From positions 1-64,000 of the forward strand of contig JAFGVA010000116.1 in NCBI GenBank assembly GCA_016938235.1: a stretch of 64,000 nucleotides of DNA, in the 5' to 3' direction. The notes under the pieces are model-generated. The model did not search any database and had not been told where the DNA came from. It was given only the letters and a program-made list of their open reading frames with translations. A program made the translations under genes and the position numbers. This DNA comes from Bacteroidales bacterium. GTDB taxonomy: Bacteria; Bacteroidota; Bacteroidia; Bacteroidales; UBA10428. How positions within the stretch are numbered: position 1 is the first letter of the stretch; each line of letters begins with the position of its first letter. This document shows, piece after piece, positions 1 through 64,000 of the stretch.

Positions 1-554
1 CCCCAGGGGTTTGTGTTTTCATCAAGTACCCTTTGGAGATCAGCAGCAATTTTATCGCGTTCCTGGAGCAATTCGGCTAATTCGTGTTTTCCAATAATGT
101 CTCGTAAACCTGTTTGAGCAATATAAGCAATTGCCTTTACATATTCCTGAACTTCCAGAGCCGCCTTTTCTACATCCCAAACTGTCCAGTAAACAACGGC
201 ATCAACATTTACGGGCACAGTGTCTTTTGTTAAGGTTTGTTCTGCTTTAAAATCGGTTACTCGCACACGCTGATCAATAAAGGAGTCGATTTTATCAATT
301 ATAGGAATCAACATAAAAATACCCGGACCTTTTAATCCCTTGAATTTCCCCATTCTTAAAACAACGGCTTTTTCCCATTGGTCGGCAATTTTTATTGATG
401 CAGAAAAAAGGAATGCAAATAAAATACTGGCAGCATAAAGGCCTGAGCCGATATATTCGAATGCATATAAACCCTGAAAAACTCCAATCAGAATAACCAG
501 GATGGTTATTGCAATCGGATTTAAATTGATTTTAGCAAAGGATTTTGTTTTCAT
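1..554 (-). CDS. Slipin / SPFH (band 7) membrane protein, 3' end cut by window edge
   Basis: Only the first 184 codons are present; the gene runs off the left edge. It starts with ATG at 554, one base after the stop of the GntR gene. The N-terminus has two hydrophobic membrane segments (about residues 13-50). They are followed by a band-7 core with RMGKFKGLKGPG, IPIIDKID, the beta strand DQRVRVTDF and VNVDAVVYWTVWD, and then the helix RDIIGKHELAELLQERD. These are typical of slipins (stomatin-like proteins), which oligomerise on the membrane and are often linked to an NfeD-type partner; no partner is visible because of the truncation. The one-base gap to the short GntR repressor upstream indicates a two-gene operon that is probably self-regulated. 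The family call is firm; the physiological role is not known from sequence. Confidence 0.88.
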   Translation of the reverse strand, partial: MKTKSFAKINLNPIAITILVILIGVFQGLYAFEYIGSGLYAASILFAFLFSASIKIADQWEKAVVLRMGKFKGLKGPGIFMLIPIIDKIDSFIDQRVRVTDFKAEQTLTKDTVPVNVDAVVYWTVWDVEKAALEVQEYVKAIAYIAQTGLRDIIGKHELAELLQERDKIAADLQRVLDENTNPW

Positions 555-555
555 T

Positions 556-924
556 TTATTTTTGTTTTTGTAGTTGGTTGATAATATCATCTTTAGTAAA
601 ACCATAGCTGAAGGCTATGGTGCAGAACTCCTGACATATATCCTGTAGTTTCTTGTTTTTTTCTTTTTCAGAAACCGTAATAATATTCTCGGTAATAAAA
701 GTACCTGTGCCCTGCTGAGTTTCAAGTACATTCTGTATTTCAAGTTCTTTATAGGCTTTGGCAACTGTATTTAAGTTTACTTTTAATTCAACTGCCAGAG
801 CTCTTACCGTAGGTAACTGTTCGCCAGTTTTAAGTTTCCCCGATGCAATCCCGAATTTTATCTGGTCTATTATTTGCCGATAAAACGGAACTCCTGCTTT
901 TGGATCTAAAATAAAATTAATCAT
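556..924 (-). CDS. GntR family (YtrA-type) transcriptional regulator
   Basis: This 122-residue protein consists of an N-terminal GntR winged helix (about residues 10-76; GVPFYRQIIDQIKFGIASG, LPTVRALAVELKVNLNTVAKAY, GTGTFI) and a short helical tail (77-122). It has no large effector domain, which is the layout of the YtrA subfamily that usually represses its own operon of membrane-protein or transporter genes. It is followed one base later by the slipin gene, so slipin is the likely regulated partner. A good Bacteroidota promoter (959-989) and a direct repeat AATAGTA at 931-937 and 952-958 lie just upstream and could be the operator. Start at 924 is the only one that keeps the full DNA-binding domain. 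Confidence 0.92.
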   Translation of the reverse strand: MINFILDPKAGVPFYRQIIDQIKFGIASGKLKTGEQLPTVRALAVELKVNLNTVAKAYKELEIQNVLETQQGTGTFITENIITVSEKEKNKKLQDICQEFCTIAFSYGFTKDDIINQLQKQK

Positions 925-930
925 TATAAT

Positions 931-958
931 AATAGTATATTGTCATATAAGAATAGTA
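931..958. promoter_or_regulatory. Candidate GntR operator: AATAGTA direct repeat
   Basis: AATAGTA occurs at 931-937 and again at 952-958, exactly 21 bp apart (two helical turns), with an AT-rich imperfect dyad (TATAT/ATATA) between. The repeat sits between the promoter -7 element and the GntR start codon, where an autoregulating YtrA-type repressor would be expected to bind. That it is an operator is inference. Confidence 0.35.
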
Positions 959-989
959 CAAACATACAACAAAATATTTCTCAAGTCAA
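959..989 (-). promoter_or_regulatory. Promoter of the GntR-slipin operon
   Basis: On the minus strand the -33 element TTG (987-989) is followed after 20 bp by TATGTTTG (959-966), a full match to the Bacteroidota -7 consensus TAnnTTTG. It lies 35 bp upstream of the GntR start codon. Confidence 0.6.
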
Positions 990-1044
990 GTGTTTAATAA
1001 AAAAAAAGTAATTTTTTATGGAGGGAATTTATTTTAATACGACA

Positions 1045-1179
1045 TCAATACCAGCTGTAAGTGGTGTTAGCCAGCGGATCAATATCCTTAAAAATATCGA
1101 AGTTTTTATGTTTGTTTTCGTTCCACCAGTGAAAATATGCCTGAGCAGCTATCTCATGCGATTCATTGTTAAATACCAT
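1045..1179 (-). CDS. Possible small protein, 44 residues
   Basis: An ATG at 1179 opens a 44-codon frame ending with TGA at 1045. The peptide is acidic and rich in aromatic residues (HEIAAQAYFHWWNENKH near the middle, DIDPL and TTYSWY near the end), a composition that does not look like random AT-rich DNA. No promoter match or strong ribosome site was found in front of it. I do not recognise a family; there is only a faint resemblance to short DUF2934-like peptides. It may be a real small gene or chance. Confidence 0.3.
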   Translation of the reverse strand: MVFNNESHEIAAQAYFHWWNENKHKNFDIFKDIDPLANTTYSWY

Positions 1180-1284
1180 TTCATAATTTCTATTTAATTA
1201 ATAGACCTTCTTGTATGATGCTTTAGTTAGTTAATTGGTTGCTTTAGATTAGTGCAACTTTGACTGTAAATATATGGTGTTTTT

Positions 1285-1317
1285 AGTTTCTGTGACTTCT
1301 TAGAAGTCACAGAAACT
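1285..1317. repeat. Perfect 16-bp inverted repeat with one-base centre
   Basis: AGTTTCTGTGACTTCT (1285-1300) is followed by a single T and its exact reverse complement (1302-1317). It lies 11 bases beyond the stop of the DUF1501 gene. There is no T-run after it on either strand, so a simple terminator is not obvious. It may act as a transcript-end or mRNA-stabilising hairpin, or be a protein-binding palindrome. Confidence 0.6.
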
Positions 1318-1328
1318 TAAGAGTATGG

Positions 1329-2963
1329 TTAAAGCTTAATAAAACTTTCTTTGAAAAGTGCGTTTTTAGTTTTAATCAGAATAACATATTTCCCGGCAAC
1401 AAGGCTGCTTGTATTAATAAGTTGATTGTTTACTCCGTATAGTCCAAATCCTGATTGGCTCATTACTTCTTTGCCCTCAACATTAAAAATTTTCATTTCA
1501 TAATTTGAGTTTTGTCTCAGGAAGAATTCAGCTGACAGGTCACTTTGTACCGGATTGGGGAATAGCTTCAAGCTTTTCGCATTATTAAGATAAGGATTCT
1601 GATCGATGCCAGAGGTGCCCATTAGCGGTAGCTTATCTCCAACCCAGGAATCGAATCCTGTGGCTATCATGGCTTCATCGCTTGCGCCAAACCAATCCTG
1701 AACAACAGATGTGTAAATTTGCCGGTAGTCAATATTGTAAATCAGGTTTCCACCTTTCAGATTGCTTAAATCGGGGTTTTCGCCATAAATGCCGCCATTG
1801 AGTCCTTTACCGAAAAGAAAAACAGGAGTTGAAGTTCCGTGGTCTGTGCCATAACTTGCATTCGAATATGCACGTCGGCCAAACTCAGTAAAGGTCATAG
1901 ACAACACTTTGTCTGCCAAACCAAGATTCTCAAGATCGTCATAAAAAGCTTTAACAGCCGAAGAAACATGGTACAATAGTGCAGAGTGTGCACCCAGGGT
2001 TGGATCTGATTTTTCTACCTGGTCGCCGTGCGTGTCAAACCCACCAATGCGACAAAGAAATATTCTGGTTTTAATACCGCCTTTTAGCAATCGCGCAATA
2101 AGCTTCAACTGGGGAGCCAAAGGATTCCGTGCGGCACTTATTGGTGCGGCATAGGGGTACGATTCAGGATAATCGGTACTTGAATTACTACCTGCATCAT
2201 ATACTTCTTTAAGTCGGCCGGCATATTCGTTCGATTTTTTCTCAAATTCCATGATGTATTTCAATTCATCCCCGGCATGACTGTCAGGAAAAGCAATTGG
2301 TGGTTCAACACCAACACTTGTTATCAGCTGGTAAAATGCATCGGGACTTCCAATATTTAGACCGATTGGTATTCCATCTTCCCTGTGAAAAGCAAGTGAC
2401 AGGGAGCCACTCATTTCCAGTCCAATCGGGTCTGGCATATTATCATTTGGAAAATTTTCCGGATAGCCGTCGTATTCATAATCAAGAAACCGACCCATCC
2501 ATCCCGAACTGTAGTCACTGTAAGCATCACCTCCCATTAATACAATATCTCTGCCTCTGAAATGAGATCCATTCATATCGGGGTATCCCACGTTTTGAAC
2601 AATTGATGCCATACCAGCATCATACAATTCCTTGAATCCAAGCATGTCGGGATGTAAGCCAACCTGTAAATCTTCATTTAAACGTGTGTCTACGTTAATA
2701 AAGCTTCTGGTGCCATTGCTTGGCAAAGCTATATTAGGCCTGAGGTTATAGTACTCACTATACTGCGCAACGGGTACCAATGTATTCAGCGCATCGTTTC
2801 CACCATGAAGCTGAATGAATATCAGAATATTATCACTATCACCTGCACCAGCTGCAAGCTTAAAAGCTTCATTATTAGCCAGTAGTTTCACCGGAACACC
2901 CCCCAGCATAACTGCTCCTGTTCCCGAAAGTGAAATATTGCGTATAAATTTTCTTCTGTTCAT
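1329..2963 (-). CDS. DUF1501 secreted protein with T9SS C-terminal sorting domain
   Basis: This 544-residue protein starts with a Tat-type signal (MNRRKFIRNISLSGTG; hydrophobic stretch to about residue 30). It carries the DUF1501 (sulfatase/alkaline-phosphatase-like fold) motifs IFIQLHGGNDALNTLVP (about 48-64), SHFRGRDI and YGTDHGTSTPVFLFGKG (about 368-384). From about residue 466 it has a type A sorting domain of the type IX secretion system: LFPNPVQSDLSAEFFL, then YEMKIFNVEGKEVM, ending in FKESFIKL. The protein is therefore probably exported and then carried across the outer membrane by T9SS. It is followed, in expression order preceded, by a DUF1800 gene 74 bp away on the same strand; the two families co-occur widely and probably act together. 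The substrate is unknown. Confidence 0.9.
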   Translation of the reverse strand: MNRRKFIRNISLSGTGAVMLGGVPVKLLANNEAFKLAAGAGDSDNILIFIQLHGGNDALNTLVPVAQYSEYYNLRPNIALPSNGTRSFINVDTRLNEDLQVGLHPDMLGFKELYDAGMASIVQNVGYPDMNGSHFRGRDIVLMGGDAYSDYSSGWMGRFLDYEYDGYPENFPNDNMPDPIGLEMSGSLSLAFHREDGIPIGLNIGSPDAFYQLITSVGVEPPIAFPDSHAGDELKYIMEFEKKSNEYAGRLKEVYDAGSNSSTDYPESYPYAAPISAARNPLAPQLKLIARLLKGGIKTRIFLCRIGGFDTHGDQVEKSDPTLGAHSALLYHVSSAVKAFYDDLENLGLADKVLSMTFTEFGRRAYSNASYGTDHGTSTPVFLFGKGLNGGIYGENPDLSNLKGGNLIYNIDYRQIYTSVVQDWFGASDEAMIATGFDSWVGDKLPLMGTSGIDQNPYLNNAKSLKLFPNPVQSDLSAEFFLRQNSNYEMKIFNVEGKEVMSQSGFGLYGVNNQLINTSSLVAGKYVILIKTKNALFKESFIKL

Positions 2964-3037
2964 TTTTCTCTTTTTTTTGGGTTTGTGGTTTATGAACCAA
3001 TCAAAAAAGCAATTTTATAATGTCTGCTAATAATCTG

Positions 3038-4717
3038 TTAGTAGACCTGAAATTCAGGAGTCTGAACAAGAGCTGAAACCAGGGTCTCAATCCGGTTTTT
3101 CACTACAGAATTACTTCCACCGTCTGAATAGGCATTCCATTCCATTGTCCAGGTTGTAGTTGGCAATGTATCAAGGAAAATCGTGTTCAAAAAGTAATCA
3201 AAACGTTCTGTACTTAGTTCAACAGCCAGCAGATTCTCAGTTAGAACAGTTACTATTTCAGTTGCATCTGAAGGGTCAGTAATGTTTCCTGAGTTTTCTA
3301 CCCAATCTAATACGTTAAGGCTAAAAGTGAGATCTTCGGGATTACCGGCACGCTTCATGAATAAATCACCAATCTGATACCGTTTAGCTAATTCATAGGT
3401 CATTATCCAGTTTCGGGCAAAACCGGGCATCTGATGGTAAGGGTCAAATCCGGCAACATCGTATGGATCATACATTTCTATTCCCTGTTCCTTTAAAACA
3501 GAATCTATGTAAGAAAAATCGTCGTAAAATGCATTTGTTTGTATGTTACGGTCGGGAGTTTCAGTTTCAAAAAATCTCAGAAGACCCAGAGTAACATCTA
3601 CAGGCGACTTTATCAAAGCTCCTATGTTATTGTCTGCTGTTATTGTATTATCTAAATCGTAGAAATGTTCACTCTTGAAGAGGACTTCAAGAGGTGCACG
3701 TATTTCGTAGTCATTATCATAAAAAATTTGCGCTAATGGCTGAATGATATCTGTTTCAACCTCATCTGAAATAAAATGATATACAAAAGAACGATAGAGC
3801 TTTCGCATGATAAACCTTGCCGTTTCAATCTTACCGAATATCATTTCAATCATATCATCAAACTCCTGCATGGTAGCTTTGGCAGTTGGATATCCTTCGA
3901 GAATTGTTGCCGGACTAACTGAATAGCTATCAAACAAAGAAGAAAATGTTTTTACAGAAGCATCGTGTGCTGTGGCAAGCTCTGTTGTGCCATCGGTGGC
4001 TGTTATAGTTTTAAGTTTACCACTGGGTATACCGGTATCTTTATCAAGATGTACAAAATCTTCATCGAATAACCAGCCGGTAAGCACTTTTGTTGCCGAT
4101 TTAACATCATCTTCGGTGTAGTTTGTGTAGTTCCCCTCTTCTAATTGCGGACCTTTGCCAATACTGTATAGCTCCAGCATTTCCCGGGCAAAGTTTTCGT
4201 TAGGGGCATCTTTGTGGTTTGTAAATCCATCAATATACTTTAGCATCGCATTGTCAAGGCAAATCTTTTTGAAAAGTTCTTTAAAGTTGCCTAACGCATA
4301 ATATCTGAACAGGCAGTTCTGATAATATAGAGCTTCGCTGGATTGTATTTTAGTCCAGGCAGCAGGTAAATGTGTGTGGTAGAACCATGTAAGACGCTCT
4401 TTAACAGATAAACCTGAGCGTAACATGACATCGATATGCCATGATTTAAAATAGGAGAATAATGTGTTTTGCTCACTGTTTACACCTTCCGATGCTTTAT
4501 TTATTGTTGGCGGATTTACCCATGATTCTCCGGTTGCTGCATCCAGCGGCGGAGTTGGAATTTCTTCATCCAAAAATAAAGTTTCTAAAGCTTGTGAGGG
4601 AGTAAAAGAAGAGTAGGTTTCTGTCTGGCCCATTGTTGGACCAAAGGTTGTGCGCCGCAGTAAATGTGCAGCATTTTTCAACCCAAGTACCTGGGTGACT
4701 TCATTCAATGATGCCAT
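3038..4717 (-). CDS. DUF1800 family protein
   Basis: This 559-residue protein belongs to DUF1800: N-terminal LKNAAHLLRRTTFGPT (about 13-28), central NENFAREMLELYSIGKG (about 173-189), DVKSATKVLTGW (about 204-215), RFIMRKLYRSFVYHFIS and the C-terminal ALVQTPEFQVY. No clear signal peptide is present from this start, although a role outside the cytoplasm would fit its partner. It is the first gene of a two-gene unit with the T9SS-exported DUF1501 protein (74-bp gap). DUF1800/DUF1501 pairs are conserved in Bacteroidota, Planctomycetota and other groups and have been linked to surface or polysaccharide-related functions, but no reaction is established. Unlike its partner it lacks a T9SS sorting domain. 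Confidence 0.9.
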   Translation of the reverse strand: MASLNEVTQVLGLKNAAHLLRRTTFGPTMGQTETYSSFTPSQALETLFLDEEIPTPPLDAATGESWVNPPTINKASEGVNSEQNTLFSYFKSWHIDVMLRSGLSVKERLTWFYHTHLPAAWTKIQSSEALYYQNCLFRYYALGNFKELFKKICLDNAMLKYIDGFTNHKDAPNENFAREMLELYSIGKGPQLEEGNYTNYTEDDVKSATKVLTGWLFDEDFVHLDKDTGIPSGKLKTITATDGTTELATAHDASVKTFSSLFDSYSVSPATILEGYPTAKATMQEFDDMIEMIFGKIETARFIMRKLYRSFVYHFISDEVETDIIQPLAQIFYDNDYEIRAPLEVLFKSEHFYDLDNTITADNNIGALIKSPVDVTLGLLRFFETETPDRNIQTNAFYDDFSYIDSVLKEQGIEMYDPYDVAGFDPYHQMPGFARNWIMTYELAKRYQIGDLFMKRAGNPEDLTFSLNVLDWVENSGNITDPSDATEIVTVLTENLLAVELSTERFDYFLNTIFLDTLPTTTWTMEWNAYSDGGSNSVVKNRIETLVSALVQTPEFQVY

Positions 4718-4846
4718 ATAAATAGTTTAGTTAGTAGTATTTCTAGATTAATACAAAACTTTTCATTATTTGTTCATTAAACGGTTTTATTCTATATATA
4801 TTTTTTAGCTATCTTAATATCCGATTTAATTATTTATAACAAACTT

Positions 4847-6124
4847 ATGTCAGAAGAGTTCCTGCAATACATATGGAGTCAAGAACTTTTTGAGAAAAAT
4901 GTCTTGTCTGTTTCCGGAGAGGAAATTGAAGTGTTACATCCCGGCATGAAAAATACCGATGCCGGCCCCGATTTTACAAATTCACGTATAAAAATCGATG
5001 GAACCATCTGGGCTGGTAATGTTGAAATTCATACAACTTCCGATTTGTGGGATAAACACAAACATCAGGAAGATGCAGCTTATAATAATGTGATTTTGCA
5101 TGTAGTGGATAAATACACCAAACAGGCTGTTAGAAAAAACGGAGAAGCAATCCCCTGCATAGAATTAAAGTACAACAAGCACTTACTGGAGAATTACAGA
5201 CAAATTATTCATAATCAATACAAAATTCCTTGTCAGAACGATTTAGGTCTGGTTAATGGATTTACAATATCGAACTGGTTGAATTCATTGTTTGTAGAGC
5301 GTTTGAAAGAAAAGTCGGAAGGAATTCTTCAGGTACTTAAATACACAAAAAGCGGCTGGGAGGAAACATTTTATATTGTTATGGCTCGTAACTTTGGTTT
5401 CGGTACCAATGGACTACCTTTTGAACTCCTGGCAAAAAACACTCCACTGAAAATACTTGCCAGGCACCATAATTCAAACCTGCAAATTGAAGCTGTTTTG
5501 ATGGGGCAGGCAGGCTTAATTCCATCGGAACCGGAAGATGAATTTTCAAAGGAGATGCTTAAAGAATATAAGCATTTAAGGAAATTGTATAACCTAAACC
5601 CCGTAGAGTCTCACCTTTGGAAATTTCTCAGATTACGGCCGGTTAGTTTTCCCACCATTCGTATATCACAATTCGCCAATCTAATCTGGCGTTCAACCCA
5701 TCTGTTTTCAAAAATAATTGAGGTTGAAACCATTCAGGAACTTGATAAACTGTTGGTGTGTGAAGCTTCTGAATATTGGAACAACAAGTACCTGTTCGCA
5801 AAAGAGACCACGCAAATAAGAAAAAAGGCTTTAGGTAGTTCGTCACGCAAAGTGATAATAATAAATACCATTATTCCTTTTTTATTTGTTTACGGTAAAG
5901 AAAGAGACAAGAAGGAATTGATGGACAAGGCTTTATCGCTAATGGAGGAACTACCTCCTGAGGATAACAGTGTTGTAAACAACTGGATTGAATTAGGGAT
6001 TTCTCCAAAAAACGCATTGGAAAGTCAGGCATTAATTCAACTAACTAAATTATATTGCGCTAAAAAGAATTGTTTGTATTGTCAGATTGGAAACAGGATT
6101 ATTCGTAGCAAGATAGATGAATAG
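4847..6124 (+). CDS. DUF2851 family protein
   Basis: The 425-residue protein opens with MSEEFLQYIWSQELFE and then shows the DUF2851 signature: VLHPGMKNTDAGPDFTNSRI (about 30-49), WAGNVEIHTTSDLWDKHKH (about 55-73) and NNVILHVV (about 80-87). It ends with a small cysteine group, CAKKNCLYC (C-x4-C-x2-C), which could bind a metal. It has no signal peptide or membrane segment and is cytoplasmic. The family is nearly confined to Bacteroidota and has no known function. Its last codons overlap the K+ channel gene by 8 bp, so the two are translationally coupled. Confidence 0.92.
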   Translation: MSEEFLQYIWSQELFEKNVLSVSGEEIEVLHPGMKNTDAGPDFTNSRIKIDGTIWAGNVEIHTTSDLWDKHKHQEDAAYNNVILHVVDKYTKQAVRKNGEAIPCIELKYNKHLLENYRQIIHNQYKIPCQNDLGLVNGFTISNWLNSLFVERLKEKSEGILQVLKYTKSGWEETFYIVMARNFGFGTNGLPFELLAKNTPLKILARHHNSNLQIEAVLMGQAGLIPSEPEDEFSKEMLKEYKHLRKLYNLNPVESHLWKFLRLRPVSFPTIRISQFANLIWRSTHLFSKIIEVETIQELDKLLVCEASEYWNNKYLFAKETTQIRKKALGSSSRKVIIINTIIPFLFVYGKERDKKELMDKALSLMEELPPEDNSVVNNWIELGISPKNALESQALIQLTKLYCAKKNCLYCQIGNRIIRSKIDE

Positions 6125-7145
6125 AGATACATTCAGAGATGCATATATTGCTTTAGGTTTATTACTGGCCATTATTACTATTGGTATTTTTGGTTATATG
6201 ATTATTGAAGGTTTTAATGTTACAGATGCCGCCTTCATGACTATAATAACCATTGCAACAGTTGGGTTTAAGGAGGTACATCCTTTATCAACTGCCGGAA
6301 TGTATTTTACTATTTTTCTAATCATTACTAGTTTTGGTATTTTTGCATATGCTGTTTCCACGCTTACCCGTTATGTAATTGGTGGAGCCATAGGACACTA
6401 TTATAAAAACAGAAAAGTGAGAAACAAAATTAATCAACTAAAAGACCACGTAATTGTTTGCGGTTATGGTCGAAATGGTCGACAGGCAGTAGCAGAGCTC
6501 CTCGACCATAATGTTCCGCTTGTGATTATTGAAAGTGAACCCGACTCAATAGAAAAGATTCTTGAAAATCCGGACTTGTTATACATCCACGGCGATGCAA
6601 CCAAGGATGAGGTTTTAAGCGCTTCGCAGGCAGAAAAGGCAAAAGCCCTGATTTCGGCACTACCAGTCGATGCCGATAATTTGTTTGTTGTGCTCACTGC
6701 CCGCGAACTTAATCCGGATATGATAATCATTTCAAGAGCAACAAACGAGCATTCCGATGTTAAGCTTAAAAGAGCCGGGGCAAATAATGTAATTATGCCC
6801 GACAGAATTGGTGGTCAGCGTATGGCCAAGCTTGTTGCTCAGCCCGATGTGGTTGAGTTTTTAGACTATATTATGCTGCAAAGTAGCGAAAACGTTGCCC
6901 TTGAAGAAGTAAGCTGTAGTAAACTAAACTCCTATTTCGAAGGAAAATCAATCAGAGAACTGGATATCAGAAATGAATCCGGAGCAAATATTATTGGATT
7001 AAAGCGTTCAGATAAGTCTTTTATCATTAATCCACTTCCCGAAATACAACTTTCATCGCTCGATAAATTATTTGTTCTCGGAACACAACAACAGGTTGAG
7101 CGCCTGAAAAGAATTATGGCAGAAGGTAAAGAAGTCTTTAGTTAA
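6117..7145 (+). CDS. Potassium channel with RCK (TrkA-N/TrkA-C) domains
   Basis: This 342-residue protein has two membrane helices (about 9-31 and 62-85) around a pore loop, then an RCK N domain starting at HVIVCGYGRNGRQAVAEL (Rossmann GxGxxG; about 111-128) and a TrkA-C domain (about 250-340). This is the MthK-like design: a tetrameric channel gated by a ligand bound to the RCK ring. The selectivity filter reads TVGFKE (residues 48-53) where the classical filter is TVGYGD: Tyr is Phe and the outer Gly is Lys. The gene overlaps the DUF2851 gene by 8 bp. The channel call is firm; ion preference with this filter is uncertain. Confidence 0.9.
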   Translation: MNRDTFRDAYIALGLLLAIITIGIFGYMIIEGFNVTDAAFMTIITIATVGFKEVHPLSTAGMYFTIFLIITSFGIFAYAVSTLTRYVIGGAIGHYYKNRKVRNKINQLKDHVIVCGYGRNGRQAVAELLDHNVPLVIIESEPDSIEKILENPDLLYIHGDATKDEVLSASQAEKAKALISALPVDADNLFVVLTARELNPDMIIISRATNEHSDVKLKRAGANNVIMPDRIGGQRMAKLVAQPDVVEFLDYIMLQSSENVALEEVSCSKLNSYFEGKSIRELDIRNESGANIIGLKRSDKSFIINPLPEIQLSSLDKLFVLGTQQQVERLKRIMAEGKEVFS

Positions 7146-7185
7146 TGTAAAGCTCAGCCTCTGTTTAACTTTTTCAGCTAATCGC

Positions 7186-7215
7186 TTGTTCAGAAATAAA
7201 AAATATCTACCTTTG
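7186..7215 (+). promoter_or_regulatory. Promoter of rpsO
   Basis: TTG at 7186-7188 and TACCTTTG at 7208-7215, 19 bp apart, match the Bacteroidota TTG / TAnnTTTG consensus. They lie 41 bp in front of the rpsO start codon. Confidence 0.65.
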
Positions 7216-7256
7216 CAAGCCCAAAAGTGGGAATTTAAATTTTATAAATAATACAT

Positions 7257-7526
7257 ATGTATTTAACAGCTGAGAAAAAAACCGAAATTTTCGGTCAACA
7301 CGGAAAGTCTAATAAAGACACTGGAAGTCCGGAAAGCCAGATTGCCTTATTTTCCTACCGTATCAGCCACTTAACAGAGCATCTGAAGAAAAACAAAAAA
7401 GACTTCAGTACACAACGATCGCTTCTGAGACTGGTTGGTAAGAGAAGGAGATTACTTGATTATCTGAAGCATATAGATATCGAAAGATACAGGGCAATTC
7501 TGAAAGAACTTAACTTACGTAGATAA
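7257..7526 (+). CDS. rpsO: 30S ribosomal protein S15
   Basis: The 89-residue protein has the normal S15 length and signature: [20 protein letters not shown] (about 12-31), [15 protein letters not shown] and the C-terminal [17 protein letters not shown] (about 55-71). S15 binds 16S rRNA helices 20-22 and bridges to the large subunit. The gene has its own promoter (7186-7215) and a strong terminator (7533-7561), and precedes pnp, an arrangement known in many bacteria (rpsO-pnp), although here the terminator and a 284-bp gap separate the two. Confidence 0.98.
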
Positions 7527-7532
7527 ATAAGG

Positions 7533-7561
7533 AAGGCAATTGATTTTCAATTGCCTTTTTT
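7533..7561 (+). terminator. Rho-independent terminator of rpsO
   Basis: A perfect 11-bp stem (7533-7543 with 7547-7557) with a TTT loop is followed by a T-run to 7561. Confidence 0.85.
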
Positions 7562-7810
7562 CTTTAAATAAAGAGGGGTATTGAAACATCCATGAAAAGA
7601 AGATCTAATACACATGCACATGATTATCTTATGTATCGATATTTCGGGATGACCATAAAAAATAATTTTATACAGATGAAAAATTCAATATCTTTATCTC
7701 TTTTGATTTTAGTCCTATACGGAAATATTAATTGAACAAAAAATATAGTAGTACCCTTAAGTAAAGCTTATTCTTATTTAAGGAAGAAAAATTTAAACAA
7801 GTAAGATATT

Positions 7811-9976
7811 ATGTACAACGCATTTGTGAAAACTATTGAGCTTGCCGATGGTAGAAAGATAGAAATCGAAACCGGCAAACTGGCTAAGCAGGCCGATGGT
7901 TCAGTAGTTGTTAAAATGGGTAACACCATGTTGTTAGCAACGGTTACCTGTGCTAAAGAAGCTAAAGAAGATGTAGACTTCATGCCTTTACAGGTAGAAT
8001 ATAAAGAGAAATTTGCTGCCGCAGGTCGATTCCCGGGTGGTTTTATGAAGCGCGAATCAAGACCAGGCGATTATGAAATATTAATTTCACGTTTAGTAGA
8101 CCGTGCATTACGTCCCTTATTTCCTGATGATTTTCATGCTGAAACTTTTGTAAACGTACTCTTAATTTCAGCAGATAAAGATACTATGCCTGATGCTTTG
8201 GCAGGTTTAGCAGCATCGGCAGCAATAGCTGTTTCAGATATTCCTTTCAACGGGCCTATCTCTGAGGCACGGGTTGCCAGAATTGATGGTAAACTAGTTA
8301 TCAATCCTACATTCAGTGAGCTTGAAAAAGCAGATATCGACATTATGGTTGCCGCTACTTTAGAAAACATTTTAATGGTAGAAGGTGAAATGTCAGAGGT
8401 TTCTGAAGCAGAGATGCTTGAAGCTATAAAATTTGCTCATGATGAGATTAAGAAGCATTGTAAAGCTCAGCTTGAGTTGATGAAAGAAGTTGGTAAAACA
8501 GAAAAACGTGAATATTCTCACGAAGTCAACGATGAAGTCCTTCGCCAGCTGATTAATGAAAAACTTTACGATAAAGTATACGAAGCAGTAAAAACTACTC
8601 CAGGCAAACACGACAGGCACGATAAGCTTGATGCAATAAAAACTGCCTTTGTTGAAGAGTATACCGCCAGTCTTCCTGAAGGTGCAGAACCTAACACGTC
8701 GTTGATCGGACGTTATTATCACGATGTTGAGAAAAAAGCAGTTCGTAACCTGATTCTTGATGAGAAAGTTCGTATCGATGGAAGAAAGCTGGATGAAATA
8801 AGACCAATCTGGTGTGAGGTTAACTATCTTCCTGCTACTCATGGATCTGCAGTCTTTACCCGTGGTGAAACTCAGTCGCTTACTACCGTTACACTAGGCA
8901 CAAAACTAGATAAGAAAATGATAGACGAAGTTCTTATTCAAGGTTCCGATCAGTTTGTGTTACATTATAATTTTCCTCCGTTTTCAACCGGAGATGCACG
9001 ACCATCAAGAGGATTGAGCAGGAGAGAAGTTGGTCACGGAAATCTTGCACACCGGGCTTTAAAAAGAATGATTCCCGACAACTCACCTTATGCTATAAGG
9101 GTTGTATCTGATATACTTGAGTCAAACGGTTCGTCTTCTATGGCTACAGTTTGTGCCGGAACCCTTGCACTAATGGATGCAGGAATTAAGATTAAAAAAC
9201 CCGTATCAGGTATTGCAATGGGATTAATTACCGATACGGAAAGCAATCGTTTGGCAGTTCTTTCAGATATTCTGGGGGACGAAGACCACTTGGGTGATAT
9301 GGACTTCAAAGTTACCGGAACCGAAAATGGCATAACTGCTACCCAGATGGATATTAAAGTTGACGGTTTATCATACGAAACCTTAGCACAAGCCTTAGAA
9401 CAGGCTCGTCAGGGACGCTTACATATACTAGGTAAAATACTTGAAACTATTGATGCGCCACGTGAAGATCTGAAACCGCATGCTCCACGCATCGAGAAAT
9501 TGATTATTCCAAAAGAAATGATTGGTGCAGTAATAGGCCCTGGTGGTAAAATAATTCAGGATATTCAGGCAAAATCAGGTGCCACAGTTATTATTGAGGA
9601 AATTGAAAATGTGGGAGGTGTAGTAGATGTCTTTGCAGAAAATAAAGACGCTATTGATAAAGCACTGAAAATGATTAAAGGTATTGTAGCTGTACCTGAG
9701 ATTGGAAAAGAATACGATGGTGTGGTTAAATCTGTTGTTAGCTTTGGAGCATTTGTTGAAATTCTTCCTGGAAAAGACGGATTATTACACATTAGCGAAA
9801 TTGATTGGAAACGAGTTGAGAAGGTTGAGGACTATTTGAAAGTGGGCGATGAGATTACTGTTAAACTGATTGACATCGATCAGAAAACAGGAAAACTTAA
9901 GCTTTCTAAAAAGGTTCTTATTCCAAAACCGGAAAGACCCGACAACCCACCAAAACAAGATAACGACCAACGCTAA
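7811..9976 (+). CDS. pnp: Polyribonucleotide nucleotidyltransferase (PNPase)
   Basis: The 721-residue protein has two RNase PH domains. The first starts near residue 10 and contains [11 protein letters not shown]; the second includes [15 protein letters not shown] and the phosphate-site block around [12 protein letters not shown] linker helical domain lies between them. A KH domain follows ([18 protein letters not shown], about 564-581, with the GPGG loop) and an S1 domain ([19 protein letters not shown], about 645-663). PNPase degrades RNA 3' to 5' by phosphorolysis, as a trimer. Length and domain order are those of the complete enzyme. The gene lies downstream of rpsO as in many bacteria. 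The 284-bp gap in front holds the rpsO terminator and a weak stem (7755-7760 with 7778-7783) that could be a leader structure. Confidence 0.98.
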
Positions 9977-9979
9977 ATT

Positions 9980-10006
9980 AAAGGCCTTTTTAAGGCCTTT
10001 TTTTAT
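9980..10006 (+). terminator. Terminator of pnp
   Basis: AAAGGCC (9980-9986) pairs with GGCCTTT (9994-10000) and the stem is followed by a T-run. It lies 3 bases after the pnp stop codon. Confidence 0.8.
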
Positions 10007-10017
10007 TTTTACATCCT

Positions 10018-10509
10018 ATGGAAAAACAAAAACGACTCAATAATTTTGTAAATAAGCTCGGAGAAATTAAGGATGACATTAGTCCCTCCGATTTTCTGTT
10101 TTACAATATGGGTCACTTTCCGCTTATTTATAAAAACCTGCTTGCCCGGCAGGACTCTTGTACAACTTGTAAAGAGAAACTTATTTGCTTTGAGAAACTT
10201 GTTAATGGGTTGCCGGGAAATATTGCCGGAAATCCGGGTGAAAGGAAAAAATTTGAAGCAGAAAAGACCCTTATTGAAGAACATCTTAAAAGGAACCATA
10301 ATATGCATTTCCCCGGATATTATACATCACTCGGAAGTCTTTTAGGGATTGTTCTTGCGGGTATTGCCATAACGATAATTAATGTTTTAATGTCCGAAGA
10401 GTTGTTTAACAGACTGACACTCATTGGATTTACAGTAGGCATAGTTGTTGGTAGGCTGGTTGGGGTACTTTTAGACAAAAATATTTTTAAAAGGAATTTG
10501 CAACTTTAA
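10018..10509 (+). CDS. Small membrane protein of unknown function
   Basis: The 163-residue protein starts just after the pnp terminator. The N-terminal soluble part (1-98) contains a cysteine group CTTCKEKLICFEKL (C-x2-C-x5-C, about 43-56). Two membrane helices follow (about 102-122 and 134-154) and it ends with a short basic tail (DKNIFKRNLQL). I do not recognise a named family. The soluble half faces the cytoplasm if the positive tail does. No partner gene is evident: it is flanked by the pnp terminator upstream and a 193-bp gap downstream. A real gene by length and composition; the function cannot be called. Confidence 0.8.
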   Translation: MEKQKRLNNFVNKLGEIKDDISPSDFLFYNMGHFPLIYKNLLARQDSCTTCKEKLICFEKLVNGLPGNIAGNPGERKKFEAEKTLIEEHLKRNHNMHFPGYYTSLGSLLGIVLAGIAITIINVLMSEELFNRLTLIGFTVGIVVGRLVGVLLDKNIFKRNLQL

Positions 10510-10631
10510 TCAAAATAATTGCGTATATTTTAATTCTTTATTGAGTAAACTAAAAATGCTGAATAGCAGAAATATTCAAGCTTTTTAATATCTTTTCAGA
10601 CATATTGATTTTTTTTTAATGAAAACATTAT

Positions 10632-10639
10632 TATGTTTG
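10632..10639 (+). promoter_or_regulatory. Promoter -7 element of the TPR lipoprotein gene
   Basis: TATGTTTG at 10632-10639 fits TAnnTTTG. The nearest TTG (10605-10607) is 24 bp upstream, longer than usual. It would give a 5' leader of roughly 55-60 bases. Confidence 0.4.
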
Positions 10640-10702
10640 TAAGTAACTATCAACCAAGTAACCAGCAAAACTAATTTGTAAATCAAATAATTATTCAGAA
10701 CT

Positions 10703-12430
10703 ATGAAAAATTTAAAACTAAACCTTCTTTTAATTGCTGTATCAGCGTTAGTCTTAAGCAATTGCGGAGGCTTACAAAAGATGGTTGACAATGCGGAATC
10801 TGTATCATACAAGGTGCAACCAACCCCGCTTGAAACACATGGTGGAGAAGTTGAAATTACAGTTGATGCTTCTTTTCCCGAAAAATTCTTTAACAAAAAA
10901 GCTATCGTAACAGCTACTCCTGTGCTTAAGTACGAAGGCGGTCAAACCGAATTTGAATCTATTACATTACAAGGTGAAAGCGTTGAAGCCAACAACAAAG
11001 TTATTCCTTATGCTGGCGGAAGCTATTCTCTATCAGCTAAAATCCCTTATGAGGATGCGATGTTAAAATCTATGCTTGTTATGCAAATGACTGCTCAGAT
11101 CGGTGACAAAGCTGCTGTTGAAATTCCTGGTGTGCCTATTGCTACTGGTGTTATTGCAACTCCAACTTTAGTAATGGTTAAGCCTGAGGCAATTGCAATG
11201 AGCGATAACTTCAAAAGAATTATTCCTGAAACTTACAGCTCAGACATTCATTATGTAATTAACAAGTATGATGTAAGAAGCTCAGAATTAAAATCTGACG
11301 ATATCGTTGATTTTAATAATAAAGTTAAAGCTGCCAGCGAAAACGAAAGAGTTGAAATTAAAGCCGCTAAAATTTCTGCTTATGCTTCGCCTGACGGAGA
11401 AATAGACTTGAATACCAAACTTTCTGACAATCGTGGAAAATCAGCAGAATCATATTTAAGCAAAACGCTTAAGAAACTTAATGTTCAGGGTTCTGATGCT
11501 GAACAATTCCTGCAAGTTGTTTCTACTGCAGAAGACTGGGACGGTTTCAAAAAATTAATGGAAGAATCTACAATTAAAGACAAAGAATTAATTCTTCGTG
11601 TTCTTTCAATGTATTCCGATGCTGATGTAAGAGAAAAAGAGATTAAAAATATCGCTGAAGCTTACTTAGAAATTAAAGATGATGTTCTTCCAAAATTACG
11701 TCGTTCTCAATTATTGATTGATGTTGACAAAGTTGGATACTCTGATGAAGAGCTTTCTGCACTTGCTTCTGAAAACCCTGATACACTTAATGTTGAAGAA
11801 TTGCTTTATGCTGCAACTTTAACTGATGATAACGAAACTAAATTAGCTATCTATCAGAAAACTTTCGAAAAATATCCTGAATGTGTTCGTGCCATCAACA
11901 ACGTTGGTTACGTTTATGTTAAGTTGGGTAAAACAGCTGAAGCTAAAGCTGCATTCGAAAAAGCAAAAGCTATTAAAGAGAACGACATCGTTAAAAATAA
12001 CTTAGGCGTTGTTGCACTTCTTGAAGGTGATGCTGCTGCTGCTGAAGCATTATTTACTTCTGCAATGAGTGCTGGTGAATCAGTTAACTATAACTTAGGA
12101 ATCATCAAAATACAACAAGGTGATTACGCTGCTGCTGTTAACTACTTCGGTAACAAGCCTTCATTTAATGCTGCACTTGCTCAACTTTGCAATGGCGAAA
12201 CAGAAAAATGTATTACTACTTTAACCGAACTTGGTGAAGTTGATTGCTCTTGGGTATATTACCTGAAAGCAGTTGCTGGTGCACGTGCCGGTCGCGAAGA
12301 AGTTGTTCTTTCAAACATTCGTTTAGCTGTTGAGAAAGATAAAGAAGGTGAAATTAAAGCTTATGCTCTTAAAGACGCTGAATTCAGAAACTTTATAGCA
12401 AGTGAAGGTTTTGCTGCAATAGTTCAATAA
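10703..12430 (+). CDS. OmpA-like / TPR lipoprotein, probably abundant
   Basis: The 575-residue protein has a lipoprotein signal (MKNLKLNLLLIAVSALVLSN, then Cys at 21). A beta-rich domain follows (about 35-170). Next is an OmpA-like segment (about 185-270) with VEIKAAKISAYASPDGEI and LSDNRGKSAESYLSKTL. The C-terminal half has tetratricopeptide-like repeats, e.g. VRAINNVGYVYVKLGKTAEA and KAFEKAKAI-type helices (about 395-480). It is probably anchored in the outer membrane and may contact peptidoglycan. Codon use is strongly skewed to GCT, GAA, AAA and CGT compared with its neighbours, as in highly expressed genes. It stands alone with its own promoter element and a strong terminator. A structural envelope protein is the best guess; no reaction can be named. 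Confidence 0.85.
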   Translation: MKNLKLNLLLIAVSALVLSNCGGLQKMVDNAESVSYKVQPTPLETHGGEVEITVDASFPEKFFNKKAIVTATPVLKYEGGQTEFESITLQGESVEANNKVIPYAGGSYSLSAKIPYEDAMLKSMLVMQMTAQIGDKAAVEIPGVPIATGVIATPTLVMVKPEAIAMSDNFKRIIPETYSSDIHYVINKYDVRSSELKSDDIVDFNNKVKAASENERVEIKAAKISAYASPDGEIDLNTKLSDNRGKSAESYLSKTLKKLNVQGSDAEQFLQVVSTAEDWDGFKKLMEESTIKDKELILRVLSMYSDADVREKEIKNIAEAYLEIKDDVLPKLRRSQLLIDVDKVGYSDEELSALASENPDTLNVEELLYAATLTDDNETKLAIYQKTFEKYPECVRAINNVGYVYVKLGKTAEAKAAFEKAKAIKENDIVKNNLGVVALLEGDAAAAEALFTSAMSAGESVNYNLGIIKIQQGDYAAAVNYFGNKPSFNAALAQLCNGETEKCITTLTELGEVDCSWVYYLKAVAGARAGREEVVLSNIRLAVEKDKEGEIKAYALKDAEFRNFIASEGFAAIVQ

Positions 12431-12452
12431 TAATATTCAACAGAATATATAC

Positions 12453-12487
12453 AAAAGCGGTTTGTCATTGACAAACCGCTTTTTTTA
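12453..12487 (+). terminator. Strong terminator of the TPR lipoprotein gene
   Basis: A 15-bp perfect stem (12453-12467 with 12469-12483) is followed by a T-run to 12486. Confidence 0.88.
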
Positions 12488-12545
12488 TGTCTTGATATTT
12501 CTGTGCAGAATAATTCTCTCGTCCAAAAACTAAGGGATGTGACTT

Positions 12546-12938
12546 TTAGCCTGTAAATTCGGTATGGCAGTCTTTGCAATAGTATGAACCTCTAATGTTT
12601 CCAAAAGGAATAAAAGCTAAAAGAGATAAAATTATACCGAAAAACTTAATTGTTGAATTTCTGCCAATGCCAAACTTTATATTTGCAGAACCACAATTAG
12701 GGCATATTTTACAGCTTTCTGCAAAGTCGTTTATCTTTAAAAGCTTTGAAGCTTTGTCCCAGTCTTCTTCGTAAACTAGAATCTGAATACCGGCGCCAAG
12801 CATGCCATTATAAACAGGCAACAGATTTGTGAAATTATCGTTTGCCACAAGAGCAGGGATTCCTTCATTTGCAAGTCTTCCCTTAAGAATATGTGCTTCC
12901 TGAATATTATTACAAATCAGTAGAGTTCGGGTATTCAT
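12546..12938 (-). CDS. DUF2007 (putative signal-transducing) protein with zinc ribbon and membrane segment
   Basis: The 130-residue protein has an N-terminal DUF2007 domain (about 1-68; LLICNNIQEAHILKGRLANE, GIQILVYEEDWDKASKLL), a fold related to PII-like ferredoxin domains. It is followed by a Cys pair CPNCGSANIKFG, a hydrophobic helix (about 97-112) and a second pair YCKDCHTEF. The four cysteines can form one zinc ribbon split by the hydrophobic stretch. Its start overlaps the stop of the PKD lipoprotein gene by 4 bp (ATGA), so the two are co-translated. The role is unknown; DUF2007 proteins are common in Bacteroidota. Confidence 0.85.
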   Translation of the reverse strand: MNTRTLLICNNIQEAHILKGRLANEGIPALVANDNFTNLLPVYNGMLGAGIQILVYEEDWDKASKLLKINDFAESCKICPNCGSANIKFGIGRNSTIKFFGIILSLLAFIPFGNIRGSYYCKDCHTEFTG

Positions 12939-13612
12939 TTTAATGTTGGCGAAGATTCAAAGTTAAGAATGAATCTTTTATCTTTTAATGCTTCACTTTC
13001 AGCTCCTATCGGATCAACGTCGTATTCCCAATAGCTCGAAGTATCGGTTATAGAGATTGTAGTTGTGCTATTAAATTCAATGGATTCAGGGAAAGCAAGG
13101 AGACAATATTTATCTTCAAGTTCGAACATTACTTCAATTGAGTTCCAGGTGGTTTGTATTGCATCTGAAATGTCGTTAGAATTCATATCACCATGTTCAA
13201 TCAGGTCATAAAGATAGCCAGCATCCCAATCGAGGTGAAACGAACGTACATTACTTACGGTAACAGAACTTGTATTTTGAACCTTATAAAAGGTGTTTTT
13301 TGGTGCTTCAATCGATATTTCTTTTGTAAGTGTGTCTTTTCCCCCCTCACCAAAAGCTTTTAGGGTTACTAAATAGTTTCCCTGTGCCAGGTAAATATAG
13401 TTTGGCGAATAGTCAATTGACAAGCCTCCATCACCAAAATCCCAGATATAATCAGTGGCATTTGATGAATTATTTTGAAATTCAATATAAGCGGGAACCG
13501 AGTTTGTAATTATATTCATTTCAAAATCGGCAGCAGGCTTAATTATCTCGTTTTTTTCTCCACAGCTAAAAATAAATATAACAAGACCTGTAAGTACGAT
13601 AAATTTCTTCAT
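12935..13612 (-). CDS. PKD-domain lipoprotein
   Basis: The 225-residue protein starts with a lipoprotein signal (MKKFIVLTGLVIFIFSC; Cys 17). A PKD domain follows (about 28-105): VPAYIEFQNNSSNATDYIWD, then FGDGG and YLAQGNYLVTLKAFGEGG, the standard immunoglobulin-like fold marks. The C-terminal half (about 110-225) is beta-rich without a recognised family. It is probably exposed at the cell surface or periplasm, where PKD modules serve in protein or glycan contacts. It is co-translated with the downstream DUF2007 gene (4-bp overlap), and lies 30 bp after the stop of the SpoU methylase gene on the same strand. Confidence 0.85.
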   Translation of the reverse strand: MKKFIVLTGLVIFIFSCGEKNEIIKPAADFEMNIITNSVPAYIEFQNNSSNATDYIWDFGDGGLSIDYSPNYIYLAQGNYLVTLKAFGEGGKDTLTKEISIEAPKNTFYKVQNTSSVTVSNVRSFHLDWDAGYLYDLIEHGDMNSNDISDAIQTTWNSIEVMFELEDKYCLLAFPESIEFNSTTTISITDTSSYWEYDVDPIGAESEALKDKRFILNFESSPTLK

Positions 13613-13642
13613 ATTGATAGGTGTTTTAAAGGTAAAAATAAA

Positions 13643-14185
13643 CTATTTGTGTTCAATTCCTGTTAAATGCCTGGCTATTTCCCAGATAACAATACCGGCA
13701 CAAACCGAAATATTTAGCGAATGTTTGGTGCCATATTGAGGAATCTCTATTGCTCCATCGCAATAATCAACAACTTTTTGCTGTACGCCTCTTACTTCGT
13801 GTCCAAAAACAATGGCTGTTTTCTGTTCGGGTTTCGGCTTGTATTCGCCAAGTTTAAAAGCTTTTTCGGCCTGTTCGATTGCAAGCAGGGTATAGCCTTT
13901 TTCTTTGAGTTTTATTAATGCATCCAGTGTCTCGGAGCAATATTCCCACTCAACCGATTCTGTGGCACCCAGAGCAGTTTTATGAATCTCGTTTTGGGGT
14001 GGGGTGGCAGTTATTCCGCAGAGGAGAATTTTTTCTATTAAAAAAGCATCTGCAGTTCTAAAAACCGACCCAATGTTGTTCATGCTTCTTATATTGTCGA
14101 GTACTATGGTAAGCGGGATTTTCTTTGTTGTTTTGAACTCTTTGACACTTAGTCTGTTTAACTCTTCGTTAAGGTATTTTCGCAT
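13643..14185 (-). CDS. TrmH/SpoU family RNA 2'-O-methyltransferase
   Basis: The 180-residue protein carries the three SPOUT motifs. Motif 1 is LDNIRSMNNIGSVFRTADAF (about 29-48), with the catalytic Arg. Motif 2 is AIVFGHEVRGV (about 124-134). Motif 3 is IPQYGTKHSLNISVCAGIVI (about 148-167). It forms the trefoil-knot SAM site and acts as a dimer on tRNA or rRNA ribose. It is short, lacking the extra N-terminal RNA-binding domain of RlmB, so the exact target cannot be given. It is the first gene of a minus-strand run with the PKD lipoprotein and DUF2007 genes and is divergent from sucC. Confidence 0.93.
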   Translation of the reverse strand: MRKYLNEELNRLSVKEFKTTKKIPLTIVLDNIRSMNNIGSVFRTADAFLIEKILLCGITATPPQNEIHKTALGATESVEWEYCSETLDALIKLKEKGYTLLAIEQAEKAFKLGEYKPKPEQKTAIVFGHEVRGVQQKVVDYCDGAIEIPQYGTKHSLNISVCAGIVIWEIARHLTGIEHK

Positions 14186-14267
14186 CCTTTTTATTTAGAA
14201 ATGATATTATTCGCTAAATAAATAAAATTAGGTTAAATTTAATGTTATACCCCTAAAATTTAGGAAA

Positions 14268-15458
14268 ATGAACATTCACGAATACCAGGGAAAGTCAATC
14301 CTAATAAAATATGGCGTAAAAGTTCCTGCCGGAGAAGTAGCATTTACAGTTGAAGAGGCAAAACAAGCTGCAAAAAAAATTCAAAACGAAACAGGTGTCA
14401 GCACCTGGGTTGTAAAAGCGCAAATACATGCCGGAGGACGCGGTAAAGGTGGCGGAGTAAAACTTGCCAAGTCTATGAACGATGTAGAAAAGCTTGCTAA
14501 GGATATTATCGGGATGCAACTGGTTACGCACCAAACAGGATCTGAAGGTAAGAAAGTGCACAAAGTTTTAATTCAGCAAGATGTTTATTATCCGGGTGAA
14601 AGTTCTATTGATGAATATTATATGAGTATTCTTTTAAACCGTTCAAGCGGTAAAAATATTATCATTTATTCTACCGAAGGTGGTATGGATATTGAAGATG
14701 TTGCTGAAAAAACACCTCATCTGATTCATAGGGAAGAAGTTGATCCCGGGGTTGGATTGCAGGGTTTTCAGGCTCGAAGAATTGCATATAACCTGGGATT
14801 ATCGGGAAATGCTTTTAAAGAAATGGTGAAATTTACTCAATCTTTATATGAAGCATACATTGGAAGCGATGCCTCACTTGTTGAAATTAATCCGGTTTTG
14901 AAAACATCTGATGACCAGATAATGGCTGTGGATGCGAAAATAACCCTCGACGACAACGCGATGTTTCGACACAGGGATTATGAAGAAATGCGCGATTTGA
15001 ACGAGGAAGATCCGGCAGAAGTAGATGCAGGCAAACACAACCTAAACTTCATCAAACTTGACGGAAATGTTGGCTGTATGGTTAACGGGGCTGGCTTAGC
15101 CATGTCAACTATGGATATAATAAAACTTTCTGGTGGCGATCCTGCAAACTTTCTTGACGTAGGAGGGGCTGCCAATGCAAAAACTGTTGAAGCCGGATTT
15201 AGAATAATACTGCAAGATCCGAATGTTAAAGCAATTCTGATTAATATTTTCGGGGGCATAGTGCGATGTGATCGGGTTGCAGAGGGTGTAATAGAGGCAT
15301 ATAAAGCAATCGGAAATATAACTGTTCCTGTTATTGTCAGGTTACAAGGTACAAATGCCGAGATTGCTAAGGAGTTAATAGATAATTCAGAACTGGAGGT
15401 GCTTTCGGCAATTACCTTGCAGGAGGCAGCAGACAGGGTGAAAGAAGTTTTTGCCTAG
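14268..15458 (+). CDS. sucC: Succinate-CoA ligase (ADP-forming) beta subunit
   Basis: The 396-residue protein shows the ATP-grasp start MNIHEYQGKSILIKYGVKVP, the ATP-site block VVKAQIHAGGRGKGGGVK (about 49-66), the metal ligands in LVEINPVL and AVDAKITLDDNAMFRH, and the CoA-ligase domain with FLDVGGAA and LINIFGGIVRCD (about 325-336). It makes ATP from succinyl-CoA in the TCA cycle together with the alpha subunit. Length is normal. The alpha-subunit gene sucD is not next to it (arcA follows on the opposite strand), so the two subunits must be encoded apart in this genome. Confidence 0.97.
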   Translation: MNIHEYQGKSILIKYGVKVPAGEVAFTVEEAKQAAKKIQNETGVSTWVVKAQIHAGGRGKGGGVKLAKSMNDVEKLAKDIIGMQLVTHQTGSEGKKVHKVLIQQDVYYPGESSIDEYYMSILLNRSSGKNIIIYSTEGGMDIEDVAEKTPHLIHREEVDPGVGLQGFQARRIAYNLGLSGNAFKEMVKFTQSLYEAYIGSDASLVEINPVLKTSDDQIMAVDAKITLDDNAMFRHRDYEEMRDLNEEDPAEVDAGKHNLNFIKLDGNVGCMVNGAGLAMSTMDIIKLSGGDPANFLDVGGAANAKTVEAGFRIILQDPNVKAILINIFGGIVRCDRVAEGVIEAYKAIGNITVPVIVRLQGTNAEIAKELIDNSELEVLSAITLQEAADRVKEVFA

Positions 15459-15480
15459 TAGCGGGGTGCAACATATCTTG

Positions 15481-15509
15481 AAGGCCTTCTTAAAAAGCAG
15501 GCCTTTTTT
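15481..15509 (+). terminator. Terminator after sucC
   Basis: AAGGCCT (15481-15487) pairs with AGGCCTT (15499-15505), followed by a T-run ending at 15509. The last bases overlap the stop of arcA, which converges from the other strand. Confidence 0.75.
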
Positions 15510-16743
15510 ATTCTCTTAAAAGGGGCATAGTCATACATCTCGGGCCACCACCACCTCTGGCAAGCTCCGATCCTTCTATGGTTATCAGGTATTTTTTGTA
15601 ATTATCAATATTTACATTACCATCTAAAAAATCGTAACCTGATATAACTTCATATCCATGTTTATTCAAGGCTTCAGCTGTATGAATGTTTCTTTGATAT
15701 CCGATTATCTTTCCGGGACTAAAAGTGAAAAAGTTTGCCCCGCTATGCCATTGTTCTCTCTCCTGTAGTAACTGGTTCCCACCGCCACAGTATACCGGTT
15801 TATAATCCAGTCCGGCCAGATGCAGGCCTTTAAGCAGATCCTTAACATAGGCAATCTTCTTTATAATGCCATTATCTATATCCATTTTAATAGTATGATA
15901 GCGGTTTTCTCCCAGCACCAAAGGCTTGTAAACCATGCATTCTGAATCCGAAAGAAGAGTAAAAACCATGTCAATGTGAATAAACGATTCAGGTTCATGA
16001 GGTAATTCCTGAATCAAAACTGTTTTAAGGTCTTGAAACTGACTCACTTTTTGAATTAGCCGGTCAACTGCCTCAGGAGTTGTACGTGAACCTATGCCAA
16101 TAATTAAAACCTCAGGCGAAGCGACCAAAACATCGCCTCCTTCTATGGTGATGTTGCTTTCATCTTCATCGCTTAACAGGCAAACATTGCAGCACTCATC
16201 AATGCTGTGCCGGTAGATAATATCCAGGATTATTGATTCGGGTTTCCGCACGGTTCTCGCCATGGAGCTTACATAAATCGTATTTCCAATAGAGAATGAG
16301 GCATCGCGCATAAAGAAAAAATTATGCAGGGGATTTACAGCAAACTGGTCCTGTTTAAGGAAATTTGAAAGTGATACCTGCGGCAGGGGTATACCCTCAA
16401 TTATTGTTTTAGTGAATTGCTCATCCGATAAGTTATCTAGTACAAGCGATAAATCCTGCACTTTAGAATAGTTTTCAAGAGCATGGATAAGTTCATTTTT
16501 TGCTTCGGGCTTTTTTACAATATTGTTTAGCAGGAGATCACGGATTTCAACAACATGAGTAACTTTATTTAGAATTGACTTAAAAATGGAATACTCATCT
16601 CTGGCAATAGGAAGATTGAGAATATCGCTATACAAAGCACGTTCTGCTGTAGCCGGGGTCATGTTCTCAACTTCAGGACCGGGCTCATGAATAAGTACAG
16701 ATTTTAAATTTCCGAATTCTGAGTTAACACCTACCTTAAGCAT
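15508..16743 (-). CDS. arcA: Arginine deiminase
   Basis: The 411-residue protein begins with VNSEFGNLKSVLIHEPGPE (about 5-23). It contains the guanidino-binding block FMRDASFSIG (about 144-153), IEGGDVLVASPEVLIIGIGS (about 200-219), the catalytic His in FIHIDMVFTLL (about 258-268) and the catalytic Cys 403 in GGGGPRCMTMPL. These are the residues of the amidinotransferase-fold arginine deiminase, which converts arginine to citrulline and ammonia. No arcB, arcC or arcD gene is adjacent, so the complete ATP-yielding deiminase pathway is not encoded here. It converges on sucC and follows the Fe-S gene on the same strand by 67 bp. Confidence 0.95.
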   Translation of the reverse strand: MLKVGVNSEFGNLKSVLIHEPGPEVENMTPATAERALYSDILNLPIARDEYSIFKSILNKVTHVVEIRDLLLNNIVKKPEAKNELIHALENYSKVQDLSLVLDNLSDEQFTKTIIEGIPLPQVSLSNFLKQDQFAVNPLHNFFFMRDASFSIGNTIYVSSMARTVRKPESIILDIIYRHSIDECCNVCLLSDEDESNITIEGGDVLVASPEVLIIGIGSRTTPEAVDRLIQKVSQFQDLKTVLIQELPHEPESFIHIDMVFTLLSDSECMVYKPLVLGENRYHTIKMDIDNGIIKKIAYVKDLLKGLHLAGLDYKPVYCGGGNQLLQEREQWHSGANFFTFSPGKIIGYQRNIHTAEALNKHGYEVISGYDFLDGNVNIDNYKKYLITIEGSELARGGGGPRCMTMPLLRE

Positions 16744-16810
16744 ATGTTTTTTCTTGAAGTTAGCTTTTTTGGGCTATTAAAAAAAATGAAGAAAGTCAAC
16801 TTGGAATAGT

Positions 16811-17290
16811 TTATCTTGAAACCCAGCCTATTTTCCGGTGCATTCCATCGCAAAAGGGCATGTTATTAGACTGACCACATCTGCAAAACGATGCAATTCG
16901 CATTTTTTTTATTTCATTGCCTTGTTCATCCAGAATTTTGAATTCGCCCTTAACTACCAACGGGCCATTTGGCATCACTCTTAGTTCAGCTGCATTGCCA
17001 GAATCAGTATTGTCGGTTTTTATTGTTTCGGTAGTCTTTTGCTGATTAGGTTTAACTGCTGCTCCGTCAATATCTTTGTTCCATTTATAGGTCAGGGCAT
17101 TGGTCGGGCACAAATCAACTACCCTGATTATTTCTTCGGTAGTAGCGGCGGACATATTTACCCACGGTCTTTTACCCGGATTGAAAACACTCCGCAATTC
17201 TCTGAAACAAGTTGTTGCATGAATGCATTCTTTAGGTCTCCAATAAACGGTTATTTCTCCGTTGGTGTAATCTCTGTTGTTTTCTTCCAT
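16811..17290 (-). CDS. Two-module iron-sulfur protein: DUF1271/Fer4_19 plus CDGSH
   Basis: The 159-residue protein joins two iron-sulfur modules. The first (about 8-70) is the DUF1271/Fer4_19 type: ITVYWRPKECIHATTCFREL, FNPGKRPWVNM and VVDLCPTNALTYKW, with Cys residues for a 4Fe-4S cluster. The second (about 105-157) is a CDGSH domain: CRCGQSNNMPFCDGMH, with the 3Cys-1His set for a 2Fe-2S cluster. There is no signal peptide, so it acts in the cytoplasm, probably as an electron carrier or redox sensor. It lies in front of arcA (67 bp, same strand); a functional link is not established. Confidence 0.92.
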   Translation of the reverse strand: MEENNRDYTNGEITVYWRPKECIHATTCFRELRSVFNPGKRPWVNMSAATTEEIIRVVDLCPTNALTYKWNKDIDGAAVKPNQQKTTETIKTDNTDSGNAAELRVMPNGPLVVKGEFKILDEQGNEIKKMRIASFCRCGQSNNMPFCDGMHRKIGWVSR

Positions 17291-17398
17291 GAAAAATACT
17301 CAATTTTGACAAACAAAAATATATAATACTAAAACATATAATTTGTAATTTCGTTTAAATATTTGGTATGAATATTGAAGTTCACTACTAAAACCAAT

Positions 17399-17992
17399 AT
17401 GAAAAGATTATTCTTCATATTAATTACAGTACTTTTTTCTGGTCTGGTAAACGCTCAGGACACACTGGCGGCAAAGGGCGATCATATACTCTATGGTATT
17501 GTTGTTGACGGTGATACGATTCTTGTTTCAACAATTGAGGAGATCTATATTCTCCCGAAGCGTAAGTTTGAATCGAGGCGTGATATGCGGAAATATGAAC
17601 GATTGGTAAGGAATGTTAAAAAAGTACTACCCTATGCAAAACTTGCAAAGCAGAAATATGATGAGGTAGAATCGGTTCTTCTAACATTAGAAACCGAAAA
17701 GGAGCAGAAAGAATACATGAAGCAGGTTGAAGAAGAAATTGTGGATGAATTTGAAGATGATTTAAAGAAACTTACCATATCACAGGGGCGGATATTACTG
17801 AAGCTAATTGATAGAGAGATAGGCGAAACCTCCTATGAGCTCCTTCAGGAATTCAGGGGTAAATTTTCTGCTTTTTTCTGGCAAACCCTGGCCAGGATTT
17901 TCGGGCACAATCTAAAAAGTACTTTCGATGCCGGAGGTGAGGATCAACTCCTGAATGAAATTGTTTTACTCATTGAAAATGGACAGCTCTGA
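17399..17992 (+). CDS. DUF4294 family secreted protein
   Basis: I chose the ATG at 17399 because it begins a clean signal peptide (MKRLFFILITVLFSGLVNAQ) giving a 197-residue protein; an upstream ATG at 17375 would add eight residues in front of it. The mature part has the DUF4294 signature: YGIVVDGDTILVSTIEEIYI, RDMRKYERLVRNVKKVLPYA and, near the end, FSAFFWQTLARIFGHNLKS. The middle is charged and helical. The family is limited to Bacteroidota and has no known function. It overlaps the thpR gene, whose start at 17979 lies inside its last codons, so the two are coupled. Confidence 0.9.
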   Translation: MKRLFFILITVLFSGLVNAQDTLAAKGDHILYGIVVDGDTILVSTIEEIYILPKRKFESRRDMRKYERLVRNVKKVLPYAKLAKQKYDEVESVLLTLETEKEQKEYMKQVEEEIVDEFEDDLKKLTISQGRILLKLIDREIGETSYELLQEFRGKFSAFFWQTLARIFGHNLKSTFDAGGEDQLLNEIVLLIENGQL

Positions 17993-18542
17993 TCGGCGTT
18001 TGTTTATAGCCCTTAACCCTTTTATTCACGACAAAATTTTATTGTTCCGAAATTCTTTGAAAAGGGAACTTCATTCTTCTGTTAAATGGGTCGAAGATGA
18101 GAACCTCCATTTGACTTTAAAATTTCTGGGCGATACACCTGCATATTATCTCAATTCAATAAAAGCTATTATTGAGAAATCATTAGAGGGAATACCTGCT
18201 TTTGAAATTCAATTTACAAAGCCGGGCTTTTTTGGAAAATTATCACCAAAAGTTATTTGGTTTGGAATAAATGAATCGGATTACCTCGTAAAATTGTATC
18301 AGGAGATAAATGATAGAATGGAACAATTGGGTTTTGAAAAAGAAAAAAATGGGTTTAAGCCGCATTTAACACTCGGAAGAATCAGAAACTACGTCGAGTC
18401 AGATAATTTACAGGCAAAACTTTCGCAATATAAGAGTAAAATTCCGGAGGTTAAAGTATCTGAGGTATATCTTATGCAAAGTGAATTGACACCTAAAGGT
18501 CCGATTTATTCGGTTGTTGCCGACTGGCAGCTGAAGGATTAA
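17979..18542 (+). CDS. thpR: RNA 2',3'-cyclic phosphodiesterase
   Basis: The start at 17979 (MDSSDRRLFIALNPF) gives 187 residues, normal for the LigT/ThpR family. The two catalytic H-x-T-L motifs are HLTLKFLGD and HLTLGRIR, about 90 residues apart, as in the 2H phosphoesterase fold. The enzyme opens 2',3'-cyclic phosphates on RNA ends and was first described as a 2'-5' RNA ligase. The start codon is inside the end of the DUF4294 gene (14-bp overlap), and the stop overlaps by 4 bp the stop of the convergent sugar transferase gene. Confidence 0.93.
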   Translation: MDSSDRRLFIALNPFIHDKILLFRNSLKRELHSSVKWVEDENLHLTLKFLGDTPAYYLNSIKAIIEKSLEGIPAFEIQFTKPGFFGKLSPKVIWFGINESDYLVKLYQEINDRMEQLGFEKEKNGFKPHLTLGRIRNYVESDNLQAKLSQYKSKIPEVKVSEVYLMQSELTPKGPIYSVVADWQLKD

Positions 18543-19954
18543 ATACCCTCTCTTCTGATAACTGTTAGCATGGTATAGATCATTATCTTGAAATCGACAT
18601 ATAGCGACATGTTGTCAAGATAAATCAGATCGTATTTCATACGGCGAATCATCTGATCGGTGTTTTCGGCATATCCATATTTAACCTGTCCCCAGGAAGT
18701 AATGCCGGGTCTCACTTTTAATAATTGCAGGTATTGAGGTGCTCTTTCAACTATCTGGTCAATGTAGAACTGACGTTCAGGTCTGGGGCCTACCAGAGAC
18801 ATATCTCCTTTTAATACATTAATGAAGTTTGGAACCTCATCGAACCTTGATTTACGCATAAAGCGACCAAAAGGGGTTACTCTTGAATCTTCTTTTGATG
18901 AAAGTTGCGGCCCTTTTGTTTCAGAATCGACATACATCGATCTGAATTTGTAAATGGTAAAAGGTTTTCCATTTTTACCAATTCGCTCTTGTTTGTAAAA
19001 AACAGGTCCTTTTGAGCTGATTTTTACACCTATTAACATGATTAAAAACAAAGGACTGGAAATTATTAAAGCTAATAACGATAAAACAATGTCAATAAAA
19101 TGTTTAAGAGTTTCCTGCCAGGGAGGCATTAGCATATGGGAAATTTCAACAAGAGGTGTACCCATAATAGCCGACATTTTCACCTTTCCGGTAAAAATCT
19201 CATACATTCCGGGAATGGCTTTGACTGAAACATTACAATCGATTAAATCATCCAGAATTTTCTCAATTTTATCGTGTTCGCTGTATTCAATGGCAATAAT
19301 AACTTCCTCAATTTCCTGTTCATCAATAATTTTCTTAATGTTGCTTATGTCACCAAGCTGTTTAAGGTATTTGGCTATTTTCTGACCATTACCATTGTTA
19401 ACACTCAGATATCCTACTATTCTGTTTCCGGTACTCTGGGGTTGTTCCTGTATTTCTTTGTATATATCAATTGCTTTGTCACTGCTGCCGATAAGAAGCG
19501 TATTGAAACCAATTTCGCCATGGTGAATTTTTTTGGTTATGCGGGTAGTAATTATTAACCGGGGGAAATAAGTGAATATAAAATGCAGCAAGAATAAAAC
19601 TCCAAAAGATCGATAATAGGTAGAATAATTCTGAACAGCATCGTCGAGCAAAATAACAAAGAATATAATAACCACGCCCAGAAATGTAATTCTGAGCGTA
19701 TACCACAATTCTGCAAGTCTCGATTTCCGAATAACTTCCCTGTAATATCCCGAAGCATAATAGAATAAAACCCAAGCCAGTGGAATAAGAGTGATACCAA
19801 GAAAAAACTTTGTGCCAAATTCTATAGGAACAGCATGTCCAAATTTTAAGGGTTCAATCACAAATTTGCGGTACAAATAAAATAGAGCCCATGCAAGGCC
19901 TGCTGTTAGAAAATCGGATATCAGATATCTGATTAATTGCTTTCTGCGATTCAT
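18539..19954 (-). CDS. Polyprenyl glycosylphosphotransferase (exopolysaccharide/O-antigen initiating)
   Basis: The 471-residue protein has four N-terminal membrane helices (about 10-30, 48-68, 84-104, 114-134), a CoA-binding-like cytoplasmic domain (about 140-270), another helix (about 285-307) and the bacterial sugar transferase domain. That domain contains GPVFYKQERIGKNGKPFTIY, KFRSMYVDSET, RKSRFDEVPNFINVLKGDMS, LVGPRPERQFY and RPGITSWGQVKYGY. It transfers a sugar phosphate from a nucleotide sugar to undecaprenyl phosphate, the first step of a surface polysaccharide. No other polysaccharide gene is adjacent, so it is probably a stand-alone initiator. A TATATTTG -7 element lies at 19984-19991 in front of it. 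Confidence 0.94.
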   Translation of the reverse strand: MNRRKQLIRYLISDFLTAGLAWALFYLYRKFVIEPLKFGHAVPIEFGTKFFLGITLIPLAWVLFYYASGYYREVIRKSRLAELWYTLRITFLGVVIIFFVILLDDAVQNYSTYYRSFGVLFLLHFIFTYFPRLIITTRITKKIHHGEIGFNTLLIGSSDKAIDIYKEIQEQPQSTGNRIVGYLSVNNGNGQKIAKYLKQLGDISNIKKIIDEQEIEEVIIAIEYSEHDKIEKILDDLIDCNVSVKAIPGMYEIFTGKVKMSAIMGTPLVEISHMLMPPWQETLKHFIDIVLSLLALIISSPLFLIMLIGVKISSKGPVFYKQERIGKNGKPFTIYKFRSMYVDSETKGPQLSSKEDSRVTPFGRFMRKSRFDEVPNFINVLKGDMSLVGPRPERQFYIDQIVERAPQYLQLLKVRPGITSWGQVKYGYAENTDQMIRRMKYDLIYLDNMSLYVDFKIMIYTMLTVIRREGI

Positions 19955-19983
19955 TAAATTTCCACTGTAACTAATTGATCCGA

Positions 19984-19991
19984 CAAATATA
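19984..19991 (-). promoter_or_regulatory. Promoter -7 element of the sugar transferase gene
   Basis: Read on the minus strand the site is TATATTTG, matching TAnnTTTG, 30 bp before the start codon. No clear TTG is found at the expected -33 distance. Confidence 0.4.
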
Positions 19992-20132
19992 GAAATTCTG
20001 TTACACCTTCTGAAAAAAAATACATAATCCTATACCAAAGGCTGATAAAATTCATAAACCACTAATTAATTATTAACAAAAATCTATTGAAAACCTATTT
20101 GAGTTTGAGGCCTAAAGTTTTGATGTTAATTG

Positions 20133-20140
20133 TAATTTTG
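20133..20140 (+). promoter_or_regulatory. Promoter -7 element of the pcm-MBL unit
   Basis: TAATTTTG matches TAnnTTTG and lies 25 bp before the pcm start. The best TTG (20105-20107) is 25 bp upstream, a loose spacing. Confidence 0.4.
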
Positions 20141-20165
20141 CATTTATAGTCTGATAAAAATTTTA

Positions 20166-20807
20166 ATGGAAGATACTTATTTACACAAAGGCTTAAGACG
20201 AAAACTTGTTGAAGAATTAAAGAATAAAGGTATTAGTGATTTACGGGTGTTAGCTGCCATTAATAAAGTACCCAGGCATTTATTCATGGAAAGCAGTTTT
20301 GTTAATCATGCGTATAAAGATAAAGCCTTCCCAATAGGTTCTAAGCAAACTATATCGCAGCCATATACTGTTGCTTATCAGTCAGAATTGTTACAAATAG
20401 AATCAGGAGATAAAGTGCTTGAAATAGGAACAGGTTCGGGATATCAGGCTGCTGTGTTAGTTGAAATGGGAGCAAAGGTATTTACAATTGAAAGGCATAA
20501 AACCCTAAGTATGAGTGCACAGATGTTGCTCCCCAAAATAGGCTATCGGCCACAGTTTTTTTATGGCGATGGTTTTGAAGGCCTTCCTACCTATGCACCT
20601 TTCGACAAAATAATAGTAACAGCAGGAGCAGCTGAAATGCCGGAGAAATTAATTAGTCAGCTTAAGACGCGAGGCAGGATGGTAATACCCCTTGGCCCCG
20701 TGGATGATCAAACCATGTTTTTAATTCTTAAAAATGAAGACGGAAGTATTGAGAAGATTGAACACGGTTCATTTTTGTTTGTTCCAATGCTTAAAGGTAA
20801 AGTCTAA
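20166..20807 (+). CDS. pcm: Protein-L-isoaspartate O-methyltransferase
   Basis: The 213-residue protein has the PCMT start LRRKLVEELKNKGI, VPRHLFMESSF (about 39-49), the substrate loop SKQTISQPYTVAYQSELLQI (about 59-78), the SAM motif DKVLEIGTGSGYQAAVLVEM (about 83-102) and FDKIIVTAGAAEMPEKLISQ. It methylates abnormal L-isoaspartyl residues with SAM to start their repair. Length is normal. It is 15 bp upstream of an MBL hydrolase on the same strand, and gcvP follows after that; a shared transcript is likely. Confidence 0.95.
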   Translation: MEDTYLHKGLRRKLVEELKNKGISDLRVLAAINKVPRHLFMESSFVNHAYKDKAFPIGSKQTISQPYTVAYQSELLQIESGDKVLEIGTGSGYQAAVLVEMGAKVFTIERHKTLSMSAQMLLPKIGYRPQFFYGDGFEGLPTYAPFDKIIVTAGAAEMPEKLISQLKTRGRMVIPLGPVDDQTMFLILKNEDGSIEKIEHGSFLFVPMLKGKV

Positions 20808-20822
20808 CTTTAAAAAGTAACA

Positions 20823-21461
20823 ATGATTCAAATAAAACCGTTTGTTTTTAATAGTTTTCAGGTAAACACTTTTGTTTTGTACGATGATTCAAAAGAATGT
20901 ATCATAATTGATCCGGCCTGCTATGCATTGGAAGAATACAACGAGCTATATAAGTTTATCGGCGACAATGGTTTAATGCCAAAATACATTGCAAATACTC
21001 ATGGGCATGTCGATCATTTGTTAGGTGTTAAGACAGTTTCGGAACACTATAATATCCCATTCAAAGTACATGAAGATGATTTCTTTTTGCTTGAAACAGC
21101 CGTTCAAAGCGGACTTATTTTTGGTTTTAATATAAACGAAAATCCTGTTGCTGATGAAATACTTAAAGAGGGAGAGATTATAAAATTCGGAAATTCGGAG
21201 CTGGAACTGTTTCATGTTCCGGGCCATTCGCCTGGAAGTATTGTTTTTTATTCAAAAGAGGGAGCCTTTGTTGTGGTTGGTGATGTATTATTCAAATCTT
21301 CAATTGGCAGAACAGATTTGCCGGGAGGGAATTACGAAGATTTGATTTCGGGTATCAGAAGCAAATTGTTGACTTTGCCTCCTGAAACAATAGTCTTAAG
21401 TGGTCATGGTCCCCACACCACAATTAAGAACGAACATGACACAAATCCTTTCCTGACTTAA
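20823..21461 (+). CDS. MBL-fold hydrolase (glyoxalase II-like)
   Basis: The 212-residue protein is a metallo-beta-lactamase-fold hydrolase with the metal motif NTHGHVDHLLG (HxHxDH; about 59-69), further ligands in FHVPGHSPGSIVFYS (His about 134) and VVVGDVLF (Asp about 152) and LSGHGPHTT (His about 193). This is the hydroxyacylglutathione-hydrolase/YcbL-like group, usually acting on thioesters such as S-lactoylglutathione. It is short and lacks the C-terminal helical domain of true glyoxalase II, so the substrate is uncertain. It lies between pcm (15-bp gap) and gcvP (35-bp gap). Confidence 0.9.
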   Translation: MIQIKPFVFNSFQVNTFVLYDDSKECIIIDPACYALEEYNELYKFIGDNGLMPKYIANTHGHVDHLLGVKTVSEHYNIPFKVHEDDFFLLETAVQSGLIFGFNINENPVADEILKEGEIIKFGNSELELFHVPGHSPGSIVFYSKEGAFVVVGDVLFKSSIGRTDLPGGNYEDLISGIRSKLLTLPPETIVLSGHGPHTTIKNEHDTNPFLT

Positions 21462-21496
21462 AGTATTATAAAATATTTGCATAAAATTAATTCTTA

Positions 21497-24358
21497 ATGG
21501 CTGCAGAAAACTTTATTCACAGGCATTTGGGTCCACGAGAGACAGATGTCAATAAAATGCTTCAAATTATTGGGTTACCCAATTTAGATGAACTGATTAA
21601 TAAAACAGTACCACCTTCGATCAGGTTTAAATCACCTATCGATTTGCCGGCAGGTATTAACGAATACGAATATTTTAAAAGTATTCGAAAACTGGCATCA
21701 AAAAACAAAGTGTTCAAATCGTATATTGGAATGGGCTATTACCACACAGTGTTTCCGGCTGTGATACAGCGGAATATACTGGAAAATCCCAGCTGGTATA
21801 CCTCATATACCCCATACCAGGCCGAAATATCACAAGGCAGGTTGGAAGCATTACTGAATTTTCAGACAGTAATAACCGAACTAACAGGGTTTGAAGTTGC
21901 AAATGCTTCATTGTTAGACGAGGCTACGGCTGTTGCAGAAGCAATGGCAATGCTGTATAATGCACGTTCACGCAGCGAGGTAAAAGAAGGTTTAAATGTT
22001 TTCTTTGTTGACGAAAATATTTTTCCACAAAACTGGGCTGTAATTCAAACCAGGGCTGAGTCTCTTGGGATAGTGCTCGAAAAAGGAAATTTCAAGGAAA
22101 ATGCATTAAATGAAAAACTTTTTGGTGCATTTGTTCAATACCCGGCAGGCGACGGAAGTATACAGGATTACACAGCTTTTATCGAAAAAGTACATGTCCA
22201 TGGGGCTAAACTTATTATGGCAACGGATATCATGAGCCTTGTAATGCTTACTCCTCCCGGAGAGCTCGGAGCTGATGCAGTAGTTGGTTCTGCACAGCGT
22301 TTTGGCATACCTATGGGGTATGGCGGTCCTCATGCTGCTTTTCTTGCTACTAAAGAAGAATTTAAACGTTTTATTCCGGGCAGAATTATTGGTGTCTCGA
22401 AAGACAAATTCGGGAATCTTGCTTTAAGAATGGCATTACAAACCCGCGAGCAGCATATAAAACGAGAAAAAGCAACCTCAAATATTTGTACCGCCCAGGC
22501 GCTGCTGGCAAATATGGCAGGTATGTATGCTATTTACCATGGTCCGGAAGGTTTGTCGAGGATAGCAACCCACTGTCATCAGACGGCAGGAACACTTAGC
22601 GATAAATTAGCTGACTTAGGATTCATAAATAAAAACCAAAACTTTTTTGATACGCTCAGAATTAAGCTGCCTGAAGGAGTAACTCAAAAAGATATTCGCA
22701 TACATGCGCTTGAAAGAGAAATTAATCTGCGGTACTTTAATGATGGCGATATTGGAATCTCGGTTGATGAAACCACCAGTATTATTGATCTGAACAAACT
22801 GGTTGAGGTATTTGCTGCAACAAAAAAGATGAAATTCAGCAATATACAGGAGTTAAAAGACCAGGTATGGTTTGAGCACAAATTTGCCCGTAAAGGAGCA
22901 ATTATGCAACAGCCAATATTTAACTCGTACAGATCGGAAACCGAACTTATGCGGTATATAAAAAGGCTTGAACATAAAGATATTTCTCTTACACATTCCA
23001 TGATTTCGCTTGGTTCGTGTACCATGAAACTTAATGCAGCAGTGGAAATGCTTGCATTGAGCTGGCCCGAAATCGGTGAAATTCATCCATTTGTTCCTCT
23101 CAACCAGACAGAAGGTTACCAACAGCTTTTTCATGAGCTTGGAAAAACTTTACTGAAAATTACGGGCTTTGAGGCTATTTCATTTCAGCCTAATTCGGGT
23201 GCTGCCGGCGAATATGCAGGACTTCTGGTTATAAAAAAATTTCATGAAGCGAATGGTCAGAAAAAAAGAGATGTGGTTCTGATACCGGCATCGGCACACG
23301 GAACAAACCCGGCAAGTGCAGTGATGGCAGGCTATAGGGTGGAAGTAGTAAATTGCGATGATAAAGGGAATATTGATATTAATGACCTAAAAGATAAAGC
23401 AGAAAAAGACAAGGAGAATCTGGCAGCATTTATGGTTACCTATCCGTCGACACACGGGGTGTTTGAACCGGATATCAAGGAAATGATCGAGATTATTCAT
23501 AAAAATGGTGGCCAGGTTTATATGGATGGAGCCAATATGAATGCCCAGGTAGGACTTACTAGTCCGGCAGAAATTGGGGCAGATGTTTGTCATCTGAACC
23601 TGCACAAGACCTTTGCTATTCCTCATGGTGGAGGCGGCCCGGGGGTTGGTCCGATATGCGTTGCCGGTCACCTGGTTGAATTTTTACCAGCTCATCCGAT
23701 AATTGAGACAGGGGGAGTGAACGGTATGCCTGCTGTGGCTGCTGCCCCATACGGTAGTGCAAGTATTCTTACAATCTCGCATGCCTATTGCAATATGCTT
23801 GGTGCCGATGGTCTGACACTTGCTACAAAACTGGCAATTTTAAATGCAAATTATATTGCAGCAAGGCTGAATAAATATTATCCTGTTCTGTATACCGGAA
23901 AAACAGGGTATATTGCCCACGAAATGATTCTTGATTGTCGTCCCTTCAAGCAAAAGTGCGGAGTTACCGAAACCGACATCGCAAAGAGGTTGATTGATTA
24001 TGGTTTTCATGCACCAACACTTTCTTTCCCGGTTCACGGTACTTTAATGGTTGAGCCAACAGAAAGTGAATCGAAAGAAGAACTCGACAGGTTTATCGAT
24101 GCTATGATTGCTATTTATTACGAAATGGAAGAGATAGAAAAATCCGGTGATACAGACAACCCCTTATTAAATGCGCCCCATACACTCGAAGAGGTAACAG
24201 CTGATGAATGGAATCATAGTTATTCGCGGGAGAAAGCTGCTTTTCCGGTTGATTGGTTAAAAGGCAACAAATACTGGCCGCCGGTTGCAAGAATCGATAA
24301 TGCATACGGTGACAGAAACCTGATGTGTACCTGCCCCACGCCAGATGATTTTAGATAG
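21497..24358 (+). CDS. gcvP: Glycine dehydrogenase (aminomethyl-transferring), P protein
   Basis: The 953-residue protein is the single-chain P protein of the glycine cleavage system. The N-terminal half ([57 protein letters not shown]) and the C-terminal half ([62 protein letters not shown]) are both complete. The PLP-binding lysine is in LNLHKTF, about residue 707. It decarboxylates glycine and passes the aminomethyl group to lipoylated H protein. The H and T genes are not adjacent. The lipoate genes lipA and lipB, needed for H protein, are 22 kb away in the same window. Confidence 0.98.
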
Positions 24359-24385
24359 AAAAAAAAGTAATGAAAAGATAGCTCC

Positions 24386-24470
24386 ACGCAAAGAACGCTA
24401 AGATTTCTGCTAAAACCGCAAAGTTAAAGTTGCTGAAAAATATCACTTTGCGTTTTTAACGTTTTTTTTG
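24386..24470. repeat. Degenerate CGCAAAG palindrome, possible gcvP terminator
   Basis: CGCAAAGT (24417-24424) pairs exactly with ACTTTGCG (24445-24452), followed by TTTTT (24453-24457). An outer, weaker pair exists between CGCAAAGAACG (from 24387) and the stretch CGTTTTTTTTGCG (24460-24472). Intergenic CGCAAAGA-rich palindromes recur in Bacteroidota genomes. It could end gcvP transcription (plus strand). Confidence 0.45.
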
Positions 24471-24507
24471 CGACCATTGCGAGGAATTGGGTCTCCCCGA
24501 CAGGAGT

Positions 24508-25476
24508 TTATATAACGTCTTCAATTATTTCTGTAAGTATTTGGGACAGGTTTAAACCTGCTGCTCTTACCATTTTTGGAATAATGCTTTCTTTACTCAT
24601 CCCGGGAATGGTGTTTATTTCAAGCATATAAAGTTCGTTATTGCTGATGATATAATCAACCCGGCCAAACCATTTGCATCTGAAAATATCGTAAATTTTC
24701 AAGGAAAGTTCCTGGCATTCTTTAGCAATTTTATCATCAATTCTTGCAGGAATAATTTCTTCCGATTTACCTACAGTATATTTTGCTTCATAGTCAAAAA
24801 AGCCCGTTTTACTTACTATTTCAGTTACCGGAAAAGAATAAGCCCTTTTCGAGGTTCTTAAAACGCCACATGTAATTTCGGTTCCGTAAATCATTTTTTC
24901 TACCAAAACTTCGTCATCTTCTTTGAGTGCCTGGTGAACTGCGGCTTCAAGTTGATCGTGATTGTCAACCTTACTTACTCCGAAACTTGAACCGGCATTG
25001 TTGGGTTTAACAAAACAGGGGAACCCGATTTTCTGCTCAAGGTCTTTAATGTTGAGATCAGATTTGTGAAGAACTACCCATTCGGCCGATTTTATGCCAA
25101 ATCCATCGAGGTATTTTTTGGTGAAATGTTTGCTGAAAGTAGCCGATGAAGCTAAAACATCTGAAGATGTGTATGGAATTTCCATCATGTCAAGGTATCC
25201 TTGCAGCTTGCCATCTTCGCCCGGATCGCCGTGAATCATTATCAGGGCTATGTCGAATGTTATTTTATTGTCTTCAATAGTAATTGAAAAATCATTTTTA
25301 TCAACAGGATATTTTTGGTTGTTTTGCTGAACAAACCAATCTGTTCCTTTTATTTCGAGTCTGAAAGCTTCGAATTTTTCCTTATCAAGGTTTTCAATTA
25401 TTGTATCGGCACTTTTAACTGCGATGACATATTCTGAGGAGTTCCCTCCGGTAATTACAGCAACTTTTTTTCGCAT
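24508..25476 (-). CDS. ddl: D-alanine--D-alanine ligase
   Basis: The 322-residue protein is a complete ATP-grasp ligase: VAVITGGNSSEYVIAVKSAD (N-terminal substrate domain), MIHGDPGEDGKLQGYLDMME (about 79-98), IPYTSSDVLASSATFSKHFT, the ATP site CFVKPNNAGSSFGVSKV (about 152-168), EKMIYGTEITCGVL, and the metal and D-Ala site GRVDYIISN with YMLEINTIPGMSKESIIPKM (about 284-303). It joins two D-alanines for peptidoglycan. It lies 83 bp after a DUF4395 gene on the same strand and is likely transcribed with it from the promoter at 26033-26066. Confidence 0.96.
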   Translation of the reverse strand: MRKKVAVITGGNSSEYVIAVKSADTIIENLDKEKFEAFRLEIKGTDWFVQQNNQKYPVDKNDFSITIEDNKITFDIALIMIHGDPGEDGKLQGYLDMMEIPYTSSDVLASSATFSKHFTKKYLDGFGIKSAEWVVLHKSDLNIKDLEQKIGFPCFVKPNNAGSSFGVSKVDNHDQLEAAVHQALKEDDEVLVEKMIYGTEITCGVLRTSKRAYSFPVTEIVSKTGFFDYEAKYTVGKSEEIIPARIDDKIAKECQELSLKIYDIFRCKWFGRVDYIISNNELYMLEINTIPGMSKESIIPKMVRAAGLNLSQILTEIIEDVI

Positions 25477-25559
25477 TTTAAATCTACAATTTAGTAATGC
25501 AAAGTAAAGCTATTTTCAAAATCGGCAGGAATGCACCCGGAATTATTTAATAACAGGAA

Positions 25560-26006
25560 TTAGTTTCTTTTTTGAGAAAGGGGTAAGACAATCCAGCTGT
25601 AAATGTAGCATCCGACACAGAAATTCAGAACACATTCCAGGGTTGCCAGCGATAAAATCAACAATGCTATTGAACCGGCGAAAAGTTTCAGGTTTATCAA
25701 ATCAAAAACAATTATCAGAACAGACATGATTCCGCCCAATCGCGCTGCAAAAAGTTTGGGTGCTTTATTTATAAGTTCTGCGTCAGGATTTATTCTTTTT
25801 GATACAGGTTTTGCTATAATACTTATCAGGCTAAAGTTTGCGTGATTAAATCCCCGTGCAAAAAAATCAAAAGCCAGAAACACAACTATAGGCAATAAAC
25901 CGGTTTTAATGTAAATCAGGAACAGACCTACTGTTATAAAAGCAACAACTCTGGGTGTGGTTTTACTTATTTTATCTACTGAAACCGGACAAATAATGTT
26001 CTTCAT
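25560..26006 (-). CDS. DUF4395 family integral membrane protein
   Basis: The 148-residue protein matches DUF4395: the N-terminal ICPVSVDKISKTTPRVVAF, a central ARGFNHANFSLISIIA and the C-terminal ATLECVLNFCVGCYIYSWIV. It has four hydrophobic segments (about 19-36, 38-51, 88-108, 111-142). The N-terminal CPVS and the late C-x3-C-x2-C-like group (LECVLNFCVGC) are the conserved cysteines of the family, often found near thiol-redox genes. No function is known. It is the first gene of a two-gene unit with ddl. Confidence 0.85.
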   Translation of the reverse strand: MKNIICPVSVDKISKTTPRVVAFITVGLFLIYIKTGLLPIVVFLAFDFFARGFNHANFSLISIIAKPVSKRINPDAELINKAPKLFAARLGGIMSVLIIVFDLINLKLFAGSIALLILSLATLECVLNFCVGCYIYSWIVLPLSQKRN

Positions 26007-26032
26007 AAACTTAAATATTACTTTATTCGGTA

Positions 26033-26066
26033 CAAAATTAGGCGCAATATTTGAGGTCTATGCCAA
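26033..26066 (-). promoter_or_regulatory. Promoter of the DUF4395-ddl unit
   Basis: Read on the minus strand, TTG (26064-26066) is followed after 23 bp by TAATTTTG (26033-26040), fitting TAnnTTTG. The spacing is at the long end. It lies 26 bp before the DUF4395 start. Confidence 0.42.
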
Positions 26067-26301
26067 TAACCTATCGTTTTAACATTTAATTAACTATAAA
26101 ACCTATAAGAAAAGTAGGATAAATATTCATTAATTAACAAATTTATAAGATAAACAGTGAAACAGCTTTTCTTTTTTGTTTATTTCAAATCTAAAAGCAT
26201 ATAAGTTCAAATTTAAATGAACAGTAGACAGTTAAAAACCCAAATCCTTCATTTTTTAGTGTAAGTTATTACCTTTATAAGGTTATTTTCAAATCAGTGC
26301 C

Positions 26302-27954
26302 ATGATACAGGAAAATTTAGTTAAGTATTTTAATGATAGTATCCATAATAACTGGGAAAAGCCTGCTTTTGCAGATTATAATGGTGAGACTTTAACCTAT
26401 GCCGAGGTAGCAAACAAGATATTGAAGACACATGCTATTTTAAACCATTTTGGAATAAAAAAAGGCGATAAAGTAGCCTTGATAGGTAAAAACTCTACAA
26501 ACTGGGCAATTACCTTATTGTCGGTTATATCGTACGGTGCTGTTATTGTGCCCATACTTCCGGATTTTATGCCGGGTGATGTTCAGCATATTGTAAATCA
26601 TTCCGATTCGGTTTTGTTTTTTAGCAGTGAGCCCATATTTGAGACACTGAAAGCCGGAGAAATGAAGGCTATCAGGGCTGTTGTTTCTGTTAATAGTCTT
26701 GAAGTGTTGTATTCTCCTGATGGGAAAAAGGAAGAATCAAAAGCAGAACTTAAGCATGTTATTTCCGGGTTTGATATAAATCCTGTTACCAGAGATAAAT
26801 TTAAATTGCCAGAAGTTGGTAATGAAAATCTTGCAATAATTAGCTATACCTCTGGTACAACTGGTAATTCTAAAGGTGTAATGCTGCTTCATAACAGTCT
26901 GGCTGCAAACCTTAGATTTGCCCAGAACAATATGCCGTTAAAAAGTGGCGACAATATAGTTTCATTTTTACCTCTTGCTCATGCTTATGGTCTGGCTTTT
27001 GAATTTTTGTTTCCATTTACCCTGGGTTGCTTTGTTACATTTCTGACCAAAACACCTTCGCCTCAAATTATTATGCAGGCATTTTCGGAAATAAAACCCC
27101 GCTTGGTTTTGTCGGTTCCATTAGTAATAGAGAAAATATATAAAAAGAAGGTATTGCCAACAATTAGCAAGCCGGCTATTAAGTTTTTACTGGCTGTACC
27201 TGGCATAAATATTCTACTTCGCAATTCAATACGCAAAAAACTTTCGGCAGCCTTTGGAGGCAACTTTCATGAAATTGTTATTGGTGGTGCAGCATTTAAT
27301 GCCGAAGCCGAAGCATTTTTCCGGAAGATAAAATTCAGATATACAGTTGGATACGGGATGACAGAATGTGGACCGCTAATCAGTTATGCCTCCTGGGATA
27401 CCACAAAGGTTCAATCATCGGGGCGCTCTGTCGATACACTTGATGTGAGAATTGACTCTGAGGATCCGGAAAATATAGTGGGAGAGATCATTATGAAGGG
27501 TGAAAATGTAATGGTCGGATATTATAAAAATGAAGAGGCAACTAAAGCTTCTATTGATGAAGATGGATGGTTACATTCAGGAGATCTGGGTCTTATTGAT
27601 AAGGATGGCTTTGTATATATTAAAGGGCGAAGCAAAAGTATGCTGTTGGGGGCATCGGGTCAGAATATTTATCCCGAAGAAATAGAATCGGTACTTAACA
27701 ACATGCACTATGTTCTTGAGTCGCTCATCATTCAGGACGAAAGTAAACTCAAGGCTCTTATTGTTGTAGATAAAGATGCAGTAGTAGCTGAGAAGGTTAC
27801 AGAAGATAAACTTCAGGAAATAATGAAGGCAAACATTAAGGAACTTAATAAGCAGGTTCCTGCCTATATGAACATTTCTAAGTTTGAACTGCGGGATGAG
27901 GAATTTGAGAAAACTCCTAAAAGAAGCATTCGCAGATTCCTGTATGATAAATAA
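26302..27954 (+). CDS. Long-chain-fatty-acid--CoA ligase (AMP-forming)
   Basis: The 550-residue protein is an adenylate-forming enzyme of the ANL superfamily. It has the AMP-binding P-loop ISYTSGTTGNSKGVMLL (about 179-195), FLPLAHAYGLAFEFLFPF (about 222-239), the VGYGMTECGPLISYA block (about 349-363), DGWLHSGDLGLIDKDGFVYI (about 421-440), the hinge KGRSKSMLLGASGQNIYPEE and the C-terminal catalytic lysine in KTPKRSIRRFLYDK. It activates fatty acids with ATP and CoA. No signal peptide or membrane helix is evident. It stands alone and converges with the DUF302 gene, 9 bp between stops. Chain length preference cannot be told from sequence. Confidence 0.93.
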   Translation: MIQENLVKYFNDSIHNNWEKPAFADYNGETLTYAEVANKILKTHAILNHFGIKKGDKVALIGKNSTNWAITLLSVISYGAVIVPILPDFMPGDVQHIVNHSDSVLFFSSEPIFETLKAGEMKAIRAVVSVNSLEVLYSPDGKKEESKAELKHVISGFDINPVTRDKFKLPEVGNENLAIISYTSGTTGNSKGVMLLHNSLAANLRFAQNNMPLKSGDNIVSFLPLAHAYGLAFEFLFPFTLGCFVTFLTKTPSPQIIMQAFSEIKPRLVLSVPLVIEKIYKKKVLPTISKPAIKFLLAVPGINILLRNSIRKKLSAAFGGNFHEIVIGGAAFNAEAEAFFRKIKFRYTVGYGMTECGPLISYASWDTTKVQSSGRSVDTLDVRIDSEDPENIVGEIIMKGENVMVGYYKNEEATKASIDEDGWLHSGDLGLIDKDGFVYIKGRSKSMLLGASGQNIYPEEIESVLNNMHYVLESLIIQDESKLKALIVVDKDAVVAEKVTEDKLQEIMKANIKELNKQVPAYMNISKFELRDEEFEKTPKRSIRRFLYDK

Positions 27955-27963
27955 AACTTTTGT

Positions 27964-28359
27964 TTAGATTTCGTCAGTAGCTTTTTTTAGCATGTTGGTA
28001 ACCGTATCTGCCAAAGCATTAAGTTTGCTGTTTTGCATAACCTGCATGGGGCCTTTTGGGTTAAGCACAACCACTTCAACCTCGTTATCCCCGGTTTGTT
28101 TTAGCAGTACTTTACAAGGTAGGAATATTCCAATGTTTTCTTCGGCTTCAATTGCTTCTGCAGCAAATTTAGGATTGCAAATGCCTAAAATTGTATAAGG
28201 CTTAATGTGCTTATTCAGCTTTTCTTTTAGTTTGGCCTGCATGTCAATCTCGGTTACAAGACCAAACCCAATATTCATTAAGCTTGCTTCAACTCGTGGG
28301 CGTATTTCAGAAATAGTACCTTTTAGTTTTTTTGAGAAATATAGATCTGTAGTTGTCAT
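27964..28359 (-). CDS. DUF302 family protein
   Basis: The 131-residue protein is a DUF302 single domain: NIGFGLVTEIDMQAKLKEKL (about 31-50), YTILGICNPKFAAEAIEAE (about 55-73), GIFLPCKVLLKQTGD (about 77-91) and EVVVLNPKGPMQVM. The family folds into a small alpha-beta sandwich and has no established reaction; it often appears near redox or metal stress genes. There is no signal peptide. It converges with the acyl-CoA ligase gene, and a 335-bp gap lies upstream. Confidence 0.9.
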   Translation of the reverse strand: MTTTDLYFSKKLKGTISEIRPRVEASLMNIGFGLVTEIDMQAKLKEKLNKHIKPYTILGICNPKFAAEAIEAEENIGIFLPCKVLLKQTGDNEVEVVVLNPKGPMQVMQNSKLNALADTVTNMLKKATDEI

Positions 28360-28694
28360 ATTATTACTTTTAAACTATAAACAACAAAACATCAAATATG
28401 TTTATCTACATATATAGATAAGGTAAATATGAAAATACTGCTTGTTCAACTAATTGTATTAGTATATCTTCAATATCGCCAGGTGTAGACATATTTTTGC
28501 TAAAAATTCCAATCATTTAATCCGGAAAGGACAAAACAATTCTGAACTTGCCATGATGCATGTGTACTCCCTCGTCGATTATCATTATTATGTAAGTTAG
28601 AAAAGCAGTATGCTTAGAGGCCATAGGGTGAGAGGTGAAAATAATAAAACGCAGGCACTATTTATGAAAATACTTTCTGGTATGGCTTGTTATT
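28360..28694. other. Intergenic stretch (335 bp)
   Basis: It lies between the DUF302 start and the aldo/keto reductase stop, both minus strand. Only short frames are present (at most about 37 codons) and none has a convincing composition. No clear terminator, RNA gene or repeat is visible; the DUF302 promoter should lie at the left side but has only one-mismatch -7 matches. Confidence 0.5.
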
Positions 28695-29573
28695 TTAGAT
28701 GTAAATATTTTTACTTACTTCCGGTAATCTTTTTTCCAGGTCTTTTAATTGCGACAGGCTTTCAATACCAATAGTGAAACTATCAACGTAGTCTTGCATC
28801 AGAACATGCTGAAGAGATTCGTCAACCTTGGGTGATAATTTCCCTGCACCAAAAATCTTCATCCCTATAATAGCCTTGTTTTTCGACTTCATTTCTTTGA
28901 GTACATCAATTACTACAGGCACGGTGGCATCCATTACCAATCCTGCCTGGTTAATCCTGGCCATATCAACTTGCACCCAGTCTGTATTTGCAGCTGTCTT
29001 AAGTGCTTTAAGGGTGTGACAAGAAACACCATGTGCTTTAATCAAACCATCTTCCCTGGCTTTAGATAATATATTCATCGCACCGGCTTTTTTATCCGGC
29101 CAGTCACCGTCCATAAGACAATGCAATAGCATAACATCGATGTAATCAGTACCTATTTCATTTCTAAACCGATCTAAATCGGCCTTCATTTCTTCTTCGG
29201 TACTGGCATGCGTTTTTGTTAGAATTACAACTTTATCCCTGTCAAGCGTTTTTAAAGCTTCTTTTAAATGCGGGTGTGTGCCATACTGGTCTGCACTATC
29301 CCAAAAGAATACACCCATTTCATATGCCTGGTTCAGGAGTTTTGCAAGTCCTTTAATACCCAGTTCCCTTGTTTGGTTCGATTTTCCGGCCCATCCATTG
29401 GTGCCTGTTCCAATAGCTAACCTCGATACTTCAATACCAGTACTTCCAAGCATCACACGATCCGAAATGTGTTTGGTTTTCGATGGTTTGTATGCTTTTA
29501 ATCCAAGTGGGCTTATTGCCAAAGCTCCGGCAGCAACCGATGTTTTAATAAAATCCCTACGTTCCATATTCAA
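28695..29573 (-). CDS. Aldo/keto reductase with Tat signal
   Basis: The 292-residue protein starts with a twin-arginine signal (MNMERRDFIKTSVAAGALAI; the second ATG at 29567 would serve equally). An aldo/keto reductase barrel follows: VMLGSTGIEVSRLAIGTGTN (about 39-58), FFWDSADQYGTHPHLKEALK with catalytic Asp and Tyr (about 89-108), KVVILTKTHA with the catalytic Lys, and YIDVMLLHCLMDGDW with His (about 146-160). The C-terminus is shorter than in typical members. The Tat signal suggests that it is exported already folded with its NAD(P) cofactor, or uses another redox partner outside. The substrate is unknown. No neighbour points to a pathway. Confidence 0.9.
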   Translation of the reverse strand: MNMERRDFIKTSVAAGALAISPLGLKAYKPSKTKHISDRVMLGSTGIEVSRLAIGTGTNGWAGKSNQTRELGIKGLAKLLNQAYEMGVFFWDSADQYGTHPHLKEALKTLDRDKVVILTKTHASTEEEMKADLDRFRNEIGTDYIDVMLLHCLMDGDWPDKKAGAMNILSKAREDGLIKAHGVSCHTLKALKTAANTDWVQVDMARINQAGLVMDATVPVVIDVLKEMKSKNKAIIGMKIFGAGKLSPKVDESLQHVLMQDYVDSFTIGIESLSQLKDLEKRLPEVSKNIYI

Positions 29574-29819
29574 AGCTTTTTAGGTTTAAAGTCATATATG
29601 AAACAATTTTTGTTGATATTGGTTTACTAATAAACTTATTTGAATGCTTTTTTATAAACAGTTGATAATTAAATTCATTTTTAATACTTTGAAACAAAAT
29701 AGCAACAGTTTAATGAAATAGTATATAGAAACCTTCCTGTTAAAACTATCCTAAACCTGTAAGTTGTGCATTGACTTTATTTGATTTTCGATAGTTTTAC
29801 AGGCAAATTGAAAATTGAA

Positions 29820-30623
29820 ATGAACGAGAAGGAAAACAGAATTCGTGATTGGTTCGAAAAAAACCCAAAAGTATTAGTTGCTCTTTCCGGTGGTGTTGAT
29901 TCATGTCTTGTAGCTTTTTTAGGGCGAAAATACCTCGGAAAGGAGAATGCCGTTTCGGTTGTGGGTGTTTCTCCCAGTTTAAAGACAAAGGATTATGAGC
30001 TTACCCTCGATTTTTGCACTACTCACGATATACAATTGGTAGAAGTGAATCCGGACGAAATAAACGATCCGAATTATGCTTCAAACCCGATAAATCGATG
30101 CTATTTCTGTAAGACCAATTTGTATGATGTTATGCATCAGCTTAGAAAAGACAAATACCCGGAATATATTTTGGTTAATGGCAATAACCAGACCGACTGG
30201 GGAGATTATCGTCCAGGATTAAAAGCAGCTGAAGAAAACAAAGCCTATAGCCCCCTGGCCGATTGTGGTTTTGAGAAAGAAGATATACGTGAATTAGCAA
30301 AAGAGTATAATTTGTCGGTTTGGGACAAACCGGCAAGTCCCTGTTTAAGCAGTCGTTTCCCTTATGGAGAAAGCATCACTGCAGATAAATTAAAAATGGT
30401 AGAAAAAGCCGAAGATCTCTTGAATAATTATGGCTTTACCGATGTGAGGGTCCGTTATTACAATACCAAGGCTCGAATTGAGGTGCCTGAGCAGGAAGTT
30501 GAGAAGCTGGACAGTCTCTTCACCGAAATTGCTCCAAAGATTGTAAAATTTGGTTTTACCGATTGTGAAATCGATGCTGAAGGCTTGGTTTCAGGAAAGC
30601 TAAACAGGGTATTGGGAAAATAA
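29820..30623 (+). CDS. larE: LarE-type ATP-dependent sacrificial sulfur transferase
   Basis: I chose the ATG at 29820 (MNEKENRIRDWFEKN), giving 267 residues; an in-frame ATG at 29781 adds 13 atypical residues. The PP-loop is VLVALSGGVDSCLVAFLGRK (about 16-35). Family marks follow: VVGVSPSLKTKDYELTLDFC, INRCYFCKTNLYDVM, LVNGNNQTDWGDYRPGLKAA and DKPASPCLSSRFPYGE, with the Cys that in known LarE is the sulfur donor. LarE gives its own cysteine sulfur to build the nickel-pincer cofactor of lactate racemase. None of the partner genes larA, larB or larC is near, so it may serve another cofactor or act with genes elsewhere. It stands alone. Confidence 0.92.
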   Translation: MNEKENRIRDWFEKNPKVLVALSGGVDSCLVAFLGRKYLGKENAVSVVGVSPSLKTKDYELTLDFCTTHDIQLVEVNPDEINDPNYASNPINRCYFCKTNLYDVMHQLRKDKYPEYILVNGNNQTDWGDYRPGLKAAEENKAYSPLADCGFEKEDIRELAKEYNLSVWDKPASPCLSSRFPYGESITADKLKMVEKAEDLLNNYGFTDVRVRYYNTKARIEVPEQEVEKLDSLFTEIAPKIVKFGFTDCEIDAEGLVSGKLNRVLGK

Positions 30624-30698
30624 ACAACTTTTCCTGTTAAATTGTACCTGACTAGTTTGAAGTCTTGATGAAAACTTGCTCAATTAGCAAAACTCAAA

Positions 30699-33600
30699 TC
30701 ATTTGTTTTCAGCAATGTACATGTTTAATGTTTGAATTAATTTCTGAGAGGCAATGGGTTTTGTTATATAGTCGTTAAATACATGACCATACCTATTAAC
30801 CTCTCCGGGCAAAGCATAAGCTGTTTGCGCAATTATGTACATATCCTGATTAAAATCTTTGATGATTTTAGCGGCTTCATAGCCATCCATTACAGGCATT
30901 TTAATATCCATTAAAATCAGACTTATTTCGCTATTAGCTTTTACTAATTCAACGGCTTCCTCACCATTATTAGCTCTGATAATATTACACTTGAATGATT
31001 TTAGTATCTCCTGGATAAGTATAAAGTTAAAATCATCGTCTTCTGCAACAAGTATTGTAAAATCGTAAATCTTGTCTTTTTGAGTGGAATTTTCAACATT
31101 ATCATCCAAAGCAGATGAATTAACAGGCTGGTAAGGTATGGTAAAATAAAAACTGGTTCCCTTGTTTAGGGTAGACTCGACCCATATTTTTCCTCCCATC
31201 AAATTCACAAACTCCTTGCAAATAGAAAGTCCCAATCCGGTTCCGCCGTATTTGCTTCTATTGCCCTTTTCTATTTGGTAAAACCGATCAAATATCTTAC
31301 CGAATTCCTCGTTATCAATTCCTATACCGTTGTCTGTTACATGAAATAGAAGCATATTGTTTTCCATTCTGTAGCCAAACTTAATCAGGCCCGACTCTGT
31401 AAATTTAACAGCATTCGAAACCAGGTTGGTTAAAACCTGTGTGAGCTTGGTTTTGTCGGCAATTATTATAGATTGCTTGTCGCTTAGGTCGGTTGTGGCG
31501 CTAATTTCAATTTTTTCATTTGAGTTGTTCTCCCTGAAAATTCTTTCAAGCTCTCTTATTGTTTCATTCATGTTTATTTCAACTGGTTCAATCTTTGCCT
31601 GGTTGGTCTCGAGTGACGAAATGGTCAGAATATCGTCAACTATGTTTAATAACTGGGCACTGCAATTATCAATTATCGAAATATAGGATTGTCGGTCTTC
31701 ATCGGAGATATCTTCAGTGTCCAGCATTTTCGTGAATCCAAGAATTCCATTCATTGGTGTACGTATTTCGTGCGAAATATTCTGAAGGAAAATGGTTTTC
31801 AGTTTATCACTTTCTTCAGCTTTTTCCTTAGATATTTTCAAATCGTTAATCAGGCTTATCCGATTAGTAATTTTCCACACATTATCCATCAACAGGCTTA
31901 GCTGACGTATATCTGATTGATCATAGTCGGTAGGTTTATTGGCAACCGCAGCAACAGCAACTATCTCATCTTCAATTATTACCGGGATTGTTAGAAATTT
32001 CTCCAGCTTAACATGACCTTCAGGGGTACCCTTTTTTATTGGGCTGTCGGCAGCATAGTTGTTAATAATAATTGGTTTTCGCTGACGTACAGCTTCTCCC
32101 CAGCAACCCGTGCTGTCTAAATCGTAAATGGTTTGTGGATTAAGAACCTCACATTCCTTCATTACTTCTTTTGACCATGTATTGAGCGTAAACTGTCTTT
32201 TGCTTTCGTTATAGTAATAGATATATCCTATTTTACTGTTAGTTAAAACAATTGCTTCGTGTAAGGCAAAATCGAGAAATTCCGGAACAGTCTTTAATGG
32301 GAGCTGGCTCATTTTCAGGAGACTTTCCAGCCGTCTGTTATTCAATTCAATAATTGTATTCTGCTCTTTTATTTTATGTTCGTTCAGTTCTGCCTTCTCT
32401 TTTGAATTAATTAGTTGTTTTTCAATTTCTTTAAGCTTGCTTATATCCGGAAATACTACATAACCTGCAATTAATTCACCTTGTTTATTGTATATAGGTG
32501 TAGCGGAAGCCATAATCCATCTAATCTGTCCATCTTTTCGCTTCACCATCATTTCCTTAGCTTCGGTTCTAATCCCTTTAAAAGTTAAGGTCAGCGGTAA
32601 ATTGTTTTTATCAACTTTGTTACCGGATTCATCATAATCTTCCCAACTCTTATCTAAATCCTTCATCGATTTACCAATGGTATCGGGTTGATCTAAAATA
32701 CCCAGACATTCTTTGGCTGCATTGTTTAAATAAATAAGATTGTTTTCTGGTAATGAAACCAATACCATAGGTATAGGTGATTGCTCAAAGGTTGCTTCAA
32801 GTAATAATTTTGTTTTTGAAAGTTCTTCTTCAGCGATTTTACTTCTGGTGATTTCTTCATGCTGAATAATAACATATTCAATTTCTCCCTCGTTGTCAAG
32901 TATTGGATAAGCTTTGTTCAAAAGCCATTTTTTTTCTGGTTTTGACACTTTAACTCCTGTAGTTTCAGAAGCATATCCAATATTAAAATTTACTTCCCAC
33001 AGAACGGTTTCCTTGTGTTCAAACACGCGCTTAAGTTTATCTATTGCACCAGTCCTTATAATTTCACCATCGTGGAAAATGTTATATTTTTTACCTTCAA
33101 TAGCTTCGGGCATAACTCCAAATAATTCTGAAAGCTTGGGATTTATCCTGATACACCATCCTTCTGAATCAAGCAATTGGGTGCTGGTAGCAGACTGGAT
33201 GAAAAGTTGTTCGAAAAAAGTTTTCGACTTTTTTAATTCTAAATCAGCGCTTCTACTTGTGGTAATATCCAGTAGTATTCCATTCCAGCTAATCGAGCCA
33301 TCAGGTTCCAGGTGTGGTTTGGATTTTCCTCTTAACCATTTGACTTGCGTGTTTTCTTTCTCCAGTATTCGATATTCCAGTTCCCAGGGAGTAAGGTTTT
33401 CTCTCGAGTTTTCCACAGATTCAATAAACATACTTTTATCATCAGGGTGTATTATATTTAAAAGAAACTGGCTATCGATAATTTCTTTTACAGTCTTATT
33501 GAACATTTTTTCAGTACCCTCACTCAGATAGGTTGTAATATATTTTCCTTTTATGGGGCTGTTTACCTGAAATATAATCCCCGGGAATTCTTTGGAAATT

Positions 33601-33839
33601 TCTTTCAGTTTTGAATCACTTTCAAAAAATCTGTTTTCTGTATGATTAAGGTTAGCAGATAACTGTAATTCTTTCTTTTTCGTCTTCAGGTTGGTAGGAT
33701 GGGCATCATTCTCAAAATCAGGAATTTTATTTGAAGTTTGTTCAATGGTTTTCTTTAACAACGCATTTTGCTCCTCAAGCTTTTTGAGTCTCTCTTTGAG
33801 AATGAGTATTTCGTCGGCTCTTTTATGCGTTTTTCCCAT
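30699..33839 (-). CDS. Hybrid sensor histidine kinase (PAS-PAS-PAS-GAF-HisKA-HATPase-REC)
   Basis: The 1046-residue protein has no membrane segment and is cytoplasmic. An N-terminal coiled coil (about 5-35) is followed by three PAS regions (about 85-195, 205-330 and 340-470), linked by coiled coil (about 470-510). A GAF domain follows (about 513-665; EFLDFALHEAIVLTNSKIGY, GHVKLEKFLTIPVII). HisKA has the phospho-acceptor in LQNISHEIRTPMNGILGFTK (His about 688), and HATPase has NAVKFT, VTDNGIGID and YGGTGLGLSICKEF. The C-terminal receiver domain (about 926-1046) has VAEDDD and the acceptor Asp in ILMDIKMPVMDGY (about 978). No response regulator with a DNA-binding domain is adjacent, so phosphotransfer must go to a distant partner. 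Confidence 0.95.
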   Translation of the reverse strand: MGKTHKRADEILILKERLKKLEEQNALLKKTIEQTSNKIPDFENDAHPTNLKTKKKELQLSANLNHTENRFFESDSKLKEISKEFPGIIFQVNSPIKGKYITTYLSEGTEKMFNKTVKEIIDSQFLLNIIHPDDKSMFIESVENSRENLTPWELEYRILEKENTQVKWLRGKSKPHLEPDGSISWNGILLDITTSRSADLELKKSKTFFEQLFIQSATSTQLLDSEGWCIRINPKLSELFGVMPEAIEGKKYNIFHDGEIIRTGAIDKLKRVFEHKETVLWEVNFNIGYASETTGVKVSKPEKKWLLNKAYPILDNEGEIEYVIIQHEEITRSKIAEEELSKTKLLLEATFEQSPIPMVLVSLPENNLIYLNNAAKECLGILDQPDTIGKSMKDLDKSWEDYDESGNKVDKNNLPLTLTFKGIRTEAKEMMVKRKDGQIRWIMASATPIYNKQGELIAGYVVFPDISKLKEIEKQLINSKEKAELNEHKIKEQNTIIELNNRRLESLLKMSQLPLKTVPEFLDFALHEAIVLTNSKIGYIYYYNESKRQFTLNTWSKEVMKECEVLNPQTIYDLDSTGCWGEAVRQRKPIIINNYAADSPIKKGTPEGHVKLEKFLTIPVIIEDEIVAVAAVANKPTDYDQSDIRQLSLLMDNVWKITNRISLINDLKISKEKAEESDKLKTIFLQNISHEIRTPMNGILGFTKMLDTEDISDEDRQSYISIIDNCSAQLLNIVDDILTISSLETNQAKIEPVEINMNETIRELERIFRENNSNEKIEISATTDLSDKQSIIIADKTKLTQVLTNLVSNAVKFTESGLIKFGYRMENNMLLFHVTDNGIGIDNEEFGKIFDRFYQIEKGNRSKYGGTGLGLSICKEFVNLMGGKIWVESTLNKGTSFYFTIPYQPVNSSALDDNVENSTQKDKIYDFTILVAEDDDFNFILIQEILKSFKCNIIRANNGEEAVELVKANSEISLILMDIKMPVMDGYEAAKIIKDFNQDMYIIAQTAYALPGEVNRYGHVFNDYITKPIASQKLIQTLNMYIAENK

Positions 33840-34036
33840 TTTTTTGAATATGAAACAGTTGTAGTTTTAAGTTACGAATTTTTTGTGTAAAAATGTAAAA
33901 TTGAATAGGAAGCTTATTTTAAATTATCAGTTACATAAAAAAGTGGATGATTGGTTTAGATATAACAAATAAACAGGGGTTATAGTTTGTTGTTATTTAT
34001 TAAAAGCAAAAAAATTTTATTCTGTATCTTTCGGGC

Positions 34037-35218
34037 ATGAAAGGAAAGATAAGAGTAGGCATTGCAGGAAAGAGCGGGCCATTTGAAAACATAAAAAACG
34101 CGTTATCACAAATCGATATTAGTAAGGTTAAAGGAAAGAGCGTTCTTATAAAACCGAATATTGGCAGAGAAGCTTTGCCGGAACACGGTTACAATACTCA
34201 CCCACAGGCTGTAGCAGCTGTCATTGAAGCGTTACAGGAAGCCGGAGCTGCAAAAATTGCTATTGGCGAAAGTCCACTTGTTGGAATTAACACTTTTGAG
34301 GCTTTTAAGAAAGCCGGTATTACTGAAATTGCAGATAAATATGAAATTGAATTAATTGATTTTGATGAAAGGAAACCGGTAACTGCTAATATTCCAATTC
34401 CCAGGGTACTAAAAAATACCCGTATAGCAGCCGAAGTTTTAGAGTACGATATTCTTGTTTCGGTGCCTGTTGCAAAAACCCATATGCACACCCAGGTTAC
34501 CTTAGGAATGAAAAACCTTAAAGGATGCCTATATCGTCACGAAAAGGTCAGGTACCACCAGCTGGAGTATATCGGGCATCAATTTTCTGAGAAAACACTA
34601 GACTCAGCTATTTCTGATTTATCGACAATTTTATTACCTGATATTACTGTAGTCGATGGCTATATTGGTATGGAAGGCCTTGGCCCTTCAGGAGGAACTC
34701 CGATTAAATCTGATTTTGCTGTAGCTTCAGCGCATCCTATTGCTGCCGATTTGTTTGCATGCGTGCTTATGGGTATTAATCCGGAAGATGTGGTACACCT
34801 GAAGCTTGTTGCAAAACGAAATAGTTTTTCCATGAACTTAGACCATTATTTACCCCCCGATAATTATACAGATTTTATTACCTCCTTTGAGCTTCCGCCC
34901 AAAACAATTGCACTTCATTTCGATGACACAATAATTTACGAGTGTGAAGCCTGTAGTTCATGTCTGTCAACATTAATGCTTTTCTTGCGCAGGTTTAGGG
35001 GCGATATGAATGATTTTAAACTTGATGATGGTAAATTTCATATTGCCATCGGAAAAGGAAACAAAAACGTAAAAGACGGTACCATTCTGGTTGGAAATTG
35101 CACAAGAAACCTAAATGATAAAGGCATTTTTGTTAAAGGATGCCCGCCTGTACCCACTCGTATTTATGAAGCTATAACCGGTACAGAGCCCGAAGAGAAC
35201 GAACCCGAAGTAGAATAA
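34037..35218 (+). CDS. DUF362 domain protein
   Basis: The 393-residue protein is a DUF362 member: SVLIKPNIGREALPEHGYNT (about 35-54), AAKIAIGESPLVGINTFEAF (about 75-94), ILVSVPVAKTHMHTQVTLGM with KNLKGCLY (about 151-178) and VVDGYIGMEGLGPSGGTPI (about 220-238). The C-terminal part has cysteines CEACSSCL and VGNCTRN with GIFVKGCPP that could hold a cluster, but not the usual ferredoxin CxxCxxCxxxCP pattern. The family has no proven reaction. It stands alone with 197 bp upstream and 178 bp downstream; the downstream gap holds the regulatory array of the exbD operon. Confidence 0.9.
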   Translation: MKGKIRVGIAGKSGPFENIKNALSQIDISKVKGKSVLIKPNIGREALPEHGYNTHPQAVAAVIEALQEAGAAKIAIGESPLVGINTFEAFKKAGITEIADKYEIELIDFDERKPVTANIPIPRVLKNTRIAAEVLEYDILVSVPVAKTHMHTQVTLGMKNLKGCLYRHEKVRYHQLEYIGHQFSEKTLDSAISDLSTILLPDITVVDGYIGMEGLGPSGGTPIKSDFAVASAHPIAADLFACVLMGINPEDVVHLKLVAKRNSFSMNLDHYLPPDNYTDFITSFELPPKTIALHFDDTIIYECEACSSCLSTLMLFLRRFRGDMNDFKLDDGKFHIAIGKGNKNVKDGTILVGNCTRNLNDKGIFVKGCPPVPTRIYEAITGTEPEENEPEVE

Positions 35219-35263
35219 GTTTCTTTTTTCTCTACCTCAATATAAGCAAGGATCAGAAGCACG

Positions 35264-35330
35264 CAAACTTATAATTACGTTAAAAAACTTAAAAATAAGT
35301 TGCACAACTTAAAAATAAGTTATAAGTTTG
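35264..35330 (+). promoter_or_regulatory. Operator array and promoter of the exbD-blaI-M56 operon
   Basis: Six half-sites lie here. AACTTA occurs at 35266, 35286 and 35306 (exactly 20 bp apart). TAAGTT occurs at 35296, 35316 and 35323. They form two identical palindromes AACTTAAAAATAAGTT (35286-35301 and 35306-35321) inside an outer 11-bp inverted repeat (CAAACTTATAA 35264-35274 with TTATAAGTTTG 35320-35330). The promoter is embedded in the array: TTG 35300-35302, 20 bp, then TAAGTTTG 35323-35330 (TAnnTTTG). A repressor bound here would cover the promoter. The BlaI-type regulator encoded downstream is the obvious candidate. Confidence 0.72.
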
Positions 35331-35396
35331 TTTTGCTGATTAACTGATTCAGGTAATACTTAATACAAGTTTATTTATGAAAATAAGAAAAAGCTT

Positions 35397-35960
35397 ATGG
35401 CTCGCAGGGAAATACCTGAAATCAATGCCGGTTCAATGGCTGACATTGCATTTTTATTGTTGATTTTTTTTCTGGTTACTACTACCATGGATACCGACCA
35501 GGGAATATTAAGAAAACTGTCACCTTACCTTCCTGAAGACCAAACTCCACCGGAAGTGCGTGAAAGAAATATCTTTGTTGTACTGGTTAACCGTGATAAT
35601 CAACTCCTGGTTGAAGGTGAAGTAATGAAAGTTGATAATTTAAAAGAGAAAACGATAGAGTTTATTCTGAATCCTGAAAACAAGACAAATTTACCCGAAA
35701 AGAAAATGAAGCTAATACCAATACTTGGTGAGCTTGAGGTTTCAAAAGGCGTAATTTCGCTTAAGTCAGACAGAGGAACTGAATACAACATGTTTATAGC
35801 AGTGATGAACGAACTTTCTGCTGCATTAAATGAAGTTAAAAACAATAAAAGTCTTCAGTATTTTGGGAAAGCACTCAAAGACCTTACAAAAGAGCAGCGT
35901 GAGGCGATTGACGATGCTGTACCGGTAATAATTTCGGAGGCCGAACCAAACAGAATATAA
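35397..35960 (+). CDS. exbD: ExbD/TolR-type biopolymer transport protein
   Basis: The 187-residue protein has a short cytoplasmic N-terminus, one membrane helix with the proton-path Asp (MADIAFLLLIFFLVTTT; Asp 16) and a periplasmic domain (about 45-187). The periplasmic part shows NIFVVLVNRDNQLLVEGE, the strand GVISLKSDRGTEY and the Bacteroidota-type C-terminal extension, ending ISEAEPNRI. ExbD subunits sit in the ExbB channel and turn proton flow into motion for TonB-like partners. No exbB or tonB gene is adjacent. Instead it is the first gene of an operon with a BlaI repressor (16 bp downstream) and an M56 protease whose C-terminus resembles this protein's own periplasmic part. Regulation is likely through the operator array at 35264-35330. 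Confidence 0.93.
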   Translation: MARREIPEINAGSMADIAFLLLIFFLVTTTMDTDQGILRKLSPYLPEDQTPPEVRERNIFVVLVNRDNQLLVEGEVMKVDNLKEKTIEFILNPENKTNLPEKKMKLIPILGELEVSKGVISLKSDRGTEYNMFIAVMNELSAALNEVKNNKSLQYFGKALKDLTKEQREAIDDAVPVIISEAEPNRI

Positions 35961-35976
35961 ATAAAAGCATATACAG

Positions 35977-36351
35977 ATGGTAACACTAACCAAAGCAGAA
36001 GAAAAAATAATGCAAATTCTTTGGGACCTGAAAAAGGGTTTTATTAACGATATTCTTGAATATTACGAAGAACCCAAACCTCCATATAATTCTGTTTCTA
36101 CCATCGTTCGGGTTTTGGTTAAAAAGGAAATTGTAGGTTATAAACAATATGGAGGTTCACACCAGTACTTTCCTTTGATTTCGAAGGACGAATACAGCAA
36201 AGGCCAACTCAGTAAACTGGTAAAGGATTATTTTAGTAATTCTTTTAAGCAAGTAGCCAGCTTTTTTTCAGAGAGCGATAAACTTAAATCTTCCGAAGTT
36301 GACGAGGTCATTAAAATGCTTGAAGAAATAAAACAGAAAAAAAATGGCTGA
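35977..36351 (+). CDS. BlaI/MecI/CopY family repressor
   Basis: The 124-residue protein is a standard BlaI-type winged-helix repressor: LTKAEEKIMQILWDLKKGFI (about 3-22), YNSVSTIVRVLVKKEIVGYK (about 38-57), SHQYFPLISKDEY, and a C-terminal dimerisation helix region (about 75-124; LKSSEVDEVIKMLEEIKQ). In the bla/mec systems such repressors bind palindromes over their own promoter and are inactivated by cleavage after the membrane protease BlaR1 is triggered. Here the M56 gene overlaps its 3' end by 8 bp, so repressor and protease are co-translated. Palindromes suited to such a dimer are at the operon promoter. Confidence 0.95.
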   Translation: MVTLTKAEEKIMQILWDLKKGFINDILEYYEEPKPPYNSVSTIVRVLVKKEIVGYKQYGGSHQYFPLISKDEYSKGQLSKLVKDYFSNSFKQVASFFSESDKLKSSEVDEVIKMLEEIKQKKNG

Positions 36352-38071
36352 GTATATAATATATCTGCTTGAAACCGGTGTTTGCCTTGCCCTGTTTTAT
36401 GTGGGCTATATTCTGCTGTTCCGGAAAGAAACCTACTTTGCATTTGTCAGGTATTACCTTATCTGTAGTATGGTTCTTGCGCTCGTTATTCCTCTTATTC
36501 ACATCGATTTAGCCTCCGATAATGCTTTACGGCGAAAAATAGAGAGCATACATCGATATAAAAGTTATTACGAAGAGGTTGTTCTGTTAACAGATGCTGA
36601 ATTTGATTTGGAAGATCAGCTTGCTGCCGGAGAAGAGATGGTCAATAAAAACCTCGAAAATAAAACTTTGGGTGCACCATTGGTTTCAGCTGATAAAAAT
36701 AAGCTAAACCGGGTACAACTAATTTTTTTTCTGGTATATGCTGCAGGGGTTCTGTTTTTCTTTGCAAGGTTTTTATACCTCTTGATTTGGCTTAATGGCT
36801 TCTCTAAAAAGAATAAAAAAGAAAACATTGACGGACTGAAATTAGTCACTCTTGATAAAGAAATGCCTTCGTTTTCGTTCTTCAACAGGATTTTTATTAA
36901 CAGAAATATACTTACGGCCTCCCAGTTTGAGCAGGTTTTTGCTCATGAAAAAATACATGCTAATCAAAAGCATTCTTTTGATTTATTGCTTGCTCATGTT
37001 TTTACCATTTTCCAGTGGTTTAATCCCCTGGTGTGGCGCATGCATAAATCGATGAAGATTGTTCATGAATATATTGCCGACCGCAAGGTGGTTGAACAAG
37101 GTTATGAGCTGTTCGATTACCAGTCCTTACTACTGAGTCAGTTAATCAGCATTCGCTCAGTTGAGCTGGTAAACAATTTTAACTTATTATCCATTAAAAA
37201 AAGAATAGCTATGATGAATAAAATGAAATCGGGACATATGGCAAAGCTTAAAGCAATAGTTGCTGTCCCATTGGTTATGTTGGTGTTTTTTGTGTTTTCT
37301 GATTTAACATTTGCCGATTCTGATGTTATTTCCGGAGAGACTAATCAACCACAGATCAGTAGTATAATGCCTGTAAACTCATGGCCGCTTGCAAAATACT
37401 ACAGAGAAATTGATATGGATCGGGTTAGTATAATAATCTGGTACGATGGTTCTAAAATGAGGCTTAATGAAAAGTTCTGCAATTTACAGGAGTTTCCGGT
37501 TGTTTTAGAAGAGTTTCTAAAAGAGAATACAGCAAATGCCGGGTATCATATGGTTCTGTTCGATATCGACAAACAGGTGAAAATGGAAGATATGTATTTT
37601 ATCTTTAAAACCCTTAGAGAGAACGAAGTTTATAAAGTAGCTTACAGGGTTATGCCCGAAAGTTCAAATTTTGACAAAAGTATAGTTTATGCCCAGCCAC
37701 AAATGTTGCCACCTATAGATGCACAAATAATTAAGAAGGATGAGCTTAGAAAAGAAGGCGTAAAACTGTTTGAGTATAAAGATGTTCCGGCCTCAGGAAT
37801 TGAAGATTTAAAAATGGATATCGAGAAGCTCATTCAGGGTAGTAAGAAATACATTATCGAATATGAATTTTCGAAAGAGACTACCTATGAAACATATATT
37901 AATAATACAAACGCAGTATTCCAGGTTTTCAATAAGGTGCGTAATTTCTATACTCAGGAAAACTATAATAAAAAACTTGATGAGCTGGAATCGGATGTTC
38001 AGGAAGAAGTCAGAAAAGTATTTCCTATTACGTTAATGATGGTTATGGCAGGGGAGGAGATACTTAATTGA
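36344..38071 (+). CDS. BlaR1-like M56 membrane metalloprotease with ExbD-like periplasmic domains
   Basis: The 575-residue protein has membrane helices at about 3-26, 34-55, 125-150 and 303-324. The M56 zinc site is intact: HEKIH (201-205) and HEYIADRKV (Glu 242) on the cytoplasmic side between helices 3 and 4. BlaR1 has a penicillin-binding domain after helix 4. Here residues about 355-575 read as two ExbD-like units. The first is about 358-437 (VSIIIWYDGSKMRLNEKF, LFDIDKQVKMEDMYFIFK). The second is about 455-575. Residues 513-561 align without gaps to ExbD 128-176, with 12 identities, both starting T-x-Y and ending at Pro. A cytoplasmic protease that cleaves the BlaI repressor on a periplasmic cue is the inferred role. 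The protease call is firm; the ExbD similarity is my own reading. Confidence 0.9.
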   Translation: MAEYIIYLLETGVCLALFYVGYILLFRKETYFAFVRYYLICSMVLALVIPLIHIDLASDNALRRKIESIHRYKSYYEEVVLLTDAEFDLEDQLAAGEEMVNKNLENKTLGAPLVSADKNKLNRVQLIFFLVYAAGVLFFFARFLYLLIWLNGFSKKNKKENIDGLKLVTLDKEMPSFSFFNRIFINRNILTASQFEQVFAHEKIHANQKHSFDLLLAHVFTIFQWFNPLVWRMHKSMKIVHEYIADRKVVEQGYELFDYQSLLLSQLISIRSVELVNNFNLLSIKKRIAMMNKMKSGHMAKLKAIVAVPLVMLVFFVFSDLTFADSDVISGETNQPQISSIMPVNSWPLAKYYREIDMDRVSIIIWYDGSKMRLNEKFCNLQEFPVVLEEFLKENTANAGYHMVLFDIDKQVKMEDMYFIFKTLRENEVYKVAYRVMPESSNFDKSIVYAQPQMLPPIDAQIIKKDELRKEGVKLFEYKDVPASGIEDLKMDIEKLIQGSKKYIIEYEFSKETTYETYINNTNAVFQVFNKVRNFYTQENYNKKLDELESDVQEEVRKVFPITLMMVMAGEEILN

Positions 38072-38105
38072 GAATTGAGAATTGAGAATTGAGAATTGAG
38101 AATTA
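38066..38105. repeat. Heptamer tandem repeat AATTGAG x5
   Basis: AATTGAG is repeated five times exactly (38066-38100), followed by a partial copy AATTA. The first copy contains the TGA stop codon of the M56 gene, so changes in copy number would not alter the protein. Confidence 0.9.
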
Positions 38106-38134
38106 GGTATGATTAATTCTATGTTCATTATCTT

Positions 38135-39259
38135 CTAGATATCTTTTTGGAAAATGCGGTAACGCTTGTAGACCACTCCACCCATTTTTTCGTTTTCAGC
38201 GCGCATTTTGGTGTTGGTTTCCAGTTCAAGGTGGCTGTCAATAAATTCCATCTTTGCTTTATGAGCTTCCTTAAATATTTCAATGCCCAAAACAGCATCG
38301 AGCCCAGAGTTTCTGTAATCTTCTCTTATTGCTCCCAGTAACAAATCAAGTTGTTTGGTTTTTTTCTGAGCCCTGAATATTTTAAAAATTCCGAATGGCA
38401 GCAAGCGGCCTTTACAGTTTCTAATCCCATCGCTTATATTGGGCATCGATAATACAAATCCAACAACTTCTTTTTTGTTTTTCTCAATTACTTTAACAAA
38501 GCGATGATCCAAAACAGGCAGGTACCGGCCAGCCAGTTCTTTCATTTCTTGGTCATTGAGTGGTGCAAACGCGTATATGTCTTTAAATGTTTCGTTAACA
38601 AGTTTAAATACAGGAACAATATAGGGTTTCAGCGAAAGTTTATTTTTGAATTTCACAATGCTTAATTCTGCATTGTTCTTTAAAGCACGCTCATTAATCT
38701 TTGAATAAAACTCAGGTATTTGTTCCGGAATATCAAGTTTGTAAACAACAAGGTCAACTTTTTTTTCGAAACCATATTGCTTAACAAAATCAACCATATA
38801 TTCGAAATTGAAATTGGTGGCAATTACCGGGGCATATTCAAAACCTTCAATTAATAATCCTTGAGGGTCCTTATCAGAAAAGCCTAAGGGACCAACAAGT
38901 TTTGTCATGCCTTTGTCTATACTCCATTGCTCAACTGCAGAAATTAATAGTTGTGCAACCTTGTATTCATCGCATGTTTCTATGGCAAAAAATCTGGCTT
39001 CAGAAAGGTTTTGTTCTGTATTATACTGGTGATTGATTATTCCCATTATTCGGCCTACAGCTTCTTTTCCTTTCCATGCAAGCAGAAGAATAGTATCTGA
39101 ATGTAAAAAAAGTTTGTTCTTTTTCGGGTTGTAAAATGTGCGTTCATCCATGTAGATTGGATGTACCCAGTTTTTGTGGTTTTGATGGATTTTTTCAGGT
39201 AGTCGAATATAGGTTTTGAGATCCTTTTTGGTCAGAACCTCAGTTATTCGTATTTCCAT
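38135..39259 (-). CDS. Tandem GNAT-like acyltransferase
   Basis: The 374-residue protein shows an N-terminal GNAT-like half with LPEKIHQNHKNWVHPIYMDE, LLLAWKGKEAVGRIMGIINH (about 58-77) and FFAIETCDEYKVAQLLISAV (about 90-109). A C-terminal half has HRFVKVIEKNKKEVVGFVLS (about 250-269) and the helix LLLGAIREDYRNSGLDAVLG (about 304-323), where CoA would bind. It has no signal peptide. The acceptor is unknown. Its first 16 bp overlap the end of the PAP2 gene, so the two are translationally coupled and may share a lipid-related role. Confidence 0.8.
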   Translation of the reverse strand: MEIRITEVLTKKDLKTYIRLPEKIHQNHKNWVHPIYMDERTFYNPKKNKLFLHSDTILLLAWKGKEAVGRIMGIINHQYNTEQNLSEARFFAIETCDEYKVAQLLISAVEQWSIDKGMTKLVGPLGFSDKDPQGLLIEGFEYAPVIATNFNFEYMVDFVKQYGFEKKVDLVVYKLDIPEQIPEFYSKINERALKNNAELSIVKFKNKLSLKPYIVPVFKLVNETFKDIYAFAPLNDQEMKELAGRYLPVLDHRFVKVIEKNKKEVVGFVLSMPNISDGIRNCKGRLLPFGIFKIFRAQKKTKQLDLLLGAIREDYRNSGLDAVLGIEIFKEAHKAKMEFIDSHLELETNTKMRAENEKMGGVVYKRYRIFQKDI

Positions 39260-40146
39260 TCTTGTTTTAAATTAGTTGAAAGAGTTAGAATGATTCTATA
39301 TGAATATAACGAGAGTAAGTAAACCACAGGGCTTAAGGCAAAAGCTGCAACTACATCTATAAAGTAATGTGCGCCAATATAAACGGTTGAGGCAATCATT
39401 ATAATTGCAACCGGAGCAACATAAGGCAATAGTTCTTTAGCATAACAAATGCAAATCCACACCAGAATAAGGCAAATGCTTACGTGCGAACTTGGAAATG
39501 CACCGGTAGGTTTTTCACCTAATTGCTGAACCAGCCTTGTCAGAGGTTCAAATAAATATCCTTTGGGAGTTGTAACCAAACCTTCAAAATAATACTGGGG
39601 CCCAGCAACAGGCAGAAATGAAAAAACGATATAATAAATTAAGAATGAGTTTAATATGATAAATGATATTTTTTCTCCCACTTCTTGCGAAACTTTGATA
39701 TAGATAAATAGGGGAATTATAATTATTAGAAAATAATAGGCGAAATAACCGAAAAACATTATTTCCGAAATCAATCTTGAATTTACAGTCGCTGAGAAAG
39801 CAATTGAGGGCTGCATTCCAAAAATTATCTGATCAATAGTTGCAAATTTATAGTCCAGGTTTTTATGAATCAGGAGGTTATTGAAGGTGTCTGTTTCAGA
39901 ATAGAAATAACCTAACAGCAGGAAGGGCGCAAAGGTTCTTAAAGCAAGTATAAAATTGTTCTGCCTTATTTTGATAAAGCTGATAATCAGCAGAAACACA
40001 ACTAGTCTCAGAAAAATATGTAATGACCAGTGTTCTATTGTCCGGTGGAAAAGAAGCAGAATAAAAGTGGTTAGAAGCAGGTAAAATATTAAACTTACTT
40101 CAATAGGCTTAAAAGCCTTTATACGATTAAGAAAACTGTCTTTCAT
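39244..40146 (-). CDS. PAP2-family membrane phosphatase/phosphotransferase
   Basis: The 300-residue protein is integral to the membrane with about six to eight helices. The PAP2 catalytic marks are GAFPSSHVSICLILV (about 215-229; PSSH) and STVYIGAHYFIDVVA (about 255-269; H-x3-D). The Arg that normally follows Ser in the third motif is Thr, as seen in PAP2_3/inositolphosphotransferase-like (AUR1-type) members rather than in classic PgpB. It therefore may transfer a phospho-headgroup between lipids, for example onto a sphingolipid, which many Bacteroidota make. It overlaps the GNAT gene by 16 bp. The exact substrate is not known. Confidence 0.85.
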   Translation of the reverse strand: MKDSFLNRIKAFKPIEVSLIFYLLLTTFILLLFHRTIEHWSLHIFLRLVVFLLIISFIKIRQNNFILALRTFAPFLLLGYFYSETDTFNNLLIHKNLDYKFATIDQIIFGMQPSIAFSATVNSRLISEIMFFGYFAYYFLIIIIPLFIYIKVSQEVGEKISFIILNSFLIYYIVFSFLPVAGPQYYFEGLVTTPKGYLFEPLTRLVQQLGEKPTGAFPSSHVSICLILVWICICYAKELLPYVAPVAIIMIASTVYIGAHYFIDVVAAFALSPVVYLLSLYSYRIILTLSTNLKQEWKYE

Positions 40147-40259
40147 CAGAACATTTCAGCGTAGAAATGTACTTAAAAAAATTTAATAAAAAACTCAGGA
40201 CTTATTTTTTTGCGAGAGCAACAACACGAAAAGCAGTTTTCTGGTTTTTTTGTACAGGT

Positions 40260-40826
40260 CTATTCTTCGTTCACAAAATAAAGCTTGTTGTCTTCAAGCA
40301 GGTACATTAAAGGAGCTATGTTTATTTTCGGATACCTGTCACGTAATCTTTTTGTTTCGCTGAGCAGGAAGTCTATCTCATTGCCAATTTCAAACATAGG
40401 AGCAAAGGTGTTAAAGTGTTCTTCTGCTTTTTCATATTCCCATCCGGCATTTTCAACAAGTCCGCAGATGAAAGATTCTTTGCGTTCAAAAATATTTACC
40501 ATGCCGCAATGGTTATGACCGATTAGTGCAATATAATTCACCTTACCAACTCCAATAGCATACGAAACCTTAAACTCGCTGTACCTGAGATTTGCCCCAC
40601 CGGTGCGAATTATAAATGCAAAATTTTCAGGAATGCGAAGTTGTTTCCTGTTGTCCATGCACATACCAATCAGCAATTCGGCTTTGGAGTATGTTGTGTT
40701 AATTTCATGTTGAAGGTTATGAAAACGAAATAAGTTTCCGACAGGGGTATTCCGAAATTGAATGGGAATGTCTGCTTCAGAGGCGATATTTATTAATCTG
40801 TACATAGAAGTTTTCGAAAATAACAA
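40260..40826 (-). CDS. Beta-class carbonic anhydrase-like protein
   Basis: The 188-residue protein has the beta-carbonic anhydrase zinc and active-site pattern: LLIGMCMDNRKQ (Cys, Asp, Arg; about 51-62), FAFIIRTGGANL (about 69-80) and YIALIGHNHCGMV (His and Cys; about 93-105). This set would hold zinc and hydrate CO2 to bicarbonate. It is shorter at the N-terminus than classic members and otherwise divergent, so a related activity is possible. A second ATG at codon 8 could be the true start. It stands alone: 113 bp from the PAP2 gene, 157 bp from the OmpA gene. Confidence 0.85.
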   Translation of the reverse strand: MLFSKTSMYRLINIASEADIPIQFRNTPVGNLFRFHNLQHEINTTYSKAELLIGMCMDNRKQLRIPENFAFIIRTGGANLRYSEFKVSYAIGVGKVNYIALIGHNHCGMVNIFERKESFICGLVENAGWEYEKAEEHFNTFAPMFEIGNEIDFLLSETKRLRDRYPKINIAPLMYLLEDNKLYFVNEE

Positions 40827-40983
40827 TTTAATCCATAAAAGGTTTATATGAAACCTTTATTGCCAATGAATTTTACTGTTAAGTATTAAATCTGTTTTTA
40901 TTTAAGCGATGCAATAAGTTGATAAGCAGTTAAGAAAGCAAAGAATAGGGTATAAAAGGTTAAGTTTTTTAAGCAACAGCTGC

Positions 40984-42207
40984 TTACATCTTAACAAATT
41001 CTACCCGTCTGTTATTTGCTTTTCCTTCGGGAGTTTCGTTATTATCAACGGGCTTTGATTCACCAAAACCTCTTGAGCTGAGTCGTTTTTTGTCAATCCC
41101 CATCTCTACAAGTTTATTCATAACAGCTTCTGCACGTTCTTCAGAAAGTTTTTGATTATAATCAAAGTCGCCATCGCTATCGGTATGGCCTTCCACACTA
41201 AATTTTAACTCTGAATTTTCATCAATCAGTTTATATATTGAATTAATAATGCCCATCGATTCAGGTCTGATGGTTGCTTTATTGATATCGAAACGAATGC
41301 CGTTTGTTACAATTTTTCCATCTTGAAGATATCTGTCGTAGTATTTTACGCCACCTTCGGCAATTCTTACATTTTTTACGTAAACACGATTTTGGTCGCT
41401 GGCATGATAACAATGCAGGGATAATCCAGATGGGTTAAATTCAAGATGAGGAATATTGATAAGCCTTGTGTCATCAATATAACCCTTCAGTTTTCCATTA
41501 GTGTAAGCAATAGCAATGTGCACCCATTTACTGTCAATATTCTTATTTCCAGGCAGATCGCTTTTCGCAGAATGGCATTCCATTGAGTTTGACCAGAGGT
41601 TAAAGAAGGTCGCGTTTGAGCTAACCTTCTGATTTTTCCTATCATACAGATAAATATTAAATGAACCACTTGGTTTATACAAGTCAAGTTCAACGGTAAA
41701 TACATCAGGCAGGTAATCTTTTTCGGGATTTTTTAAATAGGGAATAATTGTGGGGCTTCCACCTCTGAACATAATTACATTATCGCCTCCAAAATTAGCT
41801 ATTTCAACAGTTCCTTGAAATAAGTCCCAACGCGAAGGGAATTCTCCGTTTTCTTCTCCAACTTGGTTGTCCTCAAAAATAACTTTATCACCAGGAACAA
41901 AATCATATTTTGCCCAGTTAAGTTCGGCTTTTTTTGTATCAGTTTCGGTTAATGTTTCGTTTTCCTCTTTTTCGGTTTTATTACTCTTTGTTTCAGCTTC
42001 AGTATCTTCCTCACTCTCGCCCTTTACTGCTTTTTCCAGCCCATCCTCTATGTTATCAAGGCCTTTGTCGATTCCCTGGTCTGTTTTCTTTTCAATGCGT
42101 TGTTTTGCCTTTTTAACAATTTTGTCCTGTAGGTTAATTTGTGCAGAACAATTTGTAAATGCTCCTAAAAATATCAGAACCATTATAAATAATAAATTGG
42201 TTTTCAT
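40984..42207 (-). CDS. OmpA-family protein with LamG-like domain
   Basis: I place the start at 42207, where a signal peptide begins (MKTNLLFIMVLIFLGAFTNC, then SAQ); an ATG at 42297 overlaps the promoter -33 element and cannot be used. The product is 407 residues. After the signal comes a charged helical, low-complexity stretch (about 25-90), a concanavalin/LamG-like domain (about 105-275; DVFTVELDLYKPSGSFNIYL, WVHIAIAYTNGKLKGYIDDT) and a C-terminal OmpA peptidoglycan-binding domain (about 295-407; ATIRPESMGI, FSVEGHTDSDGDFDYNQKLS, ERAEAV, NRRVEFVKM). It is probably anchored to peptidoglycan with a ligand-binding module. It stands alone. Confidence 0.92.
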   Translation of the reverse strand: MKTNLLFIMVLIFLGAFTNCSAQINLQDKIVKKAKQRIEKKTDQGIDKGLDNIEDGLEKAVKGESEEDTEAETKSNKTEKEENETLTETDTKKAELNWAKYDFVPGDKVIFEDNQVGEENGEFPSRWDLFQGTVEIANFGGDNVIMFRGGSPTIIPYLKNPEKDYLPDVFTVELDLYKPSGSFNIYLYDRKNQKVSSNATFFNLWSNSMECHSAKSDLPGNKNIDSKWVHIAIAYTNGKLKGYIDDTRLINIPHLEFNPSGLSLHCYHASDQNRVYVKNVRIAEGGVKYYDRYLQDGKIVTNGIRFDINKATIRPESMGIINSIYKLIDENSELKFSVEGHTDSDGDFDYNQKLSEERAEAVMNKLVEMGIDKKRLSSRGFGESKPVDNNETPEGKANNRRVEFVKM

Positions 42208-42266
42208 AACTGGTAGATTTTTAAAGTAATACACAATGGTGTGGGAGGTGTCATCTGAAAGTACAT

Positions 42267-42297
42267 CAAATATACAATATAAGTCGGTATGAGTCAA
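42267..42297 (-). promoter_or_regulatory. Promoter of the LamG-OmpA gene
   Basis: On the minus strand TTG (42295-42297) is followed after 20 bp by TATATTTG (42267-42274). It is one of the best consensus matches in the window and fixes the downstream start codon at 42207. Confidence 0.68.
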
Positions 42298-42472
42298 GTT
42301 TTTGAAGGTGTTATAAGGCCTTGTGGTTTTTAACAGGCTTTTTTTCTGTGTATAGACTTATTTACCTATAAAAGAACAGGGTTTACCGTTTAATTTATTC
42401 AGCTTACAAATTTTTTTATTGATTATGGTTCATACATTATGATATTTGACATACAATCAAATTAAATTTAAC

Positions 42473-43036
42473 ATGAGCGAAGAAATACATATTTGCCCAC
42501 CCTGGGTGGGCAGATTAATGATAAACCCGGCCAGAAAACTTTTTCAAAATCCCCGTAAAATTCTTTCCGGTTATATTCAACCGGGTATGAATATTCTCGA
42601 AGTTGGTCCGGGAATGGGATATTTCAGCATACCAATGGCAAAAATGCTGCTACCCGGCGGTAAAATTGTGTGCGTCGATGTTCAGGAGAAAATGTTGAAG
42701 GTGCTGAAATCAAGAGCTTTAAAAGCAAATACAAACGGAACGGTTGAGACCATATTGGCATCTGGTATTTCATTGAATTTGAACGAGTGGAAAGAAAAAA
42801 TTGATTTTGCCTTGTTGTTTGCTGTTGTTCATGAAGTACTGGATCAAAAGTTATTATTCAGCGAAGTTTTTGATAGTCTGAAGAAGGGAGGAGTTGTTTT
42901 ATTTGCCGAACCAAAGGGGCATGTAAATGAGCACGCATTCCAGGCGAGCATTAATATAGCAGAATCGTTGGGTTTTAGAAAAGTTAATACAAAACCAATT
43001 GGTGGAAGTTTAGTGGTTGAGCTAATCAAGATATAA
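42473..43036 (+). CDS. Class I SAM-dependent methyltransferase
   Basis: I chose the ATG at 42473 (MSEEIHICPPWVGRLMINPA), giving 187 residues; an upstream ATG at 42446 is possible. Motif I is MNILEVGPGMGYFSIPMAKM (about 39-58), with the acidic residue in KIVCVDVQEKMLKVL (about 65-79), then IDFALLFAVVHEVLD (about 107-121) and GGVVLFAEPKGHV. This is a Rossmann methyltransferase of the Methyltransf_11/UbiE-like group. The substrate cannot be named; the N-terminal CPPWVGRLMINP block is seen in a Bacteroidota and methanogen subgroup. No neighbouring operon partner. Confidence 0.9.
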   Translation: MSEEIHICPPWVGRLMINPARKLFQNPRKILSGYIQPGMNILEVGPGMGYFSIPMAKMLLPGGKIVCVDVQEKMLKVLKSRALKANTNGTVETILASGISLNLNEWKEKIDFALLFAVVHEVLDQKLLFSEVFDSLKKGGVVLFAEPKGHVNEHAFQASINIAESLGFRKVNTKPIGGSLVVELIKI

Positions 43037-43176
43037 TCGTAATACATAGATAAACAATTAATTAATAGTTTTTAGGCAAATAAGGTTAACTTTTTTCTGT
43101 TGTTGAATTAAACCTTTTTCATTTACTGTAATCTAAGCTATAAATGCTGAAAATTATAAACCAAAATTTTATAGAG

Positions 43177-44100
43177 ATGAAAAAGTTTTTATTTACCTCC
43201 ACTGCTGTACTAGGATTATTTGCAATGTTCTTTGCAACCTCATGCGATAATCTTGCTGTAAATGATGATTCAAAAATTACCGCTCTTGATGTTGAATTGA
43301 CTGAAGATGATGCTATGGCAGAAGATTTGTTCAATTCACTTGATGGTATCGTTGATCAGGAATTAAACGCTCTTGATGCAGCCGGCTATGAATCTTCTGA
43401 TTTGAAATCAACTGATGAAGATGGTTTTGACTGTAAGGTAATTACTGTTGATAAACCTGATACCTCCAGCTTTCCTAAAACTATAACAATTGATTATGGC
43501 GAAGGTTGCTCGGTTATCATTAATGGTGATACCATAACCAGAAGTGGAAGCATTGTAATAACAATTACCGACAGGTGGTTTGTTGTTGGTTCGGTTCGTA
43601 CCGTAACATACAACACCTTTACTGTAAACGGTGTAACTATTACAGGATCGGTAACAACTACAAATCTGGGACCCAATGAAGACGGCAATATCGTTTTCGA
43701 GGTTGTTGTTGACGACGGTTCGCTTACCTTTAGCGATACCCTGATTTATACCAGAACCAGTCACCGTTATCGCGAGTGGATAAGGACAAACAATCCTTTA
43801 ATGGACACCGTTTTTGTTACCGGAGATTGCCAGGGGAAAAATGCCGACGGTATGCAATATCAACATCAAATTCAGAATAAGCTGACTATGGTAAGATGCT
43901 TCAACTACAATTACCAGTGGACAATTGTTGAAGGGGAGATAACTATGGAGCGCAACGGTAATATGTCAAAACTAAATTTTGGTACCGGAGGATGTGATGG
44001 TGAAGCTCTGCTAACTGTTGATGGTGAGACACGCGAAATACAGGTTAGAAACAGGTATACCAAAAAACGTCAGGTACGTTCAGGTAGGGGTGGTAATTAA
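43177..44100 (+). CDS. Putative lipoprotein of unknown function
   Basis: The start at 43177 begins a lipoprotein signal (MKKFLFTSTAVLGLFAMFFA, then TSC with Cys 23), giving 307 residues; an ATG at 43144 would put 11 polar residues in front. The mature part has an acidic helical region (about 27-85), then a beta-rich domain (about 90-307) with repeated Thr/Val strands (e.g. TITIDYGEGCSVIINGDTIT, GSIVITITDRWFVVG) and four cysteines (GFDCKVI, GEGCSV, GDCQGK, GGCDGE) that could pair outside the cytoplasm. I do not recognise a named family. A terminator follows at 44136-44178. It stands alone. Confidence 0.82.
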   Translation: MKKFLFTSTAVLGLFAMFFATSCDNLAVNDDSKITALDVELTEDDAMAEDLFNSLDGIVDQELNALDAAGYESSDLKSTDEDGFDCKVITVDKPDTSSFPKTITIDYGEGCSVIINGDTITRSGSIVITITDRWFVVGSVRTVTYNTFTVNGVTITGSVTTTNLGPNEDGNIVFEVVVDDGSLTFSDTLIYTRTSHRYREWIRTNNPLMDTVFVTGDCQGKNADGMQYQHQIQNKLTMVRCFNYNYQWTIVEGEITMERNGNMSKLNFGTGGCDGEALLTVDGETREIQVRNRYTKKRQVRSGRGGN

Positions 44101-44135
44101 TACTGCCTGAAAAGTCAACAATTAGTTTTATCTGT

Positions 44136-44178
44136 AAAAAGCTTTCATCATACCAATTTTGTATGGTGAGAGCTTTTT
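44136..44178 (+). terminator. Terminator of the lipoprotein gene
   Basis: An 18-bp stem (44136-44153 with 44161-44178, including G-T pairs) has AAAAAGCT on the left and AGCTTTTT on the right. It also sits right at the 3' end of the convergent gene, so it may serve both. Confidence 0.7.
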
Positions 44179-44900
44179 TAGTGAAAGCAAACCCCAAACC
44201 TTAACGAGATTCTGTTGTAGGTTAGTTTTCTCTTTATTGAGTCAATAAAATACCAGTCTTGCAATTCATAATTGAGCGTATTATACCTATACCCTAAAGC
44301 CATGTAAAAACTGGCATTTTTCGAAGAGTTCGCAACGAATCCTATTTCCGATTGGAATAAAATACCTCCCGATGCTATATTAATTTCACGGTAATCGATT
44401 GTTGGTTTTTCGAGCGAAATAGAATAGCCCGAACTTATACCTGTAAATATTGTCGATCCCCTGTCAAGAGGGATTAACCCCTTTATATTAAAACCGATAG
44501 GTAGGGTTGATTCGTTTAATATTTCATATCCCCAAAAGCCACCAAAAGCAATGTTCTTGTCAATTTTGTAATTGTGTTCCATCAGAAGACTAAAGGGTGC
44601 AACTCTTTCGTTCGCATTAGAGCCTATGAGTACACCGGCAGATGTAAAGTTAAAATAGCCTTCTTCTTTAAGTTTGTTTGCTGAGACATATTTTTCTGTA
44701 GCTACTTTGTCAATATCTTCGGCCCTGTATGCAAAAATGCTTCCACAACATGTTTCTATTTTGATATTGCCATTCAGGTTTTCAACAATTTTACCTTTTA
44801 TAATACTTCCATTGTGCAGGTAAACAACATCGGTTTTTTTTTGCGATAATAACGGAAATGATATCAGGGAGATGAGCAGCAGACATAATAGTTTATTCAT
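44178..44900 (-). CDS. Secreted protein, probable outer-membrane barrel
   Basis: The start at 44900 begins a signal peptide (MNKLLCLLLISLISFPLLSQ), giving 240 residues. The first 50 mature residues have a repeated-strand motif (DVVYLHNGSIIKGKIVENL, GNIKIETCCGSIFAYRAEDI) common in Bacteroidota surface proteins. The remainder (about 75-240) alternates hydrophobic and polar residues with aromatic ends, e.g. FYMALGYRYNTLNYEL and YNRISLRFGVCFH, as in a small beta-barrel. The C-terminal Phe-x-Val-x-Phe-like end fits outer-membrane insertion. No function is assignable. It diverges from the LVIVD-repeat gene; a set of alternate hairpins lies between them. Confidence 0.78.
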   Translation of the reverse strand: MNKLLCLLLISLISFPLLSQKKTDVVYLHNGSIIKGKIVENLNGNIKIETCCGSIFAYRAEDIDKVATEKYVSANKLKEEGYFNFTSAGVLIGSNANERVAPFSLLMEHNYKIDKNIAFGGFWGYEILNESTLPIGFNIKGLIPLDRGSTIFTGISSGYSISLEKPTIDYREINIASGGILFQSEIGFVANSSKNASFYMALGYRYNTLNYELQDWYFIDSIKRKLTYNRISLRFGVCFH

Positions 44901-44957
44901 TTGTAGGTTTTTGATTGTTGGCATTTTGATGTTATTGATGAATTAGCCTGTTGTTTG

Positions 44958-45009
44958 GTTGCGTTGAAAAAAATAATTTTTTCAACGCAACGTTTTTATT
45001 AAGCGTTGC
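44958..45009. repeat. Overlapping inverted repeats between divergent genes
   Basis: GTTGCGTTGAAAAAA (44958-44972) is an exact complement of 44977-44991. The right arm's GCAACG (44987-44992) can instead pair with CGTTGC (45004-45009). The two stems exclude each other. The region lies in the spacer of two divergently transcribed genes (starts 44900 and 45093), so it is not a normal terminator. Confidence 0.55.
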
Positions 45010-45092
45010 ATCTTAGAAAATATAAAAACACTTTCTCACTAAATATACACAAATTCAACTTTAATTATTAATAACTTAAAAAACCAGATCCT

Positions 45093-46391
45093 ATGAAAAA
45101 TTCTATGATATTAATTGCTGCAATTTTGGGTGTGTTGGTATTAGTTTCATGCCAGGATAAAATTGAAGAAACCTACACTGTTAACTCTCCTGTTTATATG
45201 AGTTATAACGACCTGCGTTCGTCCTTTAAAGTTGCCGAGGCAGAGGATATTATTCAACCTGGCAAAATATATTTTAAAGATAATTTCATTTTTGTGAATG
45301 AATATCAAAAAGGTATTCATGTTATAAATAATGCTTTACCGTCTAATCCTGCGGTTATTAAGTTCATCGAAATTCCGGGAAATATTGATATAGCAATTAA
45401 AGGCGACAAATTATATGCAGACAGCTATGTTGATCTTTTAACCATCGATATTTCAAATATTCAGGATATTAAGGTAATTGACCGCGACACCAGTGTTTTC
45501 CCCTATTTTTTACCACAGATTGAAGTCGATGGTCCTGTTGATTTTGTAGATCAGGATCAGGGTGTTGTAATCGGGTATAAAGAAATGGAGAAAACAGAGG
45601 TTATAGAAAATACAACTTACTATAATTACTACCCCGCATATATGGATTTTGCAAGTGAGTCAAAAATACGCGCAACTACAAACACAGCATCGTACTCCGG
45701 TTCGGTCTCATCGCAGGGAATAGGCGTTGGAGGCTCAATGGCCCGGTTTGCACTGTATGACGATGTTTTATACCTGATTCATGAATCAGATGTACTGGTA
45801 TACAGTGTTGAAAATAACAGCAATCCAACTTATGTCAGGGAATTCTATGCCACCTGGGGTTTGGAAACACTGTTTCCATACGAAGATAAATTGTTTATGG
45901 GAAGCACATCAGGTATGCTGGTTTTCAGTTTAGAGAACCCATTATCGCCGTCACAAATTTCAGAATTTAGCCACATGACAGCATGCGATCCGGTGGTAGT
46001 TGATGGAGATTATGCATATGTAACCCTGCGCGGAGGCAATATGTGTGGTGCAGTTTCAAGTCAGCTCGATGTGATTGATATTTCAAATATTCAATCGCCC
46101 CGGTTGTTAAAAACTTATTCTCTCGATGAACCCTACGGATTGGGTATAGATGATAAAACGCTCTTTATTTGTGATGGAAATTCAGGTCTAAAGATTTATG
46201 ATGCTACAAACCCGCTTAAGGTATCCGAAAACATGATTGCTTCATATCCCGAGATTAATGCATTCGATGTTATACCCTTAGGCGCTGTGTTGGTTATGAT
46301 TGGTGAAGATGGATTATATCAATACGATTACAGCGATTTAAGCAATATTCATGAACTTAGTCATATCCCAATTTATAGTCAGACAGAATAA
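45093..46391 (+). CDS. LVIVD-repeat lipoprotein (beta-propeller-like)
   Basis: The 432-residue protein has a lipoprotein signal (MKNSMILIAAILGVLVLVSC; Cys 20). The mature part has repeated LVIVD-type units: GIHVINNALPSNPAVIKFIE (about 80-99), LYADSYVDLLTIDISNIQDI (about 110-129), LMGSTSGMLVFSLENPLSPS-like (about 270-288) and LDVIDISNIQSPRLLKTYSL (about 325-344), then LKIYDATNPLKVS (about 367-379). Such repeats form a beta-propeller at the cell surface or periplasm. The ligand is unknown. It has its own terminator (46415-46455) and stands alone. Confidence 0.9.
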   Translation: MKNSMILIAAILGVLVLVSCQDKIEETYTVNSPVYMSYNDLRSSFKVAEAEDIIQPGKIYFKDNFIFVNEYQKGIHVINNALPSNPAVIKFIEIPGNIDIAIKGDKLYADSYVDLLTIDISNIQDIKVIDRDTSVFPYFLPQIEVDGPVDFVDQDQGVVIGYKEMEKTEVIENTTYYNYYPAYMDFASESKIRATTNTASYSGSVSSQGIGVGGSMARFALYDDVLYLIHESDVLVYSVENNSNPTYVREFYATWGLETLFPYEDKLFMGSTSGMLVFSLENPLSPSQISEFSHMTACDPVVVDGDYAYVTLRGGNMCGAVSSQLDVIDISNIQSPRLLKTYSLDEPYGLGIDDKTLFICDGNSGLKIYDATNPLKVSENMIASYPEINAFDVIPLGAVLVMIGEDGLYQYDYSDLSNIHELSHIPIYSQTE

Positions 46392-46414
46392 ACCCCTTTA
46401 TGAGAATCATGGGT

Positions 46415-46455
46415 AAACCCCGGTTTTAGTGCAAACTGACCGGGGTTTTCTTTTT
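46415..46455 (+). terminator. Terminator of the LVIVD lipoprotein gene
   Basis: AAACCCCGGT (46415-46424) pairs with ACCGGGGTTT (46439-46448), followed by TTCTTTTT. Confidence 0.85.
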
Positions 46456-46534
46456 AGAAAATAGGTAAAAACATTTTTGTCATTTTTTGGTTGAATACTA
46501 ATATCTATTTTAGCAGTTACAAATATTTTTTTTC

Positions 46535-47398
46535 ATGAGTGAAAATTCAAACAAAATACACAGGTTGCCGCGTTGGTTGAAGGTGCCTCTGCCAAAAGGA
46601 GAAGGCTACTCAAGGGTGAAAAACCTGGTTTCAAAACAAAAATTAAATACCATTTGTGTCAGCGGTAATTGTCCGAACAAGGGAGAATGCTGGAGTGCAG
46701 GTACAGCAACTTTCATGATCCTGGGTGAGAAATGCACCCGCAATTGTAAATTTTGCCAGGTTTATACTTTAAAACCAGGGGCTGTTGATTATGAAGAGCC
46801 TCTGCGACTGGCAGAGACAATAAAAAGCTTAAGCCTTAAGCATGCAGTTATCACATCGGTTGCGCGTGACGAGTTGCATGATGGGGGGTCAGAGTTCTGG
46901 GCCGAATGTATTCGAAAGGTTAAAGAGCTAAATCCGAATACCACCATGGAGGTATTAATACCCGACTTCAGAAGGGGAAACAGTGCACTGGATAGGGTTA
47001 TTGCTGAAAAACCTGAGGTTATATCGCACAACCTAGAAACTGTTAAACGTCTTTCTCCCGAAGTGAGATCGATGGCCAGGTACGAGAGTAGCCTTGAGCT
47101 TTTAAGGTATGTTGCAGAATCGGGCCTGATAGCAAAAACCGGTATTATGCTCGGACTTGGAGAAAGCTACGACGAGGTTATCGAAACAATGAAAGATGCA
47201 AGAAAAGTTGGGGTTAAGGTGTTTACTTTAGGACAGTACCTTCGACCATCTCCAGAGCATTATCCGGTTAAGGAATATGTTCATCCTGATGTGTTTGCAA
47301 AACTAAAGGAAGAAGGCCTGAATATGGGCTATGCTTATGTTGAAAGCGGTCCGCAGGTTCGTTCTTCGTATCATGCCGAATTGCATGTGAATGCATAA
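46535..47398 (+). CDS. lipA: Lipoyl synthase
   Basis: The 287-residue protein has both LipA clusters: the auxiliary 4Fe-4S motif CVSGNCPNKGEC (C41, C46, C52; C-x4-C-x5-C) and the radical-SAM motif CTRNCKFC (C67, C71, C74; C-x3-C-x2-C). The C-terminal serine ligand block is QVRSSYHAE. It inserts two sulfur atoms into protein-bound octanoyl groups. Length is normal. It is 2 bp from the lipB open frame and about 26 bp from the likely lipB start, forming a lipoate operon that would supply the glycine cleavage H protein and the 2-oxoacid dehydrogenases. gcvP in this window is one client system. Confidence 0.98.
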   Translation: MSENSNKIHRLPRWLKVPLPKGEGYSRVKNLVSKQKLNTICVSGNCPNKGECWSAGTATFMILGEKCTRNCKFCQVYTLKPGAVDYEEPLRLAETIKSLSLKHAVITSVARDELHDGGSEFWAECIRKVKELNPNTTMEVLIPDFRRGNSALDRVIAEKPEVISHNLETVKRLSPEVRSMARYESSLELLRYVAESGLIAKTGIMLGLGESYDEVIETMKDARKVGVKVFTLGQYLRPSPEHYPVKEYVHPDVFAKLKEEGLNMGYAYVESGPQVRSSYHAELHVNA

Positions 47399-47424
47399 AA
47401 ATGTTCATTAAATCAAAGAACAGA

Positions 47425-48099
47425 ATGAATCGAGCTCAGTATATCGACTTTGGGCTAAAAGAATATCGCGAAGCCTGGCAAGAGCAGGAAAGATACCATA
47501 ACGAGTTGGTAGAAGCCAAGAAAAATAAGACCGAAACAGTTCATAAACTTATTTTTAACGAGCATCCGCATGTGTTTACTCTAGGTAAAAGCGGTCAGCA
47601 GAATAACCTGCTTATTAACGATGAATTCCTGAAGAAAATAAATGCAAGCTATTATCAGAGTAATCGGGGCGGAGATATTACTTACCATGGGCCCGGTCAG
47701 ATTGTTGGGTACCCGATATTCGATCTTGAAATTCTTAAACTGGGGGTTAAGGAATACATTCATATGCTCGAAACAGCTATTGTTAGAACTTTAGCCGGGT
47801 ATAATATTGCAGCTTCTCCGCTTGAAGGAGCCACCGGTGTCTGGCTTGATATCAATACACCAAACGCCAGAAAAATCTGTGCTATTGGAGTTAGGGTTAG
47901 TAAAGCCATAACAATGCATGGTTTTGCGCTAAACGTAAATACCGATTTAAAATATTTCTCTTATATAAATCCCTGCGGTTTTATTGATAAAGGGGTTACC
48001 TCGATGGAAAAAGAATTAGGCGTAAAACCTGAATTTGAAGAAGTTAAGCAGAAGCTAAAAAATCACTTAATTGATTTATTTAAATTGAACTTGATTTGA
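47425..48099 (+). CDS. lipB: Lipoyl(octanoyl) transferase
   Basis: I place the start at 47425 (MNRAQYIDFGLKEYREAW), giving 224 residues; an ATG at 47401 gives eight extra basic residues. Catalytic blocks are YYQSNRGGDITYHGPGQIVG (about 74-93), the Lys in ARKICAIGVRVSKAITMHGF and the Cys in YINPCGFIDKGVTSM. LipB moves octanoate from acyl carrier protein to the lipoyl domain, and LipA then adds sulfur. It lies directly downstream of lipA on the same strand, the standard order. Confidence 0.96.
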   Translation: MNRAQYIDFGLKEYREAWQEQERYHNELVEAKKNKTETVHKLIFNEHPHVFTLGKSGQQNNLLINDEFLKKINASYYQSNRGGDITYHGPGQIVGYPIFDLEILKLGVKEYIHMLETAIVRTLAGYNIAASPLEGATGVWLDINTPNARKICAIGVRVSKAITMHGFALNVNTDLKYFSYINPCGFIDKGVTSMEKELGVKPEFEEVKQKLKNHLIDLFKLNLI

Positions 48100-48181
48100 C
48101 ATAATCAGGCTGTTTTGAACGCTTTTATTGAAACCGCCTTTATTCGTGAATTAAAGTGTATATCTCTTGAGTTTAATTTTA

Positions 48182-48189
48182 TACTTTTG
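48182..48189 (+). promoter_or_regulatory. Promoter -7 element of recJ
   Basis: TACTTTTG matches TAnnTTTG. The nearest TTG is only 12 bp upstream, so a -33 box is not clear. A short stem CCTGC (48241-48245) with GCAGG (48255-48259) lies in the recJ leader close to the start codon. Confidence 0.35.
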
Positions 48190-48270
48190 TGGCAGAACTA
48201 ATAATGCATCTAATCTCAATTTTTAGCACAGCTTTTCAGGCCTGCTTTTAATTGGCAGGACCATAAAATA

Positions 48271-49989
48271 ATGGATAAATACTGGAAAATAAGAGAAAAC
48301 GGCGATTCTGAAATTGTAAACAGATTGTCGGAAGAACTTAATATTAATCACGTTCTTTCGAATTTATTGGTGCAACGTGGAATTGTTACTTTTGATCTGG
48401 CAAAAGCTTTCTTCCGACCAAGTTTGGATGATCTGCACGATCCTTTTTTAATGAAGGATATGGAAGTGGCAGTTAACCGCCTGCAGAGTGCTATTGAGAA
48501 TAACGAACATATTCTTGTTTATGGCGATTACGATGTCGATGGAACAACCTCTGTTTCTTTGGTCTATTCATTTCTGAAAAAATTCTACAATAACATCGAC
48601 TATTATATACCCGACAGGTATTCAGAAGGTTATGGTGTTTCGATAAAAGGAATTGATTATGCAGTTTCAAAAAAAATCGGACTAATTATAGCCCTCGACT
48701 GTGGAATTAAAGCCAACGAGAAAATTGACTATGCTGCAAAAAACGGTGTCGATTTTATAATCTGCGATCATCATACACCAGGTGCTTATCTGCCACAGGC
48801 AGTTGCTGTTCTTGATCCCAAAAGATCCGATTGCGAATATCCTTACAAGGAATTATCGGGTTGTGGAGTAGGATTCAAATTTATGCATGCCTGGGCTATT
48901 AAATCCAGTATTGCTTTTACTGAATTGCTGGATCATATTGACCTTGTTGCTGTTAGTATAGCCTCAGATATTGTTCCAATAACCGATGAAAACCGGATTC
49001 TAACCTATTTTGGTTTAAAAAAGCTGGAAGAGAATCCCGGTATTGGATTGAAAACAATTAAAGATAAATCGGGAATAGAAATTGGAAAGTCGATTGCTGT
49101 GGAAGATGTGGTTTTTAAGATTGGACCGCGAATAAATGCTGCAGGCCGCATGGATTCGGGAAAGCAGGCGGTAGATTTACTCATTTCGGGCAGTGAAAAA
49201 GAAGCTCGGTTACTTTGTGACAGGCTAAATGTGCATAATCAGACCAGGCGTAACATCGACAAAAACATCACCGAAGAGGCAATTAATGAAATAAAACAGC
49301 AAAGCCACCGCTATAAAAACTCAACAGTGCTTTATAACCCAAAATGGCACAAAGGAGTTGTTGGAATTGTGGCATCGCGCTTAATAGAATCTTATTACAG
49401 GCCAACGGTTGTTCTTACCGAATCGAACGGTTTTGCAACAGGTTCAGCCCGAAGTGTTAATGGTTTTGACCTTTACGAAGCAATTAATGCGTGTAGCGAT
49501 CTGCTTGAAAGCTTCGGAGGTCATATGTATGCCGCAGGACTTACAATGAAGCCCGAAAATGTTCAGAAGTTTAAAGATCGGTTCGAGAACATTGTTACCG
49601 AAAAAATTACATCGGATCAACTTATTCCTCAGGTTGAGATAGATACGGAGTTAAATTTCAATGAGATTAACGATAAATTTTACAAAATTCTGAAACAATT
49701 TGCACCTTTCGGACCAGGAAATATGAATCCTGTATTTTTCGCGGAAAACGTTGTCGATAATGGTACAGGCAGATGCGTAGGGCCGGAAAGGGAACATCTT
49801 AAACTTAGCTTATTGCAAGAGTCAGATCCTTTCAGAAGTATTAATGCTATTGCTTTCGGACAAGGCAAAAAATTCAACAGAGTTACAAATGGCAAAGCTT
49901 TTGATATTGCTTACACACTCATTGAGAATACTTTCCGGGGTCAAACTACACTTCAGCTTAATGTACGGGATATTAAGGTTGATAACTAG
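48271..49989 (+). CDS. recJ: Single-stranded-DNA-specific exonuclease RecJ
   Basis: The 572-residue protein has the DHH-superfamily motifs: HILVYGDYDVDGTTSVSLVY (about 73-92), IALDCGIKANEKIDYA (about 141-156), FIICDHHTPGAYLPQAVAVL (about 160-179), SGCGVGFKFMHAW and DLVAVSIASDIVPIT (about 221-235). A DHHA1 domain has SARSVNGFDLYEAI and FGGHMYAAGLTM, followed by the OB-fold C-terminus. RecJ degrades single-stranded DNA 5' to 3' in recombination and mismatch repair. Length is normal. It stands alone. Confidence 0.97.
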   Translation: MDKYWKIRENGDSEIVNRLSEELNINHVLSNLLVQRGIVTFDLAKAFFRPSLDDLHDPFLMKDMEVAVNRLQSAIENNEHILVYGDYDVDGTTSVSLVYSFLKKFYNNIDYYIPDRYSEGYGVSIKGIDYAVSKKIGLIIALDCGIKANEKIDYAAKNGVDFIICDHHTPGAYLPQAVAVLDPKRSDCEYPYKELSGCGVGFKFMHAWAIKSSIAFTELLDHIDLVAVSIASDIVPITDENRILTYFGLKKLEENPGIGLKTIKDKSGIEIGKSIAVEDVVFKIGPRINAAGRMDSGKQAVDLLISGSEKEARLLCDRLNVHNQTRRNIDKNITEEAINEIKQQSHRYKNSTVLYNPKWHKGVVGIVASRLIESYYRPTVVLTESNGFATGSARSVNGFDLYEAINACSDLLESFGGHMYAAGLTMKPENVQKFKDRFENIVTEKITSDQLIPQVEIDTELNFNEINDKFYKILKQFAPFGPGNMNPVFFAENVVDNGTGRCVGPEREHLKLSLLQESDPFRSINAIAFGQGKKFNRVTNGKAFDIAYTLIENTFRGQTTLQLNVRDIKVDN

Positions 49990-50106
49990 ATAGTTTCTGT
50001 ATCAGTGTTCTTGTGTAATTCTTTGAACCATTAGCTTGTATTTCTGTTTATTGAGAAAATATTAATCTTTTATAGCAAGAATTAAAAAAAATCAAATAAC
50101 AGACAA

Positions 50107-50652
50107 ATGAAACATACAAAGAACATACTAACAGCAATATGCATGATTGGTTTCTTATCAAGCGGAATAGCTCAGGAAAAATTTTACGATTTTACTGTTG
50201 AAACACTTACAGGCGAAGAATTTCCTTTCTCTCAGCTAAAGGGTAAAAAGGTAATGGTGGTTAATACTGCTTCAAAATGTGGAATGACTCCGCAATACGA
50301 AGATCTGGAAAAACTGTATAAAGAGTTTGGCGGTGATAATTTTGTTATTATTGGGTTTCCTGCAAATAATTTCATGAACCAGGAACCGGGAACAAACGAA
50401 GAAATAATGACTTTTTGCACGGTAAATTATGGTGTAACTTTCCCCATGATGGCAAAAATCAGTGTTAAGGGCGATGACATGCATCCATTATATCAGTGGC
50501 TAACTCAGAAAGAAAAAAATGGTGTCCTTGATTCAGAGGTGGGGTGGAACTTTCAGAAATACCTTATTGATGAAAATGGCAATCTTGTAAAAATGATTAA
50601 GTCAAGGGAAAGACCATATTCCGAAGAGGTTATTGACTGGATAAGAGGGTAA
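50107..50652 (+). CDS. Secreted glutathione peroxidase-like thiol peroxidase
   Basis: The 181-residue protein has a signal peptide (about 1-23, ending SSGIAQ) and a glutathione-peroxidase fold: VMVVNTASKCGMTPQYEDLE with peroxidatic Cys 58 (codon TGT, so not selenocysteine), IGFPANNFMNQEPGTNEEIM, TFCTVNYGVTFPM and WNFQKYLID. The Gln of the usual FPCNQF tetrad motif is Asn here, and that motif's Cys is Ala; another Cys at about 103 may resolve. Most bacterial members use thioredoxin rather than glutathione. The protein acts in the periplasm or outside. It stands in front of a small secreted protein gene. Confidence 0.92.
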   Translation: MKHTKNILTAICMIGFLSSGIAQEKFYDFTVETLTGEEFPFSQLKGKKVMVVNTASKCGMTPQYEDLEKLYKEFGGDNFVIIGFPANNFMNQEPGTNEEIMTFCTVNYGVTFPMMAKISVKGDDMHPLYQWLTQKEKNGVLDSEVGWNFQKYLIDENGNLVKMIKSRERPYSEEVIDWIRG

Positions 50653-50711
50653 AAAGTCAGCACTTCAAAATAAAGTATTGTGCCATGAGAATTATCTTTT
50701 AATTTTACTAC

Positions 50712-51122
50712 ATGGCACGTTTCTTATCTATACTGTTATTGGGTTTTCTGTTTGATATTCCTGTTCCTTTTGAATTAATAGAAGCTTCGGCAGAATCTTA
50801 TGTTGGTGGGCAAATGGAATCAAAATCAGGTATGAATATTCATCTTACCCTCCTGGCCGGAAAGTCTTCTAAGCGCTTAATTTTTAATAAAATTATAGTG
50901 AATAGAAATGAACTCAGGATCAAAATCTTTGATTCTCATTCCGAAGTAATTACATCCTTTCAAAAATCGGATACTATCCATATTTACGCCACCTGCTTTT
51001 GCGATAAGTCACAGCTGGGTTCATTAAAAAATATTGATGCTGATTTGGTCTATTCCTACCGGAAGAAAGTTCGTAAAGAAGTTGTGAGGCTTGAGGTGTC
51101 TGACAAAGAATTCAGGAAGTAA
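50712..51122 (+). CDS. Small secreted protein of unknown function
   Basis: The 136-residue protein starts with a weak signal-like segment (MARFLSILLLGFLFDIPVPF). The rest is beta-rich with a basic end: VGGQMESKSGMNIHLTLLAG (about 31-50), SSKRLIFNKIIVNRNELRIK and YSYRKKVRKEVVRLEVSDKE. I recognise no family. It lies 60 bp after the peroxidase gene on the same strand and 50 bp before the DUF3109 open frame, so it may be transcribed with either. It is a plausible but unconfirmed gene. Confidence 0.65.
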   Translation: MARFLSILLLGFLFDIPVPFELIEASAESYVGGQMESKSGMNIHLTLLAGKSSKRLIFNKIIVNRNELRIKIFDSHSEVITSFQKSDTIHIYATCFCDKSQLGSLKNIDADLVYSYRKKVRKEVVRLEVSDKEFRK

Positions 51123-51167
51123 AGTCCATAATTATTCAGAATCTATCTTCTATATTGGTATTTTAGA

Positions 51168-51175
51168 TAGTTTTG
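51168..51175 (+). promoter_or_regulatory. Promoter -7 element of the DUF3109 gene
   Basis: TAGTTTTG matches TAnnTTTG. No TTG at the proper -33 distance is seen. It overlaps the upstream in-frame ATG (51173) and so supports the later start at 51221. Confidence 0.4.
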
Positions 51176-51220
51176 CAGTGCCAAATAATTATTTTTGGGG
51201 TGAAAAAGCAGGAAGAGACC

Positions 51221-51796
51221 ATGTTACAGATTGGAAATACACTTGTTAGTTTAAATGTTGTTGAGAAGAAATTTTGCTGCAATCTGGCAGCGTGTAAAGG
51301 TATTTGTTGTGTAGAAGGTGATTCAGGTGCGCCGCTCACAGATGAGGAAACGGGCATAATTGAAGATGAGTACGAAAATATATGCGATTACATGCGCCCT
51401 GAGGGCAGAAAAGCCGTTGACGAGCAGGGCACCTGGGTAATCGATACTGATAATGATAAGGTTACTCCGTTAATAAATAAAAATGAATGTGCTTTCGTGA
51501 TTTTTGAGGAGGGAATAACTAAATGTGCAATTGAAAAAGCCTGGGCCGACGGTAAAACAATTTTCAGAAAACCAATAAGTTGTCACTTGTATCCGATTAG
51601 ATTAAAAGAATATGCCGATTTTATAGCTGTGAATTATGATGAATGGGAAATCTGTAAGCCAGCTTTAGCAAACGGAGAAGCACAGGGATTATATGTTTAT
51701 CAGTTTCTTAGAGAACCCCTAATCCGAAGGTTTGGCGAAAAATGGTACAAAGAGCTTATGCTGGCAGCCGACAGTCTTTTGAATATGCAATTCTAA
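51221..51796 (+). CDS. DUF3109 family protein, cysteine-rich
   Basis: I chose the ATG at 51221 (MLQIGNTLVSLNVVEKKF); an upstream ATG at 51173 lies inside the TAGTTTTG promoter element (51168-51175), so it cannot be translated from that promoter. The product is 191 residues. It shows the DUF3109 pattern: FCCNLAACKGICCVEGDSGA (about 18-37), CAFVIFEEGITKCAIEKAWA (about 87-106) and ISCHLYPIRLKEYADFIAVN, then WEICKPAL. The many conserved cysteines suggest a bound iron-sulfur cluster or zinc, related to the CxxxCxxCC (YkgJ) group. The function is unknown. It stands alone. Confidence 0.9.
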   Translation: MLQIGNTLVSLNVVEKKFCCNLAACKGICCVEGDSGAPLTDEETGIIEDEYENICDYMRPEGRKAVDEQGTWVIDTDNDKVTPLINKNECAFVIFEEGITKCAIEKAWADGKTIFRKPISCHLYPIRLKEYADFIAVNYDEWEICKPALANGEAQGLYVYQFLREPLIRRFGEKWYKELMLAADSLLNMQF

Positions 51797-51907
51797 AGGA
51801 TAATATTACTCATTTTTTTACCAAAACAGATGAATTAGTTTTACTGGTATGACGAACCTTTCTAAGGTCGTTAATCAGGTTTTTAATTGAACTACAATAA
51901 AACTAGT

Positions 51908-53269
51908 ATGGATAAAATAAAAGACTTCATCAATACCAATAAGGAACGGATACTTAACGAACTTTTTGATTTCATAAGAATACCCTCGGTTAGTGCAAAA
52001 CCAGAAAATAAATCTGCTATGTACGATGCTGCCCAATACTTAAAAAACGCTATTCTTTCGGCAGGGGCAGAAAGAGCAGAAATACTCGAAACAGCCGGAT
52101 GGCCTTTGGTTTATGGTGAGAAAATTATTGATGCTTCGAAACCAACAGTTTTAGTTTATGGGCATTACGATGTGCAGCCCGAAGAACCTCTTGAACTTTG
52201 GAATTCACCCCCATTTGAGCCTGAAATTCGCGATGGAAAAATATATGCCAGAGGTGCAGATGATGACAAAGGGCAACTCTTTATGCATGTTAAAGCCTTT
52301 GAGTTTATGGTTCAGCAAAACATATTACCCTGTAATGTTAAATTTATTTTTGAAGGTGAAGAAGAAATTGGTTCTGAATCGCTCGAACGTTTCTGTAAGC
52401 AACACAAAGAACTTCTTAAAGCTGATGTTATCCTGGTATCTGATACCTCAATGATCTCGCTTGATGTACCAACAATAACCACCGGCTTAAGGGGCTTAGC
52501 ATATTTCGAAATTACCCTTAAAGGTCAAAGTCGTGATTTGCATTCGGGTTTATTTGGGGGCGCAGTTATTAATCCTGTAAATGAATTGAGCAGACTTATT
52601 GCAGGCTTGATCGATGCGGAGGGTAAAGTAACCATTCCCGGTTTCTATAATTCGGTGCAGACTGTCTCTGCCGAAGAACGAAAGCTGCTTAATAGTGTGC
52701 CTTTTGACGAGAAGAAATTCTATGCAGGCATAAATTTAAAAAATGGGGGTGGAGAAAAAGGGTTTACCGTGATTGAGCGCCTGGGTATTCGACCCAGCCT
52801 GGATGTGAATGGCATCTGGGGCGGTCATATCTCTCAGGGGGCAAAAACAGTTCTTCCTGCCGAAGCTCACGCAAAAATAAGCATGCGGCTGGTTCCGGAC
52901 CAGCATCCTGAAGAAATAGCAAAGCTTTTTAAAGACTATTTGCAAAAGCAAATACCCGAGGATTTTACAATTGAAATCGAATATTTGCACGGAGGTACAC
53001 CTTATGTGTTACCTTTTTACAGCCTGGAACTTGAAGCTGCGGTTAATGCCTGCCAAAAAACTTTTGGAAAAAAACCGGTTCCTGTTCGCAGTGGTGGAAG
53101 TATACCTGTAATATCTGTGTTTGAACAGGTTTTGGGCATTAAAGCAGTACTCATGGGGTTTGGCCTTGAGTCGGATGCCATACACGCACCGAATGAGAAT
53201 TATCCACTGGATAACTTTTTTAAAGGGCTGGAAACCATTCCCTGGTTTTATCATTTTTACAAAAAATAA
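51908..53269 (+). CDS. M20 family dipeptidase
   Basis: The start at 51908 (MDKIKDFINTNKERILNELF) gives 453 residues; an ATG at 51887 adds seven. The zinc ligands of the M20 peptidase family are in PTVLVYGHYDVQPEEPLELW (His, then Asp two residues later; about 81-100), GKIYARGADDDKGQLFMHVK (about 113-132) and FIFEGEEEIGSESLE (about 150-164), with later His in ISQGAKTVLPAEAHAKISM and GFGLESDAIHAPNENY. A central dimerisation (lid) domain lies at about 200-360. It cleaves dipeptides or related amides in the cytoplasm, like other CNDP/PepV-type members. It stands alone before the glutamine synthetase block. Confidence 0.94.
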   Translation: MDKIKDFINTNKERILNELFDFIRIPSVSAKPENKSAMYDAAQYLKNAILSAGAERAEILETAGWPLVYGEKIIDASKPTVLVYGHYDVQPEEPLELWNSPPFEPEIRDGKIYARGADDDKGQLFMHVKAFEFMVQQNILPCNVKFIFEGEEEIGSESLERFCKQHKELLKADVILVSDTSMISLDVPTITTGLRGLAYFEITLKGQSRDLHSGLFGGAVINPVNELSRLIAGLIDAEGKVTIPGFYNSVQTVSAEERKLLNSVPFDEKKFYAGINLKNGGGEKGFTVIERLGIRPSLDVNGIWGGHISQGAKTVLPAEAHAKISMRLVPDQHPEEIAKLFKDYLQKQIPEDFTIEIEYLHGGTPYVLPFYSLELEAAVNACQKTFGKKPVPVRSGGSIPVISVFEQVLGIKAVLMGFGLESDAIHAPNENYPLDNFFKGLETIPWFYHFYKK

Positions 53270-53323
53270 GGGTGAGGCTCATAAAATAACTATCAGGTTA
53301 ATATAATATGAATTATTGAAGAG

Positions 53324-53351
53324 TTGTACCCTTATAAATTTTCTATATTTG
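53324..53351 (+). promoter_or_regulatory. Promoter of the GSIII gene
   Basis: TTG at 53324-53326 and TATATTTG at 53344-53351, 17 bp apart. The -7 is a full match to TAnnTTTG. It lies 28 bp before the start codon. Confidence 0.5.
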
Positions 53352-53379
53352 CATTAAAATAATCTAAAATTGTAAGCTG

Positions 53380-55566
53380 ATGGCCCAAATCCGATTTTTC
53401 GCCTTACAGGAAGCACAGAACAGACAACCTGTAAATATTGAATATCCAAATAAAAGAACTTCTGAATACTTCGGAAGCTATGTTTTCGATAAAAGAAATA
53501 TGCAGGAATACCTTTCTCAGGAAGCTTTTGCTGGGGTTATGGAGAGTATTGAAAAGGGCGACAAAATCGATCGAAAATTAGCCGATCAGGTAGCAGTTGG
53601 CATGAAAGCCTGGGCCCTTGATTTAGGAGCTACTTATTATACACACTGGTTTAGCCCTTTAACCGATGGGACAGCTGAAAAGCATGATGCTTTTATTCAG
53701 TTTACCGATACCGGTGGTGTTATTGAAGCATTTTCAGGCAAGTTACTGGCGCAGCAGGAACCCGATGCAAGTAGTTTTCCAAGTGGTGGTATAAGAAATA
53801 CTTTTGAGGCAAGGGGTTATACAGCCTGGGATCCTACTTCACCGGCCTTTATTCTTGATCGTACTTTATGTATACCTACCATTTTTGTTTCCTATACAGG
53901 AGAAGCTCTTGATCATAAAACACCCTTGTTAAAAGCATTAAATGCAGTAGACAAAGCTGCAACAGCAATATGTGAATATTTTGATAAAAACGTAACCAAG
54001 GTGTCAGCAGCTTTAGGGTGGGAGCAGGAATATTTCCTGGTTGACGAAGCATTATTTAATGCACGTCCCGACTTAGTAGCTTGCGACAGGACATTGGTAG
54101 GACACCAGTCCGCTAAAAATCAGCAGCTTGACGATCAGTATTTCAGCTCAATTCCCGAACGAATAAGCTCTTTTATGCGGGAGCTTGAAATCGAAGGTTA
54201 TAAATTAGGCATTCCAATAAAAACCCGTCATAACGAGGTTGCTCCAAACCAGTATGAAGTAACACCTATTTACGAAGAATGCAATCTTGCGGTTGATCAC
54301 AATCTGCTCATTATGGATATCATGAAAAAGATTGCCCGTCACCATAAGTTCAGGATTATTTTCCACGAAAAACCATTTCAGGAAGTAAACGGTAGTGGAA
54401 AGCATAATAACTGGTCGCTAATAACGAATACAGGTGTAAATCTTTTATCACCCGGGGCTAAGCCTAAAACCAATATGCAATTCCTTAGTTTTTTGGTTTG
54501 CACCCTTAATGCAGTATACAAACATCAGGATTTACTAAGAGCATCAATAGTATCAGCTGGGAATGCTTTGAGGTTAGGAGCCAACGAAGCACCTCCGCTT
54601 ATAATTTCAGCGTTTGTTGGGAATCAGATAACTGAAATGCTGGATGATCTTGAAACACGGGTTACCGACAAAAAGATGACCCCCGATGAAAAAACGGAGC
54701 TGAAACTCGACGTGGGTAAAATCCCTGAAATACTTCTTGATAATACCGACAGAAACAGAACATCACCTTTTGCTTTTACCGGAAACCGTTTTGAATTCAG
54801 GGCTGTAGGGGCATCAGCAAATCCTGCTGCACCAATGATAGTCTTAAATACTGCAGTAGCGCAGGAGTTGAAAGACTTTAAACGCGAAGTTGATAAACTA
54901 ATCGAAAAGGGCGTAAAGAAAGATGAGGCTATTTTTCAGGTAATCAGAGAGTTTATTATTAAATCGAAGAAAATACGTTTCGAGGGGAACAGTTATAGCG
55001 AAGAATGGCATAAAGAAGCAAAAAAACGGGGTCTTTCAAATATTACCAATGTTATAGAGGCCATCGATGCATATACTTCGAAAACTTCAGTTAAACTATT
55101 TGTTGCAAATAAAGTATTCAGTGAGAAAGAACTTGAAGCAAGAACAGAGGTTCGATACGATAATTTCACTAAGAAAATTCAGATTGAATCAAGAGTATTA
55201 GCTCACATTGCGATTAACCAAATAGTACCAACGGCTATCGAATATCAAACCAGGTTGATAAATAATGTGAAAGGCTTAAAGGAGTTGTTTGGGGATGATG
55301 CTAAAGAAATGACTGAAGGACGCATTGCTCTAATAAAAGAGCTATCGGAACATACTTCTTCCATTAAGGCAAAAGTAAAAGAGATGAACAATACCCGGAA
55401 AATAGCCAATACAAAAAATATATCGAGAGATAAGGCTTACGAGTACTCGTTAAAAGTTGTGCCTTTCCTGGCCGAAATAAGATACCACATTGATAAACTC
55501 GAACGGGTTATTGATAACGAAATGTGGCCTTTGCCTAAGTATTCCGAACTATTGTTTACCCGATAG
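53380..55566 (+). CDS. glnN: Glutamine synthetase type III
   Basis: The 728-residue protein is the long GSIII form typical of Bacteroidota and cyanobacteria. Marks are YPNKRTSEYFGSYVFDKRNM (about 20-39), WFSPLTDGTAEKHDAF, VSAALGWEQEYFLVDEALF (about 208-226), KTRHNEVAPNQYEVTPIYEE (about 282-301), QEVNGSGKHNNWSLITNTG (about 331-349) and RNRTSPFAFTGNRFEFRAVG (about 450-469). The C-terminal helical extension (about 570-728) is also GSIII-like. It makes glutamine from glutamate, ammonia and ATP as a dodecamer. It has its own promoter element and opens a block with two more glutamine synthetase family genes. Confidence 0.97.
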   Translation: MAQIRFFALQEAQNRQPVNIEYPNKRTSEYFGSYVFDKRNMQEYLSQEAFAGVMESIEKGDKIDRKLADQVAVGMKAWALDLGATYYTHWFSPLTDGTAEKHDAFIQFTDTGGVIEAFSGKLLAQQEPDASSFPSGGIRNTFEARGYTAWDPTSPAFILDRTLCIPTIFVSYTGEALDHKTPLLKALNAVDKAATAICEYFDKNVTKVSAALGWEQEYFLVDEALFNARPDLVACDRTLVGHQSAKNQQLDDQYFSSIPERISSFMRELEIEGYKLGIPIKTRHNEVAPNQYEVTPIYEECNLAVDHNLLIMDIMKKIARHHKFRIIFHEKPFQEVNGSGKHNNWSLITNTGVNLLSPGAKPKTNMQFLSFLVCTLNAVYKHQDLLRASIVSAGNALRLGANEAPPLIISAFVGNQITEMLDDLETRVTDKKMTPDEKTELKLDVGKIPEILLDNTDRNRTSPFAFTGNRFEFRAVGASANPAAPMIVLNTAVAQELKDFKREVDKLIEKGVKKDEAIFQVIREFIIKSKKIRFEGNSYSEEWHKEAKKRGLSNITNVIEAIDAYTSKTSVKLFVANKVFSEKELEARTEVRYDNFTKKIQIESRVLAHIAINQIVPTAIEYQTRLINNVKGLKELFGDDAKEMTEGRIALIKELSEHTSSIKAKVKEMNNTRKIANTKNISRDKAYEYSLKVVPFLAEIRYHIDKLERVIDNEMWPLPKYSELLFTR

Positions 55567-55760
55567 TTACTAATTCTGAAAAACGAAGAATATGTTTGAA
55601 CAATTTGAAGTTGTTGAGGCATATTCTTTTTTTATTTGTGCTTGTCACAAACAAGTTGGTTTAGATATATAAATCCGGATTTTATTAACTAAATTATGCT
55701 GCCAATAACAGATTTCAGGAGATTAAATATAAATTGTGCTTAGTTAAAAACTTTTTCAGG

Positions 55761-57116
55761 ATGACCAAACAGGAAATTATACAAAAAATAAAAGATTCAC
55801 AGCATTCAAAGGTAAAATTTGCTGTTGCCGATATTGATGGAATTTTGAGAGGTAAAATAATTTCCAAGGAGAAATTCTTCGAGGTAATTGAAAAAGGTGT
55901 AGGTTTTTGTGATGTTATTTTTGGCTGGGACACCAACGATGCTTGTTATAATAATGTTAGTTATACTGGTTGGCATAGCGGTTATCCCGATGTTGACGTA
56001 TTCTTTGATCTGTCTACCTTTCGCACTATTCCTTGGGATAATGAGCTGCCCTTTTTTTTAGCTGATTTAAGCGGAACGGACAAAAAAGATACAGTTTGTC
56101 CACGCAGTCTGTTAAAAAAAATTATAAATCAATCCGAAAGTCTGGGATTTAGGCCTATTTTTTCTCTTGAATATGAATGGTTTAATTTTCTGGAAACAGC
56201 ACACAGTCTTGAAGAGAAAAACTTTATAAACTTAAAACCCATAACTCCCGGCATGTTTGGATATTCGGTGAACAGGCCATCGATGTATAGCGGGTTTTTT
56301 AATGATTTGTTTAATTACCTCGAAGCATTTCAGGTTGAGTTGGAAGGCCTGCATACCGAAACCGGTCCGGGAGTTTATGAAGCAGCCATTCGTTACGATG
56401 ATGCGCTTCGTGCAGCTGATAAAGCAATATTGTTTAAGCAGGCAGTGAAGGAAATTGCCCACAGGCATGGCATTATAGCCAGTTTTATGGCAAAATGGAA
56501 CAAGCAGCTTCCGGGGTGTGGCGGGCATATTCACCAAAGTCTGCGCGATATAGCAAAAGATATAAACCTGTTTTTTAATGAAAACAGTACCTATAAAATG
56601 AGTGATGTTTTCCAAAGTTATGTTGCCGGTCAGTTGTATTGCCTGCCTCAAATATTACCTATGTATGCGCCCACAATTAACAGCTATAAAAGACTCACCG
56701 AAGGTGCCTGGGCTCCTACAACACTAACCTGGGGAATCGATAACCGGACAACCGCTCTAAGGGTTATCAATAAAAACATAAATTCATCAAGGCTTGAAAC
56801 CAGGGTTCCCGGCGCTGATATAAATCCATACCTGGCTATTGCAGCCGCTTTAGCCTCAGGGCTTTATGGTATTCAAAACAATTTAAAACTAACTTCAGCT
56901 CCAACGGTCGGCAATGCTTATAATATAAAGGAAAATGGTGTTTTACCCGGAAGTTTGGAAGAGGCAACTAAAAAGATGAAGGAGTCGGGTTTGGCAAACG
57001 AACTGTTTGGCGAAGCGTTTACAAAACATTTTGTGGAAACCCGTGAATGGGAATGCAGACAGTATGCCTCGAATGTGAGTGTTTGGGAATTAAAGAGATA
57101 CTTTGAGATTATTTAG
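55761..57116 (+). CDS. Glutamine synthetase-like (GSI/PuuA-type) ligase
   Basis: The start at 55761 (MTKQEIIQKIKDSQHSKVKF) gives 451 residues. The fold is GSI: a beta-grasp N-terminus with VKFAVADIDGILRGKIISKE (about 18-37), then FSLEYEWFNFLE (about 134-145), LHTETGPGVYEAAIRYDDAL (about 200-219), LPGCGGHIHQSLRD (about 254-267), NSYKRLTEGAWAPTTLTWG, the DNRTTALRV block and TRVPGADINPYLAIAAALA. These are the metal, ATP and glutamate positions. The usual start of the metal motif (GSEFEF-like) is SLEYEW here. Such family members often gamma-glutamylate amines (PuuA, GlnA3-like) rather than ammonia. It is 10 bp upstream of a kinase-like gene, then a HAD gene, forming a likely operon. Confidence 0.92.
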   Translation: MTKQEIIQKIKDSQHSKVKFAVADIDGILRGKIISKEKFFEVIEKGVGFCDVIFGWDTNDACYNNVSYTGWHSGYPDVDVFFDLSTFRTIPWDNELPFFLADLSGTDKKDTVCPRSLLKKIINQSESLGFRPIFSLEYEWFNFLETAHSLEEKNFINLKPITPGMFGYSVNRPSMYSGFFNDLFNYLEAFQVELEGLHTETGPGVYEAAIRYDDALRAADKAILFKQAVKEIAHRHGIIASFMAKWNKQLPGCGGHIHQSLRDIAKDINLFFNENSTYKMSDVFQSYVAGQLYCLPQILPMYAPTINSYKRLTEGAWAPTTLTWGIDNRTTALRVINKNINSSRLETRVPGADINPYLAIAAALASGLYGIQNNLKLTSAPTVGNAYNIKENGVLPGSLEEATKKMKESGLANELFGEAFTKHFVETREWECRQYASNVSVWELKRYFEII

Positions 57117-57126
57117 TGAACTTTAA

Positions 57127-58167
57127 ATGGCAAGATTAGATTTTTTTACAGTAATACGAGAAGCCTGGGCAAGTTATGATGGCTCAATGAAAATTAAGGC
57201 AATTTTCGATGTGAGTGCACAGGTTTCTACCAACCATGTTTTTAAAGTAACTTTTGAAGCCAGGAATCCGGTTTTTGCTAAACTTTCGTATTATGGCAAA
57301 TATGAGCACTTTCATGAAGATCATATTATAATAAATAACCTGGCCAATAACCTGGAGGCTCCATACGATAATTTTCTTGCCCGAAGCCTGGTGAAAAAGA
57401 ACGACGTGTTTATATACCGCTACATGGATGATGGTACAGAAGCATGGGTTATTTTTTATAATCCGATCCGGATTAAAAAGAAAATGCCCCGCAGGCTGAA
57501 TAATAATCATATTGTGCAAATGGGTCATGAAATGGCCTTGTTTCATAAGGCTTGTATGAATGTGAGAAATACCCTGCCGGAATCCAGTAAAACTTTAACT
57601 ACCGATATTAACTTCCTGACTTGTCATATCGAAGGGCCTAACAGCAGGGTGCTAAATGGCTATGAAGACATGGTCAGGAAACAATGCGATACATTCCTTG
57701 AAAATATCGAAAAGTTAAACTACGAGAGTTTTCCAAAACTGCCTGTGTTCGTTGATTGGAACATCGGAAATTTTTCGGTGACTCATGATGGGAAATTTCA
57801 CTCCCGATGGGATTACGATTGGTTCAGAGTTTCAAGCAGGGTTTTAGATTTTTATTTTTTTAGCAGGGTGGTATCCGATATTGGCGACAGAACAGTTTTT
57901 AGCTATGTGGTGGAAACATTTACCGAAGAACGTTTCGAGAAATTTCTTCTTTCTTACCATAATACTTTCCCTTTGAGTTATTCCGAAATTTTATTTCTGA
58001 AGGAAGCTTACCGGTTTTTTATTCTGAACTATGTGATAAAAGACGGGCGTCATTTTTTTAACGAAGTATATGCAAACAAATTACAGAAAGAAGCCTATGA
58101 AGTTTATTTCCCGGAATTAGATAAAAGATTTAATGCCGAAAAATTACTTAAGGTTTTAAAAATCTGA
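57127..58167 (+). CDS. Aminoglycoside/choline kinase-like (APH fold) protein
   Basis: The 346-residue protein fits the APH/choline-kinase fold. The N-lobe is about 1-100 (NHVFKVTFEARNPVFAKLSY, FIYRYMDDGTEAWVIFYNPI). The catalytic loop is LPVFVDWNIGNFSV (about 205-218), with Asp and Asn in the D-x4-N spacing, though the usual preceding His is lost. The metal block is WDYDWFRVSSRVLDFYF (about 227-243). It would phosphorylate a small molecule if active. It lies 10 bp after the GSI-like gene and 44 bp before the HAD gene, all on one strand. The substrate is unknown and antibiotic resistance is not implied. Fold assignment moderately sure. Confidence 0.72.
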   Translation: MARLDFFTVIREAWASYDGSMKIKAIFDVSAQVSTNHVFKVTFEARNPVFAKLSYYGKYEHFHEDHIIINNLANNLEAPYDNFLARSLVKKNDVFIYRYMDDGTEAWVIFYNPIRIKKKMPRRLNNNHIVQMGHEMALFHKACMNVRNTLPESSKTLTTDINFLTCHIEGPNSRVLNGYEDMVRKQCDTFLENIEKLNYESFPKLPVFVDWNIGNFSVTHDGKFHSRWDYDWFRVSSRVLDFYFFSRVVSDIGDRTVFSYVVETFTEERFEKFLLSYHNTFPLSYSEILFLKEAYRFFILNYVIKDGRHFFNEVYANKLQKEAYEVYFPELDKRFNAEKLLKVLKI

Positions 58168-58211
58168 GTTTTATAATCTATTACAAAGGATGTCAATAAA
58201 AAATTTCATGT

Positions 58212-59060
58212 ATGAAAACTAAAGATTTTAAAAAAGTCGTTCTCAAATACAAAGCTGTATTTTTTGATGCTTACGGGGTATTAAAAAATTACAAAGGATT
58301 AATACCCGGAATCGAGAATACCTTTCAATTTTTAATTGATAACGGAATTGACTACTATATCCTTACCAACGATGCTTCCCGAAGTCCCGAGCAATTGGCC
58401 GATACATACCGGTCAAGGGGAATAACAGCTGTTACAACCGAACGTATAATTTCATCAGGAATGCTTGCCCGGGAATATTTACAGTATAAAATTAAACACG
58501 GCACTGTAGTGTACCTGGGAACAAAGAACTCGGCTCATTACATCGAAAGTTCGGGCTTAACAACACTGTCGGTTGAAGATGCAAATCTCGAAGAACTGGA
58601 TCATGTAAGAGCCATGGTGTTTCTCGACGATGAGGGGTTTGTATGGAATAACGATATAAACAAAGTTATAAATATTTTAAGGCATAAAAATATGTCGGTA
58701 ATTGTTGCTAATACAGATATATCCTATCCGGTAAATAAGCATGAAATTGCCATAGCTATTGGAGGCCTGGCTGATTTGGTCGAAGAAATAATTGGAAAGG
58801 TATTTATCCGTTTTGGTAAACCGGATGCACAGATGTTTATGTATGCCTATGAACAGGTACTTGCTAAAAGTCCCATGCGTAAAGACGAAATTCTGATGGT
58901 TGGCGATACTTTGAAGACTGATATTATTGGAGGGAACAAGTTTGGGCTCGACACAGCCTTAGTGTTAACAGGGAACACAATCCCCGACCAGGCTTCAATG
59001 AAAATAGCATCCTCAGGAATTATTCCGACTCATATTTGTGAGTCAGTTGTAATAAACTAA
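58212..59060 (+). CDS. HAD-IIA (NagD-like) hydrolase family protein
   Basis: The 282-residue protein is a HAD subclass IIA member: motif I YKAVFFDAYGVLKNYKGLIP (about 13-32), motif II YYILTNDASRSPEQL (about 49-63), a cap domain (about 85-190), motif III FIRFGKPDAQMFMYAYEQV (about 197-215) and motif IV ILMVGDTLKTDIIGGNKFGL (about 225-244). The nucleophile Asp is present, but the second Asp of DxD is Tyr (DAYGV), so the general acid is missing, as in the subgroup with DVWGV. It may be a phosphatase with altered activity. It is the third gene after the GSI-like and kinase-like genes, and a terminator follows. Confidence 0.88.
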   Translation: MKTKDFKKVVLKYKAVFFDAYGVLKNYKGLIPGIENTFQFLIDNGIDYYILTNDASRSPEQLADTYRSRGITAVTTERIISSGMLAREYLQYKIKHGTVVYLGTKNSAHYIESSGLTTLSVEDANLEELDHVRAMVFLDDEGFVWNNDINKVINILRHKNMSVIVANTDISYPVNKHEIAIAIGGLADLVEEIIGKVFIRFGKPDAQMFMYAYEQVLAKSPMRKDEILMVGDTLKTDIIGGNKFGLDTALVLTGNTIPDQASMKIASSGIIPTHICESVVIN

Positions 59061-59073
59061 AAGGTATAAAAAC

Positions 59074-59102
59074 AAAAAAGCTGCCAATCAGCAGCTTTTT
59101 TT
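59074..59102. terminator. Bidirectional terminator
   Basis: AAAAAAGCTGC (59074-59084) pairs with GCAGCTTTTTT (59091-59101) around a six-base loop. A- and T-runs on either side let it end the plus-strand HAD transcript and the convergent minus-strand GSII transcript. Confidence 0.85.
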
Positions 59103-59125
59103 GTATTATAGAAATCAGGCTGTTC

Positions 59126-60139
59126 TTAAACTTTAGCTTTGTGAGTTGTTTTGATAATAACAGCAGCAATTTTGTAAGGATCACCGTTAGATGCAGGTCG
59201 ACGATCTTCAAGACGACCTTTCCAGCCAGCTTCTACTGTACCTACAGGGATACGGATTGAAGCACCACGGTGAGAAACACCATAGCTGAAGTCTGTAATT
59301 GCAGCAGTTTCGTGTTTACCTGTCAGACGCTGATCGTTGTAGGCACCGTAAACTTCGATGTGCTCGGTAATGTGCTTACCAAATTCATTACAAATAGCAT
59401 CAAACACTTTTTTATCGCCACATGTTCTCATTAAACCATTAGAGAAGTTCGCATGCATACCGGAACCGTTCCAGTCAAGGTCTTTTCCAAGTGGTTTTGG
59501 ATGCCAATCAACATAAACGCCATATTTTTCTGCTGTTCTTTCAAGAATGTAACGAGCAACCCAGATTTGATCACCTGCGCTATGTGCACCTTTAGCAAAA
59601 ATCTGGAATTCCCACTGTCCGGCAGCAACCTCAGCATTGATGCCTTCTACATTTAATCCAGCTTCCAAACAAATATCAAAGTGTTCCTCTACGATATCAC
59701 GGCCAAAAGCTTTTGTTGCTCCAACACCACAATAGTATGGCCCTTGCGGTTTTGGATATCCACCTTTTGGGAAACCTAATGGAAGATTTGTTTCAGGATC
59801 CATTAAGAAATATTCTTGCTCAAAACCAAACCAGAAGTCTTCATCTTCTTCAGTTATCATTGCACGACCGTTTGATACGTGAGGAGTACCGTCAGCATTT
59901 AATACTTCAGTCATTACAAGATACGCATTTTTCCTGTCAGGATCAGGGCAAATAAAAACGGGTTTCAATAAACAGTCTGAGCTTCCGCCCTCTGCTTGTT
60001 CGGTTGAAGAACCATCGAATGCCCACATTGGACAATCTTCAAGTTTACCACTGAAATTTTCCTCAACTCTTGTTTTACTTCTTAATGACTGGGTTGGTTT
60101 ATAACCGTCCAACCAGATGTACTCTAATTTTGCTTTCAT
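59126..60139 (-). CDS. glnII: Glutamine synthetase type II
   Basis: The 337-residue protein is a GSII (eukaryote-like) form: LEYIWLDGYKPTQSLRSKTR (about 5-24), PMWAFDGSSTEQAEGGSSDC (about 37-56), FWFGFEQEYFLMDPETNLPL (about 102-121), GPYYCGVGATKAFGRDI (about 133-149), LDWNGSGMHANFSN (about 222-235), HETAAITDFSYGVSHRGASI and the RLEDRRPASNGDPY block. It makes glutamine and, like other GSII enzymes, lacks the adenylylation loop of GSI. A TATATTTG -7 element is 49 bp upstream. Codon use is regular and suggests strong expression. It is the third glutamine synthetase family gene within about 7 kb. Confidence 0.96.
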   Translation of the reverse strand: MKAKLEYIWLDGYKPTQSLRSKTRVEENFSGKLEDCPMWAFDGSSTEQAEGGSSDCLLKPVFICPDPDRKNAYLVMTEVLNADGTPHVSNGRAMITEEDEDFWFGFEQEYFLMDPETNLPLGFPKGGYPKPQGPYYCGVGATKAFGRDIVEEHFDICLEAGLNVEGINAEVAAGQWEFQIFAKGAHSAGDQIWVARYILERTAEKYGVYVDWHPKPLGKDLDWNGSGMHANFSNGLMRTCGDKKVFDAICNEFGKHITEHIEVYGAYNDQRLTGKHETAAITDFSYGVSHRGASIRIPVGTVEAGWKGRLEDRRPASNGDPYKIAAVIIKTTHKAKV

Positions 60140-60594
60140 ATTGCAGCCTATTTTCGATTATAGATTATAAAATATTCAAATATTTGGCAAATATAAAGAA
60201 AAATATTAAAAATGGAAACATTTTTTAGAGGAAGGTGTAAAAAACAAGGATGTAATTGAAAAATCACATAAAAAATCTACATGAAGCTTTGATATATGAG
60301 GGGTAACATTAAAAATAAATATAAAAAACTACAGTTCGTCCTTATTTTGCTATCGAGCTTTGTTTTGCATTCGCCTTCTAAACAATGTATGTTTTCACCT
60401 TAATTATTAGGCTTTGATTAGTTATTTCTCCAAAGACTGATTATTTATGTTTTTGTGAAATTTATTGTCTGGTTTTTTTTCCTTCTATAATAAATAGATT
60501 ACTTTTCGAGTTATTCATGATAGATGGTTAATAAGATTAACCGCTTTTTTCTATAAAATCGATTAAATTTACTGCATCTAAAAAGACCATTTTT
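60140..60594. other. Intergenic stretch (455 bp)
   Basis: This gap separates the divergent GSII gene and the PorE-like gene. It is very AT-rich. On the minus strand a TATATTTG -7 element (60188-60195) belongs to the GSII gene; a proper -33 TTG is not visible. I find no frame longer than about 30 codons with gene-like composition, no RNA gene and no strong hairpin. Confidence 0.5.
60188..60195 (-). promoter_or_regulatory. Promoter -7 element of the GSII gene
   Basis: Read on the minus strand the site is TATATTTG, matching TAnnTTTG, 49 bp before the start codon. The -33 element is not clear. Confidence 0.42.
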
Positions 60595-62586
60595 ATGAGA
60601 TTATATAAACTAATTTCTGGAGTTAGCCTTTTATTATTATTTACTGTTGCCGTTGATGCTCAAAGTAAAAAATTTGAAAAAGCGTATAATACATTTAATG
60701 CCGGGGAATATTTCGAAGCTATTCCGCTATTTAAAGATGCATATGACGGGACAACCGACAAAAATGAAAAAACACGAATTATATATACTATTGCCGAATG
60801 TTACAGGAAGACAAATCAGCCAAGCAAAGCTGCCTTATGGTACAGTAAAGCAATAAAAAAGAATTACAGCGATCCGTTAATATATCTGCATTATGCCGAC
60901 ATGTTAAAAATGCTGGGCGATTATGAAGAAGCAAAGATTCAATATCAGGCCTATAAAGAGCTTTTACCTGGCGATTCACGTGCCGATGACGGTATTCTTT
61001 CCTGTGATCAGTCAATGGAATGGCTTGAATTTCCTAATGGATATACTGTAGAAGAGGCAAGCTTTTTTAATTCCAGAAGTGATGATTTTAATCCCGCATT
61101 TGCACGCGAAGATTACAGAGTAATTTATTTTACTTCGGCACGCGAAGAAACTACAGGTAAAAATGAACACGGAGTTTCCGGACAGGGTTTTACCGATATT
61201 TTTGAGACTACTCTTGATAGAAAGGGTAAATGGAGTACACCGGTACCACTTTCGGAAGAAATAAACACCGAATATGACGATGGTACTCCGGTGCTTACCA
61301 GGGATTATAAAACAATGTACTTTTCGCGTTGTGCGGTGCACGATAACAAAAGTACAGGTTGTGAAATTCTCACATCAATCAGAAAAAATGATGAATGGCA
61401 AAAAGCCAAATCACTTGAAATTGCCGAGGATAGTGTTTTAATTACCCACCCGGCTATTTCGGCCGATGAGCTAACCTTGTATTTTGTTTCTGATATGCCG
61501 GGAAGTATGGCCGGTGCCGATGGCGTTCCCAGTAAAGATATCTGGAAGGTTAGCCGGTCGTCGCTTAGCGATGATTTTGGTAAGCCCGAGAATCTGGGCG
61601 ATGCGATTAATACAGTTGATGATGAAGCATTCCCATATATCCATGTCGATGGAACTCTTTATTTTTCTTCAAACGGACACGTGGGTATGGGTGGTTACGA
61701 TATTTATAAAGCGGTGAAGGATGAATCCGGAAACTGGACAATAGAAAACATGAGGTATCCAATAAACTCTTCTTCCGATGATTTCGGTATCTGTTTCGAA
61801 GCTGAAAGAGAAGCTGGTTTTTTATCTTCTTCAAGAACGGGCAGGAGCGATGATATATATGCCTTTTTATTACCGCCCTTGCGTTTTTCAATTACTGGGG
61901 TAGTTAAGAATGAAAAAACCGATGATCCGCTTGTTGAAGCCAGCGTAAAATCTATTGGTAGCGATGGAACTACCCTCGAGACTTTAACCGATGATAATGG
62001 TTCATTTAAATTTATGTTGAAACCCGGTACAGATTATATCTTCCTGGCTAAAAAAGAAGGATTTCTCCAAGGAAAAGAACGTGAAACAACGAAATCTGTT
62101 GAGTCAAGTACCGACTTTACTTCTGTTATTTACCTGCCGCCCATTGATGAGCCGATTACAGTTGAAAACATATTCTTTAACTTTGCCAGCGCTGAGCTAA
62201 GGCCCGAGTCTATTGTTTCGCTCGATAAGCTTGTTGAAACCCTGAACGATAACCCCAATATTACGATTGAGCTCAGTTCGCATACCGATGCAAGGGGTAA
62301 CGACGACTTTAACATGACTTTGTCTCAAAACAGGGCACAGTCAGTTGTTGATTACCTTATTTCTAAAGACATTAAAGCAGACAGGCTTGTTGCCAAGGGG
62401 TATGGTGAGTCTCAGCCAAAAACAGTCGATTTACGCGACCACGAATCATATCCTTTCCTGCCCGAAGGTCAATTATTAACCGAAGATTATATTAATACTA
62501 TTACCGACGAAGATTTACAAGAGGTTGCACATTTCCTGAATCGAAGAACAGAGTTTAAGGTGTTAACAACCGACTACAATCAATAG
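60595..62586 (+). CDS. PorE-like OmpA-family protein (TPR, WD40-like, CarboxypepD_reg, OmpA)
   Basis: The 663-residue protein has a signal peptide (MRLYKLISGVSLLLLFTVAV, DAQ). Next come TPR units (about 27-135; FEKAYNTFNAGEYFEAIPLF, KAALWYSKAIKKNYSDPLIY), a PD40/WD40-like propeller (about 150-425; FNPAFAREDYRVIYFTSARE, THPAISADELTLYFVSDMPG, YIHVDGTLYFSSNGHVGMGG), a carboxypeptidase-regulatory-like domain (about 435-520) and an OmpA domain (about 530-663; IFFNFASAELRPESIVSLDK, SSHTDARGNDDFNMTLSQ, NRAQSVV, GYGESQP). This order and length match PorE, which tethers the type IX secretion machine to peptidoglycan. Paralogues with the same order exist, so the PorE identity is probable but not sure. 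A gldB-like gene nearby fits. Confidence 0.88.
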   Translation: MRLYKLISGVSLLLLFTVAVDAQSKKFEKAYNTFNAGEYFEAIPLFKDAYDGTTDKNEKTRIIYTIAECYRKTNQPSKAALWYSKAIKKNYSDPLIYLHYADMLKMLGDYEEAKIQYQAYKELLPGDSRADDGILSCDQSMEWLEFPNGYTVEEASFFNSRSDDFNPAFAREDYRVIYFTSAREETTGKNEHGVSGQGFTDIFETTLDRKGKWSTPVPLSEEINTEYDDGTPVLTRDYKTMYFSRCAVHDNKSTGCEILTSIRKNDEWQKAKSLEIAEDSVLITHPAISADELTLYFVSDMPGSMAGADGVPSKDIWKVSRSSLSDDFGKPENLGDAINTVDDEAFPYIHVDGTLYFSSNGHVGMGGYDIYKAVKDESGNWTIENMRYPINSSSDDFGICFEAEREAGFLSSSRTGRSDDIYAFLLPPLRFSITGVVKNEKTDDPLVEASVKSIGSDGTTLETLTDDNGSFKFMLKPGTDYIFLAKKEGFLQGKERETTKSVESSTDFTSVIYLPPIDEPITVENIFFNFASAELRPESIVSLDKLVETLNDNPNITIELSSHTDARGNDDFNMTLSQNRAQSVVDYLISKDIKADRLVAKGYGESQPKTVDLRDHESYPFLPEGQLLTEDYINTITDEDLQEVAHFLNRRTEFKVLTTDYNQ

Positions 62587-62593
62587 TAAACTA

Positions 62594-63286
62594 TTAAAGT
62601 ATTTCTGTTAGCTGTATTAAATTTTTAATCTCGAAACTCGGTTTAAAAGATGCTGGTTGATTGTTTGGATTGAACCAGACCTGGTCGATTCCAAACGAAG
62701 CCGGCCCCATAATATCATTTGTTAAATCATCGCCAATAAACAGACTTTCGGTTTTTTTTGCATTTGCAGATTTTATACAATATTCAAAGAAAGCTTTGTT
62801 CGGCTTGGCATAACCTATCCGGTCCGATGTAAATATCTTCTTAAAAAACTTATCGATGCCTCCCGATCTTAGTTTTGTTAGCTGTACATCGTAAAATCCG
62901 TTTGATACAATATATAAAGAATAGTAATCTTTCACTTTGTTTAATACCTCCGAAGCATTGTTTATCAATTTGCTTTTATAGGGGGCATTATTGAGGTAGA
63001 ATGCTTCAATTTGTGCGACAAGTGATTCATTGTTCATGTTGTATTCCTGAAGAAGCATTCTGAATCTTTCTTTTCTCAGAACGGTTTTAGTTATCTTTTT
63101 TTCACGATAAAGATTCCAGACATAATCATTAAACCGGTGATAATTTTTTATAAATCCCAAAGAATCTTTTATTTCCGACAATTCACTAAAAGCAGAAAGT
63201 AATTCCTGAAGAGTGACAGAAGTGTTATGATCGAAATCCCAGAGGGTGCGGTCAAGATCGAAAAAAAGATGCTTGTATTTTCTCAC
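62594..63286 (-). CDS. HAD hydrolase, YjjG-type (noncanonical nucleotidase family)
   Basis: The 230-residue protein shows HAD motifs: LFFDLDRTLWDFDHNTSVTL with Asp-x-Asp (about 8-27), IVSNGFYDVQLTKLRSGGID (about 125-144), the Lys in RIGYAKPNKAFFEYCIK (about 156-172) and SLFIGDDLTNDIMGPASFGI (about 180-199). This is the YjjG subgroup, which dephosphorylates noncanonical or regular nucleoside monophosphates. The catalytic set is complete. It lies 26 bp after the gldB-like gene on the same strand and likely shares its transcript. It converges with the PorE-like gene (7 bp between stops). Confidence 0.93.
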   Translation of the reverse strand: MRKYKHLFFDLDRTLWDFDHNTSVTLQELLSAFSELSEIKDSLGFIKNYHRFNDYVWNLYREKKITKTVLRKERFRMLLQEYNMNNESLVAQIEAFYLNNAPYKSKLINNASEVLNKVKDYYSLYIVSNGFYDVQLTKLRSGGIDKFFKKIFTSDRIGYAKPNKAFFEYCIKSANAKKTESLFIGDDLTNDIMGPASFGIDQVWFNPNNQPASFKPSFEIKNLIQLTEIL

Positions 63287-63312
63287 TCTGTTTTACTTTG
63301 TGCCGTTTAAAA

Positions 63313-64000
63313 TCAAGGATTGTATTTCGAATTGTTGAGTATTTTCTGATAGTTCGTTTCGTGCATCAGGTCATTTAAACTCACATCATTATTGCTATTC
63401 ATGTATTGCTCAACAATTCTGTAACCCAGCCATACGCCAGCTCTTCCGGGAGAATCGTCTTGAAAATCCTTGGTAAAAGGTGCTTCTGCGGTAAATTGCA
63501 TTATTCTGAAATTGTCGGTAATAAACAGCAGTTTGTTCTCAATCAGGTAAGTCCACATTTGTTTTTCGTTATCAAAACAGAAATCAAGTTTCGATTTTTC
63601 AAATCCCCACAAAACAGAATCGGCAACTTCCGGAAAAAGTTTTTGAAGCAAATACATGGTTCTGCCTTCAAATATTATTCTTGAGAGTAAATTGTCTTGT
63701 TCCGGCTGGTAATCAAACTCACTGGATATCCAGCCACGCATCACATCGAGCGAAATTCTTCCGGGAGTCATCAGTGTTTTTTGATATTGAGCAATTGGTG
63801 GATATACCTGGTTGTACAAGGGGTCATTTTCACCAAGAAATTTCTCAAGACTAATGCCAATAAATTTTTCTGTGATCGCTACCGACTGGTTAAGTCCGGA
63901 AACATAAGTAAACAAATTTGGTATTTTCTTATCCGGAAAAACAGCTTTAATTCTCCCAAAGGCATTTTCAATTTCCCGGGTTTGAATATCTATGTCGGGA
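63313..64000 (-). CDS. gldB: GldB-like gliding-motility lipoprotein, 5' end cut by window edge
   Basis: The frame runs off the right edge; 228 codons are present and the first visible residues are PDIDIQTREIENAFGRIKAV. An internal ATG at 63915 is not the true start, because the same frame stays open and conserved upstream of it. Family marks are FPDKKIPNLFTYVSGLNQSV, ITEKFIGISLEKFLGENDPL, LLSRIIFEGRTMYLLQKLFP and DDSPGRAGVWLGYRIVEQYM with YMNSNNDVSLNDLM. GldB is a lipoprotein needed for gliding in Flavobacterium and is found in T9SS-bearing Bacteroidota. The signal peptide lies outside the window. It precedes the HAD gene by 26 bp. Confidence 0.88.
   Translation of the reverse strand, partial: PDIDIQTREIENAFGRIKAVFPDKKIPNLFTYVSGLNQSVAITEKFIGISLEKFLGENDPLYNQVYPPIAQYQKTLMTPGRISLDVMRGWISSEFDYQPEQDNLLSRIIFEGRTMYLLQKLFPEVADSVLWGFEKSKLDFCFDNEKQMWTYLIENKLLFITDNFRIMQFTAEAPFTKDFQDDSPGRAGVWLGYRIVEQYMNSNNDVSLNDLMHETNYQKILNNSKYNP

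Follow-up and report, generated by a model that had tools for sequence, protein, structure and literature searches.

A putative BlaI self-operator of three palindromes built over the promoter of an exbD-blaI-M56 operon in Bacteroidales

BlaI_0696 and BlaI_1845 of C. thermocellum were found by DAP-seq and EMSA to be self-regulated, and the paired inverted repeats they recognize were taken as sites for four protomers (PMC8457756). The structure of BlaR1 and the cleavage of BlaI have been described (PMC9834060), and duplicated operators have been documented for CopY (PMC7253601). In Bacteroidota, the promoter consensus of sigma-ABfr combines a −7 element, TAnnTTTG, with a TTTG near −33 (PMC7366714). 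No paper on Bacteroidota BlaI operators, on the two-residue correlation discussed below or on an M56-ExbD protein was found in the open-licence literature.

The locus considered here belongs to a Bacteroidales bacterium, and all coordinates are those of the window, namely the whole 64,000-nucleotide stretch that was analysed (contig JAFGVA010000116.1). A DUF362 gene ends at 35218, approximately 50 bp 5′ of the palindromes to be described, and downstream of these an exbD gene (35397–35960, + strand, 187 residues), a gene for a BlaI-type repressor (35977–36351, + strand, 124 residues) and one for a BlaR1-like M56 metallopeptidase (36344–38071, + strand, 575 residues, with an 8-bp overlap with the end of blaI) follow on one strand and tightly spaced. 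The repressor matches Penicillinase_R (PF03965) with 96.9 bits over residues 4–117, as well as solved BlaI and MecI. The asparagine of the S. aureus BlaI cleavage site (N101-F102) is not kept in the window protein, in which the site aligns to F-F, with conservation of the phenylalanine.

Before exbD, AACTTA starts at 35266, 35286 and 35306, and TAAGTT at 35296, 35316 and 35323, exactly where the original prediction, made from this DNA alone, had placed three copies of each. They belong to an array of three 16-bp palindromes of the AACTTA-N4-TAAGTT type, set at exact 20-bp steps with 4 bp between neighbours. The distal one, O3 (AACTTATAATTACGTT, 35266–35281, + strand), differs by one mismatch from O2 (35286–35301, + strand) and from the proximal O1 (35306–35321, + strand); the latter two, also recognized in the ortholog alignment, are the identical 16-bp palindromes already reported, both being exact copies of AACTTAAAAATAAGTT with the unconstrained centre included. 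Each palindrome contributes its two arms to the six half-sites, the sixth being the right arm of O3, TACGTT (35276–35281; AACGTA on the other strand). Thus, the number given in the original prediction was correct, by accident, as it had counted the TAAGTT at 35323 instead of this arm. The conserved 20-bp step corresponds to approximately 1.9 helical turns of 10.5 bp each, and fits dimers bound side by side on nearly one face of the helix.

The array is in close register with a promoter. The TTG at 35300–35302 (+ strand) and TAAGTTTG at 35323–35330 (+ strand; TAnnTTTG) match the −33 and −7 elements of the sigma-ABfr consensus. The last two bases of O2 and the next G make up the −33 TTG, O1 fills the spacer between the two elements and O3 lies just upstream. 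The same arrangement is found family-wide, with the −33 TTG formed from the penultimate palindrome's 3′ end and a G, the last palindrome serving as the spacer and TAnnTTTG starting one base on; counting the window, the TTG at the end of O2 is present in nine of 11 loci. The nn positions of the −7 box are AG in the window and AG, TG, TA, GG or CG among orthologs, and because of this variation the TAAGTT at 35323 is read as promoter sequence rather than as a half-site. The idea of a half-site built into the −7 box is therefore better explained as mere resemblance. TAAGTT occurs within the box of only two of ten orthologs, which makes its presence there probably coincidental, together with the 11-bp outer inverted repeat (35264–35274 and 35320–35330), which exists as described but borrows this very TAAGTT for one arm. 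The broader proposal, that the array lies over the promoter so that a bound repressor would exclude RNA polymerase, is strongly supported by the comparison among genomes.

For this comparison, BlaI relatives were gathered from whole genomes and the DNA 5′ of each was read. Pairs of AACNNA-N4-TNNGTT at exactly 20 bp were found within 450 bp of the gene in 84 of 170 upstream regions, and in none of 170 after shuffling. In the remaining half or so, these criteria gave no 20-bp pair; some of the regions have other spacings, and others have different or unrecognized sites. The form most often found before Bacteroidota blaI-M56 genes is AACTAA-N4-TTAGTT, with the same geometry as the window array. 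The nearest orthologs (L079–L084, from Marinilabiliaceae and other Bacteroidota, with 63–72% BlaI identity) all carry AACTTA-type sites just 5′ of blaI. When ten orthologs were aligned on the promoter, the three palindromes were in register, with strict 20-bp steps in eight; O3 is conserved at this step in these and is recognizable in one more. In the other two, L242 and L244, the arms are degenerate and O1 is preceded by a step of 21 bp. Across the orthologs, the N4 centres and the spacers vary around arms that are conserved, which indicates selection on the half-sites. The conservation expected upstream of orthologous exbD-blaI-M56 operons was found for the half-sites but not for the gene order, since the orthologous operon is blaI-M56, without exbD, and the array stands directly before blaI. 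As to other arrangements, AACTAA palindromes precede blaI at a 25-bp rather than a 20-bp step in L040 and L064, and dyads of other kinds, with no AACTAA array, are found just 5′ of blaI in L030 (1443–1463; TATTACGAAACTTTCGTAATA) and L041, which are perhaps further operator classes.

In the 5.2-Mb genome to which the window belongs, palindrome pairs at a 20-bp step occur only at this locus when base 5 of the half-site is left free and three mismatches are allowed, so that this search for a regulon gave no further 20-bp array. The backwards control pattern gave one match per strand in the loose scan and none in the stricter AACTTA array form. When the genomes of the window and of eight orthologs were searched with the pattern, each gave a single array, located at the blaI promoter, and the backwards control gave none; the strict pattern gave no array in the genomes of L242 and L244, and a plasmid search gave no matches. 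The scan for AACTTA-N4-TAAGTT that had been suggested as a way to other controlled promoters returned three further exact single palindromes in the window genome, two within open frames as long as 214 and 432 codons, and one that is neither in an open frame of at least 60 codons nor part of an array. Given these coding-frame or array-less positions, they look like chance occurrences and were rejected as regulon targets.

The spelling of the half-site changes along with the repressor. The shift from AACTAA to AACTTA goes with residue 10 of BlaI (Q/E to K/R; K10 at 36004–36006 in the window) and residue 36 (A to P; P36 at 36082–36084). Among 85 loci with arrays, base 5 of the half-site is other than A in all 24 whose BlaI has K/R10, and is A in 60 of the 61 whose BlaI has Q/E10, the single exception (L069) being a doubtful array and probably a false call. 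With perfect symmetric palindromes taken alone, 18 of the 19 sites associated with K/R10 and P36 are without A at base 5 (bases 4–5: 15 TT, 2 TG, 1 GT and 1 TA), whereas all other residue combinations have TA at bases 4–5 (86/86). In a column-by-column comparison, residue 10 outperformed residue 36 as a single predictor, and the two taken together did best. Residue 36 on its own was set aside as determinant, with only one firmly supported independent pair. From this covariation we infer that the change of operator is matched by residues 10 and 36 of BlaI.

That the array is a BlaI operator while the two residues are lineage markers, without a role in setting its spelling, is a quite possible alternative. 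The independent origins are few: on a tree made without the residue columns in question, the operator changes five times and residue 10 four times, and three to four independent pairs agree and none oppose, which is not enough to be significant by a sign test (p = 0.125–0.25). Furthermore, by alignment with S. aureus BlaI, residue 10 falls in helix 1 and outside the recognition helix, at whose start residue 36 is placed, opposite S41. However, AACTAA is kept by proteins with only one of the two changes, namely E10 with P36 (L170, L188) and K10 with S36 (L097, L098, L101), and L058, which is nested among the K/R10 and P36 proteins but has E10 and K36, also has AACTAA sites. The window genome has further BlaI paralogs with A36, one of which, on contig 167, has AACTAA sites, so that the change may plausibly have served to insulate paralogs from one another.

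Taken as a putative self-operator of the operon's BlaI-type repressor, the array very probably has its right reading, and the ligand originally named would be the correct one, as the array follows blaI across genomes and covaries with the BlaI sequence. It could instead be the operator of another regulator that controls blaI promoters group-wide, as the comparison among genomes, taken alone, demonstrates no more than that the sites accompany blaI. This is improbable, since the spelling covaries with BlaI residues and not merely with the presence of the gene, the array occurs once per genome and always at blaI, and in C. thermocellum the related repressors recognize paired inverted repeats 5′ of the operons to which they belong (PMC8457756). 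A meaningless 20-bp tandem repeat, originating from local duplication of AACTTAAAAATAAGTTGCAC, is suggested by the identity of O1 and O2 over 16 bp, and a recent duplication or conversion may indeed have perfected the window copy, but a repeat of this kind as the whole explanation is very unlikely in view of ortholog arms that are kept while centres and spacers differ, and of the conserved dyad symmetry and promoter register. That the palindromes act as RNA, as a DUF362 terminator (they lie about 50 bp 3′ of its stop codon) or as a leader hairpin, has hardly any probability either, as they are 5′ of the −7 box and outside the exbD-blaI mRNA, their A+T-rich arms would form weak hairpins, and orthologs keep both the array and its exact −33/−7 spacing in spite of different upstream genes.

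With BlaI as the repressor, dimers placed side by side on O1–O3 would exclude the sigma-ABfr RNA polymerase and repress exbD, blaI and the M56 gene. The M56 membrane protease would take in an envelope signal through the ExbD-like domains described below and cleave BlaI, and this cleavage would release the three genes together.

The presence of exbD under such control is peculiar to the window genome. No exbD-like frame other than that of the window was found among 137 BlaI loci searched, nor was blaI found near any other of 30 exbD loci. The gene is a second copy with respect to the exbD genes found separately on contig 126, the nearest of which is 62% identical. The nearest partial exbD match (G036:C267) was discarded, as it sits in an ordinary exbD neighbourhood with no blaI operon. 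The leader behind the −7 box of the window exbD (35331–35350, + strand), with TGCTGATTAACT, is common to the blaI leaders of orthologs (L081, L082 and L083: TGCTGATTAACTAACTTAG), which argues for insertion of exbD between an old blaI promoter and blaI. On the sequence comparison, exbD is thus an addition to a blaI-M56 operon that now lies behind the operator of blaI in this genome only. In L079 (4631–7039), the operon has acquired another envelope gene, for a MacB/FtsX-type permease, between blaI and the M56 gene.

The M56 protein scores above the PF05569 cut-off, its best fold match is BlaR1 (E = 3.8e-5), and the HExxH...E residues H201, E202, H205 and E242 (HEKIH at residues 201–205 in the window protein) are invariant across six orthologs. 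No penicillin-binding sensor domain was found by Pfam, and the C-terminus is ExbD-like. Two predicted periplasmic domains follow one another, the first (approximately residues 354–440; 37403–37663, + strand) of the short-ExbD type by profile and fold comparison, the second (approximately residues 460–568; 37721–38047, + strand) of the long-ExbD type by profile comparison. The first hits the solved ExbD 8pek (E = 2e-5), the second the long-type ExbD of Bacteroidota (E = 4e-15 by hhalign), and each half of the domain profile matches one of two adjoining exbD genes in related genomes. The Pfam ExbD match is above the cut-off in L082 and L083 and just below it in the window protein. The structure model is weak (mean pLDDT 62.9, pTM 0.41) and only residues ~350–570 of it were used; the ExbD fold matches of the whole model have poor E-values (0.05–0.4), so that the ExbD assignment rests mainly on profile comparisons. 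In its tail, the protein resembles a fusion of the protease with both of the ExbD types that the Bacteroidota Ton cluster contains. M56 proteins with the two ExbD domains (37403–38047 in the window) are also found in L080–L084 and L241–L244. In other BlaI groups the M56 partners have TonB_C tails (L003, L004, L010, L016, L025) or M23 peptidase tails (L019, L029), from which it appears that the sensor part has been exchanged often. A motor feedback circuit may be imagined, in which the ExbD pair of the sensor would report the state of Ton/ExbB-ExbD (or peptidoglycan contact) and BlaI, with its operator code rewritten by two residues against paralog cross-talk, would control the captured exbD; this remains a tentative and rather unlikely proposal.

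Bacteroidota have BlaI-M56 systems in abundance. The consensus offered here, AACTAA-N4-TTAGTT, which mostly occurs as pairs at a 20-bp step over −33/−7, and the variant class with its candidate two-residue specificity code give a means to predict BlaI targets. This operon appears to have acquired an envelope-energy gene, placed behind an operator that was already present, beside a sensor made of domains of the same kind.

By its predicted components, the window system has the core BlaI-BlaR1 features of a Penicillinase_R repressor, an adjacent M56 gene and a putative dyad operator over its own promoter. With S. aureus BlaI/MecI and BlaR1/MecR1 it shares the type of repressor, the M56 protease with HExxH and dyads over the promoter. 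However, the extracytoplasmic part of the protease is ExbD-like rather than a penicillin-binding sensor, the operon is without a beta-lactamase or PBP2a gene, and the TACA/TGTA operator core is absent. The copper repressors CopR/CopY are homologous winged-helix proteins with duplicated operators over promoter elements, but differ in their operator (TACANNTGTA, absent from 35264–35330), in being released by metal rather than by a protease, and in having no M56 gene (PMC7253601). As in C. thermocellum, a BlaI-family repressor, here putatively autoregulated, in an operon with a BlaR1-type protease is associated with consecutive inverted repeats and a very small regulon, and the C. thermocellum half-sites GTCTAT and GACTAT resemble AACTAA (PMC8457756). 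The window system differs from it in having three palindromes, N4 rather than 5 nt between the arms and AACTTA as half-site, and in an operator that is fused to a Bacteroidota −33/−7 promoter and would bring exbD under its control.

Follow-up and report, generated by a model that had tools for sequence, protein, structure and literature searches.

The closest described counterparts of the locus studied here are the BlaR1-type receptors, so far known from antibiotic sensing, and the ExbD and TolR subunits of the Ton and Tol motors. In BlaR1 of S. aureus, signalling follows the displacement of an extracellular loop from the sensor by a beta-lactam; the protein cleaves the repressor BlaI directly between Asn101 and Phe102 and itself before Phe284 (PMC9834060). 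The periplasmic domains of ExbD form a swapped dimer with a groove between its protomers, and a segment of TonB can take the place of the swapped strand in this groove. When loosened, the dimer touches peptidoglycan, and ExbD of E. coli and Serratia binds glycan strands transiently (PMC10771500). TolR binds peptidoglycan when unswapped (PMC4646322).

We analysed a stretch of 64,000 nucleotides from a Bacteroidales genome, referred to as the window, in which an exbD gene, a blaI-type gene and a gene for an M56 protease follow each other on the forward strand. These genes lie at 35397-35960, 35977-36351 and 36344-38071, and their coordinates, reading frames and order agree with a preliminary description of the sequence. 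The features of the locus are as follows.

35266..35281, forward strand: operator-like dyad 1, AACTTATAATTACGTT (11/12), one of three dyads in an array with 20-bp spacing
35286..35301, forward strand: operator-like dyad 2, AACTTAAAAATAAGTT (12/12)
35306..35321, forward strand: operator-like dyad 3, AACTTAAAAATAAGTT (12/12), part of the conserved 20-bp array
35300..35330, forward strand: promoter-like elements read from the sequence (TTG at 35300-35302, 20 nt, TAAGTTTG at 35323-35330), overlapped by the dyads
35397..35960, forward strand: exbD of the long type, membrane Asp kept (MADIAFLLLIFF); Pfam ExbD 4.1e-20, and tree
35977..36351, forward strand: blaI-type repressor; Pfam Penicillinase_R 1.3e-27, PDB BlaI 1sd4 E = 3.5e-6
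36259..36264, forward strand: Ser95-Phe96 of BlaI, aligned with the cleavage site of S. aureus BlaI
36344..38071, forward strand: M56 (BlaR1-like) protease with a tandem ExbD sensor, 575 aa; Pfam Peptidase_M56 3.3e-11, above the cut-off
36944..36958, forward strand: HEKIH zinc site, residues 201-205
37067..37069, forward strand: Glu242, third zinc ligand
37175..37180, forward strand: Asn278-Phe279, in a loop that probably matches the autocleavage loop of BlaR1
37235..37309, forward strand: last membrane helix, residues 298-322 in the model
37415..37654, forward strand: sensor domain 1, short-type ExbD, residues 358-437; hhalign 98.5%, E = 4e-15
37754..38050, forward strand: sensor domain 2, long-type ExbD, residues 471-569; hhalign 99.3%, E = 8e-21

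The window protein is an M56 protease of the BlaR1 family with an intact active site. The zinc-binding residues had been read from the sequence as HEKIH and Glu242, and none of the residues His201, Glu202, His205, Glu242, Asp246 and Arg287 varies among the 40 aligned proteins. The putative autocleavage loop has Asn at position 278 in 39 and Phe at position 279 in 38 of the 40 proteins. The AlphaFold2 model of the full-length protein had a pLDDT of 75.7, with middling confidence in the membrane part. The top PDB matches of this model in a Foldseek search were four cryo-EM structures of S. aureus BlaR1 (5e-5 to 3e-4; 8exq 5.1e-5), and ExbD structures were also matched with a probability of 1.00. 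The strict definition of a BlaR1 beta-lactam sensor includes a C-terminal penicillin-binding domain, and Pfam detected no penicillin-binding or transpeptidase domain in the M56 protein, as had been claimed. The NCBIfam model blaR1_generic scored 45 bits, far below its cut-off of 400, with the best stretch at residues 188-325. The protein thus belongs to M56 and probably works like BlaR1/BlaI, but without the defining feature of the beta-lactam sensor.

The last membrane helix, previously estimated to span residues 303-324 or so, also contains the start of a Pfam match to ExbD, which covers residues 306-436 with an E-value of 3.6e-5, just below the curated cut-off. ExbD motor subunits are defined by a membrane Asp in this helix, and the only acidic residue in positions 303-319 among the 40 proteins is at position 303 in a single protein; the helix core of the window protein has none. 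Since the proton-carrying Asp is missing, the protein cannot substitute for a motor subunit and would be a sensor rather than a part of the motor. By sequence, the sensor domains are members of the ExbD family, yet the protein is without the defining feature of the motor subunit.

To classify the periplasmic part, we built hhalign models from 13 ExbD proteins of the long type and 13 of the short type, all encoded in ordinary exbB operons. Domain 1 matched the short type and domain 2 the long type with the values listed above (E-values for single comparisons), while the crossed pairings gave 14% for domain 1 versus the long type and 0.1% for domain 2 versus the short type. The C-terminus of the window protein scored 49 bits with the long model, and 1950 shuffles reached at most about 11 bits. 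The proposal of two ExbD domains was thereby confirmed and refined, in that the domains are of different types, short followed by long, and not one domain duplicated. A family profile also matched the ExbD structure 8pek in the PDB (E = 8.8e-7), whereas a single-protein PDB search with residues 300-575 gave no match. The genome of the window has an ordinary exbB operon with exbB, a gene for a 141-aa protein, a long exbD and a short exbD in succession, an order that is repeated in other genomes. The sensor is thus a short-long pair of the two ExbD types that are encoded side by side in the exbB operon of Bacteroidota.

The structural comparisons were performed on a model of the C-terminal 226 residues, which was predicted with high confidence as a compact fold (pLDDT 91.2, pTM 0.87). 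Domain 1 could be superposed on E. coli ExbD (8p9r) over 72 of 73 residues at 2.2 A (Z 8.8). The match to TolR (5by4), over model residues 58-221 and mostly in domain 2, was weak with a Z-score of 7.0, unrelated folds scoring about 5, and the identity of domain 2 as an ExbD domain rests on the sequence profiles. The Foldseek E-values for the sensor alone were weak (best 0.008), and the fold assignment therefore stands on the Z-score, the covered length and the profiles taken together.

The ungapped alignment of residues 513-561 to residues 128-176 of the window ExbD, from which the relationship was originally proposed, contains 12 identities in 49 positions, exactly as counted by hand. This number is modest, being reached by 33 of 3000 shuffles, but none of the shuffles reached the BLOSUM score. 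The same segment has 20/49 identities to the canonical ExbD (ExbD1) of the window's genome, a number reached by 0 of 3000 shuffles, and domain 2 is thus nearer to the canonical protein than to the neighbouring one. When the relatives were searched with the whole protein, stand-alone ORFs of about 200 aa were matched through residues 475-564 in many genomes, the canonical ExbD being the one matched in the genome of the window.

To determine the distribution of the fusion, we scanned 84,980 species genomes and retrieved 39 loci of this branch (L113-L150 and L186) from Carboxylicivirga, Plebeiobacterium, Labilibacter, Salinivirgaceae and further Bacteroidales. The alignment included the 38 loci that extend into the ExbD region, leaving out a fragment at a contig end (L135). 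Of 392 genomes sampled evenly across the order, 13 carried the fusion, with one more in a class sample. M56 proteins with the same C-terminus, for which a search had been suggested, occur in about 40 related genomes. A tree built from the protease parts placed all fusion proteins in one branch, with support values of 92/76 when the divergent L186 was included and 100/99 without it. The relatives are only 21-28% identical to the window protein, indicating fast sequence divergence, and in most of them domain 1 is separated from the last helix by an additional insertion that is absent from the window protein. Both ExbD domains are nevertheless kept in a common order, with Asp409, Met414 and Pro456 invariant. 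The probability that they have no sensing role, being an inert stalk or a fusion in decay, a reading with which the fast divergence would agree, is in our view very small, given this conservation and the compact fold predicted with high confidence.

A gene for a BlaI-type repressor is located directly upstream of the M56 gene in each of the 36 relatives whose flank could be read, and in the window the two genes overlap by 8 bases. In the alignment with 1sd4, Ser95-Phe96 of the window BlaI corresponds to the cleavage site Asn101-Phe102 of S. aureus BlaI (site from PMC9834060). At this scissile position, Phe is present at P1' in 37 of 37 BlaI proteins and Asn at P1 in 30 of 37, the window protein having Ser.

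The exbD gene is less regularly associated. It precedes blaI in eight loci, those of the window and seven others, and is absent from this position in about 29 of the 36 relatives with a readable neighbourhood. Six of the eight linked genes were included in a tree of exbD, in which they formed one clade (98/97; 99% of the bootstrap trees), distinct from the canonical exbD copies in those genomes; the window gene is a paralogue of the canonical exbD in the exbB operon on contig C126. All complete linked genes retain the motor Asp. Since the window is placed in a different sub-branch of the protease tree from the other seven exbD-linked loci, the linked exbD was either present early and lost often, or moved in. 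No conserved downstream output gene was found in the operons without exbD, and because the linked exbD is missing from most relatives, the only common output of the operon is the operon itself. A second long-type exbD follows closely on the canonical exbB operon, from which a terminator-like hairpin separates it (L042:6775-7377, minus strand).

Two or three dyads resembling AACTTA-N4-TAAGTT, in steps of 20-21 bp, lie ahead of the first gene in 33 of the 35 testable loci. This array precedes exbD where that gene is present and otherwise blaI. In the window, it is located between exbD and an upstream gene for a DUF362 protein on the same strand (34037-35218). The promoter-like elements that the dyads overlap resemble the Bacteroidota promoter consensus, TTG / TANNTTTG. 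Other BlaI-M56 pairs have an AACTAA-N4-TTAGTT dyad (several neighbouring groups) or none. From the position of the dyads, and from their change with the type of BlaI-M56 pair, we infer that BlaI binds them.

The paired dyad occurs in a single place in the 5.2-Mb genome of the window, and a reversed control pattern had zero occurrences. Exact single dyads elsewhere were found at close to the frequency of the reversed control and mostly inside genes; they look like chance occurrences and were rejected as regulon sites, and no regulon beyond the operon was found. With the paired dyad private to the operon and the single dyads chance-like, the circuit appears to control mainly itself, plus exbD in the lineage of the window. 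Among 13 genomes the only extra paired site is a double dyad that precedes a gene for an S41 peptidase by about 175 bp (L112:5388; G302:C9:1109387).

We consider it probable, at roughly 60%, that the locus encodes a BlaR1/BlaI-type relay in which a built-in ExbD pseudo-dimer is the sensor, binding a ligand of ExbD (either TonB or peptidoglycan) and derepressing its own operon. At rest, BlaI would occupy the three-dyad array over the exbD-blaI-M56 promoter. The covalent short-long pair would provide the same groove between protomers for TonB as the ExbD dimer does, and would bind or release the TonB segment there, or else would bind or release glycan strands of peptidoglycan. Such an event could shift the pseudo-dimer relative to the membrane, as in the BlaR1 sensor, and by the same analogy the displacement of an inner strand by the ligand could be the signal. 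Cleavage of BlaI at the Asn/Ser-Phe site by the zinc protease would then lead to expression of the operon, including an extra ExbD subunit in lineages like that of the window. TonB, ExbD and peptidoglycan are the candidate signals. In a more specific version, the receptor protease would read the state of the Ton/Tol motor, or the loading of TonB, and adjust the supply of a dedicated ExbD by destroying BlaI, in a feedback loop on motor state; we put this forward tentatively and regard it as rather doubtful.

The preliminary description had interpreted the protease as sensing by pairing with ExbD and reporting the state of an ExbBD motor to BlaI. The BlaR1-like protease, the replacement of the penicillin sensor by two ExbD domains and the adjacent BlaI all stood up to the analysis; the direct pairing of the sensor with ExbD, either that of the neighbouring gene or that of the exbB operon, so as to read the assembly or rotation of the motor, fared less well. 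In its favour, the operons of the window and of the seven related loci begin with exbD, under the same dyad array, the linked genes are a clade of their own, and the types of the domains match those of the motor subunits. Yet most relatives have the same sensor in operons where exbD is missing, domain 2 resembles the canonical ExbD1 more than it does the neighbour, and with both types in one chain the protein could pair with itself and needs no partner for a dimer. Pairing with ExbD, whether that of the neighbouring gene or the canonical one, is thus possible but, in our estimate, unlikely. That the protease reports on the ExbBD motor is a reasonable inference, and the sensing of peptidoglycan or TonB fits the same data.

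Alternatively, the ExbD domains may sense peptidoglycan or damage to the cell wall, the original theme of BlaR1, with the Ton motor uninvolved. This would agree with the transient binding of glycan strands by ExbD (PMC10771500) and by unswapped TolR (PMC4646322), with the presence of an M56-M23 protein in the window's genome, and with a blaI-linked M56 protein from Marinilabiliaceae (L242:2667-4481, minus strand) that joins one ExbD-long-like stretch to an M23 peptidase. The operon contains no wall gene, though, and the motor Asp kept by the linked exbD points to motor work over wall sensing, so that we give this reading a minority chance. A relay with a self-contained ExbD pseudo-dimer, whether for TonB or for peptidoglycan, is the reading that we prefer.

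The M56 protein from Marinilabiliaceae is a second joining of M56 and ExbD, in which the ExbD-long-like stretch precedes the peptidase as an insertion and scores 62 bits against the window ExbD in phmmer. An ExbD-long-like stretch is also found in a lipoprotein-like protein of 260 aa without the ExbD membrane helix (L243:2904-3686, plus strand). The genome of the window encodes two more blaI-linked M56 receptors, at L044:4825-6639 and L042:16040-17347, one with two TonB_C domains and CarbopepD_reg and the other with an M23 peptidase. The start of a Cas9-like gene, recognised by eye, is located next to the BlaI-M56-M23 pair (L042:17974-19998, plus strand). Given the sensors with TonB_C, with M23 and with an ExbD-long-like stretch plus M23, the borrowing of envelope parts is habitual in these receptors, and the swapping of sensors for parts of envelope machines is usual in this family. 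The loci L087-L094 (e.g. L089:6592-7959, L090:7723-9147 and L093:5579-7024) encode proteins of about 470 aa with what is apparently the same tandem ExbD pair, preceded by roughly six membrane helices, and we know of no description of this protein family.

A literature search for ExbD together with BlaR1 or peptidase M56, covering 5.4 million open-access papers, found no description of such a system, in agreement with the earlier claim of novelty. With the penicillin-binding part replaced by two fused pieces of the Ton motor, the protein may report on the motor or the cell wall to a repressor. If so, the branch would show the BlaR1 relay listening to envelope machines of the cell itself, and would make it possible to study by genetics whether bacteria monitor the ExbBD motor, or the contact of the motor with TonB and the wall, and by what means. 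The fact that a short and a long domain are fused in tandem further suggests a heterodimer as the working form of the two ExbD types in Bacteroidota.

Compared with the known systems, the locus shares with the BlaR1/BlaI and MecR1/MecI pairs of Staphylococcus the key residues of the M56 gluzincins, a sensor that follows the last helix, an adjacent BlaI-type repressor with the Phe of the cleavage site, dyads over the promoter and the best full-length fold in the PDB. Unlike in those pairs, the sensor consists of two ExbD domains in place of the penicillin-binding domain, and the operon is without beta-lactamase or mecA, the only additional gene, where there is any, being exbD. Those BlaI-M56 pairs of Bacteroidota whose sensors are TonB_C or M23 domains have the same combination of repressor and protease, in the same genome, but differ in the sensor domain and the operator dyad. 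The orphan proteins of L087-L094 have the tandem ExbD pair in common with the window protein but lack both the protease and blaI. ExbD and TolR themselves resemble the sensor in the profiles for both domains and in the fold of domain 1, whereas in the window protein the domains are arranged in tandem, fused to a protease and preceded by a helix without the motor Asp.
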